From positions 1 through 64,000 of the forward strand of contig JAISYI010000022.1 of the NCBI GenBank assembly GCA_031269995.1: a DNA stretch of 64,000 nt, given 5' to 3'. The notes below the pieces were generated by a model. It had not been told where the DNA came from, ran no database searches, and saw only the letters and a list, made by a program, of their open reading frames with translations. Source of the stretch: Holosporaceae bacterium. Its GTDB lineage: Bacteria; Pseudomonadota; Alphaproteobacteria; UBA3830. This document shows positions 1 to 64,000 of the stretch, piece by piece. The position numbers and the translations under genes are program-made. How positions within the stretch are numbered: position 1 is the first letter of the stretch; each line of letters begins with the position of its first letter.

Positions 1-219
1 CATTTCTGTTATATCTAGCTTCATGGCTATACTTCCATCTACAAAAACTCTGAAAGTTTAGCCTTTCTGAAAACTTTAATACATAACTTTAGCTAAAATC
101 TAATCCATTATTCGCGTACGTTGAGAAATAGTAAAAACCAGGTGACTCTGCGGTGTGACAATTCCTCATTTTTCCCCAGGAAAAAATTTCTAATTGCCTC
201 TTGGTAATTATTCATCCTT
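1..219. other. Left-edge sequence downstream of ftsY
   Basis: No complete gene is seen. On the minus strand an ATG at 24-22 opens a frame that runs off the window edge (MKLDITEM), preceded by a weak purine stretch, so a neighbouring minus-strand gene may begin here. A 7-bp inverted repeat (169-175 with 179-185, TTTTTCC/GGAAAAA) lies 35 bases past the ftsY stop and could be a weak terminator. Neither can be confirmed from this window. Confidence 0.25.
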
Positions 220-1149
220 TCATGCGTCATATCGCTGGTTTGCACTCTCCAATCCAAAAATAGCATCAGCATAGGTTTTTGCATCAAAAGGTTTTAAATC
301 GTCGAGACCTTCGCCAATCCCTATGGCAAAGACTGGCACACAATATTTACGCACAAGTGGAATGATTGCCCCCCCCTTGGCTGTTCCGTCAAGTTTAGTA
401 ACAATTATGCCATCGATGCCTATGCGATTCAGGAAAACATCAACCTGATTATGTACCGCCTGCCCAGTAAATCCGTCCAACACCAAAATAGTCCTATGTG
501 GAGCGGATGGATTCAGTTTTTTGATTACCCTTTTCATCTTTTCTAATTCGTCTAGCAGATCTCCGCGATTCTGCATACGTCCCGCAGTGTCGATTAAAAC
601 TGCATCGTGTCCCTCCGCAAGCGCTAGTTTCAGAGCGTCGTACACTAGCCCAGCGACGTCTGCCTTTTCTCTGCCAAAATGAACGTCTACCGAAATTTTC
701 TTTGCCCAATATTTGAGTTGATCAGTGGCTGCCGCTCGAAACGTATCAGCGGCTACTAGCAGAGGTCGACGCCCGGAATGCGTCAGAACATAGGCTATTT
801 TGGCGACCGTAGTGGTCTTGCCATTTCCGTTAACTCCTATGATTAGCATGATCTCTGGATTATGCGCTGGGTTCTTTTGGAAAAAGTCCCCCTCATATGG
901 TTTCAACATAGAACAGACTTCATTAGCTAAAAATCGTTGCACCTCTAATTCGGAGGTTCCCTTCAGAAATTTCCTGCTTGCGACTTTACTAGCCAGTTCA
1001 ACCGAGGTCTCGATCCCAACGTCAGCCATAATCAGCGCTTCCTCGATTTCCTGAACAACGTTTTCATCTATTTTCTTTTTACCAATAGAAAATGAAACTT
1101 TTTCAGAAGTCTTGCGAAATACGCTTTTGATTTTTTCAAAAAATGCCAT
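220..1149 (-). CDS. ftsY: Signal recognition particle receptor FtsY
   Basis: SRP-receptor GTPase that docks SRP-ribosome complexes at the inner membrane and delivers nascent membrane proteins to SecYEG. About 309 residues: a short basic N-terminus followed directly by the NG core, without the long acidic A domain of the enterobacterial protein. Visible GTPase motifs are G1 (GVNGNGKTTTVAK, near residue 105), DTFRAAA, DTAGR and TKLDG. The ATG at 1149 is chosen because GGAGG lies five bases upstream; a longer frame starting at 1167 lacks such a site. It overlaps the 3' end of mtaB by 14 bases, so the two are cotranscribed and probably translationally coupled. mtaB-ftsY adjacency is common in alphaproteobacteria. 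Confidence 0.97.
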   Translation of the reverse strand: MAFFEKIKSVFRKTSEKVSFSIGKKKIDENVVQEIEEALIMADVGIETSVELASKVASRKFLKGTSELEVQRFLANEVCSMLKPYEGDFFQKNPAHNPEIMLIIGVNGNGKTTTVAKIAYVLTHSGRRPLLVAADTFRAAATDQLKYWAKKISVDVHFGREKADVAGLVYDALKLALAEGHDAVLIDTAGRMQNRGDLLDELEKMKRVIKKLNPSAPHRTILVLDGFTGQAVHNQVDVFLNRIGIDGIIVTKLDGTAKGGAIIPLVRKYCVPVFAIGIGEGLDDLKPFDAKTYADAIFGLESANQRYDA

Positions 1150-2389
1150 CACGCCTCCTCTCTGCAATGGGACGCCCGATTATAACCCTTCCGTCGGTGC
1201 GATCGCAGCGGAATAAATATTCGTGGCCAGCAACCATAACGCTGGATGACCAAACTGGTAGAAATGAGTTGGTTTTTCCGTTAGCCTGGTCTTCGGCAAG
1301 GATAATGATATCCTTTCCTATCTGTTCCATTAGCTTCTTCCCTAAAACTTCGCTAGACAGTGCTTGCATCTCCTTCACCCGACACCGTACAGTTTGTTTT
1401 TCAACCATCGGCATGGACGAAGCAGGAGTTCCAGGTCTCGGAGAAAATGGAAATATATGCAACCGCGATATCGTAGCCTCCGAAATCAGATACTTAGTAT
1501 GGTTGAACATATCGTCGGATTCCGTCGGAAATCCAACGATTATATCCGCGCCGAAAATAACTTCAGGACGAGCCCGGAGAATTCGCTCGTTTATTTCGAT
1601 GACCTGGCTTCGCGTATGCCGACGCCCCATACGCTTCAGAATCAAATTATCGCCGGATTGGAGGCTTTCATGGATGTGAGGTAGTAATCGCTCCTCAGAT
1701 TCAATGAGCTTCAGCAGATCGTCGTCCATATCTGCCGGATCCAACGAAGATAATCCGAGTCTCGTCAATTCTGGAACATTACGCAGAAGATAGCGTATCA
1801 AAAATGCAAGATTCTGACGTGGATCGCGATCGCGTCCGTAGGCCGATATGTTTACCCCAGTCAGTATAATGTCCCTATGCCCTCTGTCGAGGAGAAATCT
1901 AGCCTGATTTACAATGTCATCTTCAGATAAGCTAACGTTGTTGCCACGGGTCAGCCTAACAACACAGTAGGTGCATTTTTGGTCGCATCCGTTTTGAATT
2001 TGCAGGAATCCACGCACTTTTCTACATACGAAGGCAGATGCTGCTGTTGAAGCCCACAAAGAGGTCTCCTCCGTATATTTCACATATTCTGATTTTGATA
2101 GCTTGGTTTTATTGGAGACAATCCCAACAACTCCATCCATCTGCATATAGCGCTCCGGATGGAGTTCTGACGCGCATCCAGTGAGGACGATTTTCGCCTC
2201 AGGATTTTCTACATGAAGCCGACGAATGGTCTGACAAAGCTTTCTTTCTGCCTCTGCTGTAACTGCGCAGGTATTGATCAGTACCACATTGTTTAGGCCA
2301 AGCTCGCGAATAAAGTCGCCTATCCGCTCCGACTCGCAGGTATTTAGACGGCATCCAAAGTTTACGACGCGGCCAGGAAGCGCCGACAT
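1136..2389 (-). CDS. mtaB: tRNA t6A37 methylthiotransferase MtaB
   Basis: Radical-SAM methylthiotransferase that converts t6A37 to ms2t6A37 in tRNAs reading ANN codons. About 417 residues: an N-terminal UPF0004 domain with three cluster-binding cysteines (GCRLNTC, NTCAVT, GCASE), a radical-SAM core with CDQKCTYC, and a C-terminal TRAM-like segment. The ATG at 2389 overlaps the TAA of glyQS (TAATG), which implies coupling and makes it a better start than the in-frame GTG at 2395. MiaB is the paralogous alternative; the downstream ftsY and the short N-terminus favour MtaB. Confidence 0.92.
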   Translation of the reverse strand: MSALPGRVVNFGCRLNTCESERIGDFIRELGLNNVVLINTCAVTAEAERKLCQTIRRLHVENPEAKIVLTGCASELHPERYMQMDGVVGIVSNKTKLSKSEYVKYTEETSLWASTAASAFVCRKVRGFLQIQNGCDQKCTYCVVRLTRGNNVSLSEDDIVNQARFLLDRGHRDIILTGVNISAYGRDRDPRQNLAFLIRYLLRNVPELTRLGLSSLDPADMDDDLLKLIESEERLLPHIHESLQSGDNLILKRMGRRHTRSQVIEINERILRARPEVIFGADIIVGFPTESDDMFNHTKYLISEATISRLHIFPFSPRPGTPASSMPMVEKQTVRCRVKEMQALSSEVLGKKLMEQIGKDIIILAEDQANGKTNSFLPVWSSSVMVAGHEYLFRCDRTDGRVIIGRPIAERRRDGIF

Positions 2390-3909
2390 TACCACAACAG
2401 TCCACGCAGACGCTCGCTCAGATACGCCATTCCTATCCTCTCCTGTTTCATTGTATTCCGATCACGGATGGTAACATCCATGTTTTGTAGACTGTCGAAA
2501 TCTATCGTCACACAGTAGGGAGTACCGATTTCATCGTTTTTCGCGTATCTCTTGCCAATGCTCTGTTTGTCTTCATAGGTAACAATGTATTTTTTTCTCA
2601 ATTCGTGGAATATTTCCCTAGCTAGGCGCCCTATTCCTTCATGAAGTTGCAGCGGCAGCACTGCGACATTTACAGGAGCGATCTGCGGCCTAAAATTCAT
2701 GAAAAAACCACTCGGATGAGCTTCATCCTCAGTGTAGGCATTGCACAGCACAGCTAATACGGCTCTGGTTAACCCCGATGATGGTTCAATCACGTGTGGA
2801 ATAAACTTAGCGCCAATCGCCTGATCCGCATACTCCTGCCTTACCCCACTAACCCGTTGATGCTGAGCAAGGTCGTAGTCACACCTATGGGCGATTCCCT
2901 CTAATTCGCTAAACCCTTCTCCGGAAAACGGAAATTTGTATTCGATATCTCTTGTTCCGCCGCCGCCCCTTGCATAATGGGCAAGTTCTTCCTGTTCGTG
3001 CCTGCGGATGTTTATTCTGGATGCATCCAATCCAAGATTTTTCCACCAGCTAAGCCTCTGCTCGAGCCAAAACTCCTGCCATACCTCTGCCTCACCTTTA
3101 TGACAAAACCACTCAAGCTCCATTTGTTCGAATTCTCTAGATCTGAAAATGAAGTTACGAGGACTCACTTCGTTGCGAAAGGCTTTCCCTATCTGTGCAA
3201 TGCCAAACGGAATTTTTGCCTTCGTGCTATCTAGTACATTCTTAAAATTTACAAAAATTCCCTGCGCAGTCTCGGGACGCAGGTAGGCGACGCTCTTTTC
3301 GTCAACCACTGCTCCAACTCTAGTTTCAAACATAAGGTTGAAGGCCTTAGGAGCAGTCAAAGTTCCGACCTCCGTCGTATCAGGAGCAACGATGTTTTTG
3401 TAGAATGAGAGATCGATATCCATGAACAATACTCGGTGAAAATCCTCCACATTTTTTCGACAGAGTTTTTTTATCTTGCTGGAAACAACTTTTTCCTCTT
3501 CTTCCTCAAAAAATGCGAACGCTTTTTCCCCTGTAATCACCCCTATGTTACAACCATTATTCCAGATATTTTTCGAAACATATACGACAAGTTGATCAGC
3601 CCGGTAGCGAATCTTCGTCGCTTTGCAATCCACCATTGGATCGGAGAAACTACTGGTATGTCCAGAAGCCTCCCAGACAGACGGATGCTGGATGATCGAA
3701 CTGTCCAGCCCCAGAATACGCAATGGATTGCCTTTTTTGTCCAACGGTGGACACTCTACCATATCATGCCACCAGAGATTTCTGATATTATTCTTCAGTA
3801 CAACTCCCAACGGGCCATAGTCCCAGAACCCATTTATGCCGCCGTATATATCTGATGCTTGAAACACAAAGCCACGCCGCTTGCACAATGATACTATACT
3901 CCCCATCAT
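2389..3909 (-). CDS. glyQS: Glycyl-tRNA synthetase, single-chain alpha2 type
   Basis: Class II aminoacyl-tRNA synthetase charging tRNA-Gly, about 506 residues. The start (KRRGFVFQASDIYGG), motif 2 (FRNEVSPRNFIFRSREFEQME) and motif 3 (EPSSGLTRAVLAVL), plus a C-terminal anticodon-binding domain, identify the homodimeric form of archaea, eukaryotes and some bacteria. It is not the alpha2beta2 GlyQ/GlyS form usual in proteobacteria. The ATG at 3909 is preferred because GGGAG lies nine bases upstream; an in-frame TTG at 3939 is possible. First gene of a glyQS-mtaB-ftsY operon with a TAATG overlap into mtaB. The type suggests gene replacement by transfer, which is inference. Confidence 0.95.
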   Translation of the reverse strand: MMGSIVSLCKRRGFVFQASDIYGGINGFWDYGPLGVVLKNNIRNLWWHDMVECPPLDKKGNPLRILGLDSSIIQHPSVWEASGHTSSFSDPMVDCKATKIRYRADQLVVYVSKNIWNNGCNIGVITGEKAFAFFEEEEEKVVSSKIKKLCRKNVEDFHRVLFMDIDLSFYKNIVAPDTTEVGTLTAPKAFNLMFETRVGAVVDEKSVAYLRPETAQGIFVNFKNVLDSTKAKIPFGIAQIGKAFRNEVSPRNFIFRSREFEQMELEWFCHKGEAEVWQEFWLEQRLSWWKNLGLDASRINIRRHEQEELAHYARGGGGTRDIEYKFPFSGEGFSELEGIAHRCDYDLAQHQRVSGVRQEYADQAIGAKFIPHVIEPSSGLTRAVLAVLCNAYTEDEAHPSGFFMNFRPQIAPVNVAVLPLQLHEGIGRLAREIFHELRKKYIVTYEDKQSIGKRYAKNDEIGTPYCVTIDFDSLQNMDVTIRDRNTMKQERIGMAYLSERLRGLLW

Positions 3910-4074
3910 GTCCCAACTCTCCCTTTTGCGTGGTAGCAATTAGCGTATAATACTGACAAAAACATGGTATGCAAGTTTTTTGGAATGACTATAATAAAGA
4001 ATCCTATCTGTCGTTCATGTTATTACGATCATTGCAAATAATGAACGTTGCAGTAATTCGGTTACCCATCTCAT

Positions 4075-4569
4075 TTATTCCAATAAGCGGTTAGAACTAT
4101 TCAGAAAATCAATTGCCCCCTGAAGAATGTAAACAGCAGCATTTCTATCTATAATTTTTTTGCGTTTTCGGCGTGACAAGTCTGCCTCTATCATCAATTT
4201 ATCAATGACTTTTGTGGAAAATCTTTCGTCCCATTGCGCAAAACAGACTTTGAGATAAGCCGATAAATAGCCAATAAATTCAAGAACTTTTTTACATTGT
4301 TCGCCCGGAATTCCGTTCATCTGAAGTGGCCATCCAAAGATCACGCTCCCCACATTATGATACCGTATACTTTCGAGAAGATGAGCGATATCCATGGACA
4401 TTTCCTTTCTAATAACTGTGGTTAGACCGCTCGCAATTCTGATTCTTCTATCCGAGACTGCAACTCCAATTGTCCTATCACCCACGTCCAATCCAATAAT
4501 CACCGATTCTGAGGCAATTAGATCAACAATCTTTATCTCTGATATTTTTTTTATAAAAAAATCTGTCAT
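4075..4569 (-). CDS. ruvX: Putative pre-16S rRNA nuclease / Holliday-junction resolvase-like RuvX (YqgF)
   Basis: RNase H-fold nuclease of the YqgF family, implicated in maturing the 16S rRNA 5' end and named for its RuvC-like fold. 164 residues, slightly longer than the usual 140-150 because of a roughly 20-residue N-terminal extension before the IIGLDVGDRTIGVAVSD strand. The catalytic Asp of GLDVG, the IFGWPLQMNG segment (normally VGLPLNMDG), the WDERFST motif and the C-terminal IIDRNAAVYILQ with its Asp (normally DxxAAxxIL) are all recognisable. Divergent from the small plus-strand gene at 4635. No operon partner on its own strand. Confidence 0.9.
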   Translation of the reverse strand: MTDFFIKKISEIKIVDLIASESVIIGLDVGDRTIGVAVSDRRIRIASGLTTVIRKEMSMDIAHLLESIRYHNVGSVIFGWPLQMNGIPGEQCKKVLEFIGYLSAYLKVCFAQWDERFSTKVIDKLMIEADLSRRKRKKIIDRNAAVYILQGAIDFLNSSNRLLE

Positions 4570-4634
4570 TTTAACGTTCTTTAAAACGGATCAGTATAAC
4601 ATCGTAGTATTTGATTCGGAATGGAGTACAAAAC

Positions 4635-4832
4635 ATGCTATCGAAACAGTCGTTGGACATCCTGCTTGATTTGGTCGAAATAAAACTGAGCTCCATAATG
4701 ATATTAGATAAAGACGATATTCGAGAAGTCAATAGATTAAGAAATTGCAAAAATGAGCTGCTCTGTTCTAGAAAAGCTGTCTATATCAAAAGAGCACAGA
4801 ATGAAGGAGGAGACGTAGCTGCGGCGCTTTAA
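4635..4832 (+). CDS. Small conserved alphaproteobacterial-type protein, unknown function
   Basis: A 65-residue, mostly helical, charged protein beginning MLSKQSLDILLDLVEIKL. No enzyme motif, signal peptide or membrane segment is visible. Similar short LSxxTLxxLLDLVEIKL proteins sit near rpmE in other alphaproteobacteria, to my recollection; this is not checked. The ATG at 4635 has GGAG eight bases upstream, whereas the frame extends to a TTG at 4611. rpmE and a D,D-carboxypeptidase follow about 100 bases later on the same strand. The function is unknown. Confidence 0.7.
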   Translation: MLSKQSLDILLDLVEIKLSSIMILDKDDIREVNRLRNCKNELLCSRKAVYIKRAQNEGGDVAAAL

Positions 4833-4857
4833 TACTGTGCAGCGTATTGATTTGGCA

Positions 4858-4870
4858 GTTCACTGTGAAC
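4858..4870. promoter_or_regulatory. 13-base perfect palindrome upstream of rpmE
   Basis: GTTCACTGTGAAC is a perfect inverted repeat with a one-base centre, eight bases upstream of the proposed rpmE -35 box. It has the size of an operator half-site pair and no T-tract, so a protein-binding site is at least as likely as a terminator. No regulator can be named. Confidence 0.35.
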
Positions 4871-4877
4871 GAACAGA

Positions 4878-4906
4878 TTGCGGTTTTTTGAGAGATTCTG
4901 TAATAT
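4878..4906 (+). promoter_or_regulatory. Possible sigma-70 promoter of rpmE
   Basis: TTGCGG (4878-4883), a 17-base spacer, then TAATAT (4901-4906) fit a vegetative promoter. The start point would fall near 4914, some 20 bases before rpmE. The -35 box is a weak match. Confidence 0.35.
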
Positions 4907-4936
4907 AGAGCACGGTTTGATGCACAGAGGGCAGCT

Positions 4937-5164
4937 ATGAAAAAAGAGATACATCCGGATTATCATGAGGTATCTGTTGTCATGACGGATGGTTTTACAT
5001 TTAAGACTCGTTCCACCTGGGGTAAAGAAGGAGATACGCTGAAGCTGGACATAGATTCAAAATCTCATCCGGCGTGGACAGGAGTTCGTCAACTGGTCGA
5101 TACAGGTGGTCAACTAGCAAAGTTTAGAAATCGCTATAAGGCATTCGGTCTCAAAACTTCCTGA
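4937..5164 (+). CDS. rpmE: 50S ribosomal protein L31
   Basis: 75-residue L31 that contributes to the intersubunit bridge B1b region. It begins [12 protein letters not shown] and contains the family segment FKTRSTWG followed by SHPAWTG. None of the cysteines of zinc-ribbon (C+) L31 is present, so this is a zinc-free form. The stop overlaps the next start (TGATG at 5161-5166), coupling it to the downstream carboxypeptidase gene. Confidence 0.95.
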
Positions 5165-6117
5165 TGTCACGGCGTCGTTTTATTTGCGCAGCATTTGCTT
5201 TACTTGTTTTTTTCCAAATAAGTGGCATGGAATGTTTTGCGTTCTCTCCGGTGACAGGAGTTATCGTAATTGACGCAAAGAGTGGCGATACAATTTATGC
5301 GCACAATGCTGATCAAAAGACGCAGCCTGCATCTCTTACAAAAATGATGACTTTATCGCTCATATTTCGAGCGCTGCGGAGCGGGAAGATATCACAAAAT
5401 ACGAAAATTCTTATCTCTCAGCACGCAGCAGCCCAGTGTCCGAGCAAACTTGGATTGAAGAGTGGAGATCAGATCCGCGTGAAGGATGCGATCCTATCGC
5501 TGATAGTAAAATCAGCTAACGATATCGCAGTGGCACTGGCGGAACATGTAGGAAAAACAGAAGCCGCGTTTGTTGCAATGATGAATCAGGAAGCCAAGAG
5601 GCTTGGGATGACATCGACAGTATTTTTCAATTCATCCGGCTGGCCGGATGCAAGACAAATGACGACTGCACGGGATATGGCAATCCTGGCAAGGTCGCTG
5701 CAACGCGATTATTCAGTCTATTATCATTTATTTGCTACAAAGCGATTCTATTGGCGACACAGGTGTATACTTGGACACCACGCATTACTAGGAAGTCATG
5801 AGAATATGGTGATAGATGGAATAAAGACCGGATATGTGTATGCATCTGGGTTTCATCTGGTAGCATCAGCGGTGAAGGGGAAAAATCGGGTGATTTCAAT
5901 AGTTTTGGGAGGAAGAACTAGTAAAGATCGTGATTCCTTGTCCATGTTACTACTGAAAAAAAGTTTCCCTAGGCTACTTAGAAAACAGCTACTTGCTAAA
6001 GAGAATCGTTTCAAATATCAGCAAGTCTCGCCAAAGGGACAGACAGAGCAACCAAGAGGGATCTCTAATAAAATTAAAATTCAAGAGCAAATTAAAAGTG
6101 AAGTATCCACCAAGTGA
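5164..6117 (+). CDS. D-alanyl-D-alanine carboxypeptidase (PBP5/6 family, S11)
   Basis: Periplasmic penicillin-binding peptidase that removes the terminal D-Ala from peptidoglycan stem peptides. 317 residues: signal peptide about 1-27, then the SxxK motif (SLTK, S57-K60), SAN near residue 118 and KTG in GIKTGYVY near residue 220. At about 315 residues it is shorter than E. coli PBP5 and appears to lack the C-terminal beta domain and amphipathic anchor, ending instead in a basic, Lys/Gln-rich tail. It starts inside the rpmE stop (TGATG). Its presence implies that the organism keeps at least a partial peptidoglycan pathway. Confidence 0.92.
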   Translation: MSRRRFICAAFALLVFFQISGMECFAFSPVTGVIVIDAKSGDTIYAHNADQKTQPASLTKMMTLSLIFRALRSGKISQNTKILISQHAAAQCPSKLGLKSGDQIRVKDAILSLIVKSANDIAVALAEHVGKTEAAFVAMMNQEAKRLGMTSTVFFNSSGWPDARQMTTARDMAILARSLQRDYSVYYHLFATKRFYWRHRCILGHHALLGSHENMVIDGIKTGYVYASGFHLVASAVKGKNRVISIVLGGRTSKDRDSLSMLLLKKSFPRLLRKQLLAKENRFKYQQVSPKGQTEQPRGISNKIKIQEQIKSEVSTK

Positions 6118-6144
6118 AAAGTAACAGCAGTAGAATAATGCTCC

Positions 6145-7428
6145 CTATGAGCAGACATGGACAGCGTTCCCGCCGCTCTCTTTAGCCACATACATAAATT
6201 TGTCCGCGATGGAAATTGCCTCCTGTAGAGATATTTTCCCCCCTGGATCGACACAACAAACCCCAATACTCATCGTACAACGAGCGTCATAGTATAAGGA
6301 TTCCCCTATTTTTTTCTGAATTCTATTGGCAATGTTTTTGGCGACATGCTTTGTTACGTTACCCATCAGCACGATAAATTCGTCTCCCCCATACCTTGCA
6401 ACCATATCCAATGATCGCGTATGTCTTTTTATCATGCCAGCAACGTATCTGAGCATGGAATCAGCAAAAGAATGCCCGAACCTATCGTTTATCGTTTTGA
6501 ATTTATCCACATCCAGCAAGATAACAGCAAAACCTTCTGCCTTACATTCCATATTCTTTAAATAATCGTCGAAAAAAGAACGATTATATACCTCTGTCGT
6601 GGAATCTACCGTAGATAGATGTAAACTTTTCTTTAGTTTTTTGCAAAAAGCCTCCTGAAGTTTTTTATACTTTATCAGGGAATTTAGTCGACATCCGATC
6701 ACAAATGGATTGTCGTTTACGTCAATGATATCTGTGAACCCGACGGCTTGTTCTCGAGCTAGGTCAATTTTTTCCTGGCAGAATTGGTCAAATGTAAAGA
6801 CTATGGGTTTATGATGATTGATTTTTCTCAGGCGCAGATTTGCACAACACTCGTGCGCCTGGGTATGACTCATGTTTATTATAAAAATGTCCGCATCGCT
6901 TATATTATCTATTACAGGCCATGACATCAGCATGGTTACCTCAGTATTTTCCAATATACTTTTGGGAAGAAAGTTAATATTATTGTAAAAAATTGTGACG
7001 ATCTTTTGAGCATTATGTTTCTCCAGAAACATATTACTAAGCAAACTATCATCGAACAGATTTTTTAACCGTACCAGGGTTTCGATCCTTCCAGCCAGAC
7101 TTAGGCTATCCATGCCAATGTGAAGAACATCGTCTAATACTATTGGAGGAATCTGTTGATTCGGAGACTCTGCTAGTCCGATTATCGGTATAACCCCGCA
7201 TAGCTGTCTCAGCAATGCAAAAAAATCCAACAGCAATTTAGGGGATCCTTCAGAGACACGTTCAGGAATCGAGAGAAGAACTGCATCGATAAATTGCGTA
7301 CCAACGATCCTTAGGGCATTCTCTACGGATCGCGCAAATAATAATGAATAGTACAGATCCTGAAGTTTTGAGACAACAGGAGCGATATCCAGCTTATCAT
7401 CGTTAACTACCAATACTCTAGCAACCAT
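6145..7428 (-). CDS. pleD: PleD-like diguanylate cyclase with two degenerate receiver domains
   Basis: Response-regulator diguanylate cyclase that makes c-di-GMP. About 427 residues in Caulobacter PleD order: receiver 1 (about 1-120), receiver-like 2 (about 140-265) and GGDEF (about 270-427). The output looks functional: LLDVDKFKTINDRFGH, GGDEF at 347-351, and an inhibitory RxxD site at 338-341. Receiver 1 has Ser at 53, where Caulobacter PleD has the phosphorylated Asp53, and lacks the KP lysine motif. The ATG at 7428 is used; it overlaps the divK stop by 11 bases, so the pair forms an operon. Convergent with the carboxypeptidase gene at 5164. Confidence 0.93.
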   Translation of the reverse strand: MVARVLVVNDDKLDIAPVVSKLQDLYYSLLFARSVENALRIVGTQFIDAVLLSIPERVSEGSPKLLLDFFALLRQLCGVIPIIGLAESPNQQIPPIVLDDVLHIGMDSLSLAGRIETLVRLKNLFDDSLLSNMFLEKHNAQKIVTIFYNNINFLPKSILENTEVTMLMSWPVIDNISDADIFIINMSHTQAHECCANLRLRKINHHKPIVFTFDQFCQEKIDLAREQAVGFTDIIDVNDNPFVIGCRLNSLIKYKKLQEAFCKKLKKSLHLSTVDSTTEVYNRSFFDDYLKNMECKAEGFAVILLDVDKFKTINDRFGHSFADSMLRYVAGMIKRHTRSLDMVARYGGDEFIVLMGNVTKHVAKNIANRIQKKIGESLYYDARCTMSIGVCCVDPGGKISLQEAISIADKFMYVAKESGGNAVHVCS

Positions 7429-7819
7429 ATGCCCTACTCTCCACACACGTAAGTACGGATTCCACGAATCTATCAAGAGAAACAGGCTTTGTTAAGAATA
7501 CGTCAAGCATTTCTGAAAGTTTTTCTTTATATTTGAGGTTGTATGCAGATAATCCTATGATAGGTATCAAACCAGAGACCCCTTCAAATTTCATTTTGAA
7601 AAGAAGTTTTTTTAGGAAAGTTTCCTCTGCAACCTCTGTATTTATTACCACCAAGTCTTGTTCTGTTTCTTTAACTTTCATCAATCCATCCATTGCGGAT
7701 CTTGCCAGATAAACGTCGAAGCCATGGGCAGACAGAACATCCTCGTATAACTTGCAGTGCAACGGATCTTTTTCAATTAGCACCGCTGATTTTTTAAACA
7801 GGTTGGCCTGCATTTCCAC
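7418..7819 (-). CDS. divK: DivK-like single-domain receiver lacking the phospho-acceptor Asp
   Basis: 133-residue receiver-only protein immediately upstream of pleD, the same arrangement as the Caulobacter cell-cycle operon. The CheY-like fold is clear (AVLIEKDPLH, LSAHGFDVYLA, IPIIGLSAYN, FLTKPVS). An ungapped comparison with remembered Caulobacter DivK places Asn60 at the phospho-acceptor Asp53 and Lys17 at Asp10 of the acidic pocket. The conserved Lys of TKPVS remains. It therefore probably cannot be phosphorylated in the normal way and may act as a constitutive protein-protein switch. The assignment as divK rests on fold and context rather than on conserved catalytic residues. Confidence 0.8.
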   Translation of the reverse strand: MEMQANLFKKSAVLIEKDPLHCKLYEDVLSAHGFDVYLARSAMDGLMKVKETEQDLVVINTEVAEETFLKKLLFKMKFEGVSGLIPIIGLSAYNLKYKEKLSEMLDVFLTKPVSLDRFVESVLTCVESRAYGC

Positions 7820-7969
7820 TTCTCAAACCTTAATAAATAATGAATTTAAGAATAAATAGTTAATAAAAAGTTACTAATTCGTCAGAAAAGTATGTAAATC
7901 CGGCCGGCAATCCCTAAAAGCTTACGATTGTTGCTGAAACCGCAACGATAAAGAGGAAATAATCGAAGA

Positions 7970-9460
7970 TTAGTACGGCAAATGCAGCGACCGCGGGATA
8001 GACATTTCTATTACCCCGTCCTGCCCGAATGGCACAGTGGATAGTTCTCGTCCGCAGGGATCGAATACGGCGCTGACCCCAACGTTGGCGACCCGAATCA
8101 GTGGCACTCCAGCCTCAATGGCCCTGGCCCTGGAAATTTGCAGATGTTGAGCAGGCTCGCTGGTAAAGCCGAACCATCCATCGTTAGTGATATTCACGAT
8201 AATATCCGTTTTAGAAAAATCCGGCGAAGAAAACAGGCCTAATTTTCCAGGAAAAATCACCTCATAACAGATAGCCAGCAATATCTTTATACCGCCAATT
8301 TCTATTAAATTTGATTCACTACCAACATTAAAATCCCCAATATCGCTAGCAATACTCTGAAATAATGGAAAATACTTACGAAGAGGAATGTACTCTCCGA
8401 ATGGGGTTAACCTGGCTTTGTCGTAGTGGGCGACATGTTTTCCAGTATGATCGATGAAGATCACACTGTTGAAAATCTTTCCTGTTTGGAGATCTTTCCT
8501 GACTGCTCCTGCCAACAGATATTCATCAGCAAGTAAGGGTATTTTGAGATAATTATGCAATCTAGTAAAATCTTCATTATAGAGGTAGGGAACTGATGCT
8601 TCGGGCCAAATGACTAAATCCACTTTTTTGCTATGAGCACTCAGTCGTAGAAGTTTTTTTAGGTTGGAATAGGCAAAAGCCGAGTCATTTTTTTGTTCCT
8701 GCGAAATATTTGATTGAATTATCCGTACCCTTTTGTCCGTGTATATTGTTGGATTGCGCGCAAGCCGCCAGTATCCAAATAATGTAATTGCGGCAAAAAT
8801 CACGAACGCAATAAGTACCGGACCCCAAGCAGCTGCTTTTCCTCTCCTCCTTGCTGGCAGCGCCACGTACAAAAGAAAAGCATCGCCAAGGAGCCCTGCC
8901 ATAAGTAGAGTGCTAAAACTCAGTCCGTAAATTCCGTACAAGCAGAGAGTTTGCAAAAAAATCTCGTGGCAACACCATACATACCCTGGCAGCACCCATG
9001 GAAATCCTGGCAGATAATTTCCATAAAACATCATGGTAAGAGTAAAAAACGTAGCAAAAGCAACGGGAAGGAGGCGGTAAAATGACAACCTTGCAGACTT
9101 ACGAAACCAGTTGCTTAACATCCTTAATCCGCAAATAGGCAGAAGCAGAAACATGGACAGATATATAGGAATCAGCAGTATTGCGAATGGAATTAGAATC
9201 CCATGAACCGCTAGATCCAATGTTAATGGATAGACCAGCCAATATAGGCATCCAATGTGTAGACAGCAAAAGAAACAGAATGGTTGCAGAAGCCATTCCT
9301 TCGCGTTGCCTCCTTCACATATCCTCACAAATAGCCATGCAAACGTCGCAAGAAATATCGGAAACACGTTAAAAGGTGCAAATGAAAGCGCTGTAACGGC
9401 TCCCAGGAATCCGCTTTTGGCGAATTGGCGCTGGTTGGAGATCCTGCCGCTACTTTCCAT
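7970..9460 (-). CDS. lnt: Apolipoprotein N-acyltransferase Lnt
   Basis: Inner-membrane enzyme that N-acylates the N-terminal diacylglyceryl-cysteine of lipoproteins, the last step of maturation. About 496 residues: several N-terminal membrane helices (residues about 15-225), then a periplasmic nitrilase-like domain. The catalytic triad is visible: Glu in WPEASVPY, Lys in YDKARLTPFGEYIP and Cys in ICYEVIFPG. Its substrates here could include BamD, the secretin, RlpA and the small lipoprotein at 50.8 kb. The ATG at 9460 is preferred over a TTG at 9469; either way the 5' end overlaps the dcd paralog stop by about 10 bases. Confidence 0.95.
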   Translation of the reverse strand: MESSGRISNQRQFAKSGFLGAVTALSFAPFNVFPIFLATFAWLFVRICEGGNAKEWLLQPFCFFCCLHIGCLYWLVYPLTLDLAVHGILIPFAILLIPIYLSMFLLLPICGLRMLSNWFRKSARLSFYRLLPVAFATFFTLTMMFYGNYLPGFPWVLPGYVWCCHEIFLQTLCLYGIYGLSFSTLLMAGLLGDAFLLYVALPARRRGKAAAWGPVLIAFVIFAAITLFGYWRLARNPTIYTDKRVRIIQSNISQEQKNDSAFAYSNLKKLLRLSAHSKKVDLVIWPEASVPYLYNEDFTRLHNYLKIPLLADEYLLAGAVRKDLQTGKIFNSVIFIDHTGKHVAHYDKARLTPFGEYIPLRKYFPLFQSIASDIGDFNVGSESNLIEIGGIKILLAICYEVIFPGKLGLFSSPDFSKTDIIVNITNDGWFGFTSEPAQHLQISRARAIEAGVPLIRVANVGVSAVFDPCGRELSTVPFGQDGVIEMSIPRSLHLPY

Positions 9461-9980
9461 TTTCGACAAAATCTAAATACATCTTTGAAGTAATCGGACC
9501 AGCCGCGTTCCGGTAACGTCCCTCATATTTTTGTATCTCTCCTAGAGGCTTCCAGAAGGTGACCTGGCCAATCTGTATGCCTGGGTAGATAGTGACTGGC
9601 TGCACAGCGTTCAGCTGTAACGTTAGCTGATTAATCGATCCTATGTCAATCAAATCGGCGGTAATATTGATGAATAATCCCAATCTGCCTATGGATGAGC
9701 GTCCCCTAATGATTGGAACAAAATAATCGCTGCCAATGATCTCCAGCGTATGTCCGAGATACACCGTTCCGGTGGCAAGTGTAATCCCATCGTCAGGAAT
9801 GAGTATTTCGCGGGCTTCATTGTTTTTTTTTGCATCAAGAATGTAGTTATTATAGACTAATAGTTTATTTCCCAGAGTAAAATTGTATGAATTCGGATTA
9901 ATCTGGGAGCTGTTGAACGGATCCACTATAATTTTTCCATTTTCCACGTTTTTAAAAATTTCCATACCTGTTAATATCAT
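9450..9980 (-). CDS. dcd: dCTP deaminase family protein, copy A (catalytic Glu replaced by Gln)
   Basis: Member of the trimeric Dcd/dUTPase fold family that deaminates dCTP to dUTP, supplying dUTPase. 176 residues, of the Clostridia/Bacteroidetes-like MILTG...NPNSY subtype. It keeps the LGN motif (residues 36-38), GRSSIGRLG (93-101) and the C-terminal IGQVTFW. At the position of the E. coli catalytic Glu138 (LEF/LEI motif) it has Gln122 (LQL). It starts in an ATGA overlap with copy B, so both are made from one message. Copy A may be inactive alone or may act with copy B; this is inference. Confidence 0.82.
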   Translation of the reverse strand: MILTGMEIFKNVENGKIIVDPFNSSQINPNSYNFTLGNKLLVYNNYILDAKKNNEAREILIPDDGITLATGTVYLGHTLEIIGSDYFVPIIRGRSSIGRLGLFINITADLIDIGSINQLTLQLNAVQPVTIYPGIQIGQVTFWKPLGEIQKYEGRYRNAAGPITSKMYLDFVENGK

Positions 9981-10516
9981 GTTTCTTTACCACCTGTAGA
10001 AAATTCCCTATAAATCTCGCTCGATTTAGCTACGGAAAATTTGTCGTATTTGCCGTTGTATTTCATGTCAGCATTCCCGCTGGTATCCCAAAAAGTAACT
10101 TGCCCGATCCGCATCAATGGATAGATCCTAATCGGCTGAACAGCTTTTAATTCGAGAGTCCACCTGTGCTTTGCGCCGAGGTTTCCGAGGTCCGCGGTAA
10201 TCTGCAGGAACAGCCCCAGTCGGCCAAGAGACGTTTTGCCTATCAGTGACGGAACAAATACATCGCTTCCTATTTCCTCATAGGTATTTGCCAAATATGT
10301 CTTGTTTGGAGACAAAACATACCCATCATCAGTCAAATTGATTTCATGGTAGGAGGATTGCTTTTTTGGGTCAACGGGCAGATCCACCAGCTCCAACAAT
10401 TTGCAATCTATATGATAATCATAGCTGTTGGGATTCAGCATAATTTCATCAAACGGAAATATGCTGATATTTCCATTTTTTACGTTATTGAAGATCTCTA
10501 TCCTGGTTAGGATCAT
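9977..10516 (-). CDS. dcd: dCTP deaminase family protein, copy B (altered GRSS motif)
   Basis: Second Dcd-family paralog, about 179 residues, alignable to copy A without gaps over its first 130 residues. It keeps the catalytic Glu122 (LEL), but the family motif GRSS is GKTS (Lys94, Thr95), removing the usual Arg-Ser pair, and the LGN loop is altered to IDC. The ATG at 10516 gives the same MILT start as copy A and has GGAAGAAG upstream; a TTG at 10534 is possible. The ATGA overlap couples it to copy A. It could be a divergent subunit, a regulatory paralog or a decaying gene. Confidence 0.8.
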   Translation of the reverse strand: MILTRIEIFNNVKNGNISIFPFDEIMLNPNSYDYHIDCKLLELVDLPVDPKKQSSYHEINLTDDGYVLSPNKTYLANTYEEIGSDVFVPSLIGKTSLGRLGLFLQITADLGNLGAKHRWTLELKAVQPIRIYPLMRIGQVTFWDTSGNADMKYNGKYDKFSVAKSSEIYREFSTGGKET

Positions 10517-10689
10517 TAATGTTTCTTCTTCCAAATTACCTTCGGACCCGATCTATCAGATTTTGCAAGGTACGACAATAGATCTATTCATCGGGAATCG
10601 CCCAGTAAAGATAGAAATAGCCAAATAAAATCTCTGTATTTTTAACCGATACACCATAAGTGCTACCCCAATAGCTGTATTAATTTTAA

Positions 10690-10712
10690 GAAAAAGCAGT
10701 ATTCCCCCTGCT
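10690..10712 (-). terminator. Likely rho-independent terminator after msbA
   Basis: On the minus strand a short stem AGCAG/CTGCT with an 8-base loop is followed by TTTTTCTTAAAA, a few bases past the msbA stop. The stem is only five pairs, so strength is doubtful. It would end the run of genes that begins in the ribosomal block. Confidence 0.45.
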
Positions 10713-10717
10713 ATCCT

Positions 10718-12481
10718 TTAGGCAATCCCGAGATAAGCATTGCATAATGAAGCATACACGCCGTTCTCCCTTCCGATAAGGTCTTCATGAGAGCCGGTTT
10801 CAGCGATACGACCATGATCTATTACGACGATCATGTCTGCATTTCTCACGGTAGACAGGCGATGAGCGATGATGAATACTGTTCGATCTTTCATTAGATT
10901 GTCTATAGCTTGCTGAACGATAGCTTCAGACTTATTGTCAAGAGCCGAGGTCGCTTCGTCCAGTATCACCACCGGGGCATTTTTGAGGAATGCTCGGGCA
11001 ATTGCGACACGCTGTTTCTGTCCGCCGGAGAGCAGCGTTCCTCTCTCCCCTATCTCCGTATCGAGCCCCTTGCTGAGCCTGGACACAAACTCATCTAGAC
11101 ATGCAGCAGATGCTGCCTGTCGCAATTCCTTTTTAGAAGCGTTTGTTTTCCCAAGCAGGATATTCTCTTGAATACTTCCAGAAAACAAAAAATTATCCTG
11201 AAATACTATCGCGATTTTTTCCCGCAATGAATCCAGCTCTATGTCTTTGATATCGACTCCGTCTATTAGAATTTGTCCAGAAGTCAGATCATAGAACCGC
11301 GGAAGAAGGCTCACAAAAGTTGTTTTTCCTCCTCCAGAATTGCCGACCAAAGCAATGGTCTGCCCAATGCCAATATCAAGATTTATTTTTTCCAGAACAG
11401 CCCTGTTACCGTCATAGGCAAAGCATGCATCCCGATATTCGATTTTGTTCCTTATTGTCTTTAATCGAACAGCTCCTCTGCGATTCGTAATGGCCGGCGT
11501 CTCCTGCAGAAGACTAAACACCCTCTCAATCGCCAGCAAGGATGTTTGGACAGCGCTGAAGTCGTTTCCAATGGTTTTTATTGGCTGATACAGCATTATT
11601 ACAGTGGTTATGAAAGCGACAAACCCTCCAGCAGTCAAAAGATTATTGGAAATTAGGTAACTCCCCCCCCAGATAAGTACCGCAATTCCAGCACCAATCA
11701 CCAGATGCATGATCGGAGAGAGAATTCCGGTACGCTGTACCATTTTTATGCCGAGTTTGAAGGCATAGTCGAGCGCGGAGGAAATTTTACGACGTTGATG
11801 GTCATAGAGATTATAGGAAGAGATCACACGATTTCCCGCAAAAGCCTCTATGTAATGGGTTGCAATGGTAGCCCCAGAGAATACAGTCTGCCCCACTATT
11901 CCTGCGATTCTTTTGCGAATCATCGTCAATGGATAGAGAGCGGCCATCATAACGATTATCGCCACGATTGCCAATTGCCATGAGATAATAAACAGCGCAA
12001 TTATCAGTGAAATGGAGTTAAAAATCCTTGTGGAAAACATTTTTAGGTGGTTAAGCAAACCGCCACAAGCGGTGTCCACATCACTGTTGAACCTCGTCTG
12101 TATCGTTCCAGAAATATTATTGTCGAAGAATATCGCGTCTTTTCTCATCAGTTTCATAAAAAGGTCGAATTTCAACCCATTGCTTATTTTAGCACCGACC
12201 CAAGCGTTCATATAGGTAGCGATATAGGTAAATACGCTTTGAATCACAGCAAAAATGAGGATCAAAATTGGCATATAAGAACTTATAATAGATCTACTTC
12301 CACTTGATATGTCATCCATATAGTGCTTGAGTGCCCATGGAATGACAGTATCCATCATTCCAATCGGGATAGTCACAAGGATTGCCATTAGCGCTCTAAT
12401 CCAATAGGGCTTAACATAATGGCAAATTTTGCTATAATTTTTAATAGTATAGGAGTTTTTTATTTTTCGTACTATTCTCAT
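10718..12481 (-). CDS. msbA: MsbA-like ABC exporter (fused TM and ATPase)
   Basis: Homodimeric type-I ABC exporter, most like MsbA, which flips lipid A or other lipids across the inner membrane. 587 residues: six membrane helices in about 1-310, then the nucleotide-binding domain with Walker A (VGNSGGGKTT), signature LSGGQKQRVAIARAF, Walker B (VVILDEATSAL) and an H-loop (IIAHRLST). The ATG at 12481 overlaps the stop of the upstream permease (TAATG), so the longer frame reaching 12592 is rejected. Substrate assignment is by family; many MsbA-like proteins in intracellular alphaproteobacteria are annotated generally as multidrug/lipid exporters. Confidence 0.85.
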   Translation of the reverse strand: MRIVRKIKNSYTIKNYSKICHYVKPYWIRALMAILVTIPIGMMDTVIPWALKHYMDDISSGSRSIISSYMPILILIFAVIQSVFTYIATYMNAWVGAKISNGLKFDLFMKLMRKDAIFFDNNISGTIQTRFNSDVDTACGGLLNHLKMFSTRIFNSISLIIALFIISWQLAIVAIIVMMAALYPLTMIRKRIAGIVGQTVFSGATIATHYIEAFAGNRVISSYNLYDHQRRKISSALDYAFKLGIKMVQRTGILSPIMHLVIGAGIAVLIWGGSYLISNNLLTAGGFVAFITTVIMLYQPIKTIGNDFSAVQTSLLAIERVFSLLQETPAITNRRGAVRLKTIRNKIEYRDACFAYDGNRAVLEKINLDIGIGQTIALVGNSGGGKTTFVSLLPRFYDLTSGQILIDGVDIKDIELDSLREKIAIVFQDNFLFSGSIQENILLGKTNASKKELRQAASAACLDEFVSRLSKGLDTEIGERGTLLSGGQKQRVAIARAFLKNAPVVILDEATSALDNKSEAIVQQAIDNLMKDRTVFIIAHRLSTVRNADMIVVIDHGRIAETGSHEDLIGRENGVYASLCNAYLGIA

Positions 12482-13752
12482 TAGGTCAGCGCCTGCCTTC
12501 TCACAAACGGCCACATAAGGATTCCGCTGCACACAAATGTAGCAGAAACTAATAGAGATATAATTGTCGAATGCAAAATCATGGCCAGACAAAAGGTTCC
12601 AACGATAACTCCAAGGAAGCTTTTGAACAATTTTTTATCAGCCATACTAATTTTCGTGAACGCCATACAGCATACCATATATACCAGAAAGAACACTTTA
12701 GTGGAATAGTCCACAATGCTGCTTATTTGCTCCGACAGATTCTTGCTCTGCGAGCAAATGAGCATTGGAACCATCCCGACGCTGCTGATTAAAACTCCGA
12801 CATAGGGTGCTAGATTCCGATTCCTTCTGGCAAAAATTGCTGGAAGCAGTCCGTCCTGCGCCAATCCGAGCGATGCCTGAGCAGAGGCCAGCGTCCAAGC
12901 GTTTGATGTTCCTACTAATATCATGAAAGTTATTAGAGAAACGACCTTTGAAAGATTTTTTCCCAGCACCATTTTGATTGCATCGATATATGGTGATTGG
13001 CTGGCAGCAAGGTCATTGCTGGAAATTACTCCCATGATTGCAAGATTGTTTATAAAATAGATTGCTGCAACGCCCACTGTGCCAATAATTATGGCACGAG
13101 GAATGTTCTTGGACGGATTTTGCACAGCACCGGCCGGAGCAGTGGCGCATTCAACACCTATGAATCCCCAAAATGACATCGCTGTCACAATCGCCATCAT
13201 TTTAATCGCAGAATAATCGACATATTTAGGTGCTATCGCGATATTTTCCTCTCTGAAACTACCTAGTAGCACGGCAGGTACCAAAAGAAATGGAACAAAT
13301 TTAAAAAGCATAAGGAAAGACTCGATCCTGCCAGCAAGCTCTACGCTTCTGCAGTTAATGGCGGTAACGACCCCAAGCAGAAGCATCTCCCAAAGTAGAT
13401 AGGACTCCTCATTGCCACCGATAAACGCACTCAGATTAGACACAGCTGCTATGATGACAACCGAAGTGCTGGTCCAGGACACAAGCCAGTAGGTCCACCC
13501 AATAAAAAATGCGGCCGATCGACCAAAAGCCTGTTGTACATACACGTAGGGACCACCTGTTCTGGGAAATTTCGAGCATAGTTCTGCAAAAATAAACGCG
13601 AGAAGCGTCGCTCCAAGACCCGCCAGCAAACATCCGCATACTCCAAACATGCCGAATGGTGCAAGAGCGGCCGGTAGAACAAATATGCCTGAACCGATCT
13701 GACTTCCAAAAACCAAGGCCAGAACCGCACCAAATCCCATTTTTTTAGACAT
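12481..13752 (-). CDS. APC-superfamily amino acid/polyamine antiporter (AdiC/PotE-like)
   Basis: Polytopic inner-membrane transporter, 423 residues with about 12 predicted helices. The first helix carries the substrate-binding GSQIGSGIFVLP segment and helix 6 the WGFIGVECATAPAG segment. Both correspond to the unwound helices of the arginine/agmatine antiporter AdiC. The exchange substrate cannot be decided from sequence; basic amino acids or polyamines are likely by family. It follows the GT-C-like gene by 14 bases and couples to msbA by TAATG, so the three form one transcription unit. Confidence 0.85.
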   Translation of the reverse strand: MSKKMGFGAVLALVFGSQIGSGIFVLPAALAPFGMFGVCGCLLAGLGATLLAFIFAELCSKFPRTGGPYVYVQQAFGRSAAFFIGWTYWLVSWTSTSVVIIAAVSNLSAFIGGNEESYLLWEMLLLGVVTAINCRSVELAGRIESFLMLFKFVPFLLVPAVLLGSFREENIAIAPKYVDYSAIKMMAIVTAMSFWGFIGVECATAPAGAVQNPSKNIPRAIIIGTVGVAAIYFINNLAIMGVISSNDLAASQSPYIDAIKMVLGKNLSKVVSLITFMILVGTSNAWTLASAQASLGLAQDGLLPAIFARRNRNLAPYVGVLISSVGMVPMLICSQSKNLSEQISSIVDYSTKVFFLVYMVCCMAFTKISMADKKLFKSFLGVIVGTFCLAMILHSTIISLLVSATFVCSGILMWPFVRRQALT

Positions 13753-13766
13753 AAGCTCCTTCCCGT

Positions 13767-15356
13767 CTATTTCCTTTTTAATTCACAAAGTGAAAAAAAA
13801 TCCCCAAAGCTTTGGAGCTTTGTCACCATAAAATCCTTTCTAAGGATTTGTAGAAGTTGGTTCTCATCATAGGCTACTGTAAAATACAGAACAAGAACAG
13901 AGTCATAGGTTTTCAGCCGAGATTCTAAGGTTTTTGTAGAGCTTACAAATACATAACGTTGTTCATCATTAAATAAATGCAAAATATAGCAAAATTTCCA
14001 ATTTTCATCTGCTAGAACAACAACAGGCAGGCTTTTCTTTTCGCATAGTAATTGAATTTGCTGAGCCTGCTTCGTGAAAAGATATTTTACGCTCGGTGGA
14101 GAACACCAATACCCAACGGTTAAAAATGCAGTCGCACCAGCCACTATATAATATAGCGACCCACTGCGTCTTGATATCAGGAACGGGAATATCTGTATCA
14201 GCAATGGAAAGCACGGCATTATGTAACGAACTGATGGAATTGGCATAGCGATGGAACACAGAAAACTCCAACAGAAACAGCAAAGGAAAATCACTGGAAT
14301 ATGGATAAACTGCCGCCTAGTTAGTAATAAAACCGCCACCCAAATAAATGCTAGCCATATAAGAGTTTCGTCAAAAAGATAACTACGCAATGAATTATTA
14401 AAAACGCCCATACTCTCATTAATTTTACACAAAGAAGAAATATTTCTATAACTTTCGCCGGCTCTCCCGCAGGAGAATCCGTAAAAAAATCCCTGGAACA
14501 GGGATCTTGCGAGAAGAATCGATAAAACAAGCGCTCCGCTGATCCATACACAATTGCCATGTTGTTTTGCGTAGTCAGCTCTGACAAATAGCCCCCCAAA
14601 TAACATCAAAACGTATATAGTAGCGTAATAGCCGGATAGCAATGTCAACCCAGTTGCCGTAACCAATCCATACAACATTTTCTGATCAAGTTGCCTACCA
14701 TCAGCAATACATTCATTGCATTTCACAAAAAGAAACGTAAACAATATCAGCAGCGTTTCCTGAAGTTGATATGGACGCAGAAACATTGTATTAGAAATAG
14801 AACCAGTGTTTGCAAAGGCAATAAAAAGCGAAAAAGGAATCAAAAAGTCCCCATCAAGTAACCTCCGCAGTAACATGTATAAGAAAATGAAAGAAAATGT
14901 GAAAAACAAGAGGTTCAACCGACAGCCGTGATCAATGATTATTCTGATATCTGTCGTAGTAATTCCTGCAAACCACAATCTTAGACATGAGTAATATAGA
15001 TTAGTATGCGGGCGATCTCTATTATCAATATAGAGTTTTTTCACATCTGAAAACGCTGCTTCGACAGAGGATTCATTCCAAAGATAATGCTCCTTTACCT
15101 CTTTTCCGATATATTCTTTTCCGTACTTCTCTGATTGCTCAATCAGTTGATTACTTATATCCCCATTACAATCTGCATTTTGTATTGATAAAATCTCATC
15201 CACATGCAGGCCTGCCTTCTGCCGCATATTTTCCAATCGAACACTCAATAAAACAGCAAATACAAGAATACATAGCAACCGAGAAACTCCGTCACCATAT
15301 TGCCTTAAAACCTCTCTGAAATTATTTAGATAAAAACGACCTGTAGCAGTAGCCAT
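13767..15356 (-). CDS. GT-C-like polytopic membrane glycosyltransferase, substrate unknown
   Basis: 529 residues with about 10-11 hydrophobic segments. The first loop has HVDEI (near residue 51), matching the acidic motif of lipid-linked-sugar-dependent GT-C enzymes (GT39/GT83-type). About 65 residues later RPHTNLYYSCLRLWF resembles their HPPLYY motif. No closer family is recognised. Only six bases separate it from the rplQ stop, so it appears to be read from the ribosomal superoperon, followed by the APC transporter and msbA. A role in modifying lipid A or another envelope glycolipid is plausible given MsbA, but is inference. Confidence 0.6.
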   Translation of the reverse strand: MATATGRFYLNNFREVLRQYGDGVSRLLCILVFAVLLSVRLENMRQKAGLHVDEILSIQNADCNGDISNQLIEQSEKYGKEYIGKEVKEHYLWNESSVEAAFSDVKKLYIDNRDRPHTNLYYSCLRLWFAGITTTDIRIIIDHGCRLNLLFFTFSFIFLYMLLRRLLDGDFLIPFSLFIAFANTGSISNTMFLRPYQLQETLLILFTFLFVKCNECIADGRQLDQKMLYGLVTATGLTLLSGYYATIYVLMLFGGLFVRADYAKQHGNCVWISGALVLSILLARSLFQGFFYGFSCGRAGESYRNISSLCKINESMGVFNNSLRSYLFDETLIWLAFIWVAVLLLTRRQFIHIPVIFLCCFCWSFLCSIAMPIPSVRYIMPCFPLLIQIFPFLISRRSGSLYYIVAGATAFLTVGYWCSPPSVKYLFTKQAQQIQLLCEKKSLPVVVLADENWKFCYILHLFNDEQRYVFVSSTKTLESRLKTYDSVLVLYFTVAYDENQLLQILRKDFMVTKLQSFGDFFSLCELKRK

Positions 15357-15362
15357 AAAAAA

Positions 15363-15800
15363 CTAGCTTTCAGAAGCCGATAACCCCGTTTCCCCGGCTT
15401 TGCCTCGTGTCCCTGCGTTCCCAACACTTCCCTTCGCCAATTCATCGCGTTCCAATAGCTCGATGACCGCCATCGGCGCCATATCTCCCTTCCTAAAACC
15501 ACACTTCACGATCCTTGTATATCCGCCATTTCTCTCAGCGTATCGTGCAGATAACGGGCCAAAAACCTTCATTACCAGGCTCCTGTCTCCAAGTTTTGCA
15601 AACAGCCTCCTCCTATTAGCCAATGATGACGCCTTTCCCAGCGTAATCATTTTCTCCACGATTGGGCGCAAATCCTTCGCCTTCGGCAGCGTTGTAATAA
15701 TCTGCTCATACCTCAGCAAAGCCTTTGACAGCCCACCAAACATCGCCTTTCGCTGCGACGTTCTCCGATTAAACTTCCTACCGCTAATTCTATGTCGCAT
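15363..15800 (-). CDS. rplQ: 50S ribosomal protein L17
   Basis: 145-residue L17, near the peptide exit tunnel. The MRHRISGRKFNR start and the core RYAERNGGYTRIVKCGFRKGD are standard. A tail of about 27 residues rich in Gly/Ala/Ser/Glu extends past the bacterial core, as in many alphaproteobacteria. Last ribosomal gene of the alpha-operon segment, 21 bases after rpoA. Confidence 0.97.
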   Translation of the reverse strand: MRHRISGRKFNRRTSQRKAMFGGLSKALLRYEQIITTLPKAKDLRPIVEKMITLGKASSLANRRRLFAKLGDRSLVMKVFGPLSARYAERNGGYTRIVKCGFRKGDMAPMAVIELLERDELAKGSVGNAGTRGKAGETGLSASES

Positions 15801-15821
15801 TTCCCATCTCCAGATGTTCCT

Positions 15822-16856
15822 TTAAAATTTTTCTCCACGCGCCTTCGCTGGCGAAGCAACATCATCAGCACCTTCCGTAACTGGCCATCCTTCAACTGGC
15901 ATCCCCAGGTACAGCCCCATCTGTGCTAAGACTTCTTTTATTTCATTCAGGGACTTTCGACCAAAATTTGGCGTGCGCAACATCTCGCTTTCAGTTTTTC
16001 GCACCAAGTCTCCAATGTATACGATATTGTCATTCTTCAAGCAATTCATAGACCGCACGGATAACTCAAGATCCTCGACCTTCCGTAGCAGATTCGCATT
16101 TACCGGCACCGGCTGATCCGCTGTTCGCTCGACAGTATCCTCTTCTTCCTCAAAATTAACAAATTTCTGGAATTGATCCAGCAAAATTCTTGCAGCCATT
16201 GCCACAGCATCTTCTGGAAAAATAGACCCATCAGTTACAACATCCATAATCAATTTATCGTAGTCCGTCGTCTGTCCAACCCGAGTATTTTCCACTCGAT
16301 AGGCTACCTGCTTCACTGGATTAAATATGGAATCGACAAAAATCACCCCTATAGGAGCATTCTCTGCTTTATTTTGCACGGCAGGAACATAACCACGCCC
16401 GACGGCAACAGTCATTTCCATAGAAAACGTCGCGCCCTTGCCAACCGTACAAATATGGTGATCAGGATCCAGGACGATGATTTCCGCTCCAAGTTCAAAC
16501 ATACCGGCTGTTACTTCGCACGGCCCAGTTGCAGTCACCCTCATTTTTCTCTGAATCTGACTTTCTAATTTCAAGGGCAATGTTTTAACATTCAAAATAA
16601 TATCTGTAACCTCTTCAGACACTCCGGCAATGGTTGAAAATTCATGCTGCACGCCATCTATCCTTATTGATGTCACAGCAGCACCCTTCAGAGAAGATAA
16701 AAGAATGCGGCGTAACGCATTCCCTAATGTACTCCCATAACCCCTTTCCAAAGGCTCTGCAACAATGGTGGCCACCCGCTGGCTCCGACTTTCCTCGGAC
16801 CCACTAACCCGCAATCGATAGGGTTTAATCAGATCTTGCCATTGTTTTTTTATCAC
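15822..16856 (-). CDS. rpoA: DNA-directed RNA polymerase subunit alpha
   Basis: 344-residue alpha subunit, the assembly platform of RNA polymerase. The N-terminal domain has the [20 protein letters not shown] dimerisation segment (about residues 39-58). The C-terminal domain (about 255-325), which contacts UP elements and activators, has [12 protein letters not shown] and the helix-hairpin-helix [16 protein letters not shown]. Length is normal. Located between rpsK and rplQ as in the canonical alpha operon. Confidence 0.98.
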
Positions 16857-16881
16857 TGTTACACTCCTAAATCTTCACAAA

Positions 16882-17274
16882 CTAGACTCTGCGACGCTTT
16901 GGTGGCCGGCAACCATTATGTGGAATAGGCGTGACATCTCGTATTGATCCCACGTTCAGCCCCAACGACTGAAACGTGCGCAGGGCAGACTCCCGTCCAG
17001 AACCTGGCCCCATGAGTTCTACGTCGACTGTCTTCATACCATGCTCAATCGATTTTTGCGCAACTTTCTCTGCAGCAACCTGTGCGGCATATGGAGTAGA
17101 TTTCCTAGATCCTTTAAACCCTGCACTGCCCGCCGATCCCCAGGCAACTACATTCCCATGCGCATCTGTCACAGTTATCATTGTATTATTAAAGGTGGCA
17201 TTTATATGCACTAACCCAGCAATAATGTTTTTTCGATCTTTTTTTTTCAGTTTCTGCGTACTCTTGCTATCCAT
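16882..17274 (-). CDS. rpsK: 30S ribosomal protein S11
   Basis: 130-residue S11 of the 30S platform, which lines the mRNA exit and E site. Contains [39 protein letters not shown] and the C-terminal [18 protein letters not shown]. Follows rpsM by 16 bases. Confidence 0.98.
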
Positions 17275-17290
17275 AAATTCTCTCTTTTTT

Positions 17291-17668
17291 TTACTTGGTT
17301 ACTTTTTTCTTTCCAGGGATAGCCCTTGCCTTCCCCTTCCTTGTCCTAGCGTTTGTATGAGTCCTCTGCCCATGAACCGGAAGTCCCTTCCTATGTCTAA
17401 ACCCACGATAACAGCCCAGGTCCATCAGTCGCTTAACATTCATCGAGACTACACGCCGCAGATCTCCTTCTACCTGATAATCCCGATCAATTATCTCACG
17501 GATCCTCATCACCTCATCTTCGGAGAGTTCAAAAACCCTTTTGCTATCAGGGATGCCAGTTTCCTTACAGATCCTCACAGCACGCGCGGTGCCGATACCA
17601 TATATATACCGCAGTGCAAACACCACATGCTTTTTATCGGGAAGATTTACCCCAGCGATACGTGCCAC
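17291..17668 (-). CDS. rpsM: 30S ribosomal protein S13
   Basis: 125-residue S13 in the 30S head, contacting L5 in the B1b bridge. [14 protein letters not shown] start, the helix-two-turn-helix core [13 protein letters not shown] and the basic tail [13 protein letters not shown] are present. It begins three bases after adk. No rpmJ (L36) lies before it, as is usual in alphaproteobacteria, where L36 is encoded elsewhere. Confidence 0.98.
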
Positions 17669-17671
17669 GCG

Positions 17672-18340
17672 TTATCTCCTTCTTTCCTTTATATTCCATT
17701 TTACAAAACACTCCGTAGCAATCTCTGCAACTTTCTCTGAAGTTCCAGAACCATCTATTATGACACACCGATCTTCATAATAATCGATGAGCGGAGCCGT
17801 AGAACGACTATACTCCTCCAACCGTTTCCGGATTGTTCCTTCTTCGTCGTCTTTCCTCCTGATCAACGGTCCTCCACAGGTACAAACATTACCAGAAGCC
17901 TGCTGCCCATAAATCTTCCCACATATCTCGCAAACCCTTCGCTTCCCAAGCCTACGAAGCACCTCTTCCTCAGAAAGGTCTAGGCACAGCACAGCAACTT
18001 TCCCATCTACCACAACATCAAGCCACTTTGCCTGCAGAACAGTCCTTGGATAACCATCCAATAATAGCGCAGAAGTTTCTCTAGCACAGTCTGTTTCAGC
18101 GGCTCTACAAACTCTGCTTCCGATAAGCTCGTTTACTACATCATCCTCTACCAATCCACCTGCCGCTAACGTTTGCGATATCTTCAGACCCAAAGCAGTC
18201 TTCTTTTCTACTTCATTTCTCAACAAACTACCAGTAGAAAAATGCTCAACAGCGAAGGCTCTAACCATTTGCTCGGCAATTGTTCCCTTTCCAGCGCCTG
18301 GAGGACCAAGAAGAACGATAATTAACTCATCTTCTCTCAT
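17672..18340 (-). CDS. adk: Adenylate kinase
   Basis: Catalyses ATP + AMP to 2 ADP. 222 residues: P-loop GPPGAGKGT (near residue 12), AMP-binding LLLDGYPRT (about 92-100) and the LID. The LID is of the zinc type, with cysteines in CEICGKIY and a second pair near CTCGG, giving a four-cysteine site. The start overlaps the secY stop (ATGA). The secY-adk-rpsM order is the alphaproteobacterial spc-operon end. Confidence 0.97.
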   Translation of the reverse strand: MREDELIIVLLGPPGAGKGTIAEQMVRAFAVEHFSTGSLLRNEVEKKTALGLKISQTLAAGGLVEDDVVNELIGSRVCRAAETDCARETSALLLDGYPRTVLQAKWLDVVVDGKVAVLCLDLSEEEVLRRLGKRRVCEICGKIYGQQASGNVCTCGGPLIRRKDDEEGTIRKRLEEYSRSTAPLIDYYEDRCVIIDGSGTSEKVAEIATECFVKWNIKERRR

Positions 18341-19671
18341 CGCTTTCTTCTATCCATTCTCTTTAGGACCCCTCTATATTGATGAGAAAGAATATGCGTG
18401 TAAACCTGCGATACAGTATCCATCGTAACACCAACGATGATCAAAATCCCTGTTCCACCAAAGAGAAAATGCACGCCAAATTTTGCATTCATTATATCAG
18501 GCAGAATACACACGAAGGACATGTACAGTGCACCCACAGTAGTCAGCCGAGTCAGGATATAATCCAAATAATCCGCCGTTGCCTGCCCAGGACGAACCCC
18601 GGGGATAAACCCTCCAGCCTTTTTTAAATTATCAGCAGTTTCTGTTGGATTAAACACTATCGCAGTATAGAAAAAAGAAAAAAATATGATCAAACCAACC
18701 AACAAGAGAGAAAACAGAGGACCTCCGCGGTCAAAAAATTCGATAAATGCATGCAAATACTCATTCTCCGTGTTCTTGCTCACCAAGTTCCCTAGTAGCA
18801 TCAATGGTATAGACAGGAGAGAATAAGCAAAAATTGGTGGAATAACTCCAGAGGAATTAATTTTCAATGGCATATGATTTCCCTCGCCAAACATTCCCTG
18901 GCCAATCATTGCCTGCCGTTGTGGGTAACTGATGGTAACTTTTCTCTGTGCTCTTTCCACAAATACAACGAAAACGATTACTGCAAACGCAACAGAAAAA
19001 ATGACAATAACAGAAAAAACAGAAAGAGCCCCCGCCCTACCCAACTCGAATATATTTGCTACGCTTGCAGGCATGTTCGCGACAATACCAGCAAAAATAA
19101 GCAACGATGATCCATTTCCCACTCCGCGAGATGTTATCTGCTCCCCTAACCAGACCAGGAATAATGTTCCACAAACCAAAGATGGTACGGCAATAACAGG
19201 AAATAATCCCCCGATGACAACAGGATTGCCTTCGGCACCCATAAGAAGGATACTTATGCCATAGGCTTGAAAACTCGCAATAAAAATTGTCAAATATTTT
19301 GTGTATTGATGGATTTTTCTACGCCCACTTTCACCTTCTTTTTTCAAAGCCTCCAAGGTTGGAGAAACCATGGTAAACAATTGAATAATAATGCTCGAGG
19401 ATATATACGGCATAAGATTTAGCGCAAAAATTGTCATTCTACTAAGCGCTCCACCGGAGAACAGATTGATCATCCACAATAGACCGCTTCCGTGAAGATA
19501 ACGATTGGCCAGTTCTGAGACCGCCCCGGGATCCAAGCCTGGTAGAGGAATATAGGTACCGATGCGGTACACAAACAGAGCCAAAATGGCGAACAGAATT
19601 CTTTTCTTCAGATCTGTCGCTTTTGAGAAGGCCTCTAGACTAACATTTTGATTTAACTGAATACCTGCCAT
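18337..19671 (-). CDS. secY: Protein translocase subunit SecY
   Basis: Channel subunit of SecYEG in the inner membrane. 444 residues with ten membrane helices; the N-terminal KKRILFAILALFVYRIGTYIPLPG, plug-region and the cytosolic loop around PQRQAMIGQG are recognisable. Works with FtsY, also in this window. Eight bases after rplO; ATGA overlap with adk. Confidence 0.98.
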   Translation of the reverse strand: MAGIQLNQNVSLEAFSKATDLKKRILFAILALFVYRIGTYIPLPGLDPGAVSELANRYLHGSGLLWMINLFSGGALSRMTIFALNLMPYISSSIIIQLFTMVSPTLEALKKEGESGRRKIHQYTKYLTIFIASFQAYGISILLMGAEGNPVVIGGLFPVIAVPSLVCGTLFLVWLGEQITSRGVGNGSSLLIFAGIVANMPASVANIFELGRAGALSVFSVIVIFSVAFAVIVFVVFVERAQRKVTISYPQRQAMIGQGMFGEGNHMPLKINSSGVIPPIFAYSLLSIPLMLLGNLVSKNTENEYLHAFIEFFDRGGPLFSLLLVGLIIFFSFFYTAIVFNPTETADNLKKAGGFIPGVRPGQATADYLDYILTRLTTVGALYMSFVCILPDIMNAKFGVHFLFGGTGILIIVGVTMDTVSQVYTHILSHQYRGVLKRMDRRKR

Positions 19672-19679
19672 ACTCTCAC

Positions 19680-20144
19680 CTAAATAATCACCACTTTTCC
19701 ACCGGCACTTTCCACAGCATGAACCGCTGCCTTGGATGCATGCATGACAGAAATACTCAGAGCAATGGACAGTTTCCCCTTTGCAAGAAGCCGCAGAGAC
19801 GCCGCTGTATCCCTAACTGCCTTAACAGATTTCAACAATTCCAGCGTCACTCCCTGGCTAGTAGGCAGAACTCCAGTATCGCAAAGCCGTTGTAAATCGC
19901 CCACATTAATGTAGGCCAGCAATCCTCTATTCTTTCTAGACACGAAACCACGCTTCGGCAACCGCCGATAAACAGGCATCTGCCCGCCTTCAAACCATTT
20001 AACTGTTCCGCGTCCGGATCTTGCTTTTCCACCCTTGTGCCCATAGGAGCACGTCTTGCCGCAGCCGCTACCGATTCCTCTTCCCAAAGCTTTCCGATCG
20101 ATACCGTTACGCATCTTCAGAGTATTCAGAGAAATACTAGTCAT
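19680..20144 (-). CDS. rplO: 50S ribosomal protein L15
   Basis: 154-residue L15, a late-assembling protein near the central protuberance. The basic glycine-rich N-terminus (GRGIGSGCGKTCSYGHKG) and PVYRRLPKRGF are diagnostic. Overlaps the 3' end of rpmD by 8 bases. Confidence 0.97.
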   Translation of the reverse strand: MTSISLNTLKMRNGIDRKALGRGIGSGCGKTCSYGHKGGKARSGRGTVKWFEGGQMPVYRRLPKRGFVSRKNRGLLAYINVGDLQRLCDTGVLPTSQGVTLELLKSVKAVRDTAASLRLLAKGKLSIALSISVMHASKAAVHAVESAGGKVVII

Positions 20145-20337
20145 GGGACTCCTCCACAGTCACCAGATGGGAAACCTTTTTGACAAGCCCCCTGGTGCAG
20201 CCATTATCATCCAAGGATACTTTTTTCCTTATTCGCCCTAACCCAAGCGCCTTCAAACTCTGCACTACTGACTTCTCACAACGACAACCACTCCTGACTT
20301 GCATAACCGAAAACTTTTTTGCTTTCTCCATCGCCAT
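20137..20337 (-). CDS. rpmD: 50S ribosomal protein L30
   Basis: About 66 residues. Core VMQVRSGCRCEKSVVQSLKALGL followed by RKKVSLDD matches the short bacterial L30. The ATG at 20337 is taken; a GTG at 20340 and a second ATG at 20331 are alternatives. Sits between rpsE and rplO as in the canonical spc operon. Confidence 0.94.
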   Translation of the reverse strand: MAMEKAKKFSVMQVRSGCRCEKSVVQSLKALGLGRIRKKVSLDDNGCTRGLVKKVSHLVTVEESHD

Positions 20338-20342
20338 CACCG

Positions 20343-20858
20343 TTACTTTACAGAGAACGCCCGGCGCGAGGTGACTTCCCCAATTCTTTTACCGCGTTTT
20401 CCTGCAATAAACTTTGGAGAAACCGTCGCCTGCAACGCAACAAACGTTGCTCTCACCATGTTATGGGGATTCGCCGACCCCACGCACTTACTGACAACAT
20501 CCTGAATACCTAGAGCCTCGAATACAGATCGCATTGCTCCACCTGCAATGATACCCGTGCCGGATACAGCCGCACGCAGAACGACTCTACCTGCGCCAAA
20601 ATGGCCAACCACATCGTGATGAAGAGTTCTACCTTCCCTCATGGGTATTCGCACCAACGATCTCTTCGCACGATCGGATGCTTTCTTTACAGCATCAGCC
20701 ACCTCGCGCGCTTTCCCATTAGCATACCCAACGCGTCCTTTACCATCGCCTATAACAACAAGAGCAGAAAAAGAAAACCTTTTTCCACCCTTCACCACCT
20801 TGGCTACACGATTGATTGCCACAAGCTTCTCTGTATACGCAACTTCTTCACGACTCAT
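20343..20858 (-). CDS. rpsE: 30S ribosomal protein S5
   Basis: About 171 residues. S5 helps form the mRNA entry and controls decoding fidelity. The double-stranded RNA-binding N-terminal domain ([28 protein letters not shown]) and the C-terminal S5 fold ([19 protein letters not shown]) are intact. The ATG at 20858 is preferred over an upstream TTG at 20864. Confidence 0.98.
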
Positions 20859-20870
20859 AAACAATATTCC

Positions 20871-21230
20871 TTAAAATAATAAACCGCCGCCGCGAGCTCC
20901 TTCGGCTAATATTTTCACCCTCCCGTGATAACTATAGCCTCCACGATCAAATACCACCTTACTTACTCCATCTGCCAGAGCCCGTTCGGCAATGATTCTT
21001 CCCACCTGGGACACCGCATCGCGACTTAACCGTTTCGGACTCTCCGCAATTGCTTTATCTAGGGTAGACGCAGAACATAGCGTCCTTCCGCAAGAATCAT
21101 CTATTATTTGTGCATAAATATGCCTACCAGACCGGAATACAGATAACCTCGGCCGACCGCAAGCATTATGCCGCACACGGTATCGAACTCTAGTCGCACG
21201 ACGGCAAAAATTCTCCCCAAACCGTGACAT
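20871..21230 (-). CDS. rplR: 50S ribosomal protein L18
   Basis: 119-residue L18, which binds 5S rRNA with L5. The segment [18 protein letters not shown] and the C-terminal [22 protein letters not shown] are diagnostic. Two bases downstream of rplF. Confidence 0.97.
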
Positions 21231-21232
21231 GT

Positions 21233-21766
21233 TTATTTCTTTTTCCCTTCCTTGCGATACACATACTGCCCCTCAATGATCACACCCTTCCCTTTATACG
21301 GCTCTGGAGGGCGAAATTTCTGCAATCTCTTTACTGTCTCTCCGACGCGCTGACTATTTGCTCCCGAAACTACAATACACGTCGGACTCTCGCAAACAAT
21401 CTTTACATCCTCAGAAATCGGAAAAACTATGTCGTGGCTATATCCAAGCTGCATAACCAGATTCTTGCCCTGAATACTAGCTTTATAGCCGACACCAACC
21501 AAATTTACCTTTTTCACGAAAACAGCAGCCAGGCCAGTGATCGCTTTTGCGACAATCGCTCGACTAGTCCCCCACATGGAACGAGCAGTACAACTTTCAT
21601 CGGCGGGAGAAAACACGATCTTCCCATCGGAAACATCCACCACAACTTCTTCCCTAAGCTTGAACGAAAATTCACCGTTTTTTCCTTTTCCAGTCAGCAC
21701 GTTGTCAGCGAACGAAACGCTTACTCCCTCTGGAATGGTTACTGGATGCTTTCCTACTCTAGACAT
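21233..21766 (-). CDS. rplF: 50S ribosomal protein L6
   Basis: 177-residue L6 near the factor-binding site. [15 protein letters not shown] start and the C-terminal rRNA-binding [10 protein letters not shown] motif are present. Three bases after rpsH. Confidence 0.98.
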
Positions 21767-21769
21767 TTG

Positions 21770-22159
21770 TCAATAAACCCTACACAAAATCTCTCCGCCG
21801 ACGTTTTTCTCCCGAGCCTCGGCGTCAGACATTACCCCTTTGGACGTGGATAATACATACACGCCAAAACCATTAAAAAACGGCCTAATTTTTTTCAAAC
21901 TCGAATATCTACGACAACTAAGCTTTGATACGCGATCTAATACATTTATCACAGGTTTTCCGTCGTAATATCGAAGGGTAACTCGTAGAATTGATCGCCC
22001 AGCATCCACAACCTCATCGTAGTCACTTACATACCCCTCCTTAATTAGAACCCGAAGAATATTCGCCTTAACCTTGGACGCAGGAATATCCACCGTACGA
22101 AATAATCTCTGGCAGGCATTCTTAATTCTGGCCAACATATCGGCAATTGGATCCGTCAT
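21770..22159 (-). CDS. rpsH: 30S ribosomal protein S8
   Basis: 129-residue S8, a primary 16S rRNA binder that represses its own operon in E. coli. MTDPIADMLARIKNACQR start and the C-terminal LSTSKGVMSDAEAREKNVGGE are standard. Confidence 0.98.
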   Translation of the reverse strand: MTDPIADMLARIKNACQRLFRTVDIPASKVKANILRVLIKEGYVSDYDEVVDAGRSILRVTLRYYDGKPVINVLDRVSKLSCRRYSSLKKIRPFFNGFGVYVLSTSKGVMSDAEAREKNVGGEILCRVY

Positions 22160-22171
22160 CTGTCCCCCTCC

Positions 22172-22477
22172 TTACCAACTAGCCTTACGGATTCCTGGAA
22201 TTAATCCCTCGGCAGCCATTTCCCTAATCATAATACGAGAAAGATTGAACTTCCTATACACTCCCCGGGCACGGCCAGTGATTATACACCTATTACGTAT
22301 ACGAGTCGCAGAAGAGTTTCTTGGCATTCTAGCCAATTTCAGCTGAGCAGCAAAACGCTCCTCCGGTGACAGCGACCGATTCATAGCAACGTCTTTAAGT
22401 GCGGAACGGGTGACCTTCTTCGAGGCGACCTTCTTGCAAACCATTTTTGCCTTTTCTATGCTACTCAATCGTGCCAT
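22172..22477 (-). CDS. rpsN: 30S ribosomal protein S14
   Basis: 101-residue S14 of the long, zinc-free (C-minus) type usual in proteobacteria. The conserved [17 protein letters not shown] and C-terminal PGIRKASW are present, and no CxxC pair is seen. Confidence 0.98.
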
Positions 22478-22492
22478 TGCAGAAATATCCCC

Positions 22493-23035
22493 CTACGAAA
22501 CAAACGGAAAATCAAATTTCTTCAGCAGCGCCGCAGCCCTCTCATCGCAGCGTGTATTAGTAACAAACACTACATTCAAGCCACGGATGCTTTCCACATC
22601 GCTAATAGCAACCTCAGGGAACACTATCTGTTCGCGAATACCGAGAGAATAGTTCCCATTTCCATCAAACGCCTTCTTCGATAAGCCATGAAAATCCCGA
22701 ACGCGAGGAAGAGCGATATGTATCAAACGATCAAGAAATTCATACATACGCTCCCGGCGGAGAGTTACCATCGCACCAATCTTTTGCCCCTGCCGCAATT
22801 TAAATGTCGCGATGGACTTCTTTGATATTGTTGCAACAGCCTTCTGCCCCGCGATCATAGTAAGTTCCTCGATTGCCTGCTTCACATGCTTACTGTCTGA
22901 GGTTCCCTCCCCTACTCCCATATTCAAAACAATTTTTTGCAGACGGGGCACTTCAAAATTGTTCTTTAATCCCAACTCCACCTTGAGCTGTGGAACAATT
23001 TCATTGAAATAACAATCCCTCAAACGAGCCATCAT
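22493..23035 (-). CDS. rplE: 50S ribosomal protein L5
   Basis: 180-residue L5, a 5S rRNA binder contacting P-site tRNA and S13. [16 protein letters not shown] and the C-terminal [24 protein letters not shown] are diagnostic. Two consecutive ATG codons (23035, 23032) could serve as start. Confidence 0.98.
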
Positions 23036-23040
23036 CCCAC

Positions 23041-23355
23041 CTAGCTTATCACAGACCCTGTGCGTTTAGAGACACGCACTTTTTTCCTATCTACCAACTT
23101 CATCGCAATTTTCACTGGTTTATCATCCGTCGAGTCGATCAGCATTACATTGGACGCATGTATGGACATCTCTTTCTTCACAATACCCCCAGCATTTTTC
23201 ATGGACGGCTTCTGATGTCTCGTATGCATATTCACGCCCTTAACAACTACCCGCCGTGCATCCCTCAATACCCGCAAAACCTCTCCCTTAACTCCTCGAT
23301 CGACTCCTGTAATAACTTGGACAATGTCGCCTTTTTTTACTCGCCAACTAGCCAT
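23041..23355 (-). CDS. rplX: 50S ribosomal protein L24
   Basis: About 104 residues. The KOW motif ([20 protein letters not shown]) and [12 protein letters not shown] are standard for this assembly initiator. The ATG at 23355 overlaps the rplN stop (TGATG); a GTG at 23358 is an alternative. Confidence 0.97.
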
Positions 23356-23723
23356 CACAACACCTCAGGAGCCAAAGAAACAATTTTCATCATATTTGCC
23401 GAGCGGAGCTCCCTGGTAACGGGCCCGAAGACACGCGTACCAATTGGCTCGCCCTGCTTGTTTATCAAAACCGCCGCGTTTTTATCGAAACGAATTACGC
23501 TTCCATCTTTGCGAAATATAGGGGCAGCGGTACGAACAACCATCGCCTGCACCACTTCCCCCGCCTTGACCTTCCCTCTGGGGATCGCATTCTTTACTGA
23601 CGCGACAATTACATCACCAACCCGGGCATACCGCTTGCCAGCCCCCCCCAATACTTTTATGCACATAATTTCCTTAGCTCCGGAATTATCTGCTACAGCC
23701 AAGCGAGTTTGCATCTGGATCAT
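23355..23723 (-). CDS. rplN: 50S ribosomal protein L14
   Basis: 122 residues from the ATG at 23723, the normal family length. [19 protein letters not shown] start, CIKVLGG and the C-terminal [11 protein letters not shown] are diagnostic of L14, which contacts L19 and 16S rRNA at bridge B8. The frame open further upstream belongs to rpsQ sequence. Confidence 0.98.
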
Positions 23724-23974
23724 TGCAGAATTCCTCCGGCAGACTTTACCCCAAGCACAATCCAATGCTTAGTCTTAGATAGGGGGCGAGTTTCGCCGAT
23801 CACAACATTATCCCCGATATTACAAGTATTTTCCGCATCATGCGCATGAAATTTCTTTGTAAGATTTCTGTATTTCTTATATTTAGGATGCCTTATCCTC
23901 CTGGTTACTAAAACAGTCACGGTCTTATCGCAGGCATTTTTAGTGACAACTCCTTCCAAAACAAACCTAGACAT
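23720..23974 (-). CDS. rpsQ: 30S ribosomal protein S17
   Basis: 84 residues from the ATG at 23974. OB-fold protein with [17 protein letters not shown] and [18 protein letters not shown]. It overlaps the rpmC stop by eight bases and ends in an ATGA-type overlap with rplN. Confidence 0.97.
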
Positions 23975-24152
23975 TCTTGCCTTCCACATTCTCTAGTAAT
24001 CGTACACACTTTGCCACATTTTTGCGAGCTTTTTTTACAACATGTGGTGAAACACTCTCTCCCAAAATTCGACGAAATCGAATTCTCATCAACTCCAACT
24101 TGGCAGAGTCTACCTCAACGGCCAACGATCGATCAACATCCCGCCTAGCCAT
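23967..24152 (-). CDS. rpmC: 50S ribosomal protein L29
   Basis: 61-residue two-helix L29 at the exit tunnel, a docking site for SRP and trigger factor. The ATG at 24152 has AGGAGG upstream, lying inside the last codons of rplP. The usual LRxxKFRL segment reads [14 protein letters not shown], so it is somewhat divergent; context settles the call. Confidence 0.92.
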
Positions 24153-24564
24153 CGCCCCCTCCTCTTGCGACAATTTTCGTCTGGATAGGTAATTTTGCAG
24201 CAGCCAACCCCAATGCCTCCTTGGCCACAGACAAGTTAACTCCATCCATCTCGAACAAGATCATGCCAGGATAAACTCGACAGGCATAATACTCCACAGC
24301 ACCCTTTCCACTACCCATTCTCACTTCGGCAGGCTTCTGCGTAACCGGAATATGCGGATATATTCTGATCCACACCTTACCAACGCGTTTCATGCTCCGG
24401 GTAATCGCCCGGCGAGCAGCCTCTATCTGCGCAGAAGTAATCCTCGACGGAGCCAAAGCCTTCAGACCATAGGACCCAAAACTCAATTGATGTCCGCGCG
24501 AGGCCTTCCCGTGTATTCTTCCCTTAAAAAGCTTCCGAAATTTCATTTTTGCTGGAGATAACAT
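24145..24564 (-). CDS. rplP: 50S ribosomal protein L16
   Basis: 139-residue L16 near the A site. Diagnostic are [17 protein letters not shown] and [19 protein letters not shown]. The last codons encode AGGAGG that serves as ribosome-binding site for rpmC. Confidence 0.98.
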
Positions 24565-24570
24565 GATAGA

Positions 24571-25248
24571 CTACTCCCTTTCTCGCCTATCCGCGCTATT
24601 CCGCGGAAGGAATATCGACCGGGTATTGAACGTCTCCCCCTTATTTATCCAAACTTTTACGCCGATCGTGCCATAGGTTGTATGGGCAACAGCCAAACTA
24701 TGCTCAATATCTGAGCGGAGTGTCTGCAGAGGTACCTGACCCTCTCTATACCACTCCATCCTCGCAATTTCTGCCCCGCCAAGACGCCCAGAACAATTTA
24801 CACGAATCCCTGCAGCGCCGGCGCGCAGAGTAGACTGCATTGCGCGCTTTACAGCACGACGAAAACCGACTCTTTTCTCGATCTGCGTGGCAATTGATTC
24901 AGCAACAAGCTTCGCGTCCACATCAGGCTTACGAATTTCCACAATATTCAGCGAGATATCCGCCCCAGCGACCGCAGCCAACTCAGCCCGCAATTTCTCT
25001 ATACCATTGCCCTTCTTTCCGATTACCACCCCCGGTCTGGCAGTGTGAATGGTAACAACAACCTTTTTTACAAGTCTATCCAGAAGAATTTTCGACACCC
25101 CAGCCTGCGCTAACTTCTTGTTCAAAAATTTTCTCAACTCGAAGTCTTTGCGAACCAGACCAGAATAATTATTCTTGGAATACCAATTTGAACACCATGC
25201 CCGAGTTATTCCTAAACGTAGACAATTCGGGTGTATCTTCTGCCCCAT
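24571..25248 (-). CDS. rpsC: 30S ribosomal protein S3
   Basis: 225 residues from the ATG at 25248 ([14 protein letters not shown]). KH domain with [14 protein letters not shown] and C-terminal domain with [21 protein letters not shown]. Part of the mRNA entry helicase. Confidence 0.98.
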
Positions 25249-25250
25249 AA

Positions 25251-25622
25251 TCAGCCCTCTGCTCCACACAAAACGACCGTCAGATGACTAAACGTCTTCC
25301 GGATCGACCCTCCATTGCCTCGCGCTCGAGCCATAAACCGCTTAAGCGCCATAGCCTTCCCAACATACGCCTCTTTGATCGTCAACCCATCCACATCCAG
25401 ACCAAAGTTGTTCTCTGCATTCGATATCGCAGATAGTACCGTTTTCCTTATGTCCTGAGCAACAGCGCGCTTGCAAAACTTCAGCGCAGTCAATGCATGA
25501 TACACAGGTTTGCCGCGAATCATTTTCGCAACAGCATTTACCTTCCGTGGAGAAAATAAAACCAATCGATCCTTCGCAACCACGCTTATGGAGGAAGAAG
25601 TTCCCCTCAACCGCTTTGACAT
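25251..25622 (-). CDS. rplV: 50S ribosomal protein L22
   Basis: 123-residue L22 whose hairpin lines the exit tunnel. [21 protein letters not shown] and [21 protein letters not shown] match the family, the latter being the extended-loop region linked to macrolide resistance. Confidence 0.97.
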
Positions 25623-25628
25623 AATCCA

Positions 25629-25910
25629 CTACCCCTTCTTTTCCACTCTCCGGTCCCCTGAATGCCCAGTAAACGTCCTTGTAGGAGCGAACTCCCCGAG
25701 TTTGTGGCCCACCATATTCTCAGTAACCAACACAGGAATAAACTTCCTCCCATTATGGACAGAAAATGTAACTCCGACAAAATCTGGAATTAAAGTAGAC
25801 CGGCGAGACCAAGTTTTTATTGGATCCCTCCGACCAGATTCTCGCAGAACCTGAACCTTCTTTATCAGATATCCATCCACAAAAGGACCTTTCCAAACCG
25901 AACGAGCCAC
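25629..25910 (-). CDS. rpsS: 30S ribosomal protein S19
   Basis: 93 residues. The start is a GTG at 25910 (reading [14 protein letters not shown]), chosen because it matches the family N-terminus, has AGGAGAG seven bases upstream and removes the overlap with rplB that an upstream start at 25946 would make. Core [17 protein letters not shown] and [15 protein letters not shown] are standard. Confidence 0.96.
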
Positions 25911-25918
25911 AGTCTCTC

Positions 25919-26746
25919 CTACTTCTTCCGCTTCGTTAATATACACCTATCAGACGGCTTAGCCTTACGTCTGGTTTTATAGCCCTTAGTAGGCTTCCCC
26001 CATGGGGTAACTGGATGACGTCCGCTCTTGGTCTTCCCTTCGCCACCGCCATGGGGATGGTCAATCGGGTTCATCGCCGAACCCCTGTTTATCGGCCGCC
26101 GTCCCATCCAACGGCTACGACCAGCTTTCCCCAGATTCACGTTCTTTTGATCAGGATTTGAAGCTGCCCCCACCGTTGCGCGACATTCTCCATTGATTAA
26201 TCTCACTTCCCCAGAGGAAAGCTTAACTATCACCTTACCGGAATCTCTTCCAACAATCTGTCCATAGGATCCCGCAGACCTAGCGAATTGCCCACCCTTC
26301 CCTATGCGAAACTCTATGTTATGTACCACAGTACCCACTGGAACATTGATCATTTTCATGCAATTCCCGACTTTTACGTCGGTTTTTTCAGAAGAAATAA
26401 TCTTATCTCCAACTCCTAGCTTCTGCGGAGCAATGATATACGAAAACACTCCATCGGCATATTTTATGAGAGCAATAAATGCGGTCCTATTCGGATCATA
26501 CTCAAGACGCTCGACAGTACCCTCCACATCTATTTTATTCCGGAGAAAATCAATGCGCCGATAGAGCCTTTTATGCCCACCACCTCTGTGCCACGAAGTG
26601 ATATGCCCGTGCACGTTACGGCCGCCGGTAGACGTTTTGCCACAAACCAGCCCCTTGTAAGGCCGACCTTTCCACAGAGAAGACTTGTCAACCAGCACAA
26701 GTCCCCTGCTAGCAGAGGTGGTAGGTTTATAAGCCTTCAAAGCCAT
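25919..26746 (-). CDS. rplB: 50S ribosomal protein L2
   Basis: 275-residue L2 essential for subunit association and peptidyl transfer. KSGGRNxxGHIT-type segment ([21 protein letters not shown]) and the conserved [18 protein letters not shown] with the functionally important His are present. ATG at 26746 overlaps the rplW stop (TGATG). Confidence 0.98.
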
Positions 26747-27030
26747 CAAAAACCTCCCTCAAAACTAATGGTCCCCTTAGAAAGCCGAACCACAGCCAAT
26801 TTTTTTGCCTGCGTCTTCCCCAATTTTCCTCGAAAAACCCTCTTCTTTCCCTTTCGATTTTGCACGGTCACCTTTTCAACAGAAACGGCAAAAACTTTTT
26901 CCACTGCCTTCTTTATGTCGTACTTCGTAGCACAACCATGGACATGGAAAACGTGTACCCCATCTTTGCTGGAACTCATTGCCTTTTCAGTCATCACCGG
27001 AGCAATCAAGCAATCATACTCATGCAACAT
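26746..27030 (-). CDS. rplW: 50S ribosomal protein L23
   Basis: About 94 residues. L23 at the exit tunnel docks trigger factor and [16 protein letters not shown] and the loop [18 protein letters not shown] are family signatures. ATG at 27030 lies within the rplD end; an ATG at 27039 is equally possible. Confidence 0.95.
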
Positions 27031-27658
27031 TAGAGCCATCCAATAACCGTCTCTGGAGACTATCAACAGAGCCTCTGGTCAAAACAACTTTTTCGTGTCG
27101 TAATCCGTCATATACATTAAAACCAACCACAGGCACTACATCTACATGGTACAAGTTCGAGCAAGCGCTTCGAAAATTTCCGCAATCTCCACCATCATCA
27201 ACAAATAAAGCCGACGAAAACCCTCCACTCCCAAGAATTGCAAGTAGATCTTTCGTCTTTCCAGATTCTACCTGCAGGGTTTCGCAGACAATCAACCTAT
27301 TTTCCCGCATCTTTATAGAGAGCAACGACTTCATTGCCAACTGACGCACCTTTTTATTGATTTTGAACGAATGAGACCGCGGAACAGGACCAAAGCAAAC
27401 CCCGCCGCCGACAAAGATGTTAGCAGTCTTTGCTCCATGCCTGGCATGACCAGTCCCCTTCTGGCGAAACAGCTTTTTCGTGGTACGACTAACATCTCCA
27501 CGATCTTTCGTCGAATGTGCCCCCGTCTGCCGTTTCGCCAATTGCCATCGAACAACATCGGCAACGCACTCATTGCGAGGCTCAATGCAAAAAACTTCCT
27601 CTGCCAGATCAATCTCCCCAGCAGCATCACCAGTCAACTTAATCACAGGAATCTTCAT
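27020..27658 (-). CDS. rplD: 50S ribosomal protein L4
   Basis: 212-residue L4, which reaches the exit tunnel and regulates the S10 operon in E. coli. The tunnel loop KLFRQKGTGHARHGAKTANIFVGGG is intact. ATGA overlap with rplC. Confidence 0.97.
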   Translation of the reverse strand: MKIPVIKLTGDAAGEIDLAEEVFCIEPRNECVADVVRWQLAKRQTGAHSTKDRGDVSRTTKKLFRQKGTGHARHGAKTANIFVGGGVCFGPVPRSHSFKINKKVRQLAMKSLLSIKMRENRLIVCETLQVESGKTKDLLAILGSGGFSSALFVDDGGDCGNFRSACSNLYHVDVVPVVGFNVYDGLRHEKVVLTRGSVDSLQRRLLDGSNVA

Positions 27659-28293
27659 TGCCGAAGTCCCATTTTTACCGCAGCCTGCACAAGAACAACT
27701 CCCCCCTCCGGACCAGGAACTCCGCCATGGACCAGCAACAAATCCCCATCCACACCGTAGACAGATATATTTTGCAGTGTAACGCGGCAGCAGCCCAAAT
27801 GCCCAGCCATTCGTTTCCCCTTAAACACCTTTCCGGGATACTCTCTGTTCCCGGTGGAACCATGGCTCCGGTGCGACACAGATACGCCATGGCTAGCACG
27901 CAATCCCCCGAAATTATGGCGTTTGATTCCACCGGCAAATCCTTTTCCGATAGATGTCCCAGTTACGTCGACGAACTGTCCTTTGCTGAAGCAATCAGCT
28001 CCATAAACATCTCCGGCAGCCAGAGCGTCCAAAGAAGAACCGCGGAACTCCTTCACCATTTTATAGCACCCATGACCCAGCGCGGAAAAGAATCCCTTCA
28101 TCGGCTTCGTGAGCCCGGACTCCTGAGTTTCCTGCGCGCCGACCACAACGGCTTCATAGCCGTGCTTCTCAAGCGTTTTGCGACATAGAACCTTATGGGA
28201 GGGCACCTGTAAAACGGTCAGAGCGAATTCCCGACCATCGTCAGCAAAGACCCTCGTCATCCCCAATTTTTTCCCAAGAACTCCAAAACTCAT
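27655..28293 (-). CDS. rplC: 50S ribosomal protein L3
   Basis: 212-residue L3, an assembly initiator near the peptidyl transferase centre. [10 protein letters not shown] start, [17 protein letters not shown] and [28 protein letters not shown] are diagnostic; the last carries the Gln that is methylated in E. coli only if Q is present, and here the position appears as Asn-Arg-Glu. ATGA overlap with rpsJ. Confidence 0.97.
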
Positions 28294-28613
28294 TTCTTTT
28301 TATCCAACAACTTTATTGCGACATCCACACCAACGGCCAGTTCCAGTTTCATGAGAGCATCCACAGTCTGAGGAAGGCAATCCAAAATGTCCAACAACCG
28401 CTTATGGGTCTGCAATTCGAATTGTTCCCGATGCGTCTTCTCCAAATGCGGCGACCGCAACACAGTGAAACGTTCAATCCGATTCGGCAAAGGAACCGGT
28501 CCTCTAACAACTGCCCCAGTCCTTTTAGCGGCGGACACGATCTCGCCCGTAGAGTAATCGAGTATCCTATGATCGTACGCCCTAAGGCACACACGAATAC
28601 ACTGAGCAGTCAT
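28290..28613 (-). CDS. rpsJ: 30S ribosomal protein S10 (NusE)
   Basis: 107-residue S10, also the NusE antitermination factor. [32 protein letters not shown] and RTHxR-region variants are visible. First gene of the S10 cluster, 24 bases downstream of tuf, so the str and S10 operons run together. Confidence 0.97.
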
Positions 28614-28637
28614 AGCCGTTAATCCTCACACATCCTG

Positions 28638-29828
28638 TTAGGCCGTTATCTTCGTTACGACGCCGGCACCCACGGTCCTTCCGCCTTCACGGATCGCGAA
28701 ACGAAGACCCTCGTCCATGGCGATAGGAGATATAAGATCGACAGTCAGCCTTGCGTTGTCGCCAGGCATGACCATTTCGACGCCTTCTGCCAAGGAGACG
28801 TTCCCAGTCACGTCCGTAGTCCTGAAGTAAAACTGAGGCCTATAACCATTAAAAAACGGAGTGTGTCTCCCGCCTTCGTCCTTACTCAGAATGTACACTT
28901 CACAATCAAAATTTGTATGAGGAGTGGTAGATCCCGGCGCAGACAACACCTGCCCACGTTCAACGTCCTCCCGTTTCGTGCCGCGGAGGAGACAGCCAAG
29001 ATTATCCCCAGCCTCTCCCTGATCCAGCAGTTTTCGGAACATTTCCACCCCGGTCACAACGGTTTTCTGGGTAGGCCTGATACCGACTATCTCCACCTCG
29101 TCCCCGGCCTTTACGATCCCCCTCTCGACCCTACCCGTAACGACCGTGCCCCGACCGGAAATAGAGAACACGTCCTCGACAGGCATCAAGAAAGGTCGGT
29201 CTTTCGGTCTGTCCGGCTGAGGTATACACGTGTCCACAGCATCCATAAGTTCGAGAATTTTACTCTTTCCAAGCTCGTCGTTCTTTCCGTCTAAAGCACA
29301 GAGGGCACTTCCTTTGATGATCGGAATCGAATCCGCAGGAAATTCATACTTGGCCAGTGTGTCCTTAACTTCCATCTCGACGAGTTCGAGCATGTCCGGA
29401 TCGTCGACCATGTCCACCTTATTGATAAAAACAACAAGTGCAGGGACGCCCACTTGCCTCGCAAGCAGAACATGTTCCTTGGTCTGCGGCATGACGCTGT
29501 CTGTTCCAGACACTACCAGTATCGCACCATCCATCTGGGCAGCCCCAGTAATCATATTTTTGACGTAATCGGCATGCCCAGGGCAGTCCACATGGGCATA
29601 ATGCCTTGCAGAGGTTTCATACTCTACGTGAGTGGTAGAAATAGTGATGCCACGAGCTTTTTCCTCAGGAGCATTATCAATCTGATCATAGGCGGTAAAC
29701 TGTGCCCCCCCACGTTCAGACAAAACCTTCGTAATCGCAGCAGTTAAAGTTGTTTTGCCATGGTCCACATGCCCAATCGTACCGATGTTACAGTGAGGCT
29801 TGGATCGCTCGAACTTTTCCTTACTCAT
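28638..29828 (-). CDS. tuf: Elongation factor Tu
   Basis: 396-residue GTPase delivering aminoacyl-t[12 protein letters not shown] (G1), RGITIS effector region, [12 protein letters not shown] (G3) and [10 protein letters not shown] (G4) in domain I, followed by the two beta-barrel domains. Normal length. Located after fusA as in most str operons; a second tuf copy is not in this window. Confidence 0.99.
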
Positions 29829-29843
29829 TTCCCCCTCTCCACA

Positions 29844-31940
29844 TTAATCATCTTTTAATATCCCTTTATGCTCGGCAATGATTCGTTCAGCGACAAGGGA
29901 AGGAACAAGATCATAACGAGTAAACTGCATCGTATACTGCGCCCGCCCCTGACTCATAGACCGCAACGTGTTCACGTAGCCAAACATCTCAGACAAAGGA
30001 ACCTCTGCGGAAACAACACGGCCATTGCCCCGCTGATCCATGCCAACCACCTGCCCTCGACGGCTGTTCAAATCCCCAATAACATCACCAAGATACGCCT
30101 CTGGAGTAACAACCTCCACAGTCATTATTGGCTCCAACACCTTAGCCCCGCATTTTGTCATGGCCTCCCGAAAGGCAGCACGGGCAGCGATCTCAAAAGC
30201 CAATACACTGGAATCGACATCATGAAAGGCACCGTCCAACAGTGTACACCGAATCCCCACAATTGGGAATCCAACGAGACACCCAGATTCAGCAATACTC
30301 CGCAGCCCCTTTTCAACGCCCGGAATATACTCCTTAGGTATCGCCCCCCCGAAAATCTTGCTTTCAAACACAAAACCATCGGAAAAGGCTCCTGGTTCGA
30401 ATTTTATAACAACCTTCGCGAATTGACCAGCCCCGCCAGTCTGTTTTTTATGCACATAATCGATATTAGCACTTTTGGAAATCGTCTCGCGGTAAGCCAC
30501 CTGTGGAGCCCCGACATTCGCCTCTACCTTAAACTCTCGGCGCATACGATCAACGATGATCTCCAAATGTAGTTCGCCCATCCCTTTGATAATGGTTTGC
30601 CCAGTCTCGGCATTAGAACTCACCCGGAAGGAAGGATCCTCAGCCGCCAGCCTAGATAGGGCAACGCCCATCCTCTCCTGATCAGCTTTGGACTTTGGTT
30701 CAACAGCAACCTCAATAACGGGATCCGGAAATTCCATCTTCTCGAGCAAAACAGGATCCCTAGGGGAACACAGGGTATCTCCTGTCGTGCTATACTTGAG
30801 CCCGCAAACAGCAACGATATCACCAGCATACGCCTCTTTGATATCCTCACGGTTATTCGCGTGCATAAGCAAAATACGCCCAATTCTTTCCCGTTCATCC
30901 TTAGTGGAATTTTGTGCATAGCTACCAGATTCAAGACATCCAGAATAAATACGAACAAAAGTCAAAGACCCGACGAAAGGATCAGTCATCACCTTAAAAG
31001 CAAGAGCGGAAAGAGGTTCGCTATCCCCAGGCTCACGAAGAATTTCCTCTGAGCCGTCACTCAGACTTATTCCACGCACAGCGCCAATATCCAGCGGAGA
31101 CGGGAGATAATCCACAACACCATCCAGAAGAGTCTGCACACCTTTGTTCTTAAAAGCACTTCCGCAAAAGACCGGAACGAAGGCCCCGTGAGTAACGCCA
31201 TTCCTTATGCAACGCTTCAGGTCTTCAACAGACGGCTCATTCCCATTAAGATAGGCTTCCATAACCAAATCATCCTGTTCAACAGCCATTTCAACTAGCC
31301 GGCAGCGATATTCCAAGGCCCTCTCTCGCAGGTTCACAGGAATGTCCACAACAGAGTACTCAGCACCCATGGTGTCATCCTTCCAGTGATATCCTTTCAT
31401 TGTCACCAGATCCACGACGCCGACGAAATCGCTCTCGACACCATCAGGCAATTGCATAACCATCGGGCAAGCACCAAGCCTATCGACAATCATTTCCACG
31501 CAGCGATAGAAATCCGCGCCAGTCCGATCCATCTTATTGACGAAACAAATGCGGGGAACACGATATTTGTCCGCCTGTCGCCACACAGTCTCGGATTGCG
31601 GCTCAACCCCAGCCACACCGTCAAAAACGGCGACAGCACCATCCAAAACGCGCAGAGACCTCTCCACTTCAATCGTGAAGTCGACATGCCCTGGCGTATC
31701 TATGATATTAATACGATGATTCTTCCAATAGCAAGTTGTTGCAGCAGAAGTGATCGTGATTCCTCTCTCCTGCTCTTGCTCCATCCAGTCCATGGTAGCA
31801 GCACCGTCATGAACCTCACCAATTTTATGAGAACGGCCGGTATAAAACAAAATCCGCTCTGTTGTCGTCGTCTTCCCGGCATCAATATGTGCCATGATAC
31901 CGATGTTTCTGTAGAGAGCGATCGACGTCTTACGAGCCAT
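29844..31940 (-). CDS. fusA: Elongation factor G
   Basis: 698-residue translocase GTPase. G1 [33 protein letters not shown] and [12 protein letters not shown] in domain I; the domain [13 protein letters not shown] and C-terminal EVP(L)SEMFGY segments are present. The ATG at 31940 ([12 protein letters not shown]) is preferred for its adjacent GGGGAGAGG; the frame extends to 31955 within rpsG. Confidence 0.99.
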
Positions 31941-31948
31941 CCTCTCCC

Positions 31949-32422
<474 letters not shown>

Positions 32423-32428
32423 TCATCC

Positions 32429-32800
32429 CTACTTTGGTCTTTTTACGCCATACTTCGAGCGCCCTTGCCGGCGGTTCTTTACACCTTGCGTATCCAAGGC
32501 ACCCCGAATTATATGATAGCGAACCCCCGGAAGATCCTTAACGCGGCCGCCTCTAATCATTACGACAGAATGCTCTTGCAGATTATGTCCTTCGCCAGGA
32601 ATGTAACAAGTAACTTCAAATCCACTCGTCAATCGAACACGGGCGATTTTCCGCAAAGCAGAGTTAGGCTTCTTAGGAGTGGTAGTCGTAACGCGCGTAC
32701 AAACTCCCCTTCTCTGAGGGCACGAAAGAAGAGCCGGAACCTTATTCCTCTTTGCCACATCCCGACGGGGACTCCTGATCAGCTGATTTATAGTCGGCAT
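32429..32800 (-). CDS. rpsL: 30S ribosomal protein S12
   Basis: 123-residue S12, decoding-centre protein and streptomycin-resistance locus. [19 protein letters not shown] (with the wild-type-like Lys of PKKPNSA) and [17 protein letters not shown] are standard, the latter including the beta-methylthiolated Asp motif. First gene of the 17-kb ribosomal superoperon. Confidence 0.99.
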
Positions 32801-32839
32801 CGTGCTATTTTCCTCAAAATCCCCTATCGCAAGGCCCGT

Positions 32840-32868
32840 ATGCTAATTGCTATGGAAGAAACAGTCAA
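32840..32868 (-). promoter_or_regulatory. Sigma-70 promoter of the str-S10-spc-alpha superoperon
   Basis: On the minus strand TTGACT (32868-32863), a 17-base spacer and TAGCAT (32845-32840) lie about 40 bases before rpsL. This is the only good promoter match in the 144-base gap between the pseudopilin gene and rpsL. Confidence 0.6.
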
Positions 32869-32944
32869 TCCCCCCTAAATTAAAAAAAGAAACAAACAAC
32901 AGGTCAAAGGAGACTGATTAATCGATAGTTAGGATGACCGCACG

Positions 32945-33676
32945 TCAAACACCATTAAATGGGTCAACTGGAGCAAGAGCAACGGGATCCCTTGGAAGAG
33001 GCAGCGCTGCCCGCTGACATGGAGAATTTTTCAGATATAGCATCAGTAACATATCCCGGGATAGATATTGGGTATCAGGTCCCTGCGAAATGGTAATCCG
33101 TTCCTCTGAAAGGCGTGGAGGATTGCTCTGTGAACTTACAATGACAGCGATGGGATTTTTACTGTTCTCAGGGATCCCTGTAACAACGATTTTAGGAGAT
33201 GCAATGGGTCTGCAAAAATATTCCGAGTCAAGGCTCGAGGGATCTTCATAGATTTTCGTATGTGAACTCGAAGTCAAGTACGGTTCTACTGTATAAATTA
33301 ATGGTCTACCTTCTCCATCGCGGGAATTTTTTTCCAGTATTCCAAGTGTATAAAACGGAATTTGCCCGACAAAATTCGACAGTAAGTCATCGTCTACCTT
33401 TCTCTCGCGCCCCTCGTTGTTAGGTGCGGGCAAGGGAAGCCTATTATTATTAGCAAGGAAGGATCCGATAGCTAATAGGATGATTTCTATGTTATTTTTA
33501 GTGATTTGCGCCAGCATTGCTTTCTTAGCCACAAGCGTTTTTGTAATGAAGAATCCAGAGATCAGCCCTATAACAGATAGAGCAATAGCGACCTCCAGCA
33601 GAATTGATCCTTTTTTCCCACTTTTACCGTGTCCTTTAGAGCGCCTTGAAGAGTACCACACAATCCTTGTTCTCAT
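32945..33676 (-). CDS. Type IV prepilin-like / pseudopilin protein, second of pair
   Basis: About 243 residues. After a basic leader comes GKKG followed by SILLEVAIALSVIGLISGFF, a type III signal with a prepilin-peptidase site at Gly-Ser and Glu at +5. The rest is a globular domain of no recognised family. The start is uncertain: ATG at 33676 or GTG at 33661, both overlapping the upstream pseudopilin gene. Follows that gene and the MshL-type secretin in one transcription unit, so it is likely a minor pilin or pseudopilin of the same machine. Confidence 0.72.
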   Translation of the reverse strand: MRTRIVWYSSRRSKGHGKSGKKGSILLEVAIALSVIGLISGFFITKTLVAKKAMLAQITKNNIEIILLAIGSFLANNNRLPLPAPNNEGRERKVDDDLLSNFVGQIPFYTLGILEKNSRDGEGRPLIYTVEPYLTSSSHTKIYEDPSSLDSEYFCRPIASPKIVVTGIPENSKNPIAVIVSSQSNPPRLSEERITISQGPDTQYLSRDMLLMLYLKNSPCQRAALPLPRDPVALAPVDPFNGV

Positions 33677-34274
33677 TTTTAAAATTATAGTTCGAATTCT
33701 CAATAACCTCCCCCGATGCAGTTGATGACTTAATGATGCGAATATCGCCGATTAACGGCTTTCCCGTGTCGTTGCCCTTGTCAAGAAAATAGGCCTCCTT
33801 TGGTGATAAAATCCCAGTGAACTTCTTGTTATCCTCAGTCCCTCCACACAGAATGAACCACACTCCGGAATGACCGTCAACACTAGAAGAAACCGAAAAG
33901 TATCCACCAAATTTGCTCTGAGGCAAGCCATTTACCAACTCCACATTCAGCAGGCCAGCTGCAATTAAATGCATCCAGAAACGTTTGCTGTCATCTAAAG
34001 ATGATATGGAACCATTTCCAGAGCCGTTTTCTAGAGAATCATTGATTACCTCTTTGGCAAAGTGAAAATCTCCCGGCCACGCCCCATATCGCATCTGAAA
34101 ATCTTGCATAGCGATGCGGAAAGATTCAACCTGATCTAATACAGACCTTAGTTTCACAGAATTCACCAATTTTCCTCCTTTCAGTGCAAAGCCGACGATG
34201 ATGCTGATTACGACGACCGCAATAGCCACTTCTATAAGGGAAAATCCAACATCTCTCCTGGAGAATTTTATCAC
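33636..34274 (-). CDS. Type IV prepilin-like / pseudopilin protein, first of pair
   Basis: 212 residues with an eight-residue basic leader, then the cleavage site RRDVG before FSLIEVAIAVVVISIIVGFAL; Glu at +5 of the mature protein is conserved. The mature region (RIAMQDFQMRYGAWPGDF) is typical of GspG/MSHA-type pilins. It overlaps the secretin stop by four bases (ATGA) and overlaps the next pseudopilin gene by about 40 bases. Confidence 0.8.
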   Translation of the reverse strand: MIKFSRRDVGFSLIEVAIAVVVISIIVGFALKGGKLVNSVKLRSVLDQVESFRIAMQDFQMRYGAWPGDFHFAKEVINDSLENGSGNGSISSLDDSKRFWMHLIAAGLLNVELVNGLPQSKFGGYFSVSSSVDGHSGVWFILCGGTEDNKKFTGILSPKEAYFLDKGNDTGKPLIGDIRIIKSSTASGEVIENSNYNFKNENKDCVVLFKAL

Positions 34275-35938
34275 TTTGTAAACTCCAAAGGTCTTGGATC
34301 ATTGGCAAATACTTTGTACATCTTACTATCGGCTTCATGATGCGCGCGGCCTTTTTTACGCAGAATTGTCGCCTTCAAAAAAATGACCAGCTCTGTGACA
34401 GAGGTGTTTTTTTCGTTGCTGCCAGCCACCATATTCATCTGTTTGAATCTCGGAAGTCCATCGCGATTGTTTGCAGACGATTCTTGCATAAATCCTCCCA
34501 TTACGACTATTTGCCCCGAATTCAGCTTAAGCACGGAGTCAAGCTCCCGAACATCAACGATTGGGATTTTATGATATTGGATATCGCTTGCATTGTTGGC
34601 CGCGCCACCATTGTTAGCTGCCGAAGAAGTATGATAGAAAAACGGCACCTCCTTGTAATTAACTATACGGGAAATTGTTGGACGCAGATTTAGCAAAATA
34701 GTTTTATTCTTCCTATCGATGGCCGGAATGACTGACATTATCAGCCCAATGGGAATGCTAGTAATTGAGGTGGACAGAAAATCAGTACTGCGATTATCCG
34801 CCACAGTAGCGTACTGTCGCTGCAATTCTGGCAAGTATACAACATCGTTCTGCGCAACTTTCAACACCGCCAGCTGATTATTAAGAACCGTAACTCTTGG
34901 ATTGGAAAGAGTCTTAACTGCACCAAATTTTTCTATCAATCCAGTGACAATGTTCAGATTTTCTCGCGCTATACCGAAAGACAGCAGGCCGTCCACGGTA
35001 GAATATGATTTTTTTAACGTTGCCCCACCATGGCGCACGATATTCCAATTAATTCCATTTCGATATTCATCCCTAAGATTAACCTCCAAAATTTTTGCCT
35101 CAATGAGCACCTGTGATTCCGTCGTATCCTTCAGGAGGCGCAGATATTTCTTTACATTTTTCTGTTTATTCTGTGGAGCGAATACAGTCACCAGTCCACC
35201 CTGCCGATGGATAGAAACGTAGGCACCTCCTTCCGCCCCTACAATCGATTTCAGAGCGGCTTCTAACTCTGCCCAGAAATCGCTCTTTACCTCTCCGGAA
35301 ACAAAGCTGCTGGATCCATTGTTGGCGGATGCTATATCGTTTTTAATCGAAGATGAACCGTCCTTATTCCCAATTGAGTGGTTCATAAAGATGTCCGTCG
35401 ATACAGAAACATTGCTCTTGGTGTTACGCTGTAAATTTAGGAATTGCACATTGTATATGCGCAACATCGGTGTATCTATCTCAATCTTCACAGAATTTTC
35501 ATTGATCGAATACCGTAGGCCAGCTCCTCCGCAGACATCGTCCAGCACGTCCAAAAATGGGCGATTTTTAGCCGAAAATGACATGCTCTCTTCCACATCC
35601 TTGGCCATAAAGAGGTTTACCTCCGCCAATTGCGCCATCTGCATCAGGATTTCTCGTACTCTCATACCTTCAGAGACTGACAATGAAATTGGTTTTCGAA
35701 AATTCTCTCCTATTGGTGGCTCCTTCTCGGTTTCCTCATCTGGAAGAGAATCTTCTTCCTTATCAAGGAGAAAGTCGTCGACTGGAGCTGATATCGTGTC
35801 AAAAACTTTATCGTTCAGGCTTTTCTGCTGAGGAGTTCTATGGTCATTTATGGAAACGCATCCAGTAAGTACTGATAGCATTGCCAAAGAAAATATCCTC
35901 CCCTCATTCACATCTACAAAACCTTGATGTTGATTCAA
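34271..35938 (-). CDS. mshL: Secretin, MshL/PilQ-like outer-membrane lipoprotein
   Basis: 555 residues. Lipoprotein signal with lipobox LSVLTGC (Cys27). An N-terminal STN/N0-like domain (about 90-165) is followed by an N1-like region and the secretin core (about 270-545), with LSNPRVTVLNNQLAVLKV, VMSVIPAID and the conserved VVMGGFMQES. It would form the outer-membrane channel of a type IV pilus or type II-like secretion system. Two Asn/Ser-rich stretches (about 190-215 and 450-465) look like surface or flexible loops. No ATPase, platform or peptidase gene lies nearby. The choice of MshL over PilQ/GspD rests on length and domain order. Confidence 0.85.
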   Translation of the reverse strand: MNQHQGFVDVNEGRIFSLAMLSVLTGCVSINDHRTPQQKSLNDKVFDTISAPVDDFLLDKEEDSLPDEETEKEPPIGENFRKPISLSVSEGMRVREILMQMAQLAEVNLFMAKDVEESMSFSAKNRPFLDVLDDVCGGAGLRYSINENSVKIEIDTPMLRIYNVQFLNLQRNTKSNVSVSTDIFMNHSIGNKDGSSSIKNDIASANNGSSSFVSGEVKSDFWAELEAALKSIVGAEGGAYVSIHRQGGLVTVFAPQNKQKNVKKYLRLLKDTTESQVLIEAKILEVNLRDEYRNGINWNIVRHGGATLKKSYSTVDGLLSFGIARENLNIVTGLIEKFGAVKTLSNPRVTVLNNQLAVLKVAQNDVVYLPELQRQYATVADNRSTDFLSTSITSIPIGLIMSVIPAIDRKNKTILLNLRPTISRIVNYKEVPFFYHTSSAANNGGAANNASDIQYHKIPIVDVRELDSVLKLNSGQIVVMGGFMQESSANNRDGLPRFKQMNMVAGSNEKNTSVTELVIFLKATILRKKGRAHHEADSKMYKVFANDPRPLEFTK

Positions 35939-36082
35939 AATATCATAAAATTATAGATGTGTTAAACAAAATTCCGAAGTGTGCTCCGCAACTTTTTCAA
36001 TCCACGTATTCTAATACCATAATTTTCTGATAATTAAACGCAGGCATTGCGGAAGGAGATCCTGCTAGCAGACCAATAAGAA

Positions 36083-36106
36083 AAAAAGTTCCCGCTTCTA
36101 CTTTTT
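36083..36106 (-). terminator. Hairpin with T-tract at the end of tlc
   Basis: On the minus strand AAAAAGT pairs with ACTTTTT around a 10-base loop, ending in a run of seven T. The stem's 5' side includes the tlc stop codon. Plausible rho-independent terminator; A/T pairs dominate, so stability is modest. Confidence 0.45.
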
Positions 36107-37543
36107 CAATGTCAGCTTCAGAAATTCTTTGCTTAGTCCAGATACAGCGGAAAACCACAACAGCAAGATTATCACAAAGATACCCGAAATAACAGGAGCA
36201 AGAGATTCCAGACTTGACCCGACAAAAAGCACATTCAGGAGAAGAAACTGAAGTAAAGCGCCGCCAGATTTTCCTGCTCTCCCGCCAATCACGTCCACAG
36301 CAGCCTTTCCAGTGGATTTCAGTTCGTCATCCAACGGGATGTAGCTCATCTCCTTAGTCGAATCAAACAGCGAATATTTCACTCCTTTACAAAGCACATT
36401 CTGTAGTAGCCCGACGTAGCTGATAATCTCAATAACAACTATTCCAGAACCAGACAAAAGCGGATCAATGGAATCCTTAAAAATAATGCAACCGAAAAAA
36501 ATCAGACCGGTAATGAAAATCATTACCGGAGTAACCATGGCAGAAGTAAACCATGAACATTTCCGTAAGACATTCGCCCCAACGAGCATGAAAAAAATGG
36601 TCGCCAATCCTGTCCATATTTGGAGTTGGCCCATAAAGCCTCGAAAAGCAACATCCGTAGGAAAGATCTGCTTTGCCTGTCCTTTCCACATTACTTCAAC
36701 CAGATTGATGCTAACCCCATAGCACAGCACCAAAAGAGCAATAAAGCCAAGATACTTTGACGTAAATACATACTTCATACTCTCAGTAGGAGAAAGTTTT
36801 ACTTTCTTTTTTGTTTTTTTCACATCATCCTGATTAAAATGCCTTGGATCAGTCAAAACATGAGCGGTCAGGAAATAATATAAAAACAGGATCACCACAC
36901 AAAAGAACACGGTACACCCCGTAATAATATGGATGTCCTTTACAGTCCCTAGCAGAGTACCCGACACAATCAACGCGCCATTTGCAATAAATCCAAACAT
37001 TGAGTAAAAGCGTTTAGATTGTTTCAGCGAAGTAACATCGTTGGCGAATCTCCAAAACATGAGACTGACCATGATGCTTCCCCAAAGTTCCGCCATGATG
37101 TAGAGAGAAGAAACAACCCATTCTTCTACAGGAAGGAGAAGTTTTTTCAGGATAGGATTTACGACATTAGGAAAACTGAGAGATAATACAGAATTATTTG
37201 GATAGAGCACGAAAGCAAACATCAAGAAGTAGCATAGAAAGAACGAAGTTATTATATAAAAAACGGTGTTTTTAGAGAATACATTGGATAGTTTTGAATA
37301 GATTAACATGAAGAGAACAGCACCAGGCAAAACAAAAGCGACTTTAAGTGTCGGAATAGCCTCTGCCCCCATTGTTGTAACCACCAGAGAATCCTTTGTA
37401 GCCCGCATTACGCTGTAATTAAAAAGGATGCACATCATCATCAGAGCCATTGGGAGGAATTTTTTAAGTTCAAATGAATAAATTGGCCAAACAATGGCCC
37501 GCAACCCAGTAAAAACCCTCTCGTCTTTTTTTTCCGCCGACAT
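36098..37543 (-). CDS. tlc: Nucleotide transporter, ATP/ADP translocase family (Tlc/NTT)
   Basis: 481-residue inner-membrane transporter with 11-12 helices, of the bacterial/plastid NTT family that exchanges host ATP for ADP (some paralogs carry other nucleotides). The first helix region FNYSVMRATKDSLVVTTMGAEAIPTLK is close to the ATP/ADP-translocase signature. A highly charged Lys-rich loop (KKTKKKVKL, near residue 240) separates the two halves. It stands alone between the secretin and rplS genes. Its presence is the strongest evidence for an obligate intracellular lifestyle; whether it moves ATP/ADP or other nucleotides cannot be settled by reading. Confidence 0.95.
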   Translation of the reverse strand: MSAEKKDERVFTGLRAIVWPIYSFELKKFLPMALMMMCILFNYSVMRATKDSLVVTTMGAEAIPTLKVAFVLPGAVLFMLIYSKLSNVFSKNTVFYIITSFFLCYFLMFAFVLYPNNSVLSLSFPNVVNPILKKLLLPVEEWVVSSLYIMAELWGSIMVSLMFWRFANDVTSLKQSKRFYSMFGFIANGALIVSGTLLGTVKDIHIITGCTVFFCVVILFLYYFLTAHVLTDPRHFNQDDVKKTKKKVKLSPTESMKYVFTSKYLGFIALLVLCYGVSINLVEVMWKGQAKQIFPTDVAFRGFMGQLQIWTGLATIFFMLVGANVLRKCSWFTSAMVTPVMIFITGLIFFGCIIFKDSIDPLLSGSGIVVIEIISYVGLLQNVLCKGVKYSLFDSTKEMSYIPLDDELKSTGKAAVDVIGGRAGKSGGALLQFLLLNVLFVGSSLESLAPVISGIFVIILLLWFSAVSGLSKEFLKLTLKK

Positions 37544-37643
37544 TCTTAACTCTCCGCCCTTATCAAAACTTGCATTAGAAAACCAAGGGACTAACCAGCG
37601 CCCCTCCTAATTGAACGAAACTCACGCTATATATCAAACAAAA

Positions 37644-38084
37644 TTACTGACCTACAGAATCACATCCCTGGTCGACCATGCAGGATCTAGCCCTGTCACC
37701 CGTCGACAGCGGATTGGTGTCTTTACCATAGAAGGTTTTCTCCGTAATTCTTGCAGCTTTTCCAAAACGTCCGCGCAGATAATATAATTTTGCCCTTCTT
37801 ACATCCCCCCTGCGCACCACTTCAATCTGAATGTTCGGAGAATACAAAGGAAACATTCGTTCCACACCTTCGCCAAAAGCAACCTTCCTAACGGTAATAG
37901 AAGACCCAAGACCACGGTTTCTCCGGCCAATACATACGCCCTCAAACGACTGAATTCGCTCTTTCTCGCCTTCAGTCACTTTCACAAGAACCTTTAGGCT
38001 ATCACCTGGAGAAAAGTCCGGAATTAAGCGTCCAGTGGACAACCGTTCCATCTCCCTCTTTTCAAAATTCTGAAGAACATTCAT
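37644..38084 (-). CDS. rplS: 50S ribosomal protein L19
   Basis: 146 residues, about 25 longer than the minimal family because of a C-terminal tail after GKAARITEK. The core [40 protein letters not shown] and [27 protein letters not shown] is diagnostic. No trmD/rimM precede it, unlike most bacteria. Confidence 0.96.
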
Positions 38085-38177
38085 CTTCTATGACCCATTG
38101 AAAAACATGGAATCCATAATAACATGATCGATACAAAAACTCAACAAGGGGATTTGACTTCATTCATACGAACAATA

Positions 38178-38254
38178 TGGTGCGTCCGGAGGGATTTGAA
38201 CCCCCGCCCTTCTCCTCCGGAGGGAGACGCTCTATCCAGCTGAGCTACGAACGC
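38178..38254 (-). tRNA. tRNA-Arg (anticodon CCG)
   Basis: Cloverleaf on the minus strand: acceptor GCGTTCG/CGGACGC, D-arm with GCTCAGCTGGATAGAGC, anticodon stem TCTCC/GGAGA with loop CTCCGGA (anticodon CCG, reads CGG), a 5-base variable loop and T-arm GGGGG-TTCAAAT-CCCTC. Discriminator A followed by an encoded CCA. Located between rplS and tolB. Confidence 0.95.
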
Positions 38255-38338
38255 GTTGCATCGTATGCTATCACCTTTTTTGAAAAAAACACCAACCTTC
38301 TCATTGCTACCCATTGCATTATAGAATAATGCAAAACT

Positions 38339-39685
38339 CTACTGCTTGGTCGACCATTCAGGATCTATTGCATTCAGAGGAGTATTTATCTCATGTTTGT
38401 TGTATCCAGTGACATCCACGCTGAAGATTTTTTCTCGTCTCTGATAATCCTGATGAGAAAATAGGACCACCCGGCCGTTCGGTGACCAGGTCGGTCCCTC
38501 TACAATATACCCAGACGCAAGCATCCTCTCCCAGCTTCCATCAGGATGCATAATTCCAATATAGAACCCCTCTTTGCTAGATCTAGTAAACGCTATCCAA
38601 TCTCCTCTCGGGGACCACGTAGGTGTGGTGTATCGACACCCTGCAGCGAATGTCAGCCGGCGGACATTGGACCCATCAGCATCCATTATATACAGCTGAG
38701 GAGATCCTCCACGGTCGGAAGTAAATACAATGTTCTTCCCGTCTGGAGAATAACAGGGGGACGTATCGATCCATGTTCCTTTCGTCACCCTAGACAGACG
38801 ATGCGTAACCAGATCAAATGTATAGATAGATGAAGATCCCCGATGAGATAAGCTGAATATCAGTAATTTCCCGTCCGGAGAATATCTAGGAGCATAAGAC
38901 ATGCCGGAAAAACTCGCAACTAGCTCTATTCTTTGAGTGGATAAATTGTACCGATAAACATTCGCAGAGATGGGTATTCGACGCCCGCGAACGATTTTTT
39001 CCTTGATGGAAAAGAAGGAGAATTCTCGCCCATCCGGGGCGAAACGCGGAGTGAGCACAATCGCACTGCTGTCAGTCAAAAATTTGTGATCATATCCATC
39101 CTGATCCATAATTGCGATACGGTAGTTGCGCCCACCCCGGGGAGTTTTCTTGACCGATACGTATAGGATCTTTGTCTCGAAATAGCCTTGCTCCCCGGTA
39201 ACCCTTTCATACACATTATTTGCGGCAAGATGAGCCAACCTGCGCCACTCTTTGGTATTACTGGACGCAGTGAATGTTCCCACTTGCGTTTCCGAAAGAA
39301 CATCGTAGAGCTTCATTGTAACACGCAGCGTCTCTCCTTCCACTTGTACTTCGACGTTTACCAGATACTGAGTGCCTATCATTTTCCACAAAGGAAATGT
39401 CGGCTTCTGCTCCGCTCCCCTCAGTGCTTGCATGAACGCACTACGTGAAAGTTCTTTGAAGAGAAAAGTCCCCACTAAGTCGTTGACTATGACTAAATAA
39501 ATATCCTCCGCCACATTTTCGTTTAAACTAAAAACGCTAACAGCAACACTAACCGGCTTCATAACTCCTTGTTTTACATCCACAACTGTAGCAGCACGGC
39601 AGAAAAAACTGCATACCATCGCCAACAATATGCTCAGCACCCGATGCCTTTTCCAGCGGTCGTCTTTTACAATGCAACATCCCAT
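38339..39685 (-). CDS. tolB: Tol-Pal system beta-propeller protein TolB
   Basis: Periplasmic protein of the Tol-Pal complex that supports outer-membrane constriction at division. 448 residues: signal region about 1-32 (long basic n-region then LLAMVCSFFCRA), an N-terminal domain, then a six-bladed propeller with repeated SPDGK/SPRGD segments (FAPDGREFSF, YSPDGKLLIF, YSPDGKNIVF, WSPRGDWIAF, WSPNGRVVLF). Three bases after the tolA-like gene with GGGAGG upstream. pal does not follow; a tRNA gene does. Confidence 0.95.
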   Translation of the reverse strand: MGCCIVKDDRWKRHRVLSILLAMVCSFFCRAATVVDVKQGVMKPVSVAVSVFSLNENVAEDIYLVIVNDLVGTFLFKELSRSAFMQALRGAEQKPTFPLWKMIGTQYLVNVEVQVEGETLRVTMKLYDVLSETQVGTFTASSNTKEWRRLAHLAANNVYERVTGEQGYFETKILYVSVKKTPRGGRNYRIAIMDQDGYDHKFLTDSSAIVLTPRFAPDGREFSFFSIKEKIVRGRRIPISANVYRYNLSTQRIELVASFSGMSYAPRYSPDGKLLIFSLSHRGSSSIYTFDLVTHRLSRVTKGTWIDTSPCYSPDGKNIVFTSDRGGSPQLYIMDADGSNVRRLTFAAGCRYTTPTWSPRGDWIAFTRSSKEGFYIGIMHPDGSWERMLASGYIVEGPTWSPNGRVVLFSHQDYQRREKIFSVDVTGYNKHEINTPLNAIDPEWSTKQ

Positions 39686-39688
39686 CCT

Positions 39689-40900
39689 CTACCCTCCCGC
39701 ATGTTTTAGCGCCTCTGCGACATTGAATTTTAGCAGAAATTCCTGTTCCCGCGCCAGCTGGCCGCGAGGAATTCTAAAGCGACGTACCTCCAATATGGCA
39801 CGGCGCGCACTATCAGCAGCTGCTTTAAAAATATAATCATTCGCGTAGCGATTTGCATCAACAATTTTCACGCTGTGTGGAACGACCTCTCCGGAAATAT
39901 CCAATTTTAACTCTATTTCTATGATCATTTTCTCAGCATCCCGTATACCAGATGGAACGTTCCAGTATGGACGGATTTGATCATTAATTATGGCAGAGAT
40001 TGCTTCTCCGTCCCCTCCGCTGCCATTTCTTCCCTTTCCCTCTTCTGCTCCATCACCTTTTGGAAAATTAGCACGCATCCGAATCTCATCAATGCTGCTA
40101 TTTAGCATTTTATTAAACGCTCGATCAGACTCTTTTTGCTGAGACATTCTTTCAGCAATTTCTAGTATTTTCCGCCGATTTTTATCCTTAACTTTCCTCT
40201 TTTCCACCTGATTAATCGTTTCCAGCAGGGCCCGACGATGCTGCTCTTTCAGCGCACGCTGATCCACTTCCTTTGCAGGGTTGATAGTTTTTTCCAGAGG
40301 CGGAACGCCGGACAGATCATTCTCAGGTACGATTTCCTCCACGACCTCTTCTAGAGGGCCCTTTGTTTGATCGGTGACGGTGGAAGCATCTTCCGGAGTT
40401 TGCTCCGACACCATTGGAGGAGGGGTTTTTGGAGATTCCGGTGTCGACTCTTCATTTGTCGGCAAATCAGCCTCTAGTAGCTCTTTATTTGGAAGCCTCT
40501 CTTCTGGCGGAGCGGCTAGCCCAGGCAGTGACTGTACCGGAGTAGGTTCCAGCAGTTTCAGCTCTTTTTCAGGCACAGATTCTTGAGGCTTAGGCGGCCC
40601 CTGAGTCAGTTCATCTGGGATTTTATCCTCCTTCACCGCAACCGCATCCTTTGCGGGCTCCTTAATTTCCTCCACTGATTTCTCTTCAAGCTCCACGGGC
40701 ATATGTGCACCGGCTTTGGCCGTTTGCCCGAGTATATCCTGCAACTCGCCCTCGCCGGCTATCTGAATTTCGCTCAATAGTAAATTTTGGTCCCTAAGAT
40801 TGAAAACAGGAATAAATCCCAGCGCAATCACGAATAAATGTCCCAAACCAGAGTAGATTATTGCCCACTTTAACGAGAATCTACCCCTGGTTCTTCTCAT
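39689..40900 (-). CDS. tolA: TolA-like energy-transducing protein
   Basis: 403 residues: one membrane anchor (about 12-33), a long Pro/Glu/Lys-rich periplasmic spacer (about 60-200), a charged helical region (about 205-290) and a C-terminal domain (about 305-400) with IINDQIRPYWNVPSGI, the TolA/TonB-type C-terminal start. Links TolQR in the inner membrane to TolB/Pal. Overlaps the tolR end by 20 bases. Low sequence conservation is normal for TolA; position and architecture carry the call. Confidence 0.88.
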   Translation of the reverse strand: MRRTRGRFSLKWAIIYSGLGHLFVIALGFIPVFNLRDQNLLLSEIQIAGEGELQDILGQTAKAGAHMPVELEEKSVEEIKEPAKDAVAVKEDKIPDELTQGPPKPQESVPEKELKLLEPTPVQSLPGLAAPPEERLPNKELLEADLPTNEESTPESPKTPPPMVSEQTPEDASTVTDQTKGPLEEVVEEIVPENDLSGVPPLEKTINPAKEVDQRALKEQHRRALLETINQVEKRKVKDKNRRKILEIAERMSQQKESDRAFNKMLNSSIDEIRMRANFPKGDGAEEGKGRNGSGGDGEAISAIINDQIRPYWNVPSGIRDAEKMIIEIELKLDISGEVVPHSVKIVDANRYANDYIFKAAADSARRAILEVRRFRIPRGQLAREQEFLLKFNVAEALKHAGG

Positions 40901-41336
40901 TTGATCCCTGCTTTTTCGGCAACTCCGTTACCAGAATAACCTTTCTAAAACCTGAGCTACTTATGCGCCCCATGATGTCCATGACGGTTCCGTAGGAGAG
41001 AGACTTGTCTCCTTTCACAAATACTCTTGCGCCAGAAGCGCTTTCTTTGGTGATAGCGTGGAGTTTATCTGGCAGAGTTTTTACATCAACCTCAACCTCT
41101 CCAATAAACACCTTCGCCTCCCGGTTTATATGCACAACTATCGGAATCTCGTTTCCTGTAACGTTTGGTGCGTTAGCGTTGGGAAGATCAACCTTCACAC
41201 CGACGGTAAGTAAAGGCGCAGCAATCATAAAGATCACCAAAAGAACAAGCATCACGTCGATCATCGGCGTGACGTTCATATCGCTCATCAGAGTTCTTCT
41301 GGAGCCTCCACTTCTTCTACCTTGAATAGGACTCAT
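40881..41336 (-). CDS. tolR: Tol-Pal system protein TolR (ExbD family)
   Basis: 151 residues: short cytoplasmic tail, one helix with the proton-path aspartate (MNVTPMIDVMLVLLVIFMIAAPL, about 19-41) and a periplasmic domain ending KVILVTELP. ExbD is the alternative, but gene order tolQ-tolR-tolA-tolB settles it. Confidence 0.95.
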   Translation of the reverse strand: MSPIQGRRSGGSRRTLMSDMNVTPMIDVMLVLLVIFMIAAPLLTVGVKVDLPNANAPNVTGNEIPIVVHINREAKVFIGEVEVDVKTLPDKLHAITKESASGARVFVKGDKSLSYGTVMDIMGRISSSGFRKVILVTELPKKQGSNEKNQG

Positions 41337-42059
41337 TTACACACCTATATCCTCTATCTGCCGAGCAATAATCGCAGAAAATTCATCAACAAAGGCCTCC
41401 AATCTGTTCTGATAACGATTTATCTCCGAAGAGAGCTTGTTATATGCGACTACGGCGGGGATGGTCACCACCAAGCCCAGAGCAGTCGCGAATAGCGCCT
41501 CCGCGATCCCCGGAGCAACCGCGACAAGACTTGTGTTCTGATCAAATTTTATGGATTCGAAACAATTCATAATTCCCCACACGGTTCCGAATAACCCAAC
41601 AAACGGAGCAGTCGATCCGACAGTGGCCAAAAACCCTACGTACTGCTCAAGATATTCAATTTCCCGGCTGACGGTCACACGCATCATGCGAGCAATACGC
41701 TCATTCAACGAAATGCTACCGATAACAGTCTTGATCTTCGACTTTGTGCGTCGCCATTCCTGCATACCAGAGACGAAAACAGACACAATTGGATCATCGC
41801 CTTTGCTATTAATATTATCAAAAAACATCTCGATTGACCCACAGTTCCAAAATGCTTCTTCAAATTTATCGGCACGGATTTTCACCTTTCTAAGAAATGA
41901 AAACTTTGCAAGAATGATCGTCCAACTCCAGAAAGAACATCCGACTAGTAAAATGATGACAAATTTTACCGCAAATGACGCCTGCATAAAAAGACTAAGG
42001 AAAGACATATCATTTGTCGTTGCCGCAGTCGATGTTATTACTTCTTCAATACCGTTCAT
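41337..42059 (-). CDS. tolQ: Tol-Pal system protein TolQ (ExbB family)
   Basis: 240 residues with three membrane helices: one near 28-48, and a pair around 135-205 containing [22 protein letters not shown] and [20 protein letters not shown]. Forms the proton-driven motor with TolR. ATGA overlap with ruvB and one-base spacing to tolR. Confidence 0.95.
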
Positions 42060-43093
42060 AGCAACTCTCCTTCGTATAAACCATTTTCCGTCGTCGTATG
42101 TTGCGCCGATGCTCCCAAATACCGATATCCTTCTGACGTTAGAATGCGCCCCCTGGCAGTTCTTTGTACCAGTCCATTCTGCAGGATATACGGTTCGATA
42201 ACCTCCTCTATGGTGTCTCTTTTCTCCGACAGCACTGCGGCAAGCGTCTCAACGCCAACAGGGCCGCCGCTATAGAAATCAAGAATACATTTTAGATATT
42301 TCCTATCCATTGAGTCAAGGCCGTTCTCATCTACATCCAATCTTTTTAGCGCAAGATCCGCGACATTTTTATCGATAACATCAGCATCGTTGACAATAGC
42401 GAAATCTCTAACACGTTTTAATAGACGACCGGCTATACGAGGTGTCCCCCTTGAGCGCCTAGCAATCTCTTCGGAGCCGTCCTTAGATATCGGAATACCA
42501 AGAAGCTCTGCATTTTTAGTAATTATTATTTGGAGTTCAACATGCGTGTAGAACTCCAACCGTAGTGGAATGCCGAATCTATCCCGCAGAGGAGAGGAAA
42601 GCATGCCGGAACGAGTCGTTGCTCCGATGAGAGTAAAATGCGGTATATCTATCCTTACGGAACGTGCAGCGGGTCCTTCTCCTATCATAAGATCCAGCTG
42701 AAAATCCTCCATAGCCGGATAAAGAATCTCCTCCACAAGACGGTTCATACGATGAATTTCATCAACGAAGAGCACATCCTTTTCCTGCAGATTGGTGAGG
42801 ATTGCGGCAAGGTCTCCAGCTTTTGCCAAAATCGGACCGGACGTGGTCTTGAACCTCACACCAAGCTCTTTGGAAACAATTTGCGAGAGAGTCGTTTTCC
42901 CGAGCCCCGGCGGACCGAAGAATAGGATATGATCCATTGCTATGGCACGTTTTTTAGCAGATTCTATGAATATACGTAGATTATCTTTGACGGCATTCTG
43001 TCCGATGAAATCCCGAAGACAGGTTGGGCGCAGAGAATATTCTGATATTTCTTGCTCCAATGGCTCGGGATTTAGTGTACCCTTCGTTTTCAT
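42056..43093 (-). CDS. ruvB: Holliday junction branch migration ATPase RuvB
   Basis: 345-residue AAA+ motor that drives branch migration with RuvA. Walker [11 protein letters not shown], Walker B LFVDEIHR, sensor 1 GATTRSG, arginine finger LRDRFG and the C-terminal winged helix ([14 protein letters not shown]) are intact. ATGA overlaps with ruvA upstream and tolQ downstream; the ruvCAB-tolQRAB order is typical of alphaproteobacteria. Confidence 0.98.
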
Positions 43094-43701
43094 ATTGCCA
43101 GCGCACCAGAGGACAGCCTGGCCAGAACGTGCTTTAGTAGAGTATCGAACCCTTCTTTTTCATCAAGCTGCATAGACGCGATTACGCGCAGAATATCCGT
43201 TCTCTGATATCCGAGGTTCACAAGAGCCGATATAACGTCGCTCAAGATGCGGGATTCACTACACGACGGTATCGGCATCGAAATATTCGGACTAATTTTT
43301 CCGACGACTTTCTCCTTCAATTCCGTAACAATACGCATGGCCAGCTTAGGCCCCACCCCATCGGCTCTTGTGAACATGCTTTTATCGCTAGTGAGAAAAG
43401 CGTTATATATATCTTCATCTGAAAGGGACGACAGAATTGCAATGGCAACCTTGCCTCCAACTCCCTGCACCGACGTAAGGACATTAAACCAAGCTCTCTC
43501 CTGTTCGGAGATAAATCCATACAATGTCCAAGAATCCTCTCTGACGTTTAGGACTGTAAAAATGTGTATCACGCCGGAAAAACTCTTCGCTTCGTTAATA
43601 GTGCGCGCAGAGCAGATGACCGCGTAGCCAACGCCATTAACATCGAGAACCAGCGAGTTTTCAGCGACCTTCCCCACTGTTCCCCTCAGATAAGCAATCA
43701 T
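43090..43701 (-). CDS. ruvA: Holliday junction DNA-binding subunit RuvA
   Basis: 203 residues: OB-fold domain ([12 protein letters not shown]...), two helix-hairpin-helix motifs ([16 protein letters not shown] and [17 protein letters not shown]) and a C-terminal helical domain contacting RuvB. ATGA overlaps on both sides. Confidence 0.97.
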
Positions 43702-44183
43702 TGAGCCACCATATAAGACGTTCTATGATGAGCATGACATACCGCGACCGCGAGAGCGTCTGCCGCATCAAGTTTCACATTACCACAATTCAGTAGTTTT
43801 TGAACCATGATTGATACCTGCTCTTTAGTGGCGTGCCCGGTTCCGACTACTGTTTTTTTAATTTTATTTGGTGTGTACCCATGGATTTTTAGCCCGAGTA
43901 CACCGACACAGCAAACTGCAGCTCCCCTAGCCATTCCCAGCTTCAGCGAAGAAAATGGATTTTTATTAACGAAAATGTCCTCTATGCTTGCTTCGTCCGG
44001 GCTATATTTCTCAATCACATCTGATAATTTTTTGAAAATATTACTGAGGCGAGATCCCACATCCTCAGAAGACTCCGACATAATGGTTCCATGAGAAATA
44101 TACTTCAGCCGCGACCCATTATAATCCACCATACCCCAGCCGGTAATATGTAGTCCAGGATCGATCCCTAGAATTCTGGACAC
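43698..44183 (-). CDS. ruvC: Holliday junction resolvase RuvC
   Basis: 161-residue endonuclease resolving junctions bound by RuvAB. Acidic active site visible: Asp7 in GIDPG, Glu in ASIEDIFVNKNP, and the pair in LDAADALAVAVCHAHH. First gene of ruvC-ruvA-ruvB. Confidence 0.97.
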   Translation of the reverse strand: MSRILGIDPGLHITGWGMVDYNGSRLKYISHGTIMSESSEDVGSRLSNIFKKLSDVIEKYSPDEASIEDIFVNKNPFSSLKLGMARGAAVCCVGVLGLKIHGYTPNKIKKTVVGTGHATKEQVSIMVQKLLNCGNVKLDAADALAVAVCHAHHRTSYMVAQ

Positions 44184-44541
44184 CGCTGCCCCCTAAATCT
44201 TCACGGTTTTACAAAACAGCCCTGAAAAATAGATAGCAAACGGAAAAAATAAAAACTTGAGGGCTGCCACATATGTACGAGCATCTGAGTCAAATCCCAG
44301 TAAAACGCTCAGCTTAAATATACAGTAGGAGATCACAACCGCAAGTAGCAGCGCCATGGTCTTACAAAGCGCTGACACCAGGTAAACATCGACAAAAAAT
44401 TTTGAACATATAACAACCCCAAGCAGAGAATAGAACCCTATCCACACGTGAAGAGGCGCTTTATAAAAATACACCTGGATTCCGAGCACCACTCCTGATA
44501 AAATAAGCAGTATAATTAAAATCTCGTTTTCTTTTTTTCTA

Positions 44542-47812
<3,271 letters not shown>

Positions 47813-47829
47813 TCACTAATTATAAGTAC

Positions 47830-47835
47830 ATTATA
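47830..47835 (-). promoter_or_regulatory. Probable -10 box of gyrB
   Basis: A perfect TATAAT on the minus strand 36 bases before the gyrB start. The region 17 bases further upstream is T-rich (TTTTAT) and gives only a weak -35, so the assignment rests on the -10 box and position. Confidence 0.4.
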
Positions 47836-48059
47836 TTGTCTTTACCGAAGCAATAAAAGAAAGAAGTAGGAATCCAGCACCTCCAACAACTTAGAGTTAA
47901 AAATTCAAAAAAAATACTCAAATAATCGCAAAAAGCAATTTTTATTTAATGGCACAAAACAAAGATCCATTTTTTTGAAACTGTTCATTTTATCTATAGC
48001 AATGTGACACATATGAGTGTAAAATCGTGTTTTGCGAGTATGACAGTTGGGAAGTGGTG

Positions 48060-48335
48060 ATGTCGGGTTGTTTGGTTGTTTTAGTTGAGTTCATGTTTGG
48101 CTTGAGTATGTTTACTAATGCAGTGCTGTTTATCCCACAAGCCTTGAAAGTGTATAAAACGAAAGATACAGGAGGGTTATCTGTTGTAACCTTTGCCGGG
48201 TTTAATTTTATACAAATTGTCACGATTGCGCATGCGTATATTCATCGGGATTGGATTCTAATGGGCGGATATATTTTTAGCCTTGTATTTTCCGGATTTA
48301 CCACTGCGCTAATCCTCAAGTACAAAAAACAGTAG
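48060..48335 (+). CDS. PQ-loop / SemiSWEET-type small transporter
   Basis: 91 residues with three membrane helices (about 4-24, 36-58 and 64-86), the half-size unit of SWEET sugar transporters, which works as a dimer. The PQ motif is FIPQALKVYKTKDTGGLS (P26-Q27). Sugars are the usual substrates of SemiSWEETs, but PQ-loop proteins also carry amino acids. The ATG at 48060 follows GGGAAGTGG; the frame could extend to 48027. The stop is 15 bases before the hybrid kinase gene, so the two form an operon and transport and sensing may be linked. Confidence 0.82.
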   Translation: MSGCLVVLVEFMFGLSMFTNAVLFIPQALKVYKTKDTGGLSVVTFAGFNFIQIVTIAHAYIHRDWILMGGYIFSLVFSGFTTALILKYKKQ

Positions 48336-48350
48336 TAATGGAGTTGCACA

Positions 48351-50732
48351 ATGAGCAATACAGAACGTAGAAGTAGTTTTGGTGAGTCAGGCAGCAAGCA
48401 AGAGCACATAGAGTCTGTTATAGCAATGTTTCGCAATTTTTCCCCAGAGGTACCTGTAAAAAACGCGGTGGTATATTTCTGGGAAAGTCATAATAGGAAT
48501 CCTGATGATAAAAAAAGAACTCAGGCCACAGTAGATTTAATTCATAAAGAATTTGACCTATCGACCTGTGAAAAGTACGAAATTCGCACTGGATATCTCA
48601 GTCGGTACGATTATCTTCCAAGGCAGCTTAAAGAATGTACAGAAGAGGAGGTTAAGCAAGCGATTATAAGAGGAGAGAAGGAACAAGATGATTGGATAGA
48701 ACGATGTAGCCCAGATCTTTCGGGCTTCTTAAAAGTGGATTGGTGGAAGTGTATTTCCCCGCAGGACAATCCACACTATGAAAATTGTAGAAATTTGGTA
48801 CTAGATAAAATAAAGAGTGATGCAGACTTTGCGGCCGCATTTGCAAAAAGCGTCAGTGAATTTGCAGAGACCCATGACATAGATGAAAGTAATGGACATT
48901 TATATATCGTAGAAGAGACATCTTGGATACTAACGCTTCCGTTGCAGAATCTAAACAAACCAGTATACCTGCTACACATAGGAAGTGCTACCAGCGCCGT
49001 GGTTGCAATGTTTCATTACTTCCCAAACCTACAGAAGGCGGTGCGTTGGTTAGCTCCGCGCTTCACCCATGGTATCTATGCAAACGTCTCCGAGTTTCTG
49101 CTTGATTATAGAAATGCGACCCATGCAGGGCATTCCTATGCGATGGAGGATAGGGATGCAGTAAGGGAGATAACTCTTTTCAAGAAGGACGAAGATGATG
49201 CACAAGCGGGTATGCGCAAGCAGTTGGAAGAAGAGCAAGCCAAAAACGAATTGCTACAATCCATCATTGGAAAGATCCCTGGACATGTTTATTGGCTAGA
49301 TTGTAATCATATATATCAGGGATGTAATAATTTACAGGCTGAACAGCTTAGATTAACCGCTAGTAGCGATATTATTGGAAAAAGAAATTGTGATTTACAC
49401 GACACTGAAGAAGCAAACAAGTTAGATGATATAAATAAAAAAGTCATGGAGACTGGACAAGAGAATGAGATTGAAGAATCAATTTGCGTACGGGGCAAAA
49501 AGCGGAACTATCTATCGAAAAAAGCTCCACTGGTAGATCGGAGAGGAAAGGTAATCGGGCTGCTAGGGTTATCCATCGATATAACCGATCGCAAGAAAGC
49601 AGAGGAGTTGAAAATGCTAAGCAAACTTCAGGAAGAGAAACTCGAAGGACAGTTGGAGCTTCAGAAGTTTGTAGCAAGTGTCGCCCATGACATAACTTCG
49701 CCTCTTGTTAGTCTGAAGTGTTTCGCGAAAACTTGCATCAATGTACCGGAAGATCAGCGGACTTTCCTCATAAGCATTGTGACAAGCATTCAGAACATTA
49801 CTAGCGACTTACTAAACCGCCATATGAAAGAGCAGAAATCTCTATGTGCAGAGAGGATGCAACATCTCCTCGTTCATTTAGCTCTGCAGGAAGTAATCGA
49901 CCAAAAGAAACATCGCTACAATGATATGGAAATGAAATTTCACTACTCATACGGAGATGACACTAAGTTCACTTTCGTCAAAATTGATGTATCGAATTTC
50001 AGTCGTATGATATCAAACCTGATAAACAATGCCGTCGAGGCGTATGATGGCAAGCCTGGAGAAATTCAAATTTTTCTAGACCAGCAGGATCAGCGTGTAC
50101 GAATTGTGATAAAGGATAAAGGAAAAGGGATGCCACAAGTAATTGTGGATAAAATTAATCGAGGAGAAAAAATAGAGACGACAAAGCAGTTTGGGCATGG
50201 CATCGGGTTAGCCCAAATAACAAGTACGGTCAAACTATATAAAGGCAAAATATTCGTTGAATCAACCGAAGGAATGGGAACAACCTTCAACATTTCCTTC
50301 CCAGCCACTGGACGACCGGAATGGATGGTAGAACGGGTTCTGCTGCCAAAGGGAAGTATCGTGGTGGTGGTGGACGATGAGGAGGTAATTTACCATACGT
50401 GGAGAACGCTTTTAAAAGAACTAGACGTAGAGTTGAAATTCTTTTCCAATGCCAAAGAGGCTGTTGATTTCCTTGAAGGAGTAAAGCGTAACGATACCTT
50501 CCTTCTTGCCGACCAGGAGTTAAAAAGTAGTGAAATAAGTGGGCTGCTGCTGATACAACAGAGTAAAATGAAAAACAGGGCAATCATTGTGACGAATAGT
50601 TATGATGACAAAGATTTGCAAGAAGCAGCAGAACAATCAGGAGTAAAGATACTCCCGAAACAATTAATGTTGGATATCCCCGTAGAAGAAGCAGAGATGG
50701 AAATGGTTCAGTGCGCAGTAGGTGGGGAGTAG
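48351..50732 (+). CDS. Cytoplasmic hybrid histidine kinase with cyclodipeptide-synthase-like N-terminal domain
   Basis: 793 residues without membrane helices. Order: an unassigned N-terminal domain (about 30-262), a coiled linker (280-302), PAS (305-415), HisKA with His446 in SVAHDITSPL, HATPase (NLINNAVEAYD 556-566, KDKGKGMP 588-595, GHGIGLAQ 615-622), and a C-terminal receiver with Asp675/Asp676, phospho-acceptor Asp721 and Lys770. Kinase and receiver residues are all intact. The N-terminal domain matches the motif spacing of tRNA-dependent cyclodipeptide synthases (CDPS; for example WES46HN, NPHY 140-143, SWILTLP 191-197, RFTHG 237-241). The CDPS catalytic Glu before LP is Thr. No DNA-binding domain, so output passes by phosphotransfer. 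Confidence 0.85.
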   Translation: MSNTERRSSFGESGSKQEHIESVIAMFRNFSPEVPVKNAVVYFWESHNRNPDDKKRTQATVDLIHKEFDLSTCEKYEIRTGYLSRYDYLPRQLKECTEEEVKQAIIRGEKEQDDWIERCSPDLSGFLKVDWWKCISPQDNPHYENCRNLVLDKIKSDADFAAAFAKSVSEFAETHDIDESNGHLYIVEETSWILTLPLQNLNKPVYLLHIGSATSAVVAMFHYFPNLQKAVRWLAPRFTHGIYANVSEFLLDYRNATHAGHSYAMEDRDAVREITLFKKDEDDAQAGMRKQLEEEQAKNELLQSIIGKIPGHVYWLDCNHIYQGCNNLQAEQLRLTASSDIIGKRNCDLHDTEEANKLDDINKKVMETGQENEIEESICVRGKKRNYLSKKAPLVDRRGKVIGLLGLSIDITDRKKAEELKMLSKLQEEKLEGQLELQKFVASVAHDITSPLVSLKCFAKTCINVPEDQRTFLISIVTSIQNITSDLLNRHMKEQKSLCAERMQHLLVHLALQEVIDQKKHRYNDMEMKFHYSYGDDTKFTFVKIDVSNFSRMISNLINNAVEAYDGKPGEIQIFLDQQDQRVRIVIKDKGKGMPQVIVDKINRGEKIETTKQFGHGIGLAQITSTVKLYKGKIFVESTEGMGTTFNISFPATGRPEWMVERVLLPKGSIVVVVDDEEVIYHTWRTLLKELDVELKFFSNAKEAVDFLEGVKRNDTFLLADQELKSSEISGLLLIQQSKMKNRAIIVTNSYDDKDLQEAAEQSGVKILPKQLMLDIPVEEAEMEMVQCAVGGE

Positions 50733-50789
50733 GATACACATAACAACACACTCCGTCTGGAAGAGAGGACCACAGGAAAGGAAGTGACC

Positions 50790-50993
50790 CTATGTGGTGG
50801 TTGTGCACGGAGGAGTAGGAATAGTTTGTACTCTTTCCTTCAGTTTCCTGTGTTTCTGCAAAATTTCCTCAAAGGAAAAAGTTTTAGTATCTACGTCTGG
50901 AAGTTTGGGAGAATCGTATTTTGTGCATGAGGTCAATAGAATAGTAACCAAAATAGAATGTAAAATAAGTTCAAAATATTTTCTCTTTTGCAT
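50790..50993 (-). CDS. Small lipoprotein coupled to the PotD-like gene
   Basis: 67 residues: basic start, hydrophobic segment and lipobox VTILLTSC (Cys23), then a 44-residue polar tail ending in a Thr/Pro-rich stretch (PTPPCTTTT). Family unknown. The ATG overlaps the TAA of the binding-protein gene (TAATG at 50993), so it is translated with it and is probably a partner at the membrane. Confidence 0.65.
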   Translation of the reverse strand: MQKRKYFELILHSILVTILLTSCTKYDSPKLPDVDTKTFSFEEILQKHRKLKERVQTIPTPPCTTTT

Positions 50994-52132
50994 TAATTTT
51001 CCATAGATTTAATTTGAGTCAAAAGTCTTGTTTTCAGTGCCTCCACATGAGAAGGTAATGGCTTTTCGATATAACATTTCCTAAAAACGGCCTCGCTTGG
51101 ATATATATAGGAATTTTTTTTCACTTCCTCAAGTAAATACTTCTCAGCTTTCACCACCGCATTCGCTCTGGATGTGACATTCGTTACCTCAGCAATCACC
51201 ATCGGATGGAAAAGGAATTTTAGAAAGGCGTAGATATTGTTAGGATGTTTTGCCTTTGCAAGTATTGCAACAACGTCTACCCACAGTGATGCACCTTCTT
51301 CTGGATAATAAAATTTTATGCTTGGATTTTCCCTCTGTACTTTCAGTATATCTCCAGATGTGCCTAGTGCAGCACAGGCGTTTTCAGTAGCCAGATCTTC
51401 GAATCCAAATGATGTAAATTTCGATATATACGGACGGATCTTTCTAAGATGTTCCGCAGCCTTTACGATGTCTTCAGGGTTCTCACTTTCTGGATCAAGC
51501 CCCAGGTAAGCCATCACGATAGGAAACAATTCATTGGGAGATTCGTAGAGAGATATTCGATATTTGCTGAGTTTCTCCGCGTTAGAGGGATCAAAGACAA
51601 TGGAAAGAGATCCTTTTTCAGATTTACCTATAATGGGAGTGACAATTTTTTCATTCACTCCCAGTCCTGCAATACCAAATTGGAAAGGTACCGCATAATT
51701 ATTTCCTGCATCATGTTTTTCCAACCTTTTGAGTACGTCTTTGGCGAATATCGCCATATTTATGCGGTTCTTATCTAATTTTTGATAGATTCCTGCCTTT
51801 AGTTGCCGAGAAAAATTTGGCCAGGCAGTGGGAAAGACTATATCGTATTTCACTCCACCGGCCAGCAGTTTTGCCTCCAATATTTCATTGGAGTCGAATA
51901 TATCGATTATAACTTGTATTCCAGTTATTTTTTCGAAAGTTTCTATCAGCTCATGGGGAATATAATCTATCCCGATTGCTATATATAATTTTTTTTCCCT
52001 ATCGAATGGGCCGAGACTCTCCTGCTTCAGCGTCCGGCAAAGATTAGACTCCTCTCCTCCCTCCCGACGCCAACAGCGAAAAAGAAGGGCGCAGGAAGCG
52101 CCCAGCAATAAAAAAACAATGTATCTTTTCAT
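50993..52132 (-). CDS. potD: PotD/PotF-like polyamine-type substrate-binding protein
   Basis: 379 residues: signal peptide with a possible lipobox (GASC, Cys14), then a periplasmic binding protein of the spermidine/putrescine family. Recognisable are LYIAIGIDYIPHELIETFEKITGIQV, YDIVFPTAWP and the ASLWVDVVAILAKAKHPNNIYAFLKFL end that is typical of PotD. The usual acidic polyamine-binding residues cannot be verified by eye. The partner ATPase and permeases (potABC) are not adjacent. Its ATG overlaps the pssA stop (52129-52132, ATGA), and a small lipoprotein gene follows by TAATG. Confidence 0.85.
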   Translation of the reverse strand: MKRYIVFLLLGASCALLFRCWRREGGEESNLCRTLKQESLGPFDREKKLYIAIGIDYIPHELIETFEKITGIQVIIDIFDSNEILEAKLLAGGVKYDIVFPTAWPNFSRQLKAGIYQKLDKNRINMAIFAKDVLKRLEKHDAGNNYAVPFQFGIAGLGVNEKIVTPIIGKSEKGSLSIVFDPSNAEKLSKYRISLYESPNELFPIVMAYLGLDPESENPEDIVKAAEHLRKIRPYISKFTSFGFEDLATENACAALGTSGDILKVQRENPSIKFYYPEEGASLWVDVVAILAKAKHPNNIYAFLKFLFHPMVIAEVTNVTSRANAVVKAEKYLLEEVKKNSYIYPSEAVFRKCYIEKPLPSHVEALKTRLLTQIKSMEN

Positions 52133-53097
52133 TTATGAGGTAGCAGGGGGTCGCCTGTTTTTACCGATTCCTTTGCAGGCTCGTCTTTAGCAGCATCATT
52201 CTGAAACGCAACATCTTCTGCAGGCAAGGCTTCAGTTTCGTTATAGGTTTCTGTTCCGACGTCCTGCGTTTCCGCATTCGGTTCAACCTTTTTCTGCAGC
52301 GTCCGATAATACTGCATCGCACCAAACGGAATCGAACAAAGATAGGTGACGACCAGTATGGATAGTGTCAGCCAAACCTCAGTTATAAGACAAATCACGA
52401 AACAACCCGCCGCCATAAGAGAAAAAGGAGCGGACCGCTCGCTTATTACAATCATTTTCGACGAAAAAGTCCTTGCAGAGCTAATCATCAGTAGCCCAGC
52501 CACAGCTAGGCAACAGCCACCCCACTCTGGATATAAAAACCTGTGATCACCGGTGTGGAAGGATAAAATCATTGGAAAAACCGCTAGAATTGCACCCGCA
52601 GGAGCAGGAACACCTTTGAAATATTTTCTCTCCCAATCTTCCATCGGGGCATCGATAAACAGATCCGCGTTGAACCTAGCCAACCGCAGTGCACAGCAGA
52701 CAGTGAAGAACATACAAATTGCCCAACCTATATTACTAAATAAATACATAGACTTGAGGAATAAAACGACGGCCGGAGCAACCCCGAAGCATACCAAATC
52801 AGACAGGGAATCCAGTTGTGCCCCTAGTTGCGACGAATACCCGAAGTAGCGAGCCACTCTGCCATCCAACGCATCCAGCAATGCAGCAACGAATATGCAC
52901 AATACCGCCATCTCCCAGCGATGAAATAACGCAAACCTAATCGACGTAAGTCCAACACACAACGCAGCCACAGTAATAATGCTTGGCAAGAACCTCGTTA
53001 AAGATGCCACCTTTCTGGCAGGCTGCTTATCGCTAGAATCATCCTCTTCACTTTCAGTGAGATTTTGCTCTTGCCCCTTCGATTCATCCATTTCCAT
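52129..53097 (-). CDS. pssA: CDP-diacylglycerol-serine O-phosphatidyltransferase
   Basis: Makes phosphatidylserine from CDP-diacylglycerol and serine in the inner membrane. 322 residues, longer than the usual 240-290. The CDP-alcohol phosphotransferase motif is DALDGRVARYFGYSSQLGAQLDSLSD (about 89-114). About eight hydrophobic segments follow. An acidic N-terminus (about 1-28) and an acidic C-terminal tail of about 60 residues (EPNAETQDVGTETYNE...) are extra. Good ribosome-binding site GGAGG before the ATG at 53097; overlaps psd by 14 bases. Confidence 0.94.
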   Translation of the reverse strand: MEMDESKGQEQNLTESEEDDSSDKQPARKVASLTRFLPSIITVAALCVGLTSIRFALFHRWEMAVLCIFVAALLDALDGRVARYFGYSSQLGAQLDSLSDLVCFGVAPAVVLFLKSMYLFSNIGWAICMFFTVCCALRLARFNADLFIDAPMEDWERKYFKGVPAPAGAILAVFPMILSFHTGDHRFLYPEWGGCCLAVAGLLMISSARTFSSKMIVISERSAPFSLMAAGCFVICLITEVWLTLSILVVTYLCSIPFGAMQYYRTLQKKVEPNAETQDVGTETYNETEALPAEDVAFQNDAAKDEPAKESVKTGDPLLPHK

Positions 53098-53755
53098 ACC
53101 GTACCTCCCTTTTCTTCAAGTCGGCCAGAACGGTTTCTCCGGCAACGGTAACCTGTCCTTCCTCCACTTCTATGGTAGCGTCGATTGGTAAATAAATATC
53201 TACTCTGCTGCCGAATCTGATCATGCCAATTCTCTGCCCCAGCTCTAGTTCCTGCCCTTCCTTTATATCGCAGCGAATCCTTCTGGCGATAAGTCCAGCA
53301 ATCTGTACGAACACCACTTTTGCCCCCCCTGGTAGACAGATAAAAGTGGAAAGACGCTCGTTATATTCACTCGCCTTGTCCAGAGTTACGTTAAAAAACT
53401 TGCCAGGAATATAGAGAATTTTCTCCACTGTGCCAGCAATAGGGGCCCGGTTTACATGAACATTAAAAATACTCATAAATACGCTTATCTTTTTCCAATC
53501 TCCGGAAAGCCCTAATTCCTCTGGTGGAACGCAGTGGGAAATTTTCAAAACAATCCCATCTGCAGGACTGACAACAGCAGAACTTCTAGATGGATGCACC
53601 CGCTCTGGATCTCTAAAAAATGCCAAACATGCTATAGTTACGATGAACCCGAACCATCCAAGGTTTGTGCTTATGTTGCCGAGGCATATCGAAACAATTG
53701 CCAAAACCCCAGCTATCTTCTCACCATCTCTGTCGAACGGCCATCTCATGCTCAT
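53084..53755 (-). CDS. psd: Phosphatidylserine decarboxylase proenzyme
   Basis: Converts phosphatidylserine to phosphatidylethanolamine. About 223 residues, the short (Psd-related) form found in Rickettsia and many alphaproteobacteria. N-terminal membrane segments (about 13-48), SPADGIVL, MSIFNVHVNRAP, and the self-cleavage site IRFGSRVD, where Ser becomes the pyruvoyl group. The ATG at 53755 has GGAG five bases before it. psd-pssA order is common. Confidence 0.95.
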   Translation of the reverse strand: MSMRWPFDRDGEKIAGVLAIVSICLGNISTNLGWFGFIVTIACLAFFRDPERVHPSRSSAVVSPADGIVLKISHCVPPEELGLSGDWKKISVFMSIFNVHVNRAPIAGTVEKILYIPGKFFNVTLDKASEYNERLSTFICLPGGAKVVFVQIAGLIARRIRCDIKEGQELELGQRIGMIRFGSRVDIYLPIDATIEVEEGQVTVAGETVLADLKKREVRYGNG

Positions 53756-53909
53756 AATGACTCCAAAATGCCAGCAACGCTCGATGAGATTATATGGACT
53801 TTCCAATAACAAATAAAGTGCGCGAGAATTTAGGGCGTATTATGCCATCACATAACTCATCCATCATCACTTAAATAAATGCAAAATCAGGTATATGCAA
53901 AAAAGTCAG

Positions 53910-53938
53910 TTGATTTTCTAGTGGAACAAATGTATCTA
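53910..53938 (+). promoter_or_regulatory. Sigma-70 promoter of tRNA-Leu
   Basis: TTGATT (53910-53915), a 17-base spacer and TATCTA (53933-53938) place a start point about 8 bases before the mature tRNA, as expected for a tRNA transcript. Confidence 0.55.
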
Positions 53939-53953
53939 GCTGAAGTAGAGCTC

Positions 53954-54037
53954 GCCCCTGTGGCGGAATTGGTAGACGCGATAGACTCAAAATCTGTTGT
54001 TCGCAAGGACGTGGGGGTTCGAGTCCCTCCAGGGGCA
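53954..54037 (+). tRNA. tRNA-Leu (anticodon CAA)
   Basis: 84-base class II tRNA: acceptor GCCCCTG/CAGGGGC, D-arm with GGCGGAATTGGTAGACGC, anticodon stem ATAGA/TCTGT and loop CTCAAAA (anticodon CAA, reads UUG), a long variable arm and T-arm GGGGG-TTCGAGT-CCCTC. Discriminator A. CCA is not encoded (CGA follows), so it is added after transcription. Confidence 0.95.
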
Positions 54038-54170
54038 CGAAGAATGTCGGGCGATAGATACGGAAGAGGGTATTCTTTACTATGAATCATGGTGCATAGA
54101 GAAGAAATGGCAAGAGGTCAGGAAAACATATCAAGGCGCAACACTGACAATTTAGGTAGGTAACTTCATA

Positions 54171-54989
54171 ATGAGAATTCTTGTATGCGGAGATATCGTG
54201 GGACGATCTGGCAGAGAAGTTGTTCTTCAGCATCTTTGCAATCTGAGGGAACGGTTTTGTATTAATTTTATCATACTGAATGTGGACAACGCAGCGCATG
54301 GTTTCGGAATAACTGGAGAAATTGCAAAACAATTTCTAGAGAATGGTGCGGACATTTTGACCGGCGGCAATCATTTATTTAATCAAAAAGGAATTTCCGG
54401 TTTTTTGGAAAGTGAAAAGAGGCTTTTGAGGCCGGCCAACCTGCCCAGTACGGTTCCTGGAAACGGCGTATTTATTGTTTCGGAACCAGATAGGCCAAAA
54501 ATAGCGGTCGTTCACCTCATTGGACAGGTCAATATGCCATTAATTGGTGAAAATGCCTTCTACTACATGGATAAATTCCTAGCAAGTTATCATCTTGGCA
54601 GTGATCTTCAAGCAATTGTCATAGATTTCCATGCAGAAGTTACATCTGAAAAAAGTGCTCTTGGACACTATTTGGATGGGAGGGTTTCCGCTGTGGTTGG
54701 TACGCATACACACATTCCCACCGCAGACGACCGCATTTTGGAGAGAGGTACAGCCTTCCAAACAGACGTAGGGATGTGCGGAGACTACGATTCAGTTATC
54801 GGCATGCAGAAGAGTATCATCGGAAAATTTGTAAAAGGATTTTCTTATCAGAGAATGCTTCCTGCCGATGGAAAAGCCACACTGTGTGGAACAATAATCG
54901 ATATTGATGACCGAACAGGACTTGCAACATCCATATCTACATTAAGAATCGATGGCCACCTGCGACAACTCGGACAAAATTACCAATAA
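54171..54989 (+). CDS. ymdB: YmdB-family metallophosphoesterase
   Basis: 272-residue protein of the TIGR00282 family; B. subtilis YmdB hydrolyses 2',3'-cAMP and affects gene expression. Metal ligands by position: Asp8 (CGDIVG), Asp39-Asn40 (NVDNAAHG), Asn67 (GGNH), His in DFHAE, and both His of GTHTHIP. Residue 39, normally a Glu bridging two metals, is Asp, and the following GNHTWDKKE loop reads GNHLFNQKG. Stand-alone gene between tRNA-Leu and rlpA (convergent). Length is normal. Confidence 0.92.
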   Translation: MRILVCGDIVGRSGREVVLQHLCNLRERFCINFIILNVDNAAHGFGITGEIAKQFLENGADILTGGNHLFNQKGISGFLESEKRLLRPANLPSTVPGNGVFIVSEPDRPKIAVVHLIGQVNMPLIGENAFYYMDKFLASYHLGSDLQAIVIDFHAEVTSEKSALGHYLDGRVSAVVGTHTHIPTADDRILERGTAFQTDVGMCGDYDSVIGMQKSIIGKFVKGFSYQRMLPADGKATLCGTIIDIDDRTGLATSISTLRIDGHLRQLGQNYQ

Positions 54990-55036
54990 ACCAACGTCCG
55001 CCCACCTACGTAAAATTCATCGCCACATCGCTCAAG

Positions 55037-55570
55037 TTAACGAGGCGTCGACATATAGGGTTTCCTCTTATAAGCAATCGCAGCGAGCTGGCTTTCCTTT
55101 GGTAGGCACGTTACGCGGACTTTTGTAAATCCAGCTTGGCGAAAGCCCAGCTCTTCGGCCCCGAGCTGAGATACATCGATTATTCTTCTATTTGTACGGG
55201 CAAATGGCCCCCTATCATTGATAAGCAAACGCACTTTCTTCCTGTTTTTCAAATTTTCGACAATAACCACAGATGGAATCGGCAAAGTTCGGTGCGCCGC
55301 TGTGAGTTTATTTCTATCAAATGTCCTACCACTGGCTGTGGGTTTTCCATGGCAGTCATATCCATACCAGCTTGCCTCTCCAACAGCGGTATATTGATAG
55401 TGTGTCTGAGGATAATATTTAACCCCATTGACTATGTAAGGACGCTCAGACCCCGCATGACATCGCTTATCTCCTGGTCTATCTTCGCAGCTACAAGCCA
55501 CCAATAGAGCAAGGAAAGAAAACGTTGTTAACTTTAGGATACTATTGCTATAACTAGCCTCGTTTAACAC
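55037..55570 (-). CDS. rlpA: RlpA-like lipoprotein (double-psi beta-barrel, septal ring)
   Basis: 177 residues: lipobox LALLVAC (Cys26), a linker rich in Cys/Arg, and a double-psi beta-barrel with GEASWYGYDCHGKPTASGRTFD and RLLINDRGPFARTNRRIIDVSQLGAEELGF. RlpA cleaves denuded glycan strands in some species. The usual SPOR domain is absent, as in many short versions. The start is a GTG at 55570 with GAGG seven bases upstream. Confidence 0.92.
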   Translation of the reverse strand: MLNEASYSNSILKLTTFSFLALLVACSCEDRPGDKRCHAGSERPYIVNGVKYYPQTHYQYTAVGEASWYGYDCHGKPTASGRTFDRNKLTAAHRTLPIPSVVIVENLKNRKKVRLLINDRGPFARTNRRIIDVSQLGAEELGFRQAGFTKVRVTCLPKESQLAAIAYKRKPYMSTPR

Positions 55571-55593
55571 AACTTACCTCTGAAAGTCGTAAT

Positions 55594-56043
55594 TTGTCCA
55601 GAAAAACTATGCAATTTTTTTTCCCATATGTAAAGCCCCTCATTCAGAAATATGCTACCATAGATAAACCAACGAGAAAAAGGAAAAAATTTCAAAAGCT
55701 CGCTAGCAATAGTCCCTTTTGCCTCCAAAGGAGTCAAATTTATGAAATGAGCAGAAAATATCGGCGAAATTTTGCCGTGGAGAGAAGCATAGATCTACAC
55801 GGGATGACCACTGAAGAGGCTTTCGCTCAGTTGAGCGATTTTCTCGCGCGGTGTCAATTTGAAGGCGTGAAAAACGCGCTGATAATAACCGGAGGAAACA
55901 GCATGAAGACCTCCGTTCTGCGCGCGTCGCTCATGAAATGGGCAAAGGAGTCATTCGGGGAATACATAGCGTCCTTCGCTCAGGCCCAACTTCATCACGG
56001 TGGAGAGGGGGCATTTTATGTGATTCTGAAACGTATTATCTAG
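55594..56043 (+). CDS. Smr-domain protein
   Basis: Up to 149 residues: a basic N-terminal half and a C-terminal Smr domain (about 63-149) with SIDLHGMTTEEA, ALIITGGN and HHGGEGAFYV. Small Smr proteins are candidate nicking nucleases or RNA endonucleases. The start is uncertain: TTG 55594, ATG 55609 or ATG 55747 (with AGGAG 13 bases upstream, which would leave about 98 residues). Divergent from rlpA. Confidence 0.85.
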   Translation: MSRKTMQFFFPYVKPLIQKYATIDKPTRKRKKFQKLASNSPFCLQRSQIYEMSRKYRRNFAVERSIDLHGMTTEEAFAQLSDFLARCQFEGVKNALIITGGNSMKTSVLRASLMKWAKESFGEYIASFAQAQLHHGGEGAFYVILKRII

Positions 56044-56079
56044 AACACCATACGGCTATGGCGGAGCAAATACAGTAGC

Positions 56080-56107
56080 TTGACAAGTTTTTTCTTGCCC
56101 ATATAAT
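56080..56107 (+). promoter_or_regulatory. dnaK promoter, overlapping sigma-70 and sigma-32-like elements
   Basis: TTGACA (56080-56085), a 16-base spacer and TATAAT (56102-56107) are perfect vegetative boxes. The same segment reads CTTGAC...GCCCATAT, resembling a heat-shock promoter (CTTG...CCCCAT). The start point would lie about 125 bases upstream of dnaK, leaving a leader. No CIRCE element is seen. Confidence 0.6.
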
Positions 56108-56238
56108 AGTATATGTCGATGGTAGTGGTGCCATTGATCGGGAATGGGTGCCCAGAAGGGGCCTTATCCTGTTATTAATGTGAGACGCTATGCTATACGG
56201 GTCTTACAAGGTTAGTTTGCCTATGAAAGGGGATTGCC

Positions 56239-58128
56239 ATGAGTAAAGTTATTGGTATCGATCTTGGTACTACAAATTCCTGTGTATCCATCATGGATGG
56301 AGGGAATCCTAGGGTGATAGAGAATGCAGAGGGAGTCAGGACGACACCTTCGGTCGTTGCGTTCGCTCAAAATGGGGAAAGATTGATTGGACAGGCAGCA
56401 AAGCGACAAGCTGTAACCAATTATAAGAACACATTTTATGCTATAAAAAGATTAATCGGCCGGAAACACAACGACGAGTATCTGAAAAAATACAGAGCAG
56501 CTTATGATATAGTTCCGGCGGAAAACGGCGATGCCTGGGTGGATTCTCGAGGAACGAAATACAGTCCCAGCCAGATAAGCGCGTTTATTCTGCAAAAGAT
56601 GAAGGAATCAGCCGAAAGTTTCCTTGGGGAAAAAGTAGCGGAAGCGGTTGTCACGGTTCCAGCCTATTTCAATGATGCCCAGCGGCAGGCGACACGGGAT
56701 GCGGGAAAAATTGCGGGGCTAGACGTCCTGCGCATAATAAACGAGCCCACGGCGGCAGCGCTGGCCTATGGCTTGGACAAGAAAAATTCAGGTTTGATTG
56801 CCGTCTACGACCTTGGCGGAGGGACCTTCGACATTTCAATTTTAGAAATAGGAGATGGAGTTTTTGAAGTCAAGGCGACAAATGGCGACACGTTCCTTGG
56901 CGGGGAAGACTTCGATAAAAGAATCATTGATTATCTTGCGGACGAGTTCAAGAAGGAGAACGGTGTTGACCTGCGGAATGATAGTATGGCGCAACAGAGG
57001 CTGAAAGAAGCGGCAGAAAAGGCTAAAATAGAGCTATCCAGTGCAATCGAAACAGATATCAACCTTCCATTTATTACTGCGGACGCATCTGGCCCAAAGC
57101 ATCTGACATTAAAGCTGACTCGCGCGAAGCTGGAGTCGCTGGTAGATGATATTATTAAAAAAACTATCGAGCCGTGCAGGGCCGCGCTAAAGGACGCTGG
57201 TGTTTCTGCCAACCAAATAGATGAGGTGGTTTTAGTCGGCGGGATGACGCGCATGCCCAAGGTCATCGAGTACGTGAAGAGTTTTTTCGGAAAAGAACCA
57301 CATAAAGGAGTGAATCCGGACGAAGTTGTTGCCGTTGGCGCGGCCATCCAGGGAGGAGTGCTGAAGGGAGATGTGAAGGATGTCCTGTTGCTGGATGTAA
57401 CCCCGTTATCCCTTGGCATAGAAACGCTGGGAGGGGTTTTTGCAAGGTTAATTGATCGCAATACGACGATTCCAACCAAGAAAAGCCAGACATTTTCCAC
57501 AGCGCAGGATAATCAGAATGCAGTCACTATTAGAGTATTTCAGGGAGAGCGAGACATTGCGGAGCACAATAAGCTGCTGGGACAATTTGACCTAACCGGA
57601 ATACCTCCAGCACCTCGCGGAATACCGCAGATAGAGGTGACCTTCGATATCGACGCAAACGGCATCGTGCATGTATCAGCCAAAGATAAAGCAACGAATA
57701 AAGAGCAGACTATTAGCATTAAGACATCCGGGGGGCTGAGCGAAGATGAAATAGACAAGATGGTGAAAGATGCGGAGCTCCACGCAGAGGAAGACAAGAA
57801 GCGCAAGGATCTGATCCAGGAGAGAAATGTGGCTCAGGAGATGATAAATAACGCAAACAAGATGCTGTCCGAAAACGGAGATAAGATTACAGAGGACACA
57901 AAAGAAGAAATAAAATCTAGCATTGACGGAATCCAAAAAGTGTTAGAAAGCGAGAACATTGAAGAAATCAAACAGGCGTCGCAAAGATTAGTCGGCGTCG
58001 TGGCAAAGGCAGGGGAAGCAATACATCGAGCAGCGCCGCCACAGAGCCCGGAGACTGACACCAGTGACAAAAAAAAGAACGATGAAAATGTCGTTGATGC
58101 AGATTACAAAGTAAAAGAGGATAAGTAG
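56239..58128 (+). CDS. dnaK: Chaperone protein DnaK (Hsp70)
   Basis: 629-residue Hsp70. ATPase domain with [23 protein letters not shown] and GGMTRMPKV; substrate domain after the [15 protein letters not shown] linker; C-terminal lid of about 110 residues ending [12 protein letters not shown]. Strong ribosome-binding site (AAAGGGGA). dnaJ follows after 56-68 bases, with a small GTTCC/GGAAC hairpin (58128-58142) between them that may fine-tune stoichiometry. Confidence 0.99.
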
Positions 58129-58196
58129 TTCCTAGAGGGAACGACGTCCGCGCAATTCGCAAAAACGTATTTTATCTTTTTAGAATGGGATTGGTC

Positions 58197-59336
58197 ATGG
58201 ATTACTACGAAACGCTTGGCGTATCCAAGTCTGCTGATGAGGAGGAAATAAAAAAAGCCTATAGAAAAATGGCTATGAAGTACCATCCTGATAGGAATAA
58301 GGGTGATAAGGAGGCGGAGGCGAAGTTCAAAGCAATCAACGAGGCCTATGAAACACTGAAAGATCCACAGAAGAGGTCCGCCTACGACAGATATGGACAC
58401 GAAGCCTATAAAAACGCAGCAAGCGGAGGCGGCGGATCCAATGGAGGAGGCTTTTCGCAGGATTTTCACTTTAATTTTGGTGGTTCGGCGTTCTCTGACA
58501 TCTTCGAAGGCTTTTTCGGAGACAATATGGGTGGAGGAGCTGGCGGAGAAAGAGCAGATATGCGTGGCAACGATCTTCGCTATGACACAACGATCACCAT
58601 GGAGGAGGCATTTCGAGGCAAAGATATGGAATTAAAGCTCCGTGCAAATGTCAAATGTGACGAATGCAACGGAACAGGCTCCGAAGGAGGACTCAAGCCG
58701 AAAACTTGTCCCTCTTGCCGAGGATCAGGGAAAATGAGGTACGCCCAAGGTTTTTTCATGGTGGAAAAAACTTGCTCAGCGTGCAACGGAACAGGGCACA
58801 TCATAGAGAAATCCTGCAAAACCTGTAATGGCGCTGGTAGAGTTAGCCGCTCAAGAAACCTTAGCGTCTCCATTCCCGCTGGCATAGAAAATGGAGCACG
58901 CATTCGGCTAACAGGGGAAGGAGAGGCAGGAATTCGCGGAGGTAGAAGTGGAGATCTCTACATTTTTGTGGTAATCAAACCACATAAGTTGTTCAGTCGA
59001 GATGGAAGCTCTGTGCACTGCGATGTTCCGATATCCTTTGTAACGGCGGCGCTGGGTGGAGAAGTGGAGGTTCCTACGATCGATGGAAAAAAAGCCATCA
59101 TAAAAATCCCAGCAGGTACGCAGTCTGGTCAGGTTCTAAAACTGCGAGGCAAAGGTATGTCTGTCGTTAGGAGCGCTCAGCGCGGAGACATGCTGATCCA
59201 CGCTTTTGTGGAGACGCCGATCAATCTTACGGAGCGCCAGAAGGAGTTACTTCAGGAATTTGATAAAGACAACCAAAGCAGCCCAAAAGCCAAAGGATTT
59301 TTTTCAAAGGTAAAGGAGTTCTGGCAAGAGTTATAA
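58197..59336 (+). CDS. dnaJ: Chaperone protein DnaJ (Hsp40)
   Basis: About 379 residues. J domain with DYYETLGV and the HPD motif (YHPDRN), Gly/Phe-rich linker (about 75-125), four zinc-binding CxxCxGxG repeats ([32 protein letters not shown]) and C-terminal substrate domains. Full-length type I DnaJ. The ATG at 58197 gives the family-typical start; an ATG at 58185 is in frame. Confidence 0.98.
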
Positions 59337-59434
59337 ATATATAAAAACGGAATCCACATACAGACGGTACGCTGATTTTTTTAAGAGTATCCCCAGCTGA
59401 AAATAATAAAATTTTCAAAAAGGGAGGAGGCAGC

Positions 59435-59482
59435 ATGAATATGACAAGGAAAGACACAGCTTATCTATTTTTACCTTGTTAG
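59435..59482 (+). CDS. Possible 15-residue leader peptide
   Basis: Reads MNMTRKDTAYLFLPC then TAG. AGGGAGGAGG ends five bases before the ATG, one of the strongest ribosome-binding sites in the window. An AGGAG/CTCC inverted repeat directly follows the stop. No downstream gene of an obvious attenuation type is adjacent. Expression is unproven. Confidence 0.3.
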   Translation: MNMTRKDTAYLFLPC

Positions 59483-59548
59483 GAGATACCTCCAACCCGC
59501 AATAATAGCCTAAGCGTAGCAAGTATCTGTGAACGACCGAGGGGATTT

Positions 59549-59570
59549 TGGGGATGCGGCCTCATCCCCA
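59549..59570 (+). terminator. Stable stem-loop downstream of dnaJ
   Basis: TGGGGATG and CATCCCCA form a perfect 8-bp stem around CGGCCT, with a possible outer pairing AACGA/TCGTT. It lies 213 bases past dnaJ and is followed by only a weakly T-rich tract, so it could be a terminator or part of a structured RNA. Confidence 0.4.
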
Positions 59571-59978
59571 TGAGATCGTTGTTTAATCCAACCACCGACA
59601 CAATCACACCAAGAACACCAATACACTTTTTCCCCAAGTCCTCTATTATTCATATAATGCGTACAATATACGCGCCCACTCTCTTATCTCATACAATTAA
59701 CAATATCTTTCAGATTAATGCAATCAAAAAATTCCTGTCAAAAACACCAACCTAACCTCCTGCAAATTGCGGAAGTAGTTCCGTGTTTAGTGCTCTAGAG
59801 AAAATAGCATAAAACACCTCCCATATTTGCTTTATGTCAGCTTGAATTCAGGAGGTCCTTTACCAAGGCCCCAAACTATACTAGACTTCGTTTCGTCACT
59901 ATGAGGTAGATCTAGATATCATATGCCCAGTAGCGAGCGGCGTTTTGTTTTGCTGGTAGAAAGTGCTGAGGGCACTGA

Positions 59979-61292
59979 GTGCTCCTTTTGTGGAGCATCT
60001 ATCCCGTGATTTGTTTCGCATTTTTCCTTGGGATTTTTTGTATGATCATCTTGGCTGGGTTTGTGTCCGGATCCGAGACCGCTGTGACTCGTGCATCGCG
60101 GGCCTATTTATTTCATCTGGCCAAGAAAGGAGACGAGCGAGCAAAGAAAGTCATCTCCTTGCAGCGGAATCTGTCTACTTCTATCAGCACAATATTGGTT
60201 CTCAATCAGCTGATCCTCTATCTGATTCCGATCATTAGTACTATCTTTTCCGTCAAATATCTTTCGACAGCGGAAGCAGCTATTATGCAGACATGTCTCG
60301 CTGCTTTGATTATGATTTACTCCGAAATTTTCCCCAAAATGCTTGTAATAAGATTCACTACACAGTTTGCCTTATTTGTAGCCCCATTCTTTGCACGGGC
60401 AGTTGTAGTGCTAAGGCCAATCACAATGGTTCTTGAATGGTGTGCAAAATATACTCTTAGAATGCTTCGGATAGATGTAGATCCGCAGGAATCTGGAGAG
60501 CTCTCCGACGATGAACTGCGCGGAGCTATTGAGATGAGACAGTCGGATGGAGACGATGAGAAAACGCAGAAAAAAAGTATGCTAAAGAGCATCCTGGATC
60601 TGGAAAAAATTTCAGTAAGTCACTCCATGATCCATAGGAAAAATCTAAAAACCATTAATATTTCGCAACCGATAGGAAAAATTGCCGATGAATTAAGCTC
60701 CTGCCAATTTTCACGTGTTCCATTGTGGAAAGATAATCCGGAGAACATTGTTGGAGTACTGAAAACAAAGACCTTTTTCCGCGCGCTAAGACGGCATGGA
60801 GAGAATCAGGACAGTATACAAATCAATCAGCTAATGTTTCCGCCATGGTTTGTGCCAGATACCAAGCATCTACTGGACCAACTGCAGGATTTTCGGAAAA
60901 AGCGAGAGCACTTCGCTCTGGTGGTGGATGAATACGGAGATCTTCAGGGATGCATTACGTTGGAGGATATTCTTGAGGAAATTGTAGGAGAAATTGTTGA
61001 CGAGGATGACTCCAAGCCTAATGACCTAAAGATGCAGGATGATGGTTCGGTGATAGTTGAGGGAAGTATGTCAATACGGGATCTAAACCGTGAGTTTGAC
61101 TGGAACCTTCCAGAAGATGACGCGGCAACGATCGCAGGCTACATCATGCACGAGGTGAGAAAAATTCCCGATGTCGGACAAATCTACATACTTGGAGGAG
61201 TAAAAATAGAAATCCTGAAAAGACAACGTAATCAAATAGGGATAGTGAAAATTACTCAGACCTTGCAAACAAAAATCTCAGAACAGCCTTGA
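59979..61292 (+). CDS. CNNM/CorC-HlyC family membrane protein (DUF21 and CBS domains)
   Basis: 437 residues: a DUF21 (CNNM) membrane domain with four helices (about 8-165), a pair of CBS domains (about 205-325; SHSMIHRKNLKTINI and FALVVDEYGDLQGCITLEDILEEIVGEI), and a C-terminal CorC_HlyC domain (about 345-430). Homologs are linked to Mg2+/Co2+ efflux; rickettsial relatives are called TlyC hemolysins, a name with weak functional support. The start is a GTG at 59979 with GAGGG six bases upstream. Confidence 0.9.
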   Translation: MLLLWSIYPVICFAFFLGIFCMIILAGFVSGSETAVTRASRAYLFHLAKKGDERAKKVISLQRNLSTSISTILVLNQLILYLIPIISTIFSVKYLSTAEAAIMQTCLAALIMIYSEIFPKMLVIRFTTQFALFVAPFFARAVVVLRPITMVLEWCAKYTLRMLRIDVDPQESGELSDDELRGAIEMRQSDGDDEKTQKKSMLKSILDLEKISVSHSMIHRKNLKTINISQPIGKIADELSSCQFSRVPLWKDNPENIVGVLKTKTFFRALRRHGENQDSIQINQLMFPPWFVPDTKHLLDQLQDFRKKREHFALVVDEYGDLQGCITLEDILEEIVGEIVDEDDSKPNDLKMQDDGSVIVEGSMSIRDLNREFDWNLPEDDAATIAGYIMHEVRKIPDVGQIYILGGVKIEILKRQRNQIGIVKITQTLQTKISEQP

Positions 61293-61359
61293 CAAAGTCA
61301 AGTCAAAATGTTCAAAAATCACGGAAAATTATACCTATTAACAAAGCCTACCCAACTAA

Positions 61360-61383
61360 CTAGTAAAAACAGTGTTTTACTAG
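61360..61383. terminator. Bidirectional hairpin between convergent genes
   Basis: CTAGTAAAA and TTTTACTAG form a perfect 9-bp stem with a 6-base loop, midway between the plus-strand CorC-like gene and the minus-strand small membrane protein gene. A/T-rich ends on both sides suit termination in either direction. Confidence 0.6.
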
Positions 61384-61421
61384 GAGTATTTCTTGGAGAA
61401 CGATATAAAACATAATTTGTA

Positions 61422-61598
61422 TTACTTAAGCGAGAGCAACGCGACAACCAGTGCAGCAATAACAAGCCATACAGCACCCCGAACTAGCACGAGTCTAGTA
61501 GGCGGACGGTTGTCATTGGCATTGGTAATCTCTATGTTTGAGTGCGACACAACATCCTCTATCGAAAATGGCTTTTTTTCTTCAATTTTTACATTCAT
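61422..61598 (-). CDS. 58-residue tail-anchored membrane protein, unknown function
   Basis: Reads MNVKIEEKKPFSIEDVVSHS then a polar Asn/Pro-rich middle (ITNANDNRPPTR) and a C-terminal hydrophobic helix (about 37-57, LVRGAVWLVIAALVVALLSL) ending in Lys. GGAAAGG lies about ten bases before the ATG at 61598. It is 38 bases behind the bamD stop on the same strand. No family is recognised. The clean N-in topology, ribosome-binding site and operon position support a real gene. Confidence 0.62.
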   Translation of the reverse strand: MNVKIEEKKPFSIEDVVSHSNIEITNANDNRPPTRLVLVRGAVWLVIAALVVALLSLK

Positions 61599-61636
61599 AT
61601 CAAAAAGACCTTTCCAAACTGTTGAGGAAAATCAAA

Positions 61637-62371
61637 TTATTTTTTTACCAAAAGACTCGCCTTTTTGGTCCAAGGGGAATCAGGCAGTCTTTCAGACAAT
61701 ATTCTATAGGCACTTTGTGCTTCTTGCGGAAGTCCAAGAGCATTGCAGCATTCGATCATGTGGAAAAGAGCTTCCTTCGCATATCTGGTGTTCATCATCT
61801 GCTCGGCGACAAACGCATAGCGCCCAATGGCGGCAAGAGCACTCTTGTTTTTTTGGTAATAACGCCCGATCGACATTTCATGGGCGGCAATGATGTCGTC
61901 GAGGATCATTACGCGCTTTAGAGAATCTTTATAATAGGCAGATTCAGGGAATTTATTTGTCAATTCCACAAACAGATTCCTGGCAGTCATGGCATTTTTA
62001 GAATCCCTTCCCACTGATACTACCTGCATGTATCGGCACATGGCCTTTAGATACATAACGTAGGGAACTAGAGCATGGGACGGATGATAGCGTAAGAATA
62101 TATCGATTTCTCTTATGGCGCTCATATAGTTTTCCGCCATAAAATGACAGTAGGCGGATAAGACCTGCCCCTCATTTGCTTTGGATGAATACGGAAACAA
62201 CGTTTCTATATCCTTAAACTCGGAGGCAGCGTCAGAGTATTCCTTTTTCTTTAGCAGATCCGTGGCTTTTTTATAAATACTAGTCACGGAACGATCTTTA
62301 AACGCCTCCTTCTTCGATGCGCAGCCAATCAGCAAACAGCAGCAAAAAAGTAGCAACCCTATCGATCTCAT
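61637..62371 (-). CDS. bamD: Outer-membrane assembly lipoprotein BamD
   Basis: Essential partner of BamA in inserting beta-barrel proteins. 244 residues: lipobox LLIGC (Cys17), then TPR repeats starting with YKKATDLLKKKEYSDAASEFKDIETLFPYS and EIDIFLRYHPSHALVPYVMYLKAMC. Normal length. Nine bases after dut; the 58-residue gene follows. Confidence 0.95.
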   Translation of the reverse strand: MRSIGLLLFCCCLLIGCASKKEAFKDRSVTSIYKKATDLLKKKEYSDAASEFKDIETLFPYSSKANEGQVLSAYCHFMAENYMSAIREIDIFLRYHPSHALVPYVMYLKAMCRYMQVVSVGRDSKNAMTARNLFVELTNKFPESAYYKDSLKRVMILDDIIAAHEMSIGRYYQKNKSALAAIGRYAFVAEQMMNTRYAKEALFHMIECCNALGLPQEAQSAYRILSERLPDSPWTKKASLLVKK

Positions 62372-62380
62372 AACTCCCTC

Positions 62381-62824
62381 TTATTTTACTCCGGTCGATC
62401 CATATCCATTATCGGACCTGGCGGTACCGTCGAGAGAGTCTACCACATCCCAGTCGATCGTTTCACATTTTTGTATCACCAGTTGAGCGATTCTCATGCC
62501 TCGTTCTATCACGAAACTTTCGGCACCGAAATTCTGCAGCAGAACCTTTATTTCCCCTCTATAATCACTGTCTATGGTCCCAGGAGAATTGAGCACGAAC
62601 ACCCCATACTTATGAGCTAAACCAGATCTTGACCGTATTTCCCCATTATACCCCCTTGGGATTGCCACTACTAACCCAGTGGGAACCAATCTCCGCAGAT
62701 TTTTCTCTAGGAGGACATCCTCTGTAATCGCCGCACGCAGATCCAATCCAGCACTTCCATAGGTCGCATGGGCAGGCAGTGGTAACCCACTTGCCGTCTC
62801 AAGAACCCTTAACGGTATCCGCAT
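62381..62824 (-). CDS. dut: dUTP diphosphatase (dUTPase)
   Basis: Hydrolyses dUTP to dUMP, keeping uracil out of DNA and feeding thymidylate synthesis; it would use the product of the dcd-family proteins at 9.4-10.5 kb. 147 residues with the five trimeric motifs: AGLDLRA, RSRSGLA(H)KYG, NSPGTIDSDYRGEI, RIAQLVI and the C-terminal RSDNGYGSTG. TAATG overlap with the mlaC-like gene. Confidence 0.97.
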   Translation of the reverse strand: MRIPLRVLETASGLPLPAHATYGSAGLDLRAAITEDVLLEKNLRRLVPTGLVVAIPRGYNGEIRSRSGLAHKYGVFVLNSPGTIDSDYRGEIKVLLQNFGAESFVIERGMRIAQLVIQKCETIDWDVVDSLDGTARSDNGYGSTGVK

Positions 62825-63459
62825 TACTTCCCCGCCGGTCCAAATATCTGCTCAAACTTTTCCATTGCCCTTTTTGGACCCAATTCAGATATACTTCCAG
62901 AAACTTGCTCCCTCAATAAGCTCCTTAGGCTTATCCCATCCCAGGAAATGTCGATAATTTTCCGCTGTCCCTCCTTATCTTGGCGAACAGTCACAAGGAT
63001 CACCATGTTGCTCTTACCAGGAACAGAAATGTCAACGGGGACGTTGAAAATACCTTTCTGCAGTTGCTGCGCCCCCCTTATAGCAAATTTTGCCCCCTTA
63101 TATATTTTAAAATTTCCTGCATATGTTGCAATCAACATTCGATTGATTAGCAAACGAAGAGTTCCCTTAGATGCAGGATCCAAAGTCCGCGCATGTTGCC
63201 CAAAAGAAAAATTTACCAGCTTGTCAAGGTCAAAATAATCCTCCAGTAGCTCAGCAAACCTTGCCAAAGCCTGCTCCTCAGTAAGCTCCGAATCATTCAC
63301 AACATCCAGAGCACACTGGATAGAGGATCCAACAAAACGTTCAACAATCATTTTATCTGCGGAAGAACCAGGATGAATACCATGGGCAGAGACTGCCGGA
63401 ACACCTAATGACAGCAAGAATAATGATAATACTGCCCAACACGAACTCGCCTTATTCAT
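62824..63459 (-). CDS. mlaC: MlaC-like periplasmic phospholipid-binding protein (Ttg2 family)
   Basis: 211 residues: signal peptide about 1-25 (LSLFLLSLGVPAVSA), then an MlaC/Tol-tolerance domain with YFDLDKLVNFSFGQHAR, NRMLIATYAGNF and KIIDISWDGISL. MlaC ferries phospholipids between membranes to maintain outer-membrane asymmetry. Other mla genes are not in the window. First gene of an mlaC-dut-bamD unit. Confidence 0.88.
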   Translation of the reverse strand: MNKASSCWAVLSLFLLSLGVPAVSAHGIHPGSSADKMIVERFVGSSIQCALDVVNDSELTEEQALARFAELLEDYFDLDKLVNFSFGQHARTLDPASKGTLRLLINRMLIATYAGNFKIYKGAKFAIRGAQQLQKGIFNVPVDISVPGKSNMVILVTVRQDKEGQRKIIDISWDGISLRSLLREQVSGSISELGPKRAMEKFEQIFGPAGK

Positions 63460-63533
63460 GACCGACTCCTTTCAATAAAAACCACACCATGACGTAATTG
63501 CCTCACTTCCCATTACACATTCTGAAACATACA

Positions 63534-63607
63534 TGGAGGCTAGGACCGGAATCGAACCGACGTACAAGGATTTGCAGTCCTCTGCATAGCCACTCTGCCA
63601 CCCAGCC
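63534..63607 (-). tRNA. tRNA-Cys (anticodon GCA)
   Basis: Minus-strand cloverleaf: acceptor GGCTGGG/CCTAGCC, D-arm GGCAGAGTGGCTATGC, anticodon stem GAGGA/TCCTT with loop CTGCAAA (anticodon GCA), and T-arm GTCGG-TTCGATT-CCGGT. Discriminator U, as required for Cys, with CCA encoded. Confidence 0.95.
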
Positions 63608-63718
63608 TTATCAGCATAACTTCTATAACACCTGAAACAAAAAGATCAATAGTTGGATGAGCATTCACATGAATACGCATCAAATATGAATTCCAAAGAT
63701 TACGTAGCGCGCCTTTCA

Positions 63719-64000
63719 TCAGAATAAATCTACCTGAGATGCGATTCTGCGGACCCTAATATGTCCATCAGAAAAAGTGAGATTTAGAGCAGAGTGTTTT
63801 TCTGCATCTGCCACGGAGGTCACTGGCTGGAATTTTTCTGACTCGACGAAGGCAAATCCTTTTTGCAGAATACGAACATAGGAATTTGATTCAATCGCCG
63901 CAGACGCAAGTAAAAATTGGTTCCTGCACTGCTCCAGCACGGAGGAAAATCTAAAGCGCAGTTTCTGATAGAGCGGCCCGACACTGTCACGCAAAACCGG
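63719..64000 (-). CDS. xseA: Exodeoxyribonuclease VII large subunit, C-terminal fragment (cut by window edge)
   Basis: The 3' end of a longer reading frame entering from the right edge. Visible are an amphipathic helical stretch and the family's C-terminal segment SYVRILQKGFAFVESEKFQPV followed by LNLTFSDGHIRVR, as in XseA. Only about 93 residues lie in the window, so catalytic parts are not seen. Confidence 0.8.
   Translation of the reverse strand, partial: PVLRDSVGPLYQKLRFRFSSVLEQCRNQFLLASAAIESNSYVRILQKGFAFVESEKFQPVTSVADAEKHSALNLTFSDGHIRVRRIASQVDLF

Follow-up and report, generated by a model that had tools for sequence, protein, structure and literature searches.

A DivK-PleD signalling branch without its usual phospho-acceptor residues in the family of a Holosporaceae bacterium

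In a Holosporaceae bacterium and its relatives, a DivK-type signalling branch has lost the residues that would ordinarily accept phosphate, on its receivers and on its presumed kinases alike. The acceptor loss, the conservation of these proteins elsewhere, the operon that joins a divK-like to a pleD-like gene and the promoter box ahead of it are all read from the sequence. Taking these features together, we lean towards viewing the branch as a docking network that would operate free of phosphotransfer, controlled by protein amount and by c-di-GMP feedback.

The window, that is, the whole stretch of 64,000 nucleotides analysed here (contig C22:1-64000), belongs to an 848-kb genome assembled in 24 contigs and 93.7% complete. 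A genome search recovered a related PleD in 37 of 40 genomes from its family, this one included, and 38 rows drawn from these 37 genomes make up the PleD family alignment; a scan of genome contigs returned a single related genome, a Holosporaceae MAG with 59% PleD identity. The window also carries a tandem pair of dCTP-deaminase-like genes (9450-10534, minus strand), scoring 93.0 and 72.0 bits against a curated cut-off of 92.8.

A DivK-like receiver without the acceptor aspartate

The divK-like gene (7418-7819, minus strand) encodes a single receiver domain, as judged from sequence, Pfam and phmmer. It reads as 133 aa from a GTG at 7819, and the start conserved across the family is an ATG at 7813 (131 aa). 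Its product scores 23.8 bits against Pfam Response_reg, below the cut-off of 30.2, and finds its best solved-structure match by phmmer in Caulobacter DivK (1m5t, E 3.6e-10). The alignment sets N60, encoded by AAT at 7640-7642 (minus strand), on the acceptor D53, and E16-K17 on E9-D10, bearing out the original prediction that Asn60 stands at Asp53 and Lys17 in the acidic pocket.

Across the family the acceptor column is Asn in all 34 DivK copies and Asp in none, a count that excludes L044, whose DivK protein is identical to that of L020 (G006). Of the acidic pair, position 9 is Glu in 34/34 copies and position 10 is non-acidic in 34/34 (Q, K, N, S or R). The column of the switch Thr holds Ser in every one of the 34, and that of Lys105 holds Lys in 33, the remaining copy being cut off there. 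Over 29 copies, 23 columns are invariant, among them E16, N60, S91 and K111, and L24, Y25, D27 and L29 of alpha-1 are likewise invariant in these copies; the pocket looks as if it were still in use, with an asparagine inside. A switch locked on by a basic residue at D10, as in CheY D13K, was considered and set aside as not general, K or R occurring there in 12 of 34 copies and Q in 18. In EpsW, the equivalent D10-type basic change failed to activate the protein (PMC4671073, consulted in part).

The structure model (pLDDT 77.5, moderate) adopts a receiver fold in which N60 is the final residue of strand beta-3, the place of the acceptor. A match to DivK 1mb0 covers its first 98 residues (Z 10.8, rmsd 2.8, 87 aligned), although other receivers score as high against the model; the Foldseek match is modest, and the C-terminal third fits crystal structures poorly. 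Alignment and model thus both describe a pseudo-receiver, a predicted receiver fold from which the acceptor Asp is missing.

A PleD-like cyclase whose first receiver has no acceptor aspartate

The pleD-like gene (6145-7428, minus strand) encodes 427 aa from an ATG at 7428 and, by phmmer, profile and model, comprises a pseudo-receiver 1, a receiver-like domain 2 and a GGDEF cyclase. This ATG is the first M in most relatives, stops lie inside the frame listed for many of them, and it appears to be the better start. The REC-REC-GGDEF architecture is confirmed by the structure model described below, together with a match to the NCBIfam PleD profile NF007135 spanning residues 17-440, at 174.9 bits and under the curated 474-bit cut-off. 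The original prediction had Asn9 in place of Asp9 and Ser53 in place of Asp53 in receiver 1, and phmmer against Caulobacter PleD agrees: in numbering from the ATG at 7428, N9-D10 falls on D9-D10 and S53 on D53 (N25-D26 and S69 in the longer frame). The codon of Ser53 is TCG at 7270-7272 (minus strand). In the 34 copies that reach this domain (L039, L049, L051 and L052 stop short of it) the acceptor column reads S 21, A 4, T 3, F 2, C 2 and V 2, and never Asp.

An Asp lying in truth a few residues away, hidden by misalignment, would undo these readings. The pairwise alignment of PleD receiver 1 to Caulobacter PleD is weak when taken alone (6.3 bits) and leaves some room for such a shift. Family alignments, profile matches and models nevertheless agree on the site: no Asp occupies the column in 34 PleD or 34 DivK copies, and S53 closes strand beta-3 of the PleD model just as N60 does in that of DivK. 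The PleD model has a pLDDT of 89.5 and aligns over its full length to PleD 9g86_B (Z 30.1, rmsd 11.2, 415 aligned). We regard misalignment as ruled out by the family alignments and the structure models, and would give it next to no weight.

The catalytic half of the protein is kept, as had been foreseen. The GGDEF active-site motif (residues 347-351; 6376-6390, minus strand) occurs in 38/38 family rows, the R and D of the RxxD product-inhibition (I) site, here RSLD (residues 338-341; 6406-6417, minus strand), likewise in 38/38, and the metal-binding LLDVDKF is retained. PleD is the sole GGDEF protein detected in its own genome. On the evidence of these alignments, control of the c-di-GMP cyclase must lie elsewhere than in phosphorylation.

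The four class outgroups used for DivK and PleD (L055-L058) retain Asp in both proteins. In the sister family f2, Ser replaces Asp in PleD receiver 1 in two genomes (L053, L054), and the DivK-like protein at L053 seemingly keeps its Asp and has lost the acidic pair; given f2, the loss in PleD receiver 1 may be older than the family and the change of the branch may have begun earlier. A second, shorter PleD copy (L052; genome G004, contig C81) has a frame of 343 aa, and no divK was detected alongside it.

Presumed kinase-like partners without the acceptor histidine

When all HATPase_c and receiver matches in the genome were read, five kinase-like proteins were found besides GyrB: two hybrid kinases with both His and Asp, and three proteins without the acceptor His. 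The first of the three is of PleC/DivJ type (PAS-HisKA-HATPase, 787-aa frame), with N at the His position. In the family this column reads N 27, V 4, S 2, I 1 and T 1, with His in 0 of 35 copies (36 of the 37 genomes scanned gave a match, and an N-terminal fragment in G028 was excluded); the outgroup PleC/DivJ-type kinases aligned have His in 9/9. Pfam recognises HisKA and HATPase_c, and the ATP boxes (N, G1, G2) are complete in 35/35. The protein matches the profiles of DivJ (2e-35) and PdhS (3.6e-30), and the generic kinases TorS and HrmK score higher.

The second, a DivL-type protein of 822 aa with I at the His position, has DivL (4q20, E 8.1e-22) as its best solved match. Its acceptor column holds T 17, I 8, V 4, L 1 and A 1; neither His nor Tyr occurs in the 31 family copies, as against Tyr in 4 of 12 outgroup rows at the Tyr550 column, and the ATP boxes of the family copies are eroded. 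These 31 stem from matches in 33 of 37 genomes, G005 (a fragment without the helix) and G021 (a split gene) being excluded. The third protein, a receiver-kinase (receiver-HisKA-HATPase, 411 aa), carries N for Asp and Q for His. Family copies have Asn for Asp in 31/31 and Q 26, N 4 and R 1 at the His column (His 0/31), with the ATP-binding boxes retained and the acidic pair kept in most copies; in sister family f3, Asp is present in 3/3 and His in 2/3. Of the 37 family genomes scanned, 7 yielded no receiver-kinase. Next to the receiver-kinase gene, in divergent orientation, another gene (L063:535-2829, minus strand) encodes a protein of 765 aa that combines TPR-like repeats with a putative cyclase domain of class III (Guanylate_cyc, 31.2 bits).

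The original prediction had expected the partner kinases to be absent if the pathway were decoupled. Instead, PleC/DivJ-type, DivL-type and receiver-kinase proteins are present and conserved, without the acceptor His, and the alignment of orthologs reveals losses fixed across the family, hence wider than two genes in one genome. Published base rates, as given in the part of PMC12632262 consulted, are 2.0% for receivers without Asp and 0.9% for HisKA domains without His. Because these rates are low and the acceptor losses are fixed throughout the family, the losses exceed what chance would supply.

Phosphate might still enter the branch by another site, or Asn might be deamidated to Asp in the finished protein. 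The strict fixation of Asn in DivK and the receiver-kinase would suit either idea, as would the Glu, Ser and Lys kept in the DivK pocket and the largely intact acidic pair of the receiver-kinase. Yet the donor His is also gone from all presumed partner kinases read, the acidic pair of DivK is broken (K, Q, N, S or R at D10), and deamidation cannot make Asp from the S, A, T, F, C or V of PleD receiver 1. We consider this explanation highly improbable.

Conservation around the lost sites

In the PleC/DivJ-type kinase the neighbours of the lost His are S, E, K and P in 35/35 copies each and T in 34/35; in the receiver-kinase, S, E, L, K, N, P and L are each found in 31/31. The His column is thus one of few variable columns within a near-invariant helix. 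In the DivL-type protein the T next to the lost His is replaced by E, D or G. Median dN/dS, taken over pairs with dS of 0.05-1.5 that are few and non-independent, is 0.22 for DivK, 0.13 for PleD receiver 1, 0.05 for GGDEF, 0.05 for the PleC-type kinase core, 0.04 for the DivL-type protein and 0.06 for the receiver of the receiver-kinase; PleD receiver 2 is under the weakest constraint (0.42).

These values bear on the view that selection has been relaxed during genome reduction, so that the branch is decaying and its missing residues are early steps towards loss. A reduced genome of 848 kb, the receiver-kinase missing from 7 of 37 genome scans and the eroded ATP boxes of the DivL-type protein all fit such a view. 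It is opposed by the survival of all five proteins, which share some 35-75% identity and show low dN/dS, by the invariance of GGDEF and I-site, and by the fixation of one residue, Asn, in DivK (34/34) and the receiver-kinase (31/31), which is unlike drift. Pseudogene decay is disfavoured by the low dN/dS together with the open frames. Since the docking residues near the lost sites are invariant and dN/dS is low, we conclude that the branch is not decaying, and relaxed selection, already disfavoured, seems to us quite improbable.

The conserved helix also brings in the main rival to a docking network, namely that the PleC/DivJ-type protein and the receiver-kinase are kinase-dead phosphatases acting on CtrA or on the CckA receiver and regulated by DivK and PleD. 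The E-x-x-T/N residues are tied to the phosphatase activity of HisKA proteins, and they are kept beside the lost His in the PleC-type protein (E 35/35, T 34/35) and the receiver-kinase (E and N 31/31 each), both of which retain their ATP-binding boxes. Against this, Asp is missing from DivK and PleD, the natural phosphatase substrates, we know of no other cognate receiver for either protein, and the T of the phosphatase motif is gone from the DivL-type protein. The literature cuts both ways: in the part consulted, PMC12632262 holds His not to be essential for HisKA phosphatase activity, and argues that such activity is not general among pseudo-kinases. We judge the phosphatase explanation unlikely, though deserving of attention.

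The operon and a CtrA-like box

The end of divK and the start of pleD overlap by 11 nt (7418-7428, minus strand), as expected of an operon; most relatives overlap by 11 to 50 nt, and the two genes are also adjacent in the four class outgroups. A terminator-like site after pleD was not above chance.

The motif TTAA-N7-TTAA is associated with CtrA. About 60 nt upstream of divK, a motif scan and the family alignment locate a candidate box, GTAAC-N6-TTAAC (7859-7874, minus strand). With at most one mismatch, TTAA-N7-TTAA occurs upstream of divK in 31 of 34 family loci against 13.6 expected; exact matches number 5 of 34 against 1.4 expected, and the copy in the window has one mismatch. The box lies 53-79 nt ahead of the divK start in 30/34 loci, and the element [GT]TAAC-N6-TTAA stands out, aligned at one place, in upstream DNA that has otherwise diverged. 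It is short and AT-rich, and its single occurrence in the window equals the one expected by chance. Ahead of ctrA itself, a similar box is present at 6 of 15 loci of the family and at 4 of 5 from outgroups. It is likely, judging by this pattern, that CtrA controls the divK-pleD operon through the candidate box. The suggestion that the cyclase is controlled by its level, made in the original prediction, gains support from the conserved box and the retained I-site.

Intact phosphorelays in relatives

Five family genomes, each at least 95% complete (G010, G013, G015, G016 and G020), served as a census, in which 30 of 44 HATPase and 30 of 43 receiver matches were made into loci; part of the remaining matches was covered by other readings of the DivK-branch loci and the CckA/CtrA set. 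Outside the branch, His was present in all 16 HisKA-type kinases read (CckA 5, NtrY 5, hybrid 4, a further type 2) and Asp in all 23 receivers read (CtrA 4, NtrX 5, CckA 5, REC-PP2C 5, LqsR-like 4); the CtrA receivers come from four of the five genomes, and NtrY, NtrX and LqsR-like are names that we presume from architecture and sequence. By these controls the damage is confined to the DivK branch.

Of 30 family genomes, 26 encode CtrA-type winged-helix proteins, 28 an EAL protein (at two loci in G006) and one a PilZ protein, PilZ being considered here as a c-di-GMP receptor. In the 93.7%-complete assembly that holds the window, CckA, CtrA, NtrY, NtrX and an EAL phosphodiesterase were not found, through either an assembly gap or real further loss, and the proposed output is visible in relatives only. 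Around the tyrosine of CckA that is probably the c-di-GMP site, by residue identities that we take to be those of the characterised protein, relatives are partly conserved: the Tyr stays, Lys becomes Asn and Trp becomes Phe. Control of CckA by c-di-GMP through this tyrosine (compare PMC5189948, consulted in part) would be no more than a candidate here.

The genome itself holds paralogous hybrid kinases with a long N-terminal region without assigned domain and with His and Asp kept (L059:2352-4730, plus strand; L060:3739-6117, minus strand), and a receiver protein (L005:940-1953, minus strand) that presumably resembles LqsR. The three may form its own working two-component system.

The original prediction had the cell-cycle input cut off and c-di-GMP synthesis kept. 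The loss of the phosphorylation input and the retention of the cyclase hold in the alignments; to speak of a severed link to the cell cycle goes too far, because the branch has conserved its docking surfaces and its relatives possess an intact CckA-CtrA. A phosphate-free connection of the branch to the cell cycle may persist.

A proposed mode of action

Because acceptors are absent from the receivers and the presumed kinases, phosphate cannot be the ordinary means of signalling in this branch. Still present are the docking surface and the dimerisation helix, the cyclase, the I-site, the operon and the promoter box; two of the three kinases also keep ATP binding. We propose that an ancestral DivK-PleD-PleC/DivJ-DivL phospho-branch was converted on the stem of the family, docking being kept and phosphate transfer lost. 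The DivK pseudo-receiver, with its conserved Asn pocket, would bind the dimerisation (DHp) helices of the three His-less kinases, which would serve as scaffolds or allosteric sensors and not as kinases; DivL offers a precedent for such a pseudokinase (PMC4211667, consulted in part).

PleD would make c-di-GMP independently of phosphate. Its output would be set by the amount of DivK and PleD, the operon probably answering to CtrA through the conserved box, and also by partner binding or by dimerisation through the pseudo-receivers; RxxD product inhibition and, in most relatives, a single EAL phosphodiesterase would limit the c-di-GMP formed. As the probable output of the branch we see the intact CckA-CtrA relay, by analogy with Osp, the nearest case examined by experiment, which inhibits CckA in Rhodobacter. 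Here the binding, the direction of control and the link to CckA are what we infer. The simplest reading combines dosage with docking and makes CckA-CtrA the output. That the whole branch (two receivers, receiver-kinase, PleC/DivJ-type and DivL-type proteins) signals by dosage and docking without phosphotransfer at the usual sites, feeding both CckA-CtrA and a c-di-GMP loop, we advance more tentatively, as a serious possibility falling somewhat short of even chances.

If true, this would be a natural case of receivers and presumed kinases jointly abandoning phosphorylation while under selection. Joint loss of acceptors amid fixed His surroundings would mean that evolution can separate docking from phosphate transfer, and suggests that parts of the CtrA network are able to work through protein amount alone where the genome is very small. 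The family also offers testable protein pairs and a natural phosphate-free DivK.

Comparison with known systems

In the open-access literature, at the level of titles and abstract openings, no whole branch losing its acceptors together was encountered. In its main text, a 2025 Holosporales review never mentions two-component systems, CtrA, histidine kinases or c-di-GMP (PMC11909080).

The closest known system is the Caulobacter DivK-PleD-PleC/DivJ-DivL branch upstream of CckA-CtrA, which consists of the same kinds of protein. Caulobacter PleD shares the REC-REC-GGDEF architecture, the active site and the I-site, and Caulobacter DivL is likewise without His. There, however, DivK, PleD and PleC/DivJ are phosphorylated (PMC4211667, PMC12632262; both consulted in part), whereas the branch described here is without any acceptor residue. 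DivL itself (PDB 4q20; PMC4211667, in part) resembles the present proteins as a kinase fold reused to sense a receiver protein, with Tyr for His; yet it reads DivK~P, and here DivK is without the usual phosphate site and two further kinases are His-less.

Osp of Rhodobacter sphaeroides is an unphosphorylated receiver-like protein that inhibits CckA and whose gene is activated by CtrA (PMC9430884, in part). Like the DivK-like protein in the role proposed here, it is a single-domain, phosphate-free receiver-like protein acting on the CckA system. Osp has D51 and is without the acidic pair and Lys, whereas this DivK has Asn at the acceptor; and Osp, by the same partial source, stands alone, the Rhodobacterales being without DivK and their DivL short, whereas this DivK is accompanied by a linked cyclase and by three kinase-like proteins presumed to be its partners.

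Among reduced endosymbionts, Wolbachia has PleD, and in strain wOo the PleD receiver is broken and carries Asn where Asp would stand (PMC4426382, in part). In that account wOo is alone in this, with a split gene and a pleC annotated as pseudogene, while nearly all strains keep the Asp and DivK is absent. Aspartate-less receivers show the same acceptor loss and are treated as single domains in the part of PMC12632262 consulted, which also calls the working mode of pseudo-receivers an open question; here, by contrast, receivers and presumed kinases lost their acceptors together, and the losses are fixed through one family. Pseudo-receivers and pseudo-kinases as such are already known.

Follow-up and report, generated by a model that had tools for sequence, protein, structure and literature searches.

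An N-terminal domain homologous to cyclodipeptide synthases (CDPSs) was found in a hybrid histidine kinase encoded in the window, i.e., the whole 64,000-nucleotide stretch of Holosporaceae bacterium DNA analyzed here, and this homology was regarded as close to certain. The domain, referred to as the WESH domain, is probably a divergent CDPS, which would make the protein one form of a synthase-sensor module; this reading was adopted with caution. The best explanation of the data is that the Holosporaceae-like family possesses a cytoplasmic PAS-histidine-kinase-receiver chassis, which is coupled by fusion or through the next gene to (mostly cyclic) dipeptide-type synthases, these being CDPSs of three branches or A-T-R nonribosomal peptide synthetases (NRPSs). 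The window bacterium is a tiny organism akin to protist endosymbionts, and its genome comprises 848 kb in 24 contigs.

Architecture of the window kinase

The kinase gene (48351..50732, + strand) encodes 793 aa in the order CDPS-like domain, PAS, HisKA, HATPase_c, and receiver, and both the coordinates and the layout given in the original prediction were correct. Pfam matches were obtained for PAS_4 (residues 327–415), HisKA (437–483), HATPase_c (548–653), and Response_reg (671–772), with the HisKA and receiver scores lying below the Pfam cut-offs. Over residues 1–278, no Pfam match was found, and NCBIfam and a single-sequence PDB search with the N-terminal domain returned nothing, in agreement with the earlier statement that residues 30–262 match no standard sensor. 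The full-length AlphaFold model consisted of the CDPS-like domain (20–265), a long helix, PAS, kinase, and receiver. The helix, residues 268–308 (49152..49274, +), links the CDPS-like domain to PAS and was of low confidence at 276–291. No membrane segment was seen by eye in the 793-aa protein.

The PAS domain covers about residues 312–415 (49284..49595, +; PF08448, E 8e-8) and is common to the kinases coupled to other synthases. It is followed by the DHp and HATPase_c core (49596..50309, +; PF00512 below cut-off, PF02518 E 7e-19), in which His446 in AHDITSPL, the N-box NLINNAVEA, and the G-boxes DKGKGMP and GHGIGL are conserved in the homologues. The receiver domain, residues 671–772 (50361..50666, +; PF00072 E 8e-7, just below cut-off), contains Asp675/676, the phospho-acceptor Asp721, and Lys770, as checked in the alignment. 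Thus, the HisKA histidine, the N and G boxes, and the receiver Asp and Lys of a hybrid histidine kinase were all present. Elsewhere in the window, a 300-aa ORF at 44542-45444 (-) without a Pfam match resembled FkbM-type methyltransferases by eye.

Fold and profile evidence for a CDPS domain

The structure of the WESH domain (residues 19–276; 48405..49178, +) was predicted by AlphaFold from 14 sequences of the window genome and its relatives (set A2), giving a model with a pLDDT of 93.5 and a pTM of 0.88. When this model was compared with the PDB using Foldseek, the best 33 of 645 matches were all CDPSs. The top match was the Fluoribacter dumoffii enzyme (5OCD; E 9.4e-10, TM 0.66 by query and 0.75 by target), followed by those of Nocardia brasiliensis and Rickettsiella grylli and then by AlbC, Rv2275, and YvmC. 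The HUP/Rossmann fold with CDPS topology spanned the entire domain. Tyrosyl-tRNA synthetases appeared only from E 3.7e-4, ranked behind nearly all CDPSs, and no HIGH motif was found in the window sequence, so the domain was not identified as a class Ic aminoacyl-tRNA synthetase. The structure-based comparison with CDPS and class Ic synthetase folds that had been suggested as a check was therefore passed over the whole domain.

Profile comparison provided the second line of evidence. Using hhalign, the WESH profile was matched to a profile of divergent CDPS-like proteins of other alphaproteobacteria, which are paired with helix-turn-helix (HTH) regulators (set A4), with a probability of 94.7 and E 6e-8, and the A4 profile in turn matched solved CDPSs at E 1e-35 (5OCD). 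Direct comparison of the WESH branch with the canonical CDPS-kinases described below was not significant, and that with a third branch (A5) was weak (E 0.0085); hence, both links run via A4. The Pfam CDPS model PF16715 did not match the WESH branch, and no CDPS was found when the PDB was searched with the A2 profile. A PF16715 scan of 400 genomes of the phylum was empty, but its own control was likewise silent, so that the scan carries no weight as evidence of absence. The kinship between the WESH domain and CDPSs was visible only with profiles and structure and not in single-sequence searches. Accordingly, the CDPS-like domain proposed originally from sequence landmarks was borne out beyond chance by Foldseek (E 9e-10) and profile (E 6e-8) evidence.

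Catalytic residues and substrate pocket

Ser37, Tyr178, Glu182, and Tyr202 are almost strictly conserved among active CDPSs (PMC7566563). By hhalign, the first three have counterparts in the WESH domain. Ser46 (48486..48488, +) was aligned with the GxS serine of CDPSs and corresponds to the acyl-accepting catalytic Ser37 of AlbC, as had been predicted. Tyr185-x3-Glu189 (48903..48917, +) corresponds to Tyr178-x3-Glu182, with YIVEE aligned with YLLEE of the CDPS-like proteins. The spacing between Ser and Glu was 143 in the WESH set and in the A4 proteins alike. From the comparison of spacings, Tyr206 is the probable counterpart of Tyr202 and, together with His209 (48966..48977, +), is invariant; Tyr206 lies at Glu+17, which is the XYP spacing, and His209 at Glu+20, the NYH position. 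The tetrad Ser46/Tyr185/Glu189/Tyr206 was invariant in all 14 homologues. As 39 of the 258 columns were invariant, the probability that four random columns would all be invariant is 4.6e-4.

These alignments changed one part of the original prediction. The landmark motifs it listed are present in the window sequence; however, SWILTLP (191–197), which had been taken as the counterpart of YVIAELP, is not so, since this role belongs to YIVEE (185–189). The supposed replacement of the catalytic Glu by Thr arose because SWILTLP was aligned with AELP, whereas both Glu189 and Tyr185 are in place in all 14 sequences.

The residue following Tyr206 was Leu or Ile in 14 of 14 sequences, where XYP enzymes would have Pro and NYH enzymes His. 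As neither subfamily signature (Pro203, or Asn40/His203) was found in the 14 WESH sequences, the domain was filed in neither subfamily. Moreover, Trp44, two residues before Ser46, was near-invariant in the WESH homologues. This is the P1-lining position, numbered 35 in AlbC (PMC5816076) and occupied by Leu32 in the Nocardia enzyme (PMC13062777), and because of this Trp the P1 pocket may be filled. In XYP CDPSs, the basic strands beta2 and beta7 bind the acceptor stem of the tRNA. The net charge of the matching regions in the WESH domain was only slightly positive and could not be separated from that of the reference set, and the net charge of the whole domains was likewise uninformative.

Homologues and three CDPS branches

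Within the window genome, the WESH domain has one paralogue with 55% identity, located in a second WESH kinase (G000:C8:14265-15047; L020:3739-6135) that lacks an adjoining SemiSWEET gene. Nine further genomes of the Holosporaceae-like family contain relatives, and in nearly all of these the domain is likewise followed by the PAS-kinase-receiver part (A1). When 385 genomes of the class were searched with the profile, the domain was detected in this family only, and no relatives were found on the plasmids and viral contigs searched. One candidate for a stand-alone WESH domain (L031) was rejected; being situated at the end of a contig, it is probably a truncated or disrupted gene.

Canonical CDPSs were detected by a Pfam search over the order in three genomes of the Holosporaceae-like family. 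Two of these form a single protein with this kinase (L042, 747 aa, CDPS E 1e-57; L054, 718 aa, CDPS E 2e-44), while L052 and L053 encode the CDPS separately, immediately before the kinase gene. In another family, the CDPS likewise immediately precedes the kinase (L043, L108, and L109). At a further locus of that other family (L110:2811-3589), an interrupted and apparently broken CDPS reading frame was observed beside an apparently intact PAS kinase.

The third branch (A5) was uncovered by searching with the kinase half. Its domain had no Pfam match, and its significant PDB matches were XYP CDPSs only (5MLP, E 1.7e-7). It keeps the Ser, Glu, and Tyr-Pro residues, with Phe replacing Tyr178, in the motifs ISxxCxSQTG, FxLEEC, and VYPM. 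Members were located at the N-terminus of the PAS kinase (L092, L096, L097, L098, L102-L107, L113, L115, L116, and L118), with one to four copies per genome; the branch occurs in 25 genomes and was kinase-fused wherever a full frame was read. Taken together, the three branches were present in 31 of 41 sampled genomes of the Holosporaceae-like family and absent from the nine sampled genomes of the order outside it. The window kinase is thus not a lone oddity but one of a family of CDPS-kinase combinations. The earlier remark that no kinase of this layout had been described held for the literature searched. A degenerate, split PAS kinase in one genome (L114:3230-4651, G001) suggests gene loss in progress.

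In the other alphaproteobacteria, an HTH_3 regulator gene is followed, often with overlap, by a divergent CDPS-like gene of set A4 (L044:1734-3225, L045:2355-3873, L046:5685-7108, and L047:4389-5613). Such an adjoining regulator was seen in these four loci, which are all those with a visible neighbor, and the pairs constitute a second type of CDPS-regulator pair.

Domain exchange and nonribosomal partners

When 37 kinase halves were placed on a maximum-likelihood tree, the classes of N-terminal domain came out intermingled, with at least 13 class changes; the starred branches force at least five changes for the window class and at least four for the third class, these counts being rough because the bootstrap had not fully settled. 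Exchange of the N-terminal domain has thus recurred across the tree.

For two kinases without a CDPS domain, the gene immediately upstream encodes an NRPS with AMP-binding, carrier, and reductase domains. One of these NRPSs is complete (L112:1019-5806, 1596 aa), has in addition a formyltransferase domain and a weak condensation match, and accompanies the kinase at L101:2314-4209. In the other case (L099:3-4069), a formyltransferase/A-T-reductase NRPS, whose 5' end is cut by the contig (L099/L111), is followed by the PAS kinase. Considering these neighbors together with the CDPS fusions and CDPS neighbors, the partner of the PAS kinase usually appears to be an enzyme predicted to make a small peptide product. 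At L100:389-2790, a methyltransferase gene overlaps the 5' end of the gene for a further PAS kinase of this type that has no CDPS domain.

SemiSWEET neighbor

A SemiSWEET/PQ-loop transporter gene of 91 aa, counted from the ATG at 48060 (48060..48335, +; PF04193 E 1.7e-7; SemiSWEET_2 E 5e-6, below the cut-off of that model), ends 15 bp upstream of the window kinase and is its probable operon partner. In each of the three branches, a SemiSWEET gene was found immediately before some of the kinases, namely, those of the window and L030 for the WESH branch, L052 and L054 for the canonical branch, and L097/L150, L115, L118, L148, and L149 for the third. The 41 relatives contained 15 strong SemiSWEETs, and 8 of the 13 with resolvable neighbors were directly upstream of CDPS-type kinases. 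The linkage was significant at p below 1e-12, given a background of 0.5–1% assumed from gene counts. On the other hand, 12 of 14 WESH kinases had no adjoining SemiSWEET, and several SemiSWEETs stand alone. Independently of sequence similarity, the linkage ties the WESH domain functionally to true CDPSs.

Proposed mechanism and alternatives

In the proposed module, charged tRNAs would supply the CDPS domain with aminoacyl groups, which it would transfer to Ser46 before releasing a cyclic dipeptide, or it would at least engage its substrates. The adjoining PAS domain would bind the cyclic dipeptide of its own cell, and possibly a product of neighboring cells or one relayed by SemiSWEET. PAS occupancy would then set the kinase, with phosphate passing via His446 to the attached receiver, and the circuit would report either the supply of charged tRNA and amino acids or a self-made signal. 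In its full form, the proposal is a circuit within one polypeptide, in which a tRNA-dependent dipeptide synthase is joined to a kinase sensing its product, and the synthase is swapped among CDPS branches and NRPSs to give private cyclic-dipeptide signals in protist-associated bacteria. This full form is offered tentatively, with slightly less assurance than the identification of a divergent CDPS in a synthase-sensor module. Weighing against the module are the missing PF16715 match, the non-significant direct comparison with the canonical CDPS-kinases, Trp44, the Leu/Ile after Tyr206, the Phe at the Tyr178 position of the third branch, and the many WESH kinases without an adjoining SemiSWEET.

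The main rival is that the WESH domain is a retired enzyme used as a sensor, as the original prediction held; the fold and substrate-binding residues would be kept without peptide-bond formation, and the kinase would report the occupancy by aminoacyl-tRNA, an amino acid, or a cyclic dipeptide. The reused fold itself was confirmed by Foldseek, but the domain need no longer be read as a passive sensor, as the catalytic Glu is retained. The Trp at the P1-lining position, the missing His/Pro signature next to Tyr206, the strong divergence from catalytic CDPSs, and the connection to the kinase through a helix are consistent with retirement. However, a pure binder has no obvious need of the invariant Ser-Tyr-Glu-Tyr set, and equivalent kinases are equipped with complete NRPSs or with canonical CDPSs that are probably active. 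Retirement was considered unlikely, though a serious competitor to the synthase-sensor module. The related idea of sensing by PAS only, with an inert N-domain, was dropped because few parts of the protein are as well conserved as the WESH domain (A1).

A less probable alternative is a regulated enzyme, whose dipeptide would be exported via SemiSWEET to hosts or competitors while the kinase controls or times the enzyme without sensing the product. The SemiSWEET linkage would suit such export; however, sugars are the known cargo of SemiSWEETs, no such gene is present at most kinase loci, and the HTH regulators paired with similar synthases elsewhere point to product sensing, which makes this alternative improbable despite the proposal that CDPSs of intracellular bacteria act on hosts (PMC2922099). 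Lastly, an unrelated Rossmann or HUP domain merely resembling a CDPS would explain the lack of direct Pfam or single-sequence matches, but it is close to refuted, given that CDPSs outrank every other HUP fold in Foldseek, that an independent profile link leads to the CDPS-like proteins, and that the WESH domain occupies the slot and SemiSWEET neighborhood of true CDPSs.

CDPSs are known as secondary-metabolite enzymes. Here, small genomes (approximately 0.85 Mb) in which little else is kept wire them straight to a sensor kinase, which points to a signaling role for CDPSs. The question of why intracellular bacteria keep CDPSs has been raised before (PMC2922099). The window kinase family offers a candidate receptor for cyclic dipeptides that can be tested directly, brings two CDPS branches invisible to Pfam, and illustrates how a single kinase chassis can exchange its input domain between synthases of equivalent function.

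Comparison with known systems

CDPSs were described as only stand-alone proteins without fusions by Aravind et al. 2010 (PMC2922099), and fusions with methyltransferase, P450, and ABC-transporter domains were reported by Gondry et al. 2018 (PMC5816076). In these described fusions the CDPS is also N-terminal, whereas the partners are tailoring or transport domains and not a signaling kinase. Cyclic dipeptides have been considered as quorum signals recognized by LuxR-type receptors (PMC13220807), but a kinase receptor linked to a CDPS was not found. Likewise, no paper combining a CDPS and a histidine kinase in one system was found in the open-access journal literature searched. These comparisons suggest that the synthase-plus-sensor module is of an undescribed type.

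The WESH domain shares with the XYP CDPSs of F. dumoffii (5OCD), N. brasiliensis (5MLQ/9I5M), and R. grylli (5MLP) the whole-domain fold, the Ser, the Tyr-x3-Glu, and the Tyr at XYP spacing. It differs from them in its identity of only ~17–19%, the Trp before the serine, the Leu/Ile in place of Pro after Tyr206, and the fusion to a histidine kinase, and any synthase activity is putative. The canonical PF16715 CDPSs of the sister genomes (L042, L054, L052, and L053) are joined to the same kinase chassis and, in L052 and L054, have the same SemiSWEET neighbor; unlike the WESH domain, they belong to an NYH-like branch, and their direct profile similarity to it is not significant. The kinase half follows the PAS-HisKA-HATPase-receiver order of the ArcB/AtoS/NahK-type hybrid PAS kinases, which gave the best NCBIfam scores, but it scores far below the cut-offs of those families, and they have no CDPS input domain. 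A further parallel is given by autoinducer synthase-receptor pairs such as LuxI-LuxR and CqsA-CqsS/LqsA-LqsS, in which a small-molecule synthase is coupled to its cognate regulator. Compared with these, the present module is one polypeptide or operon, its synthase is a predicted tRNA-dependent peptide maker, and its role would be in signaling.
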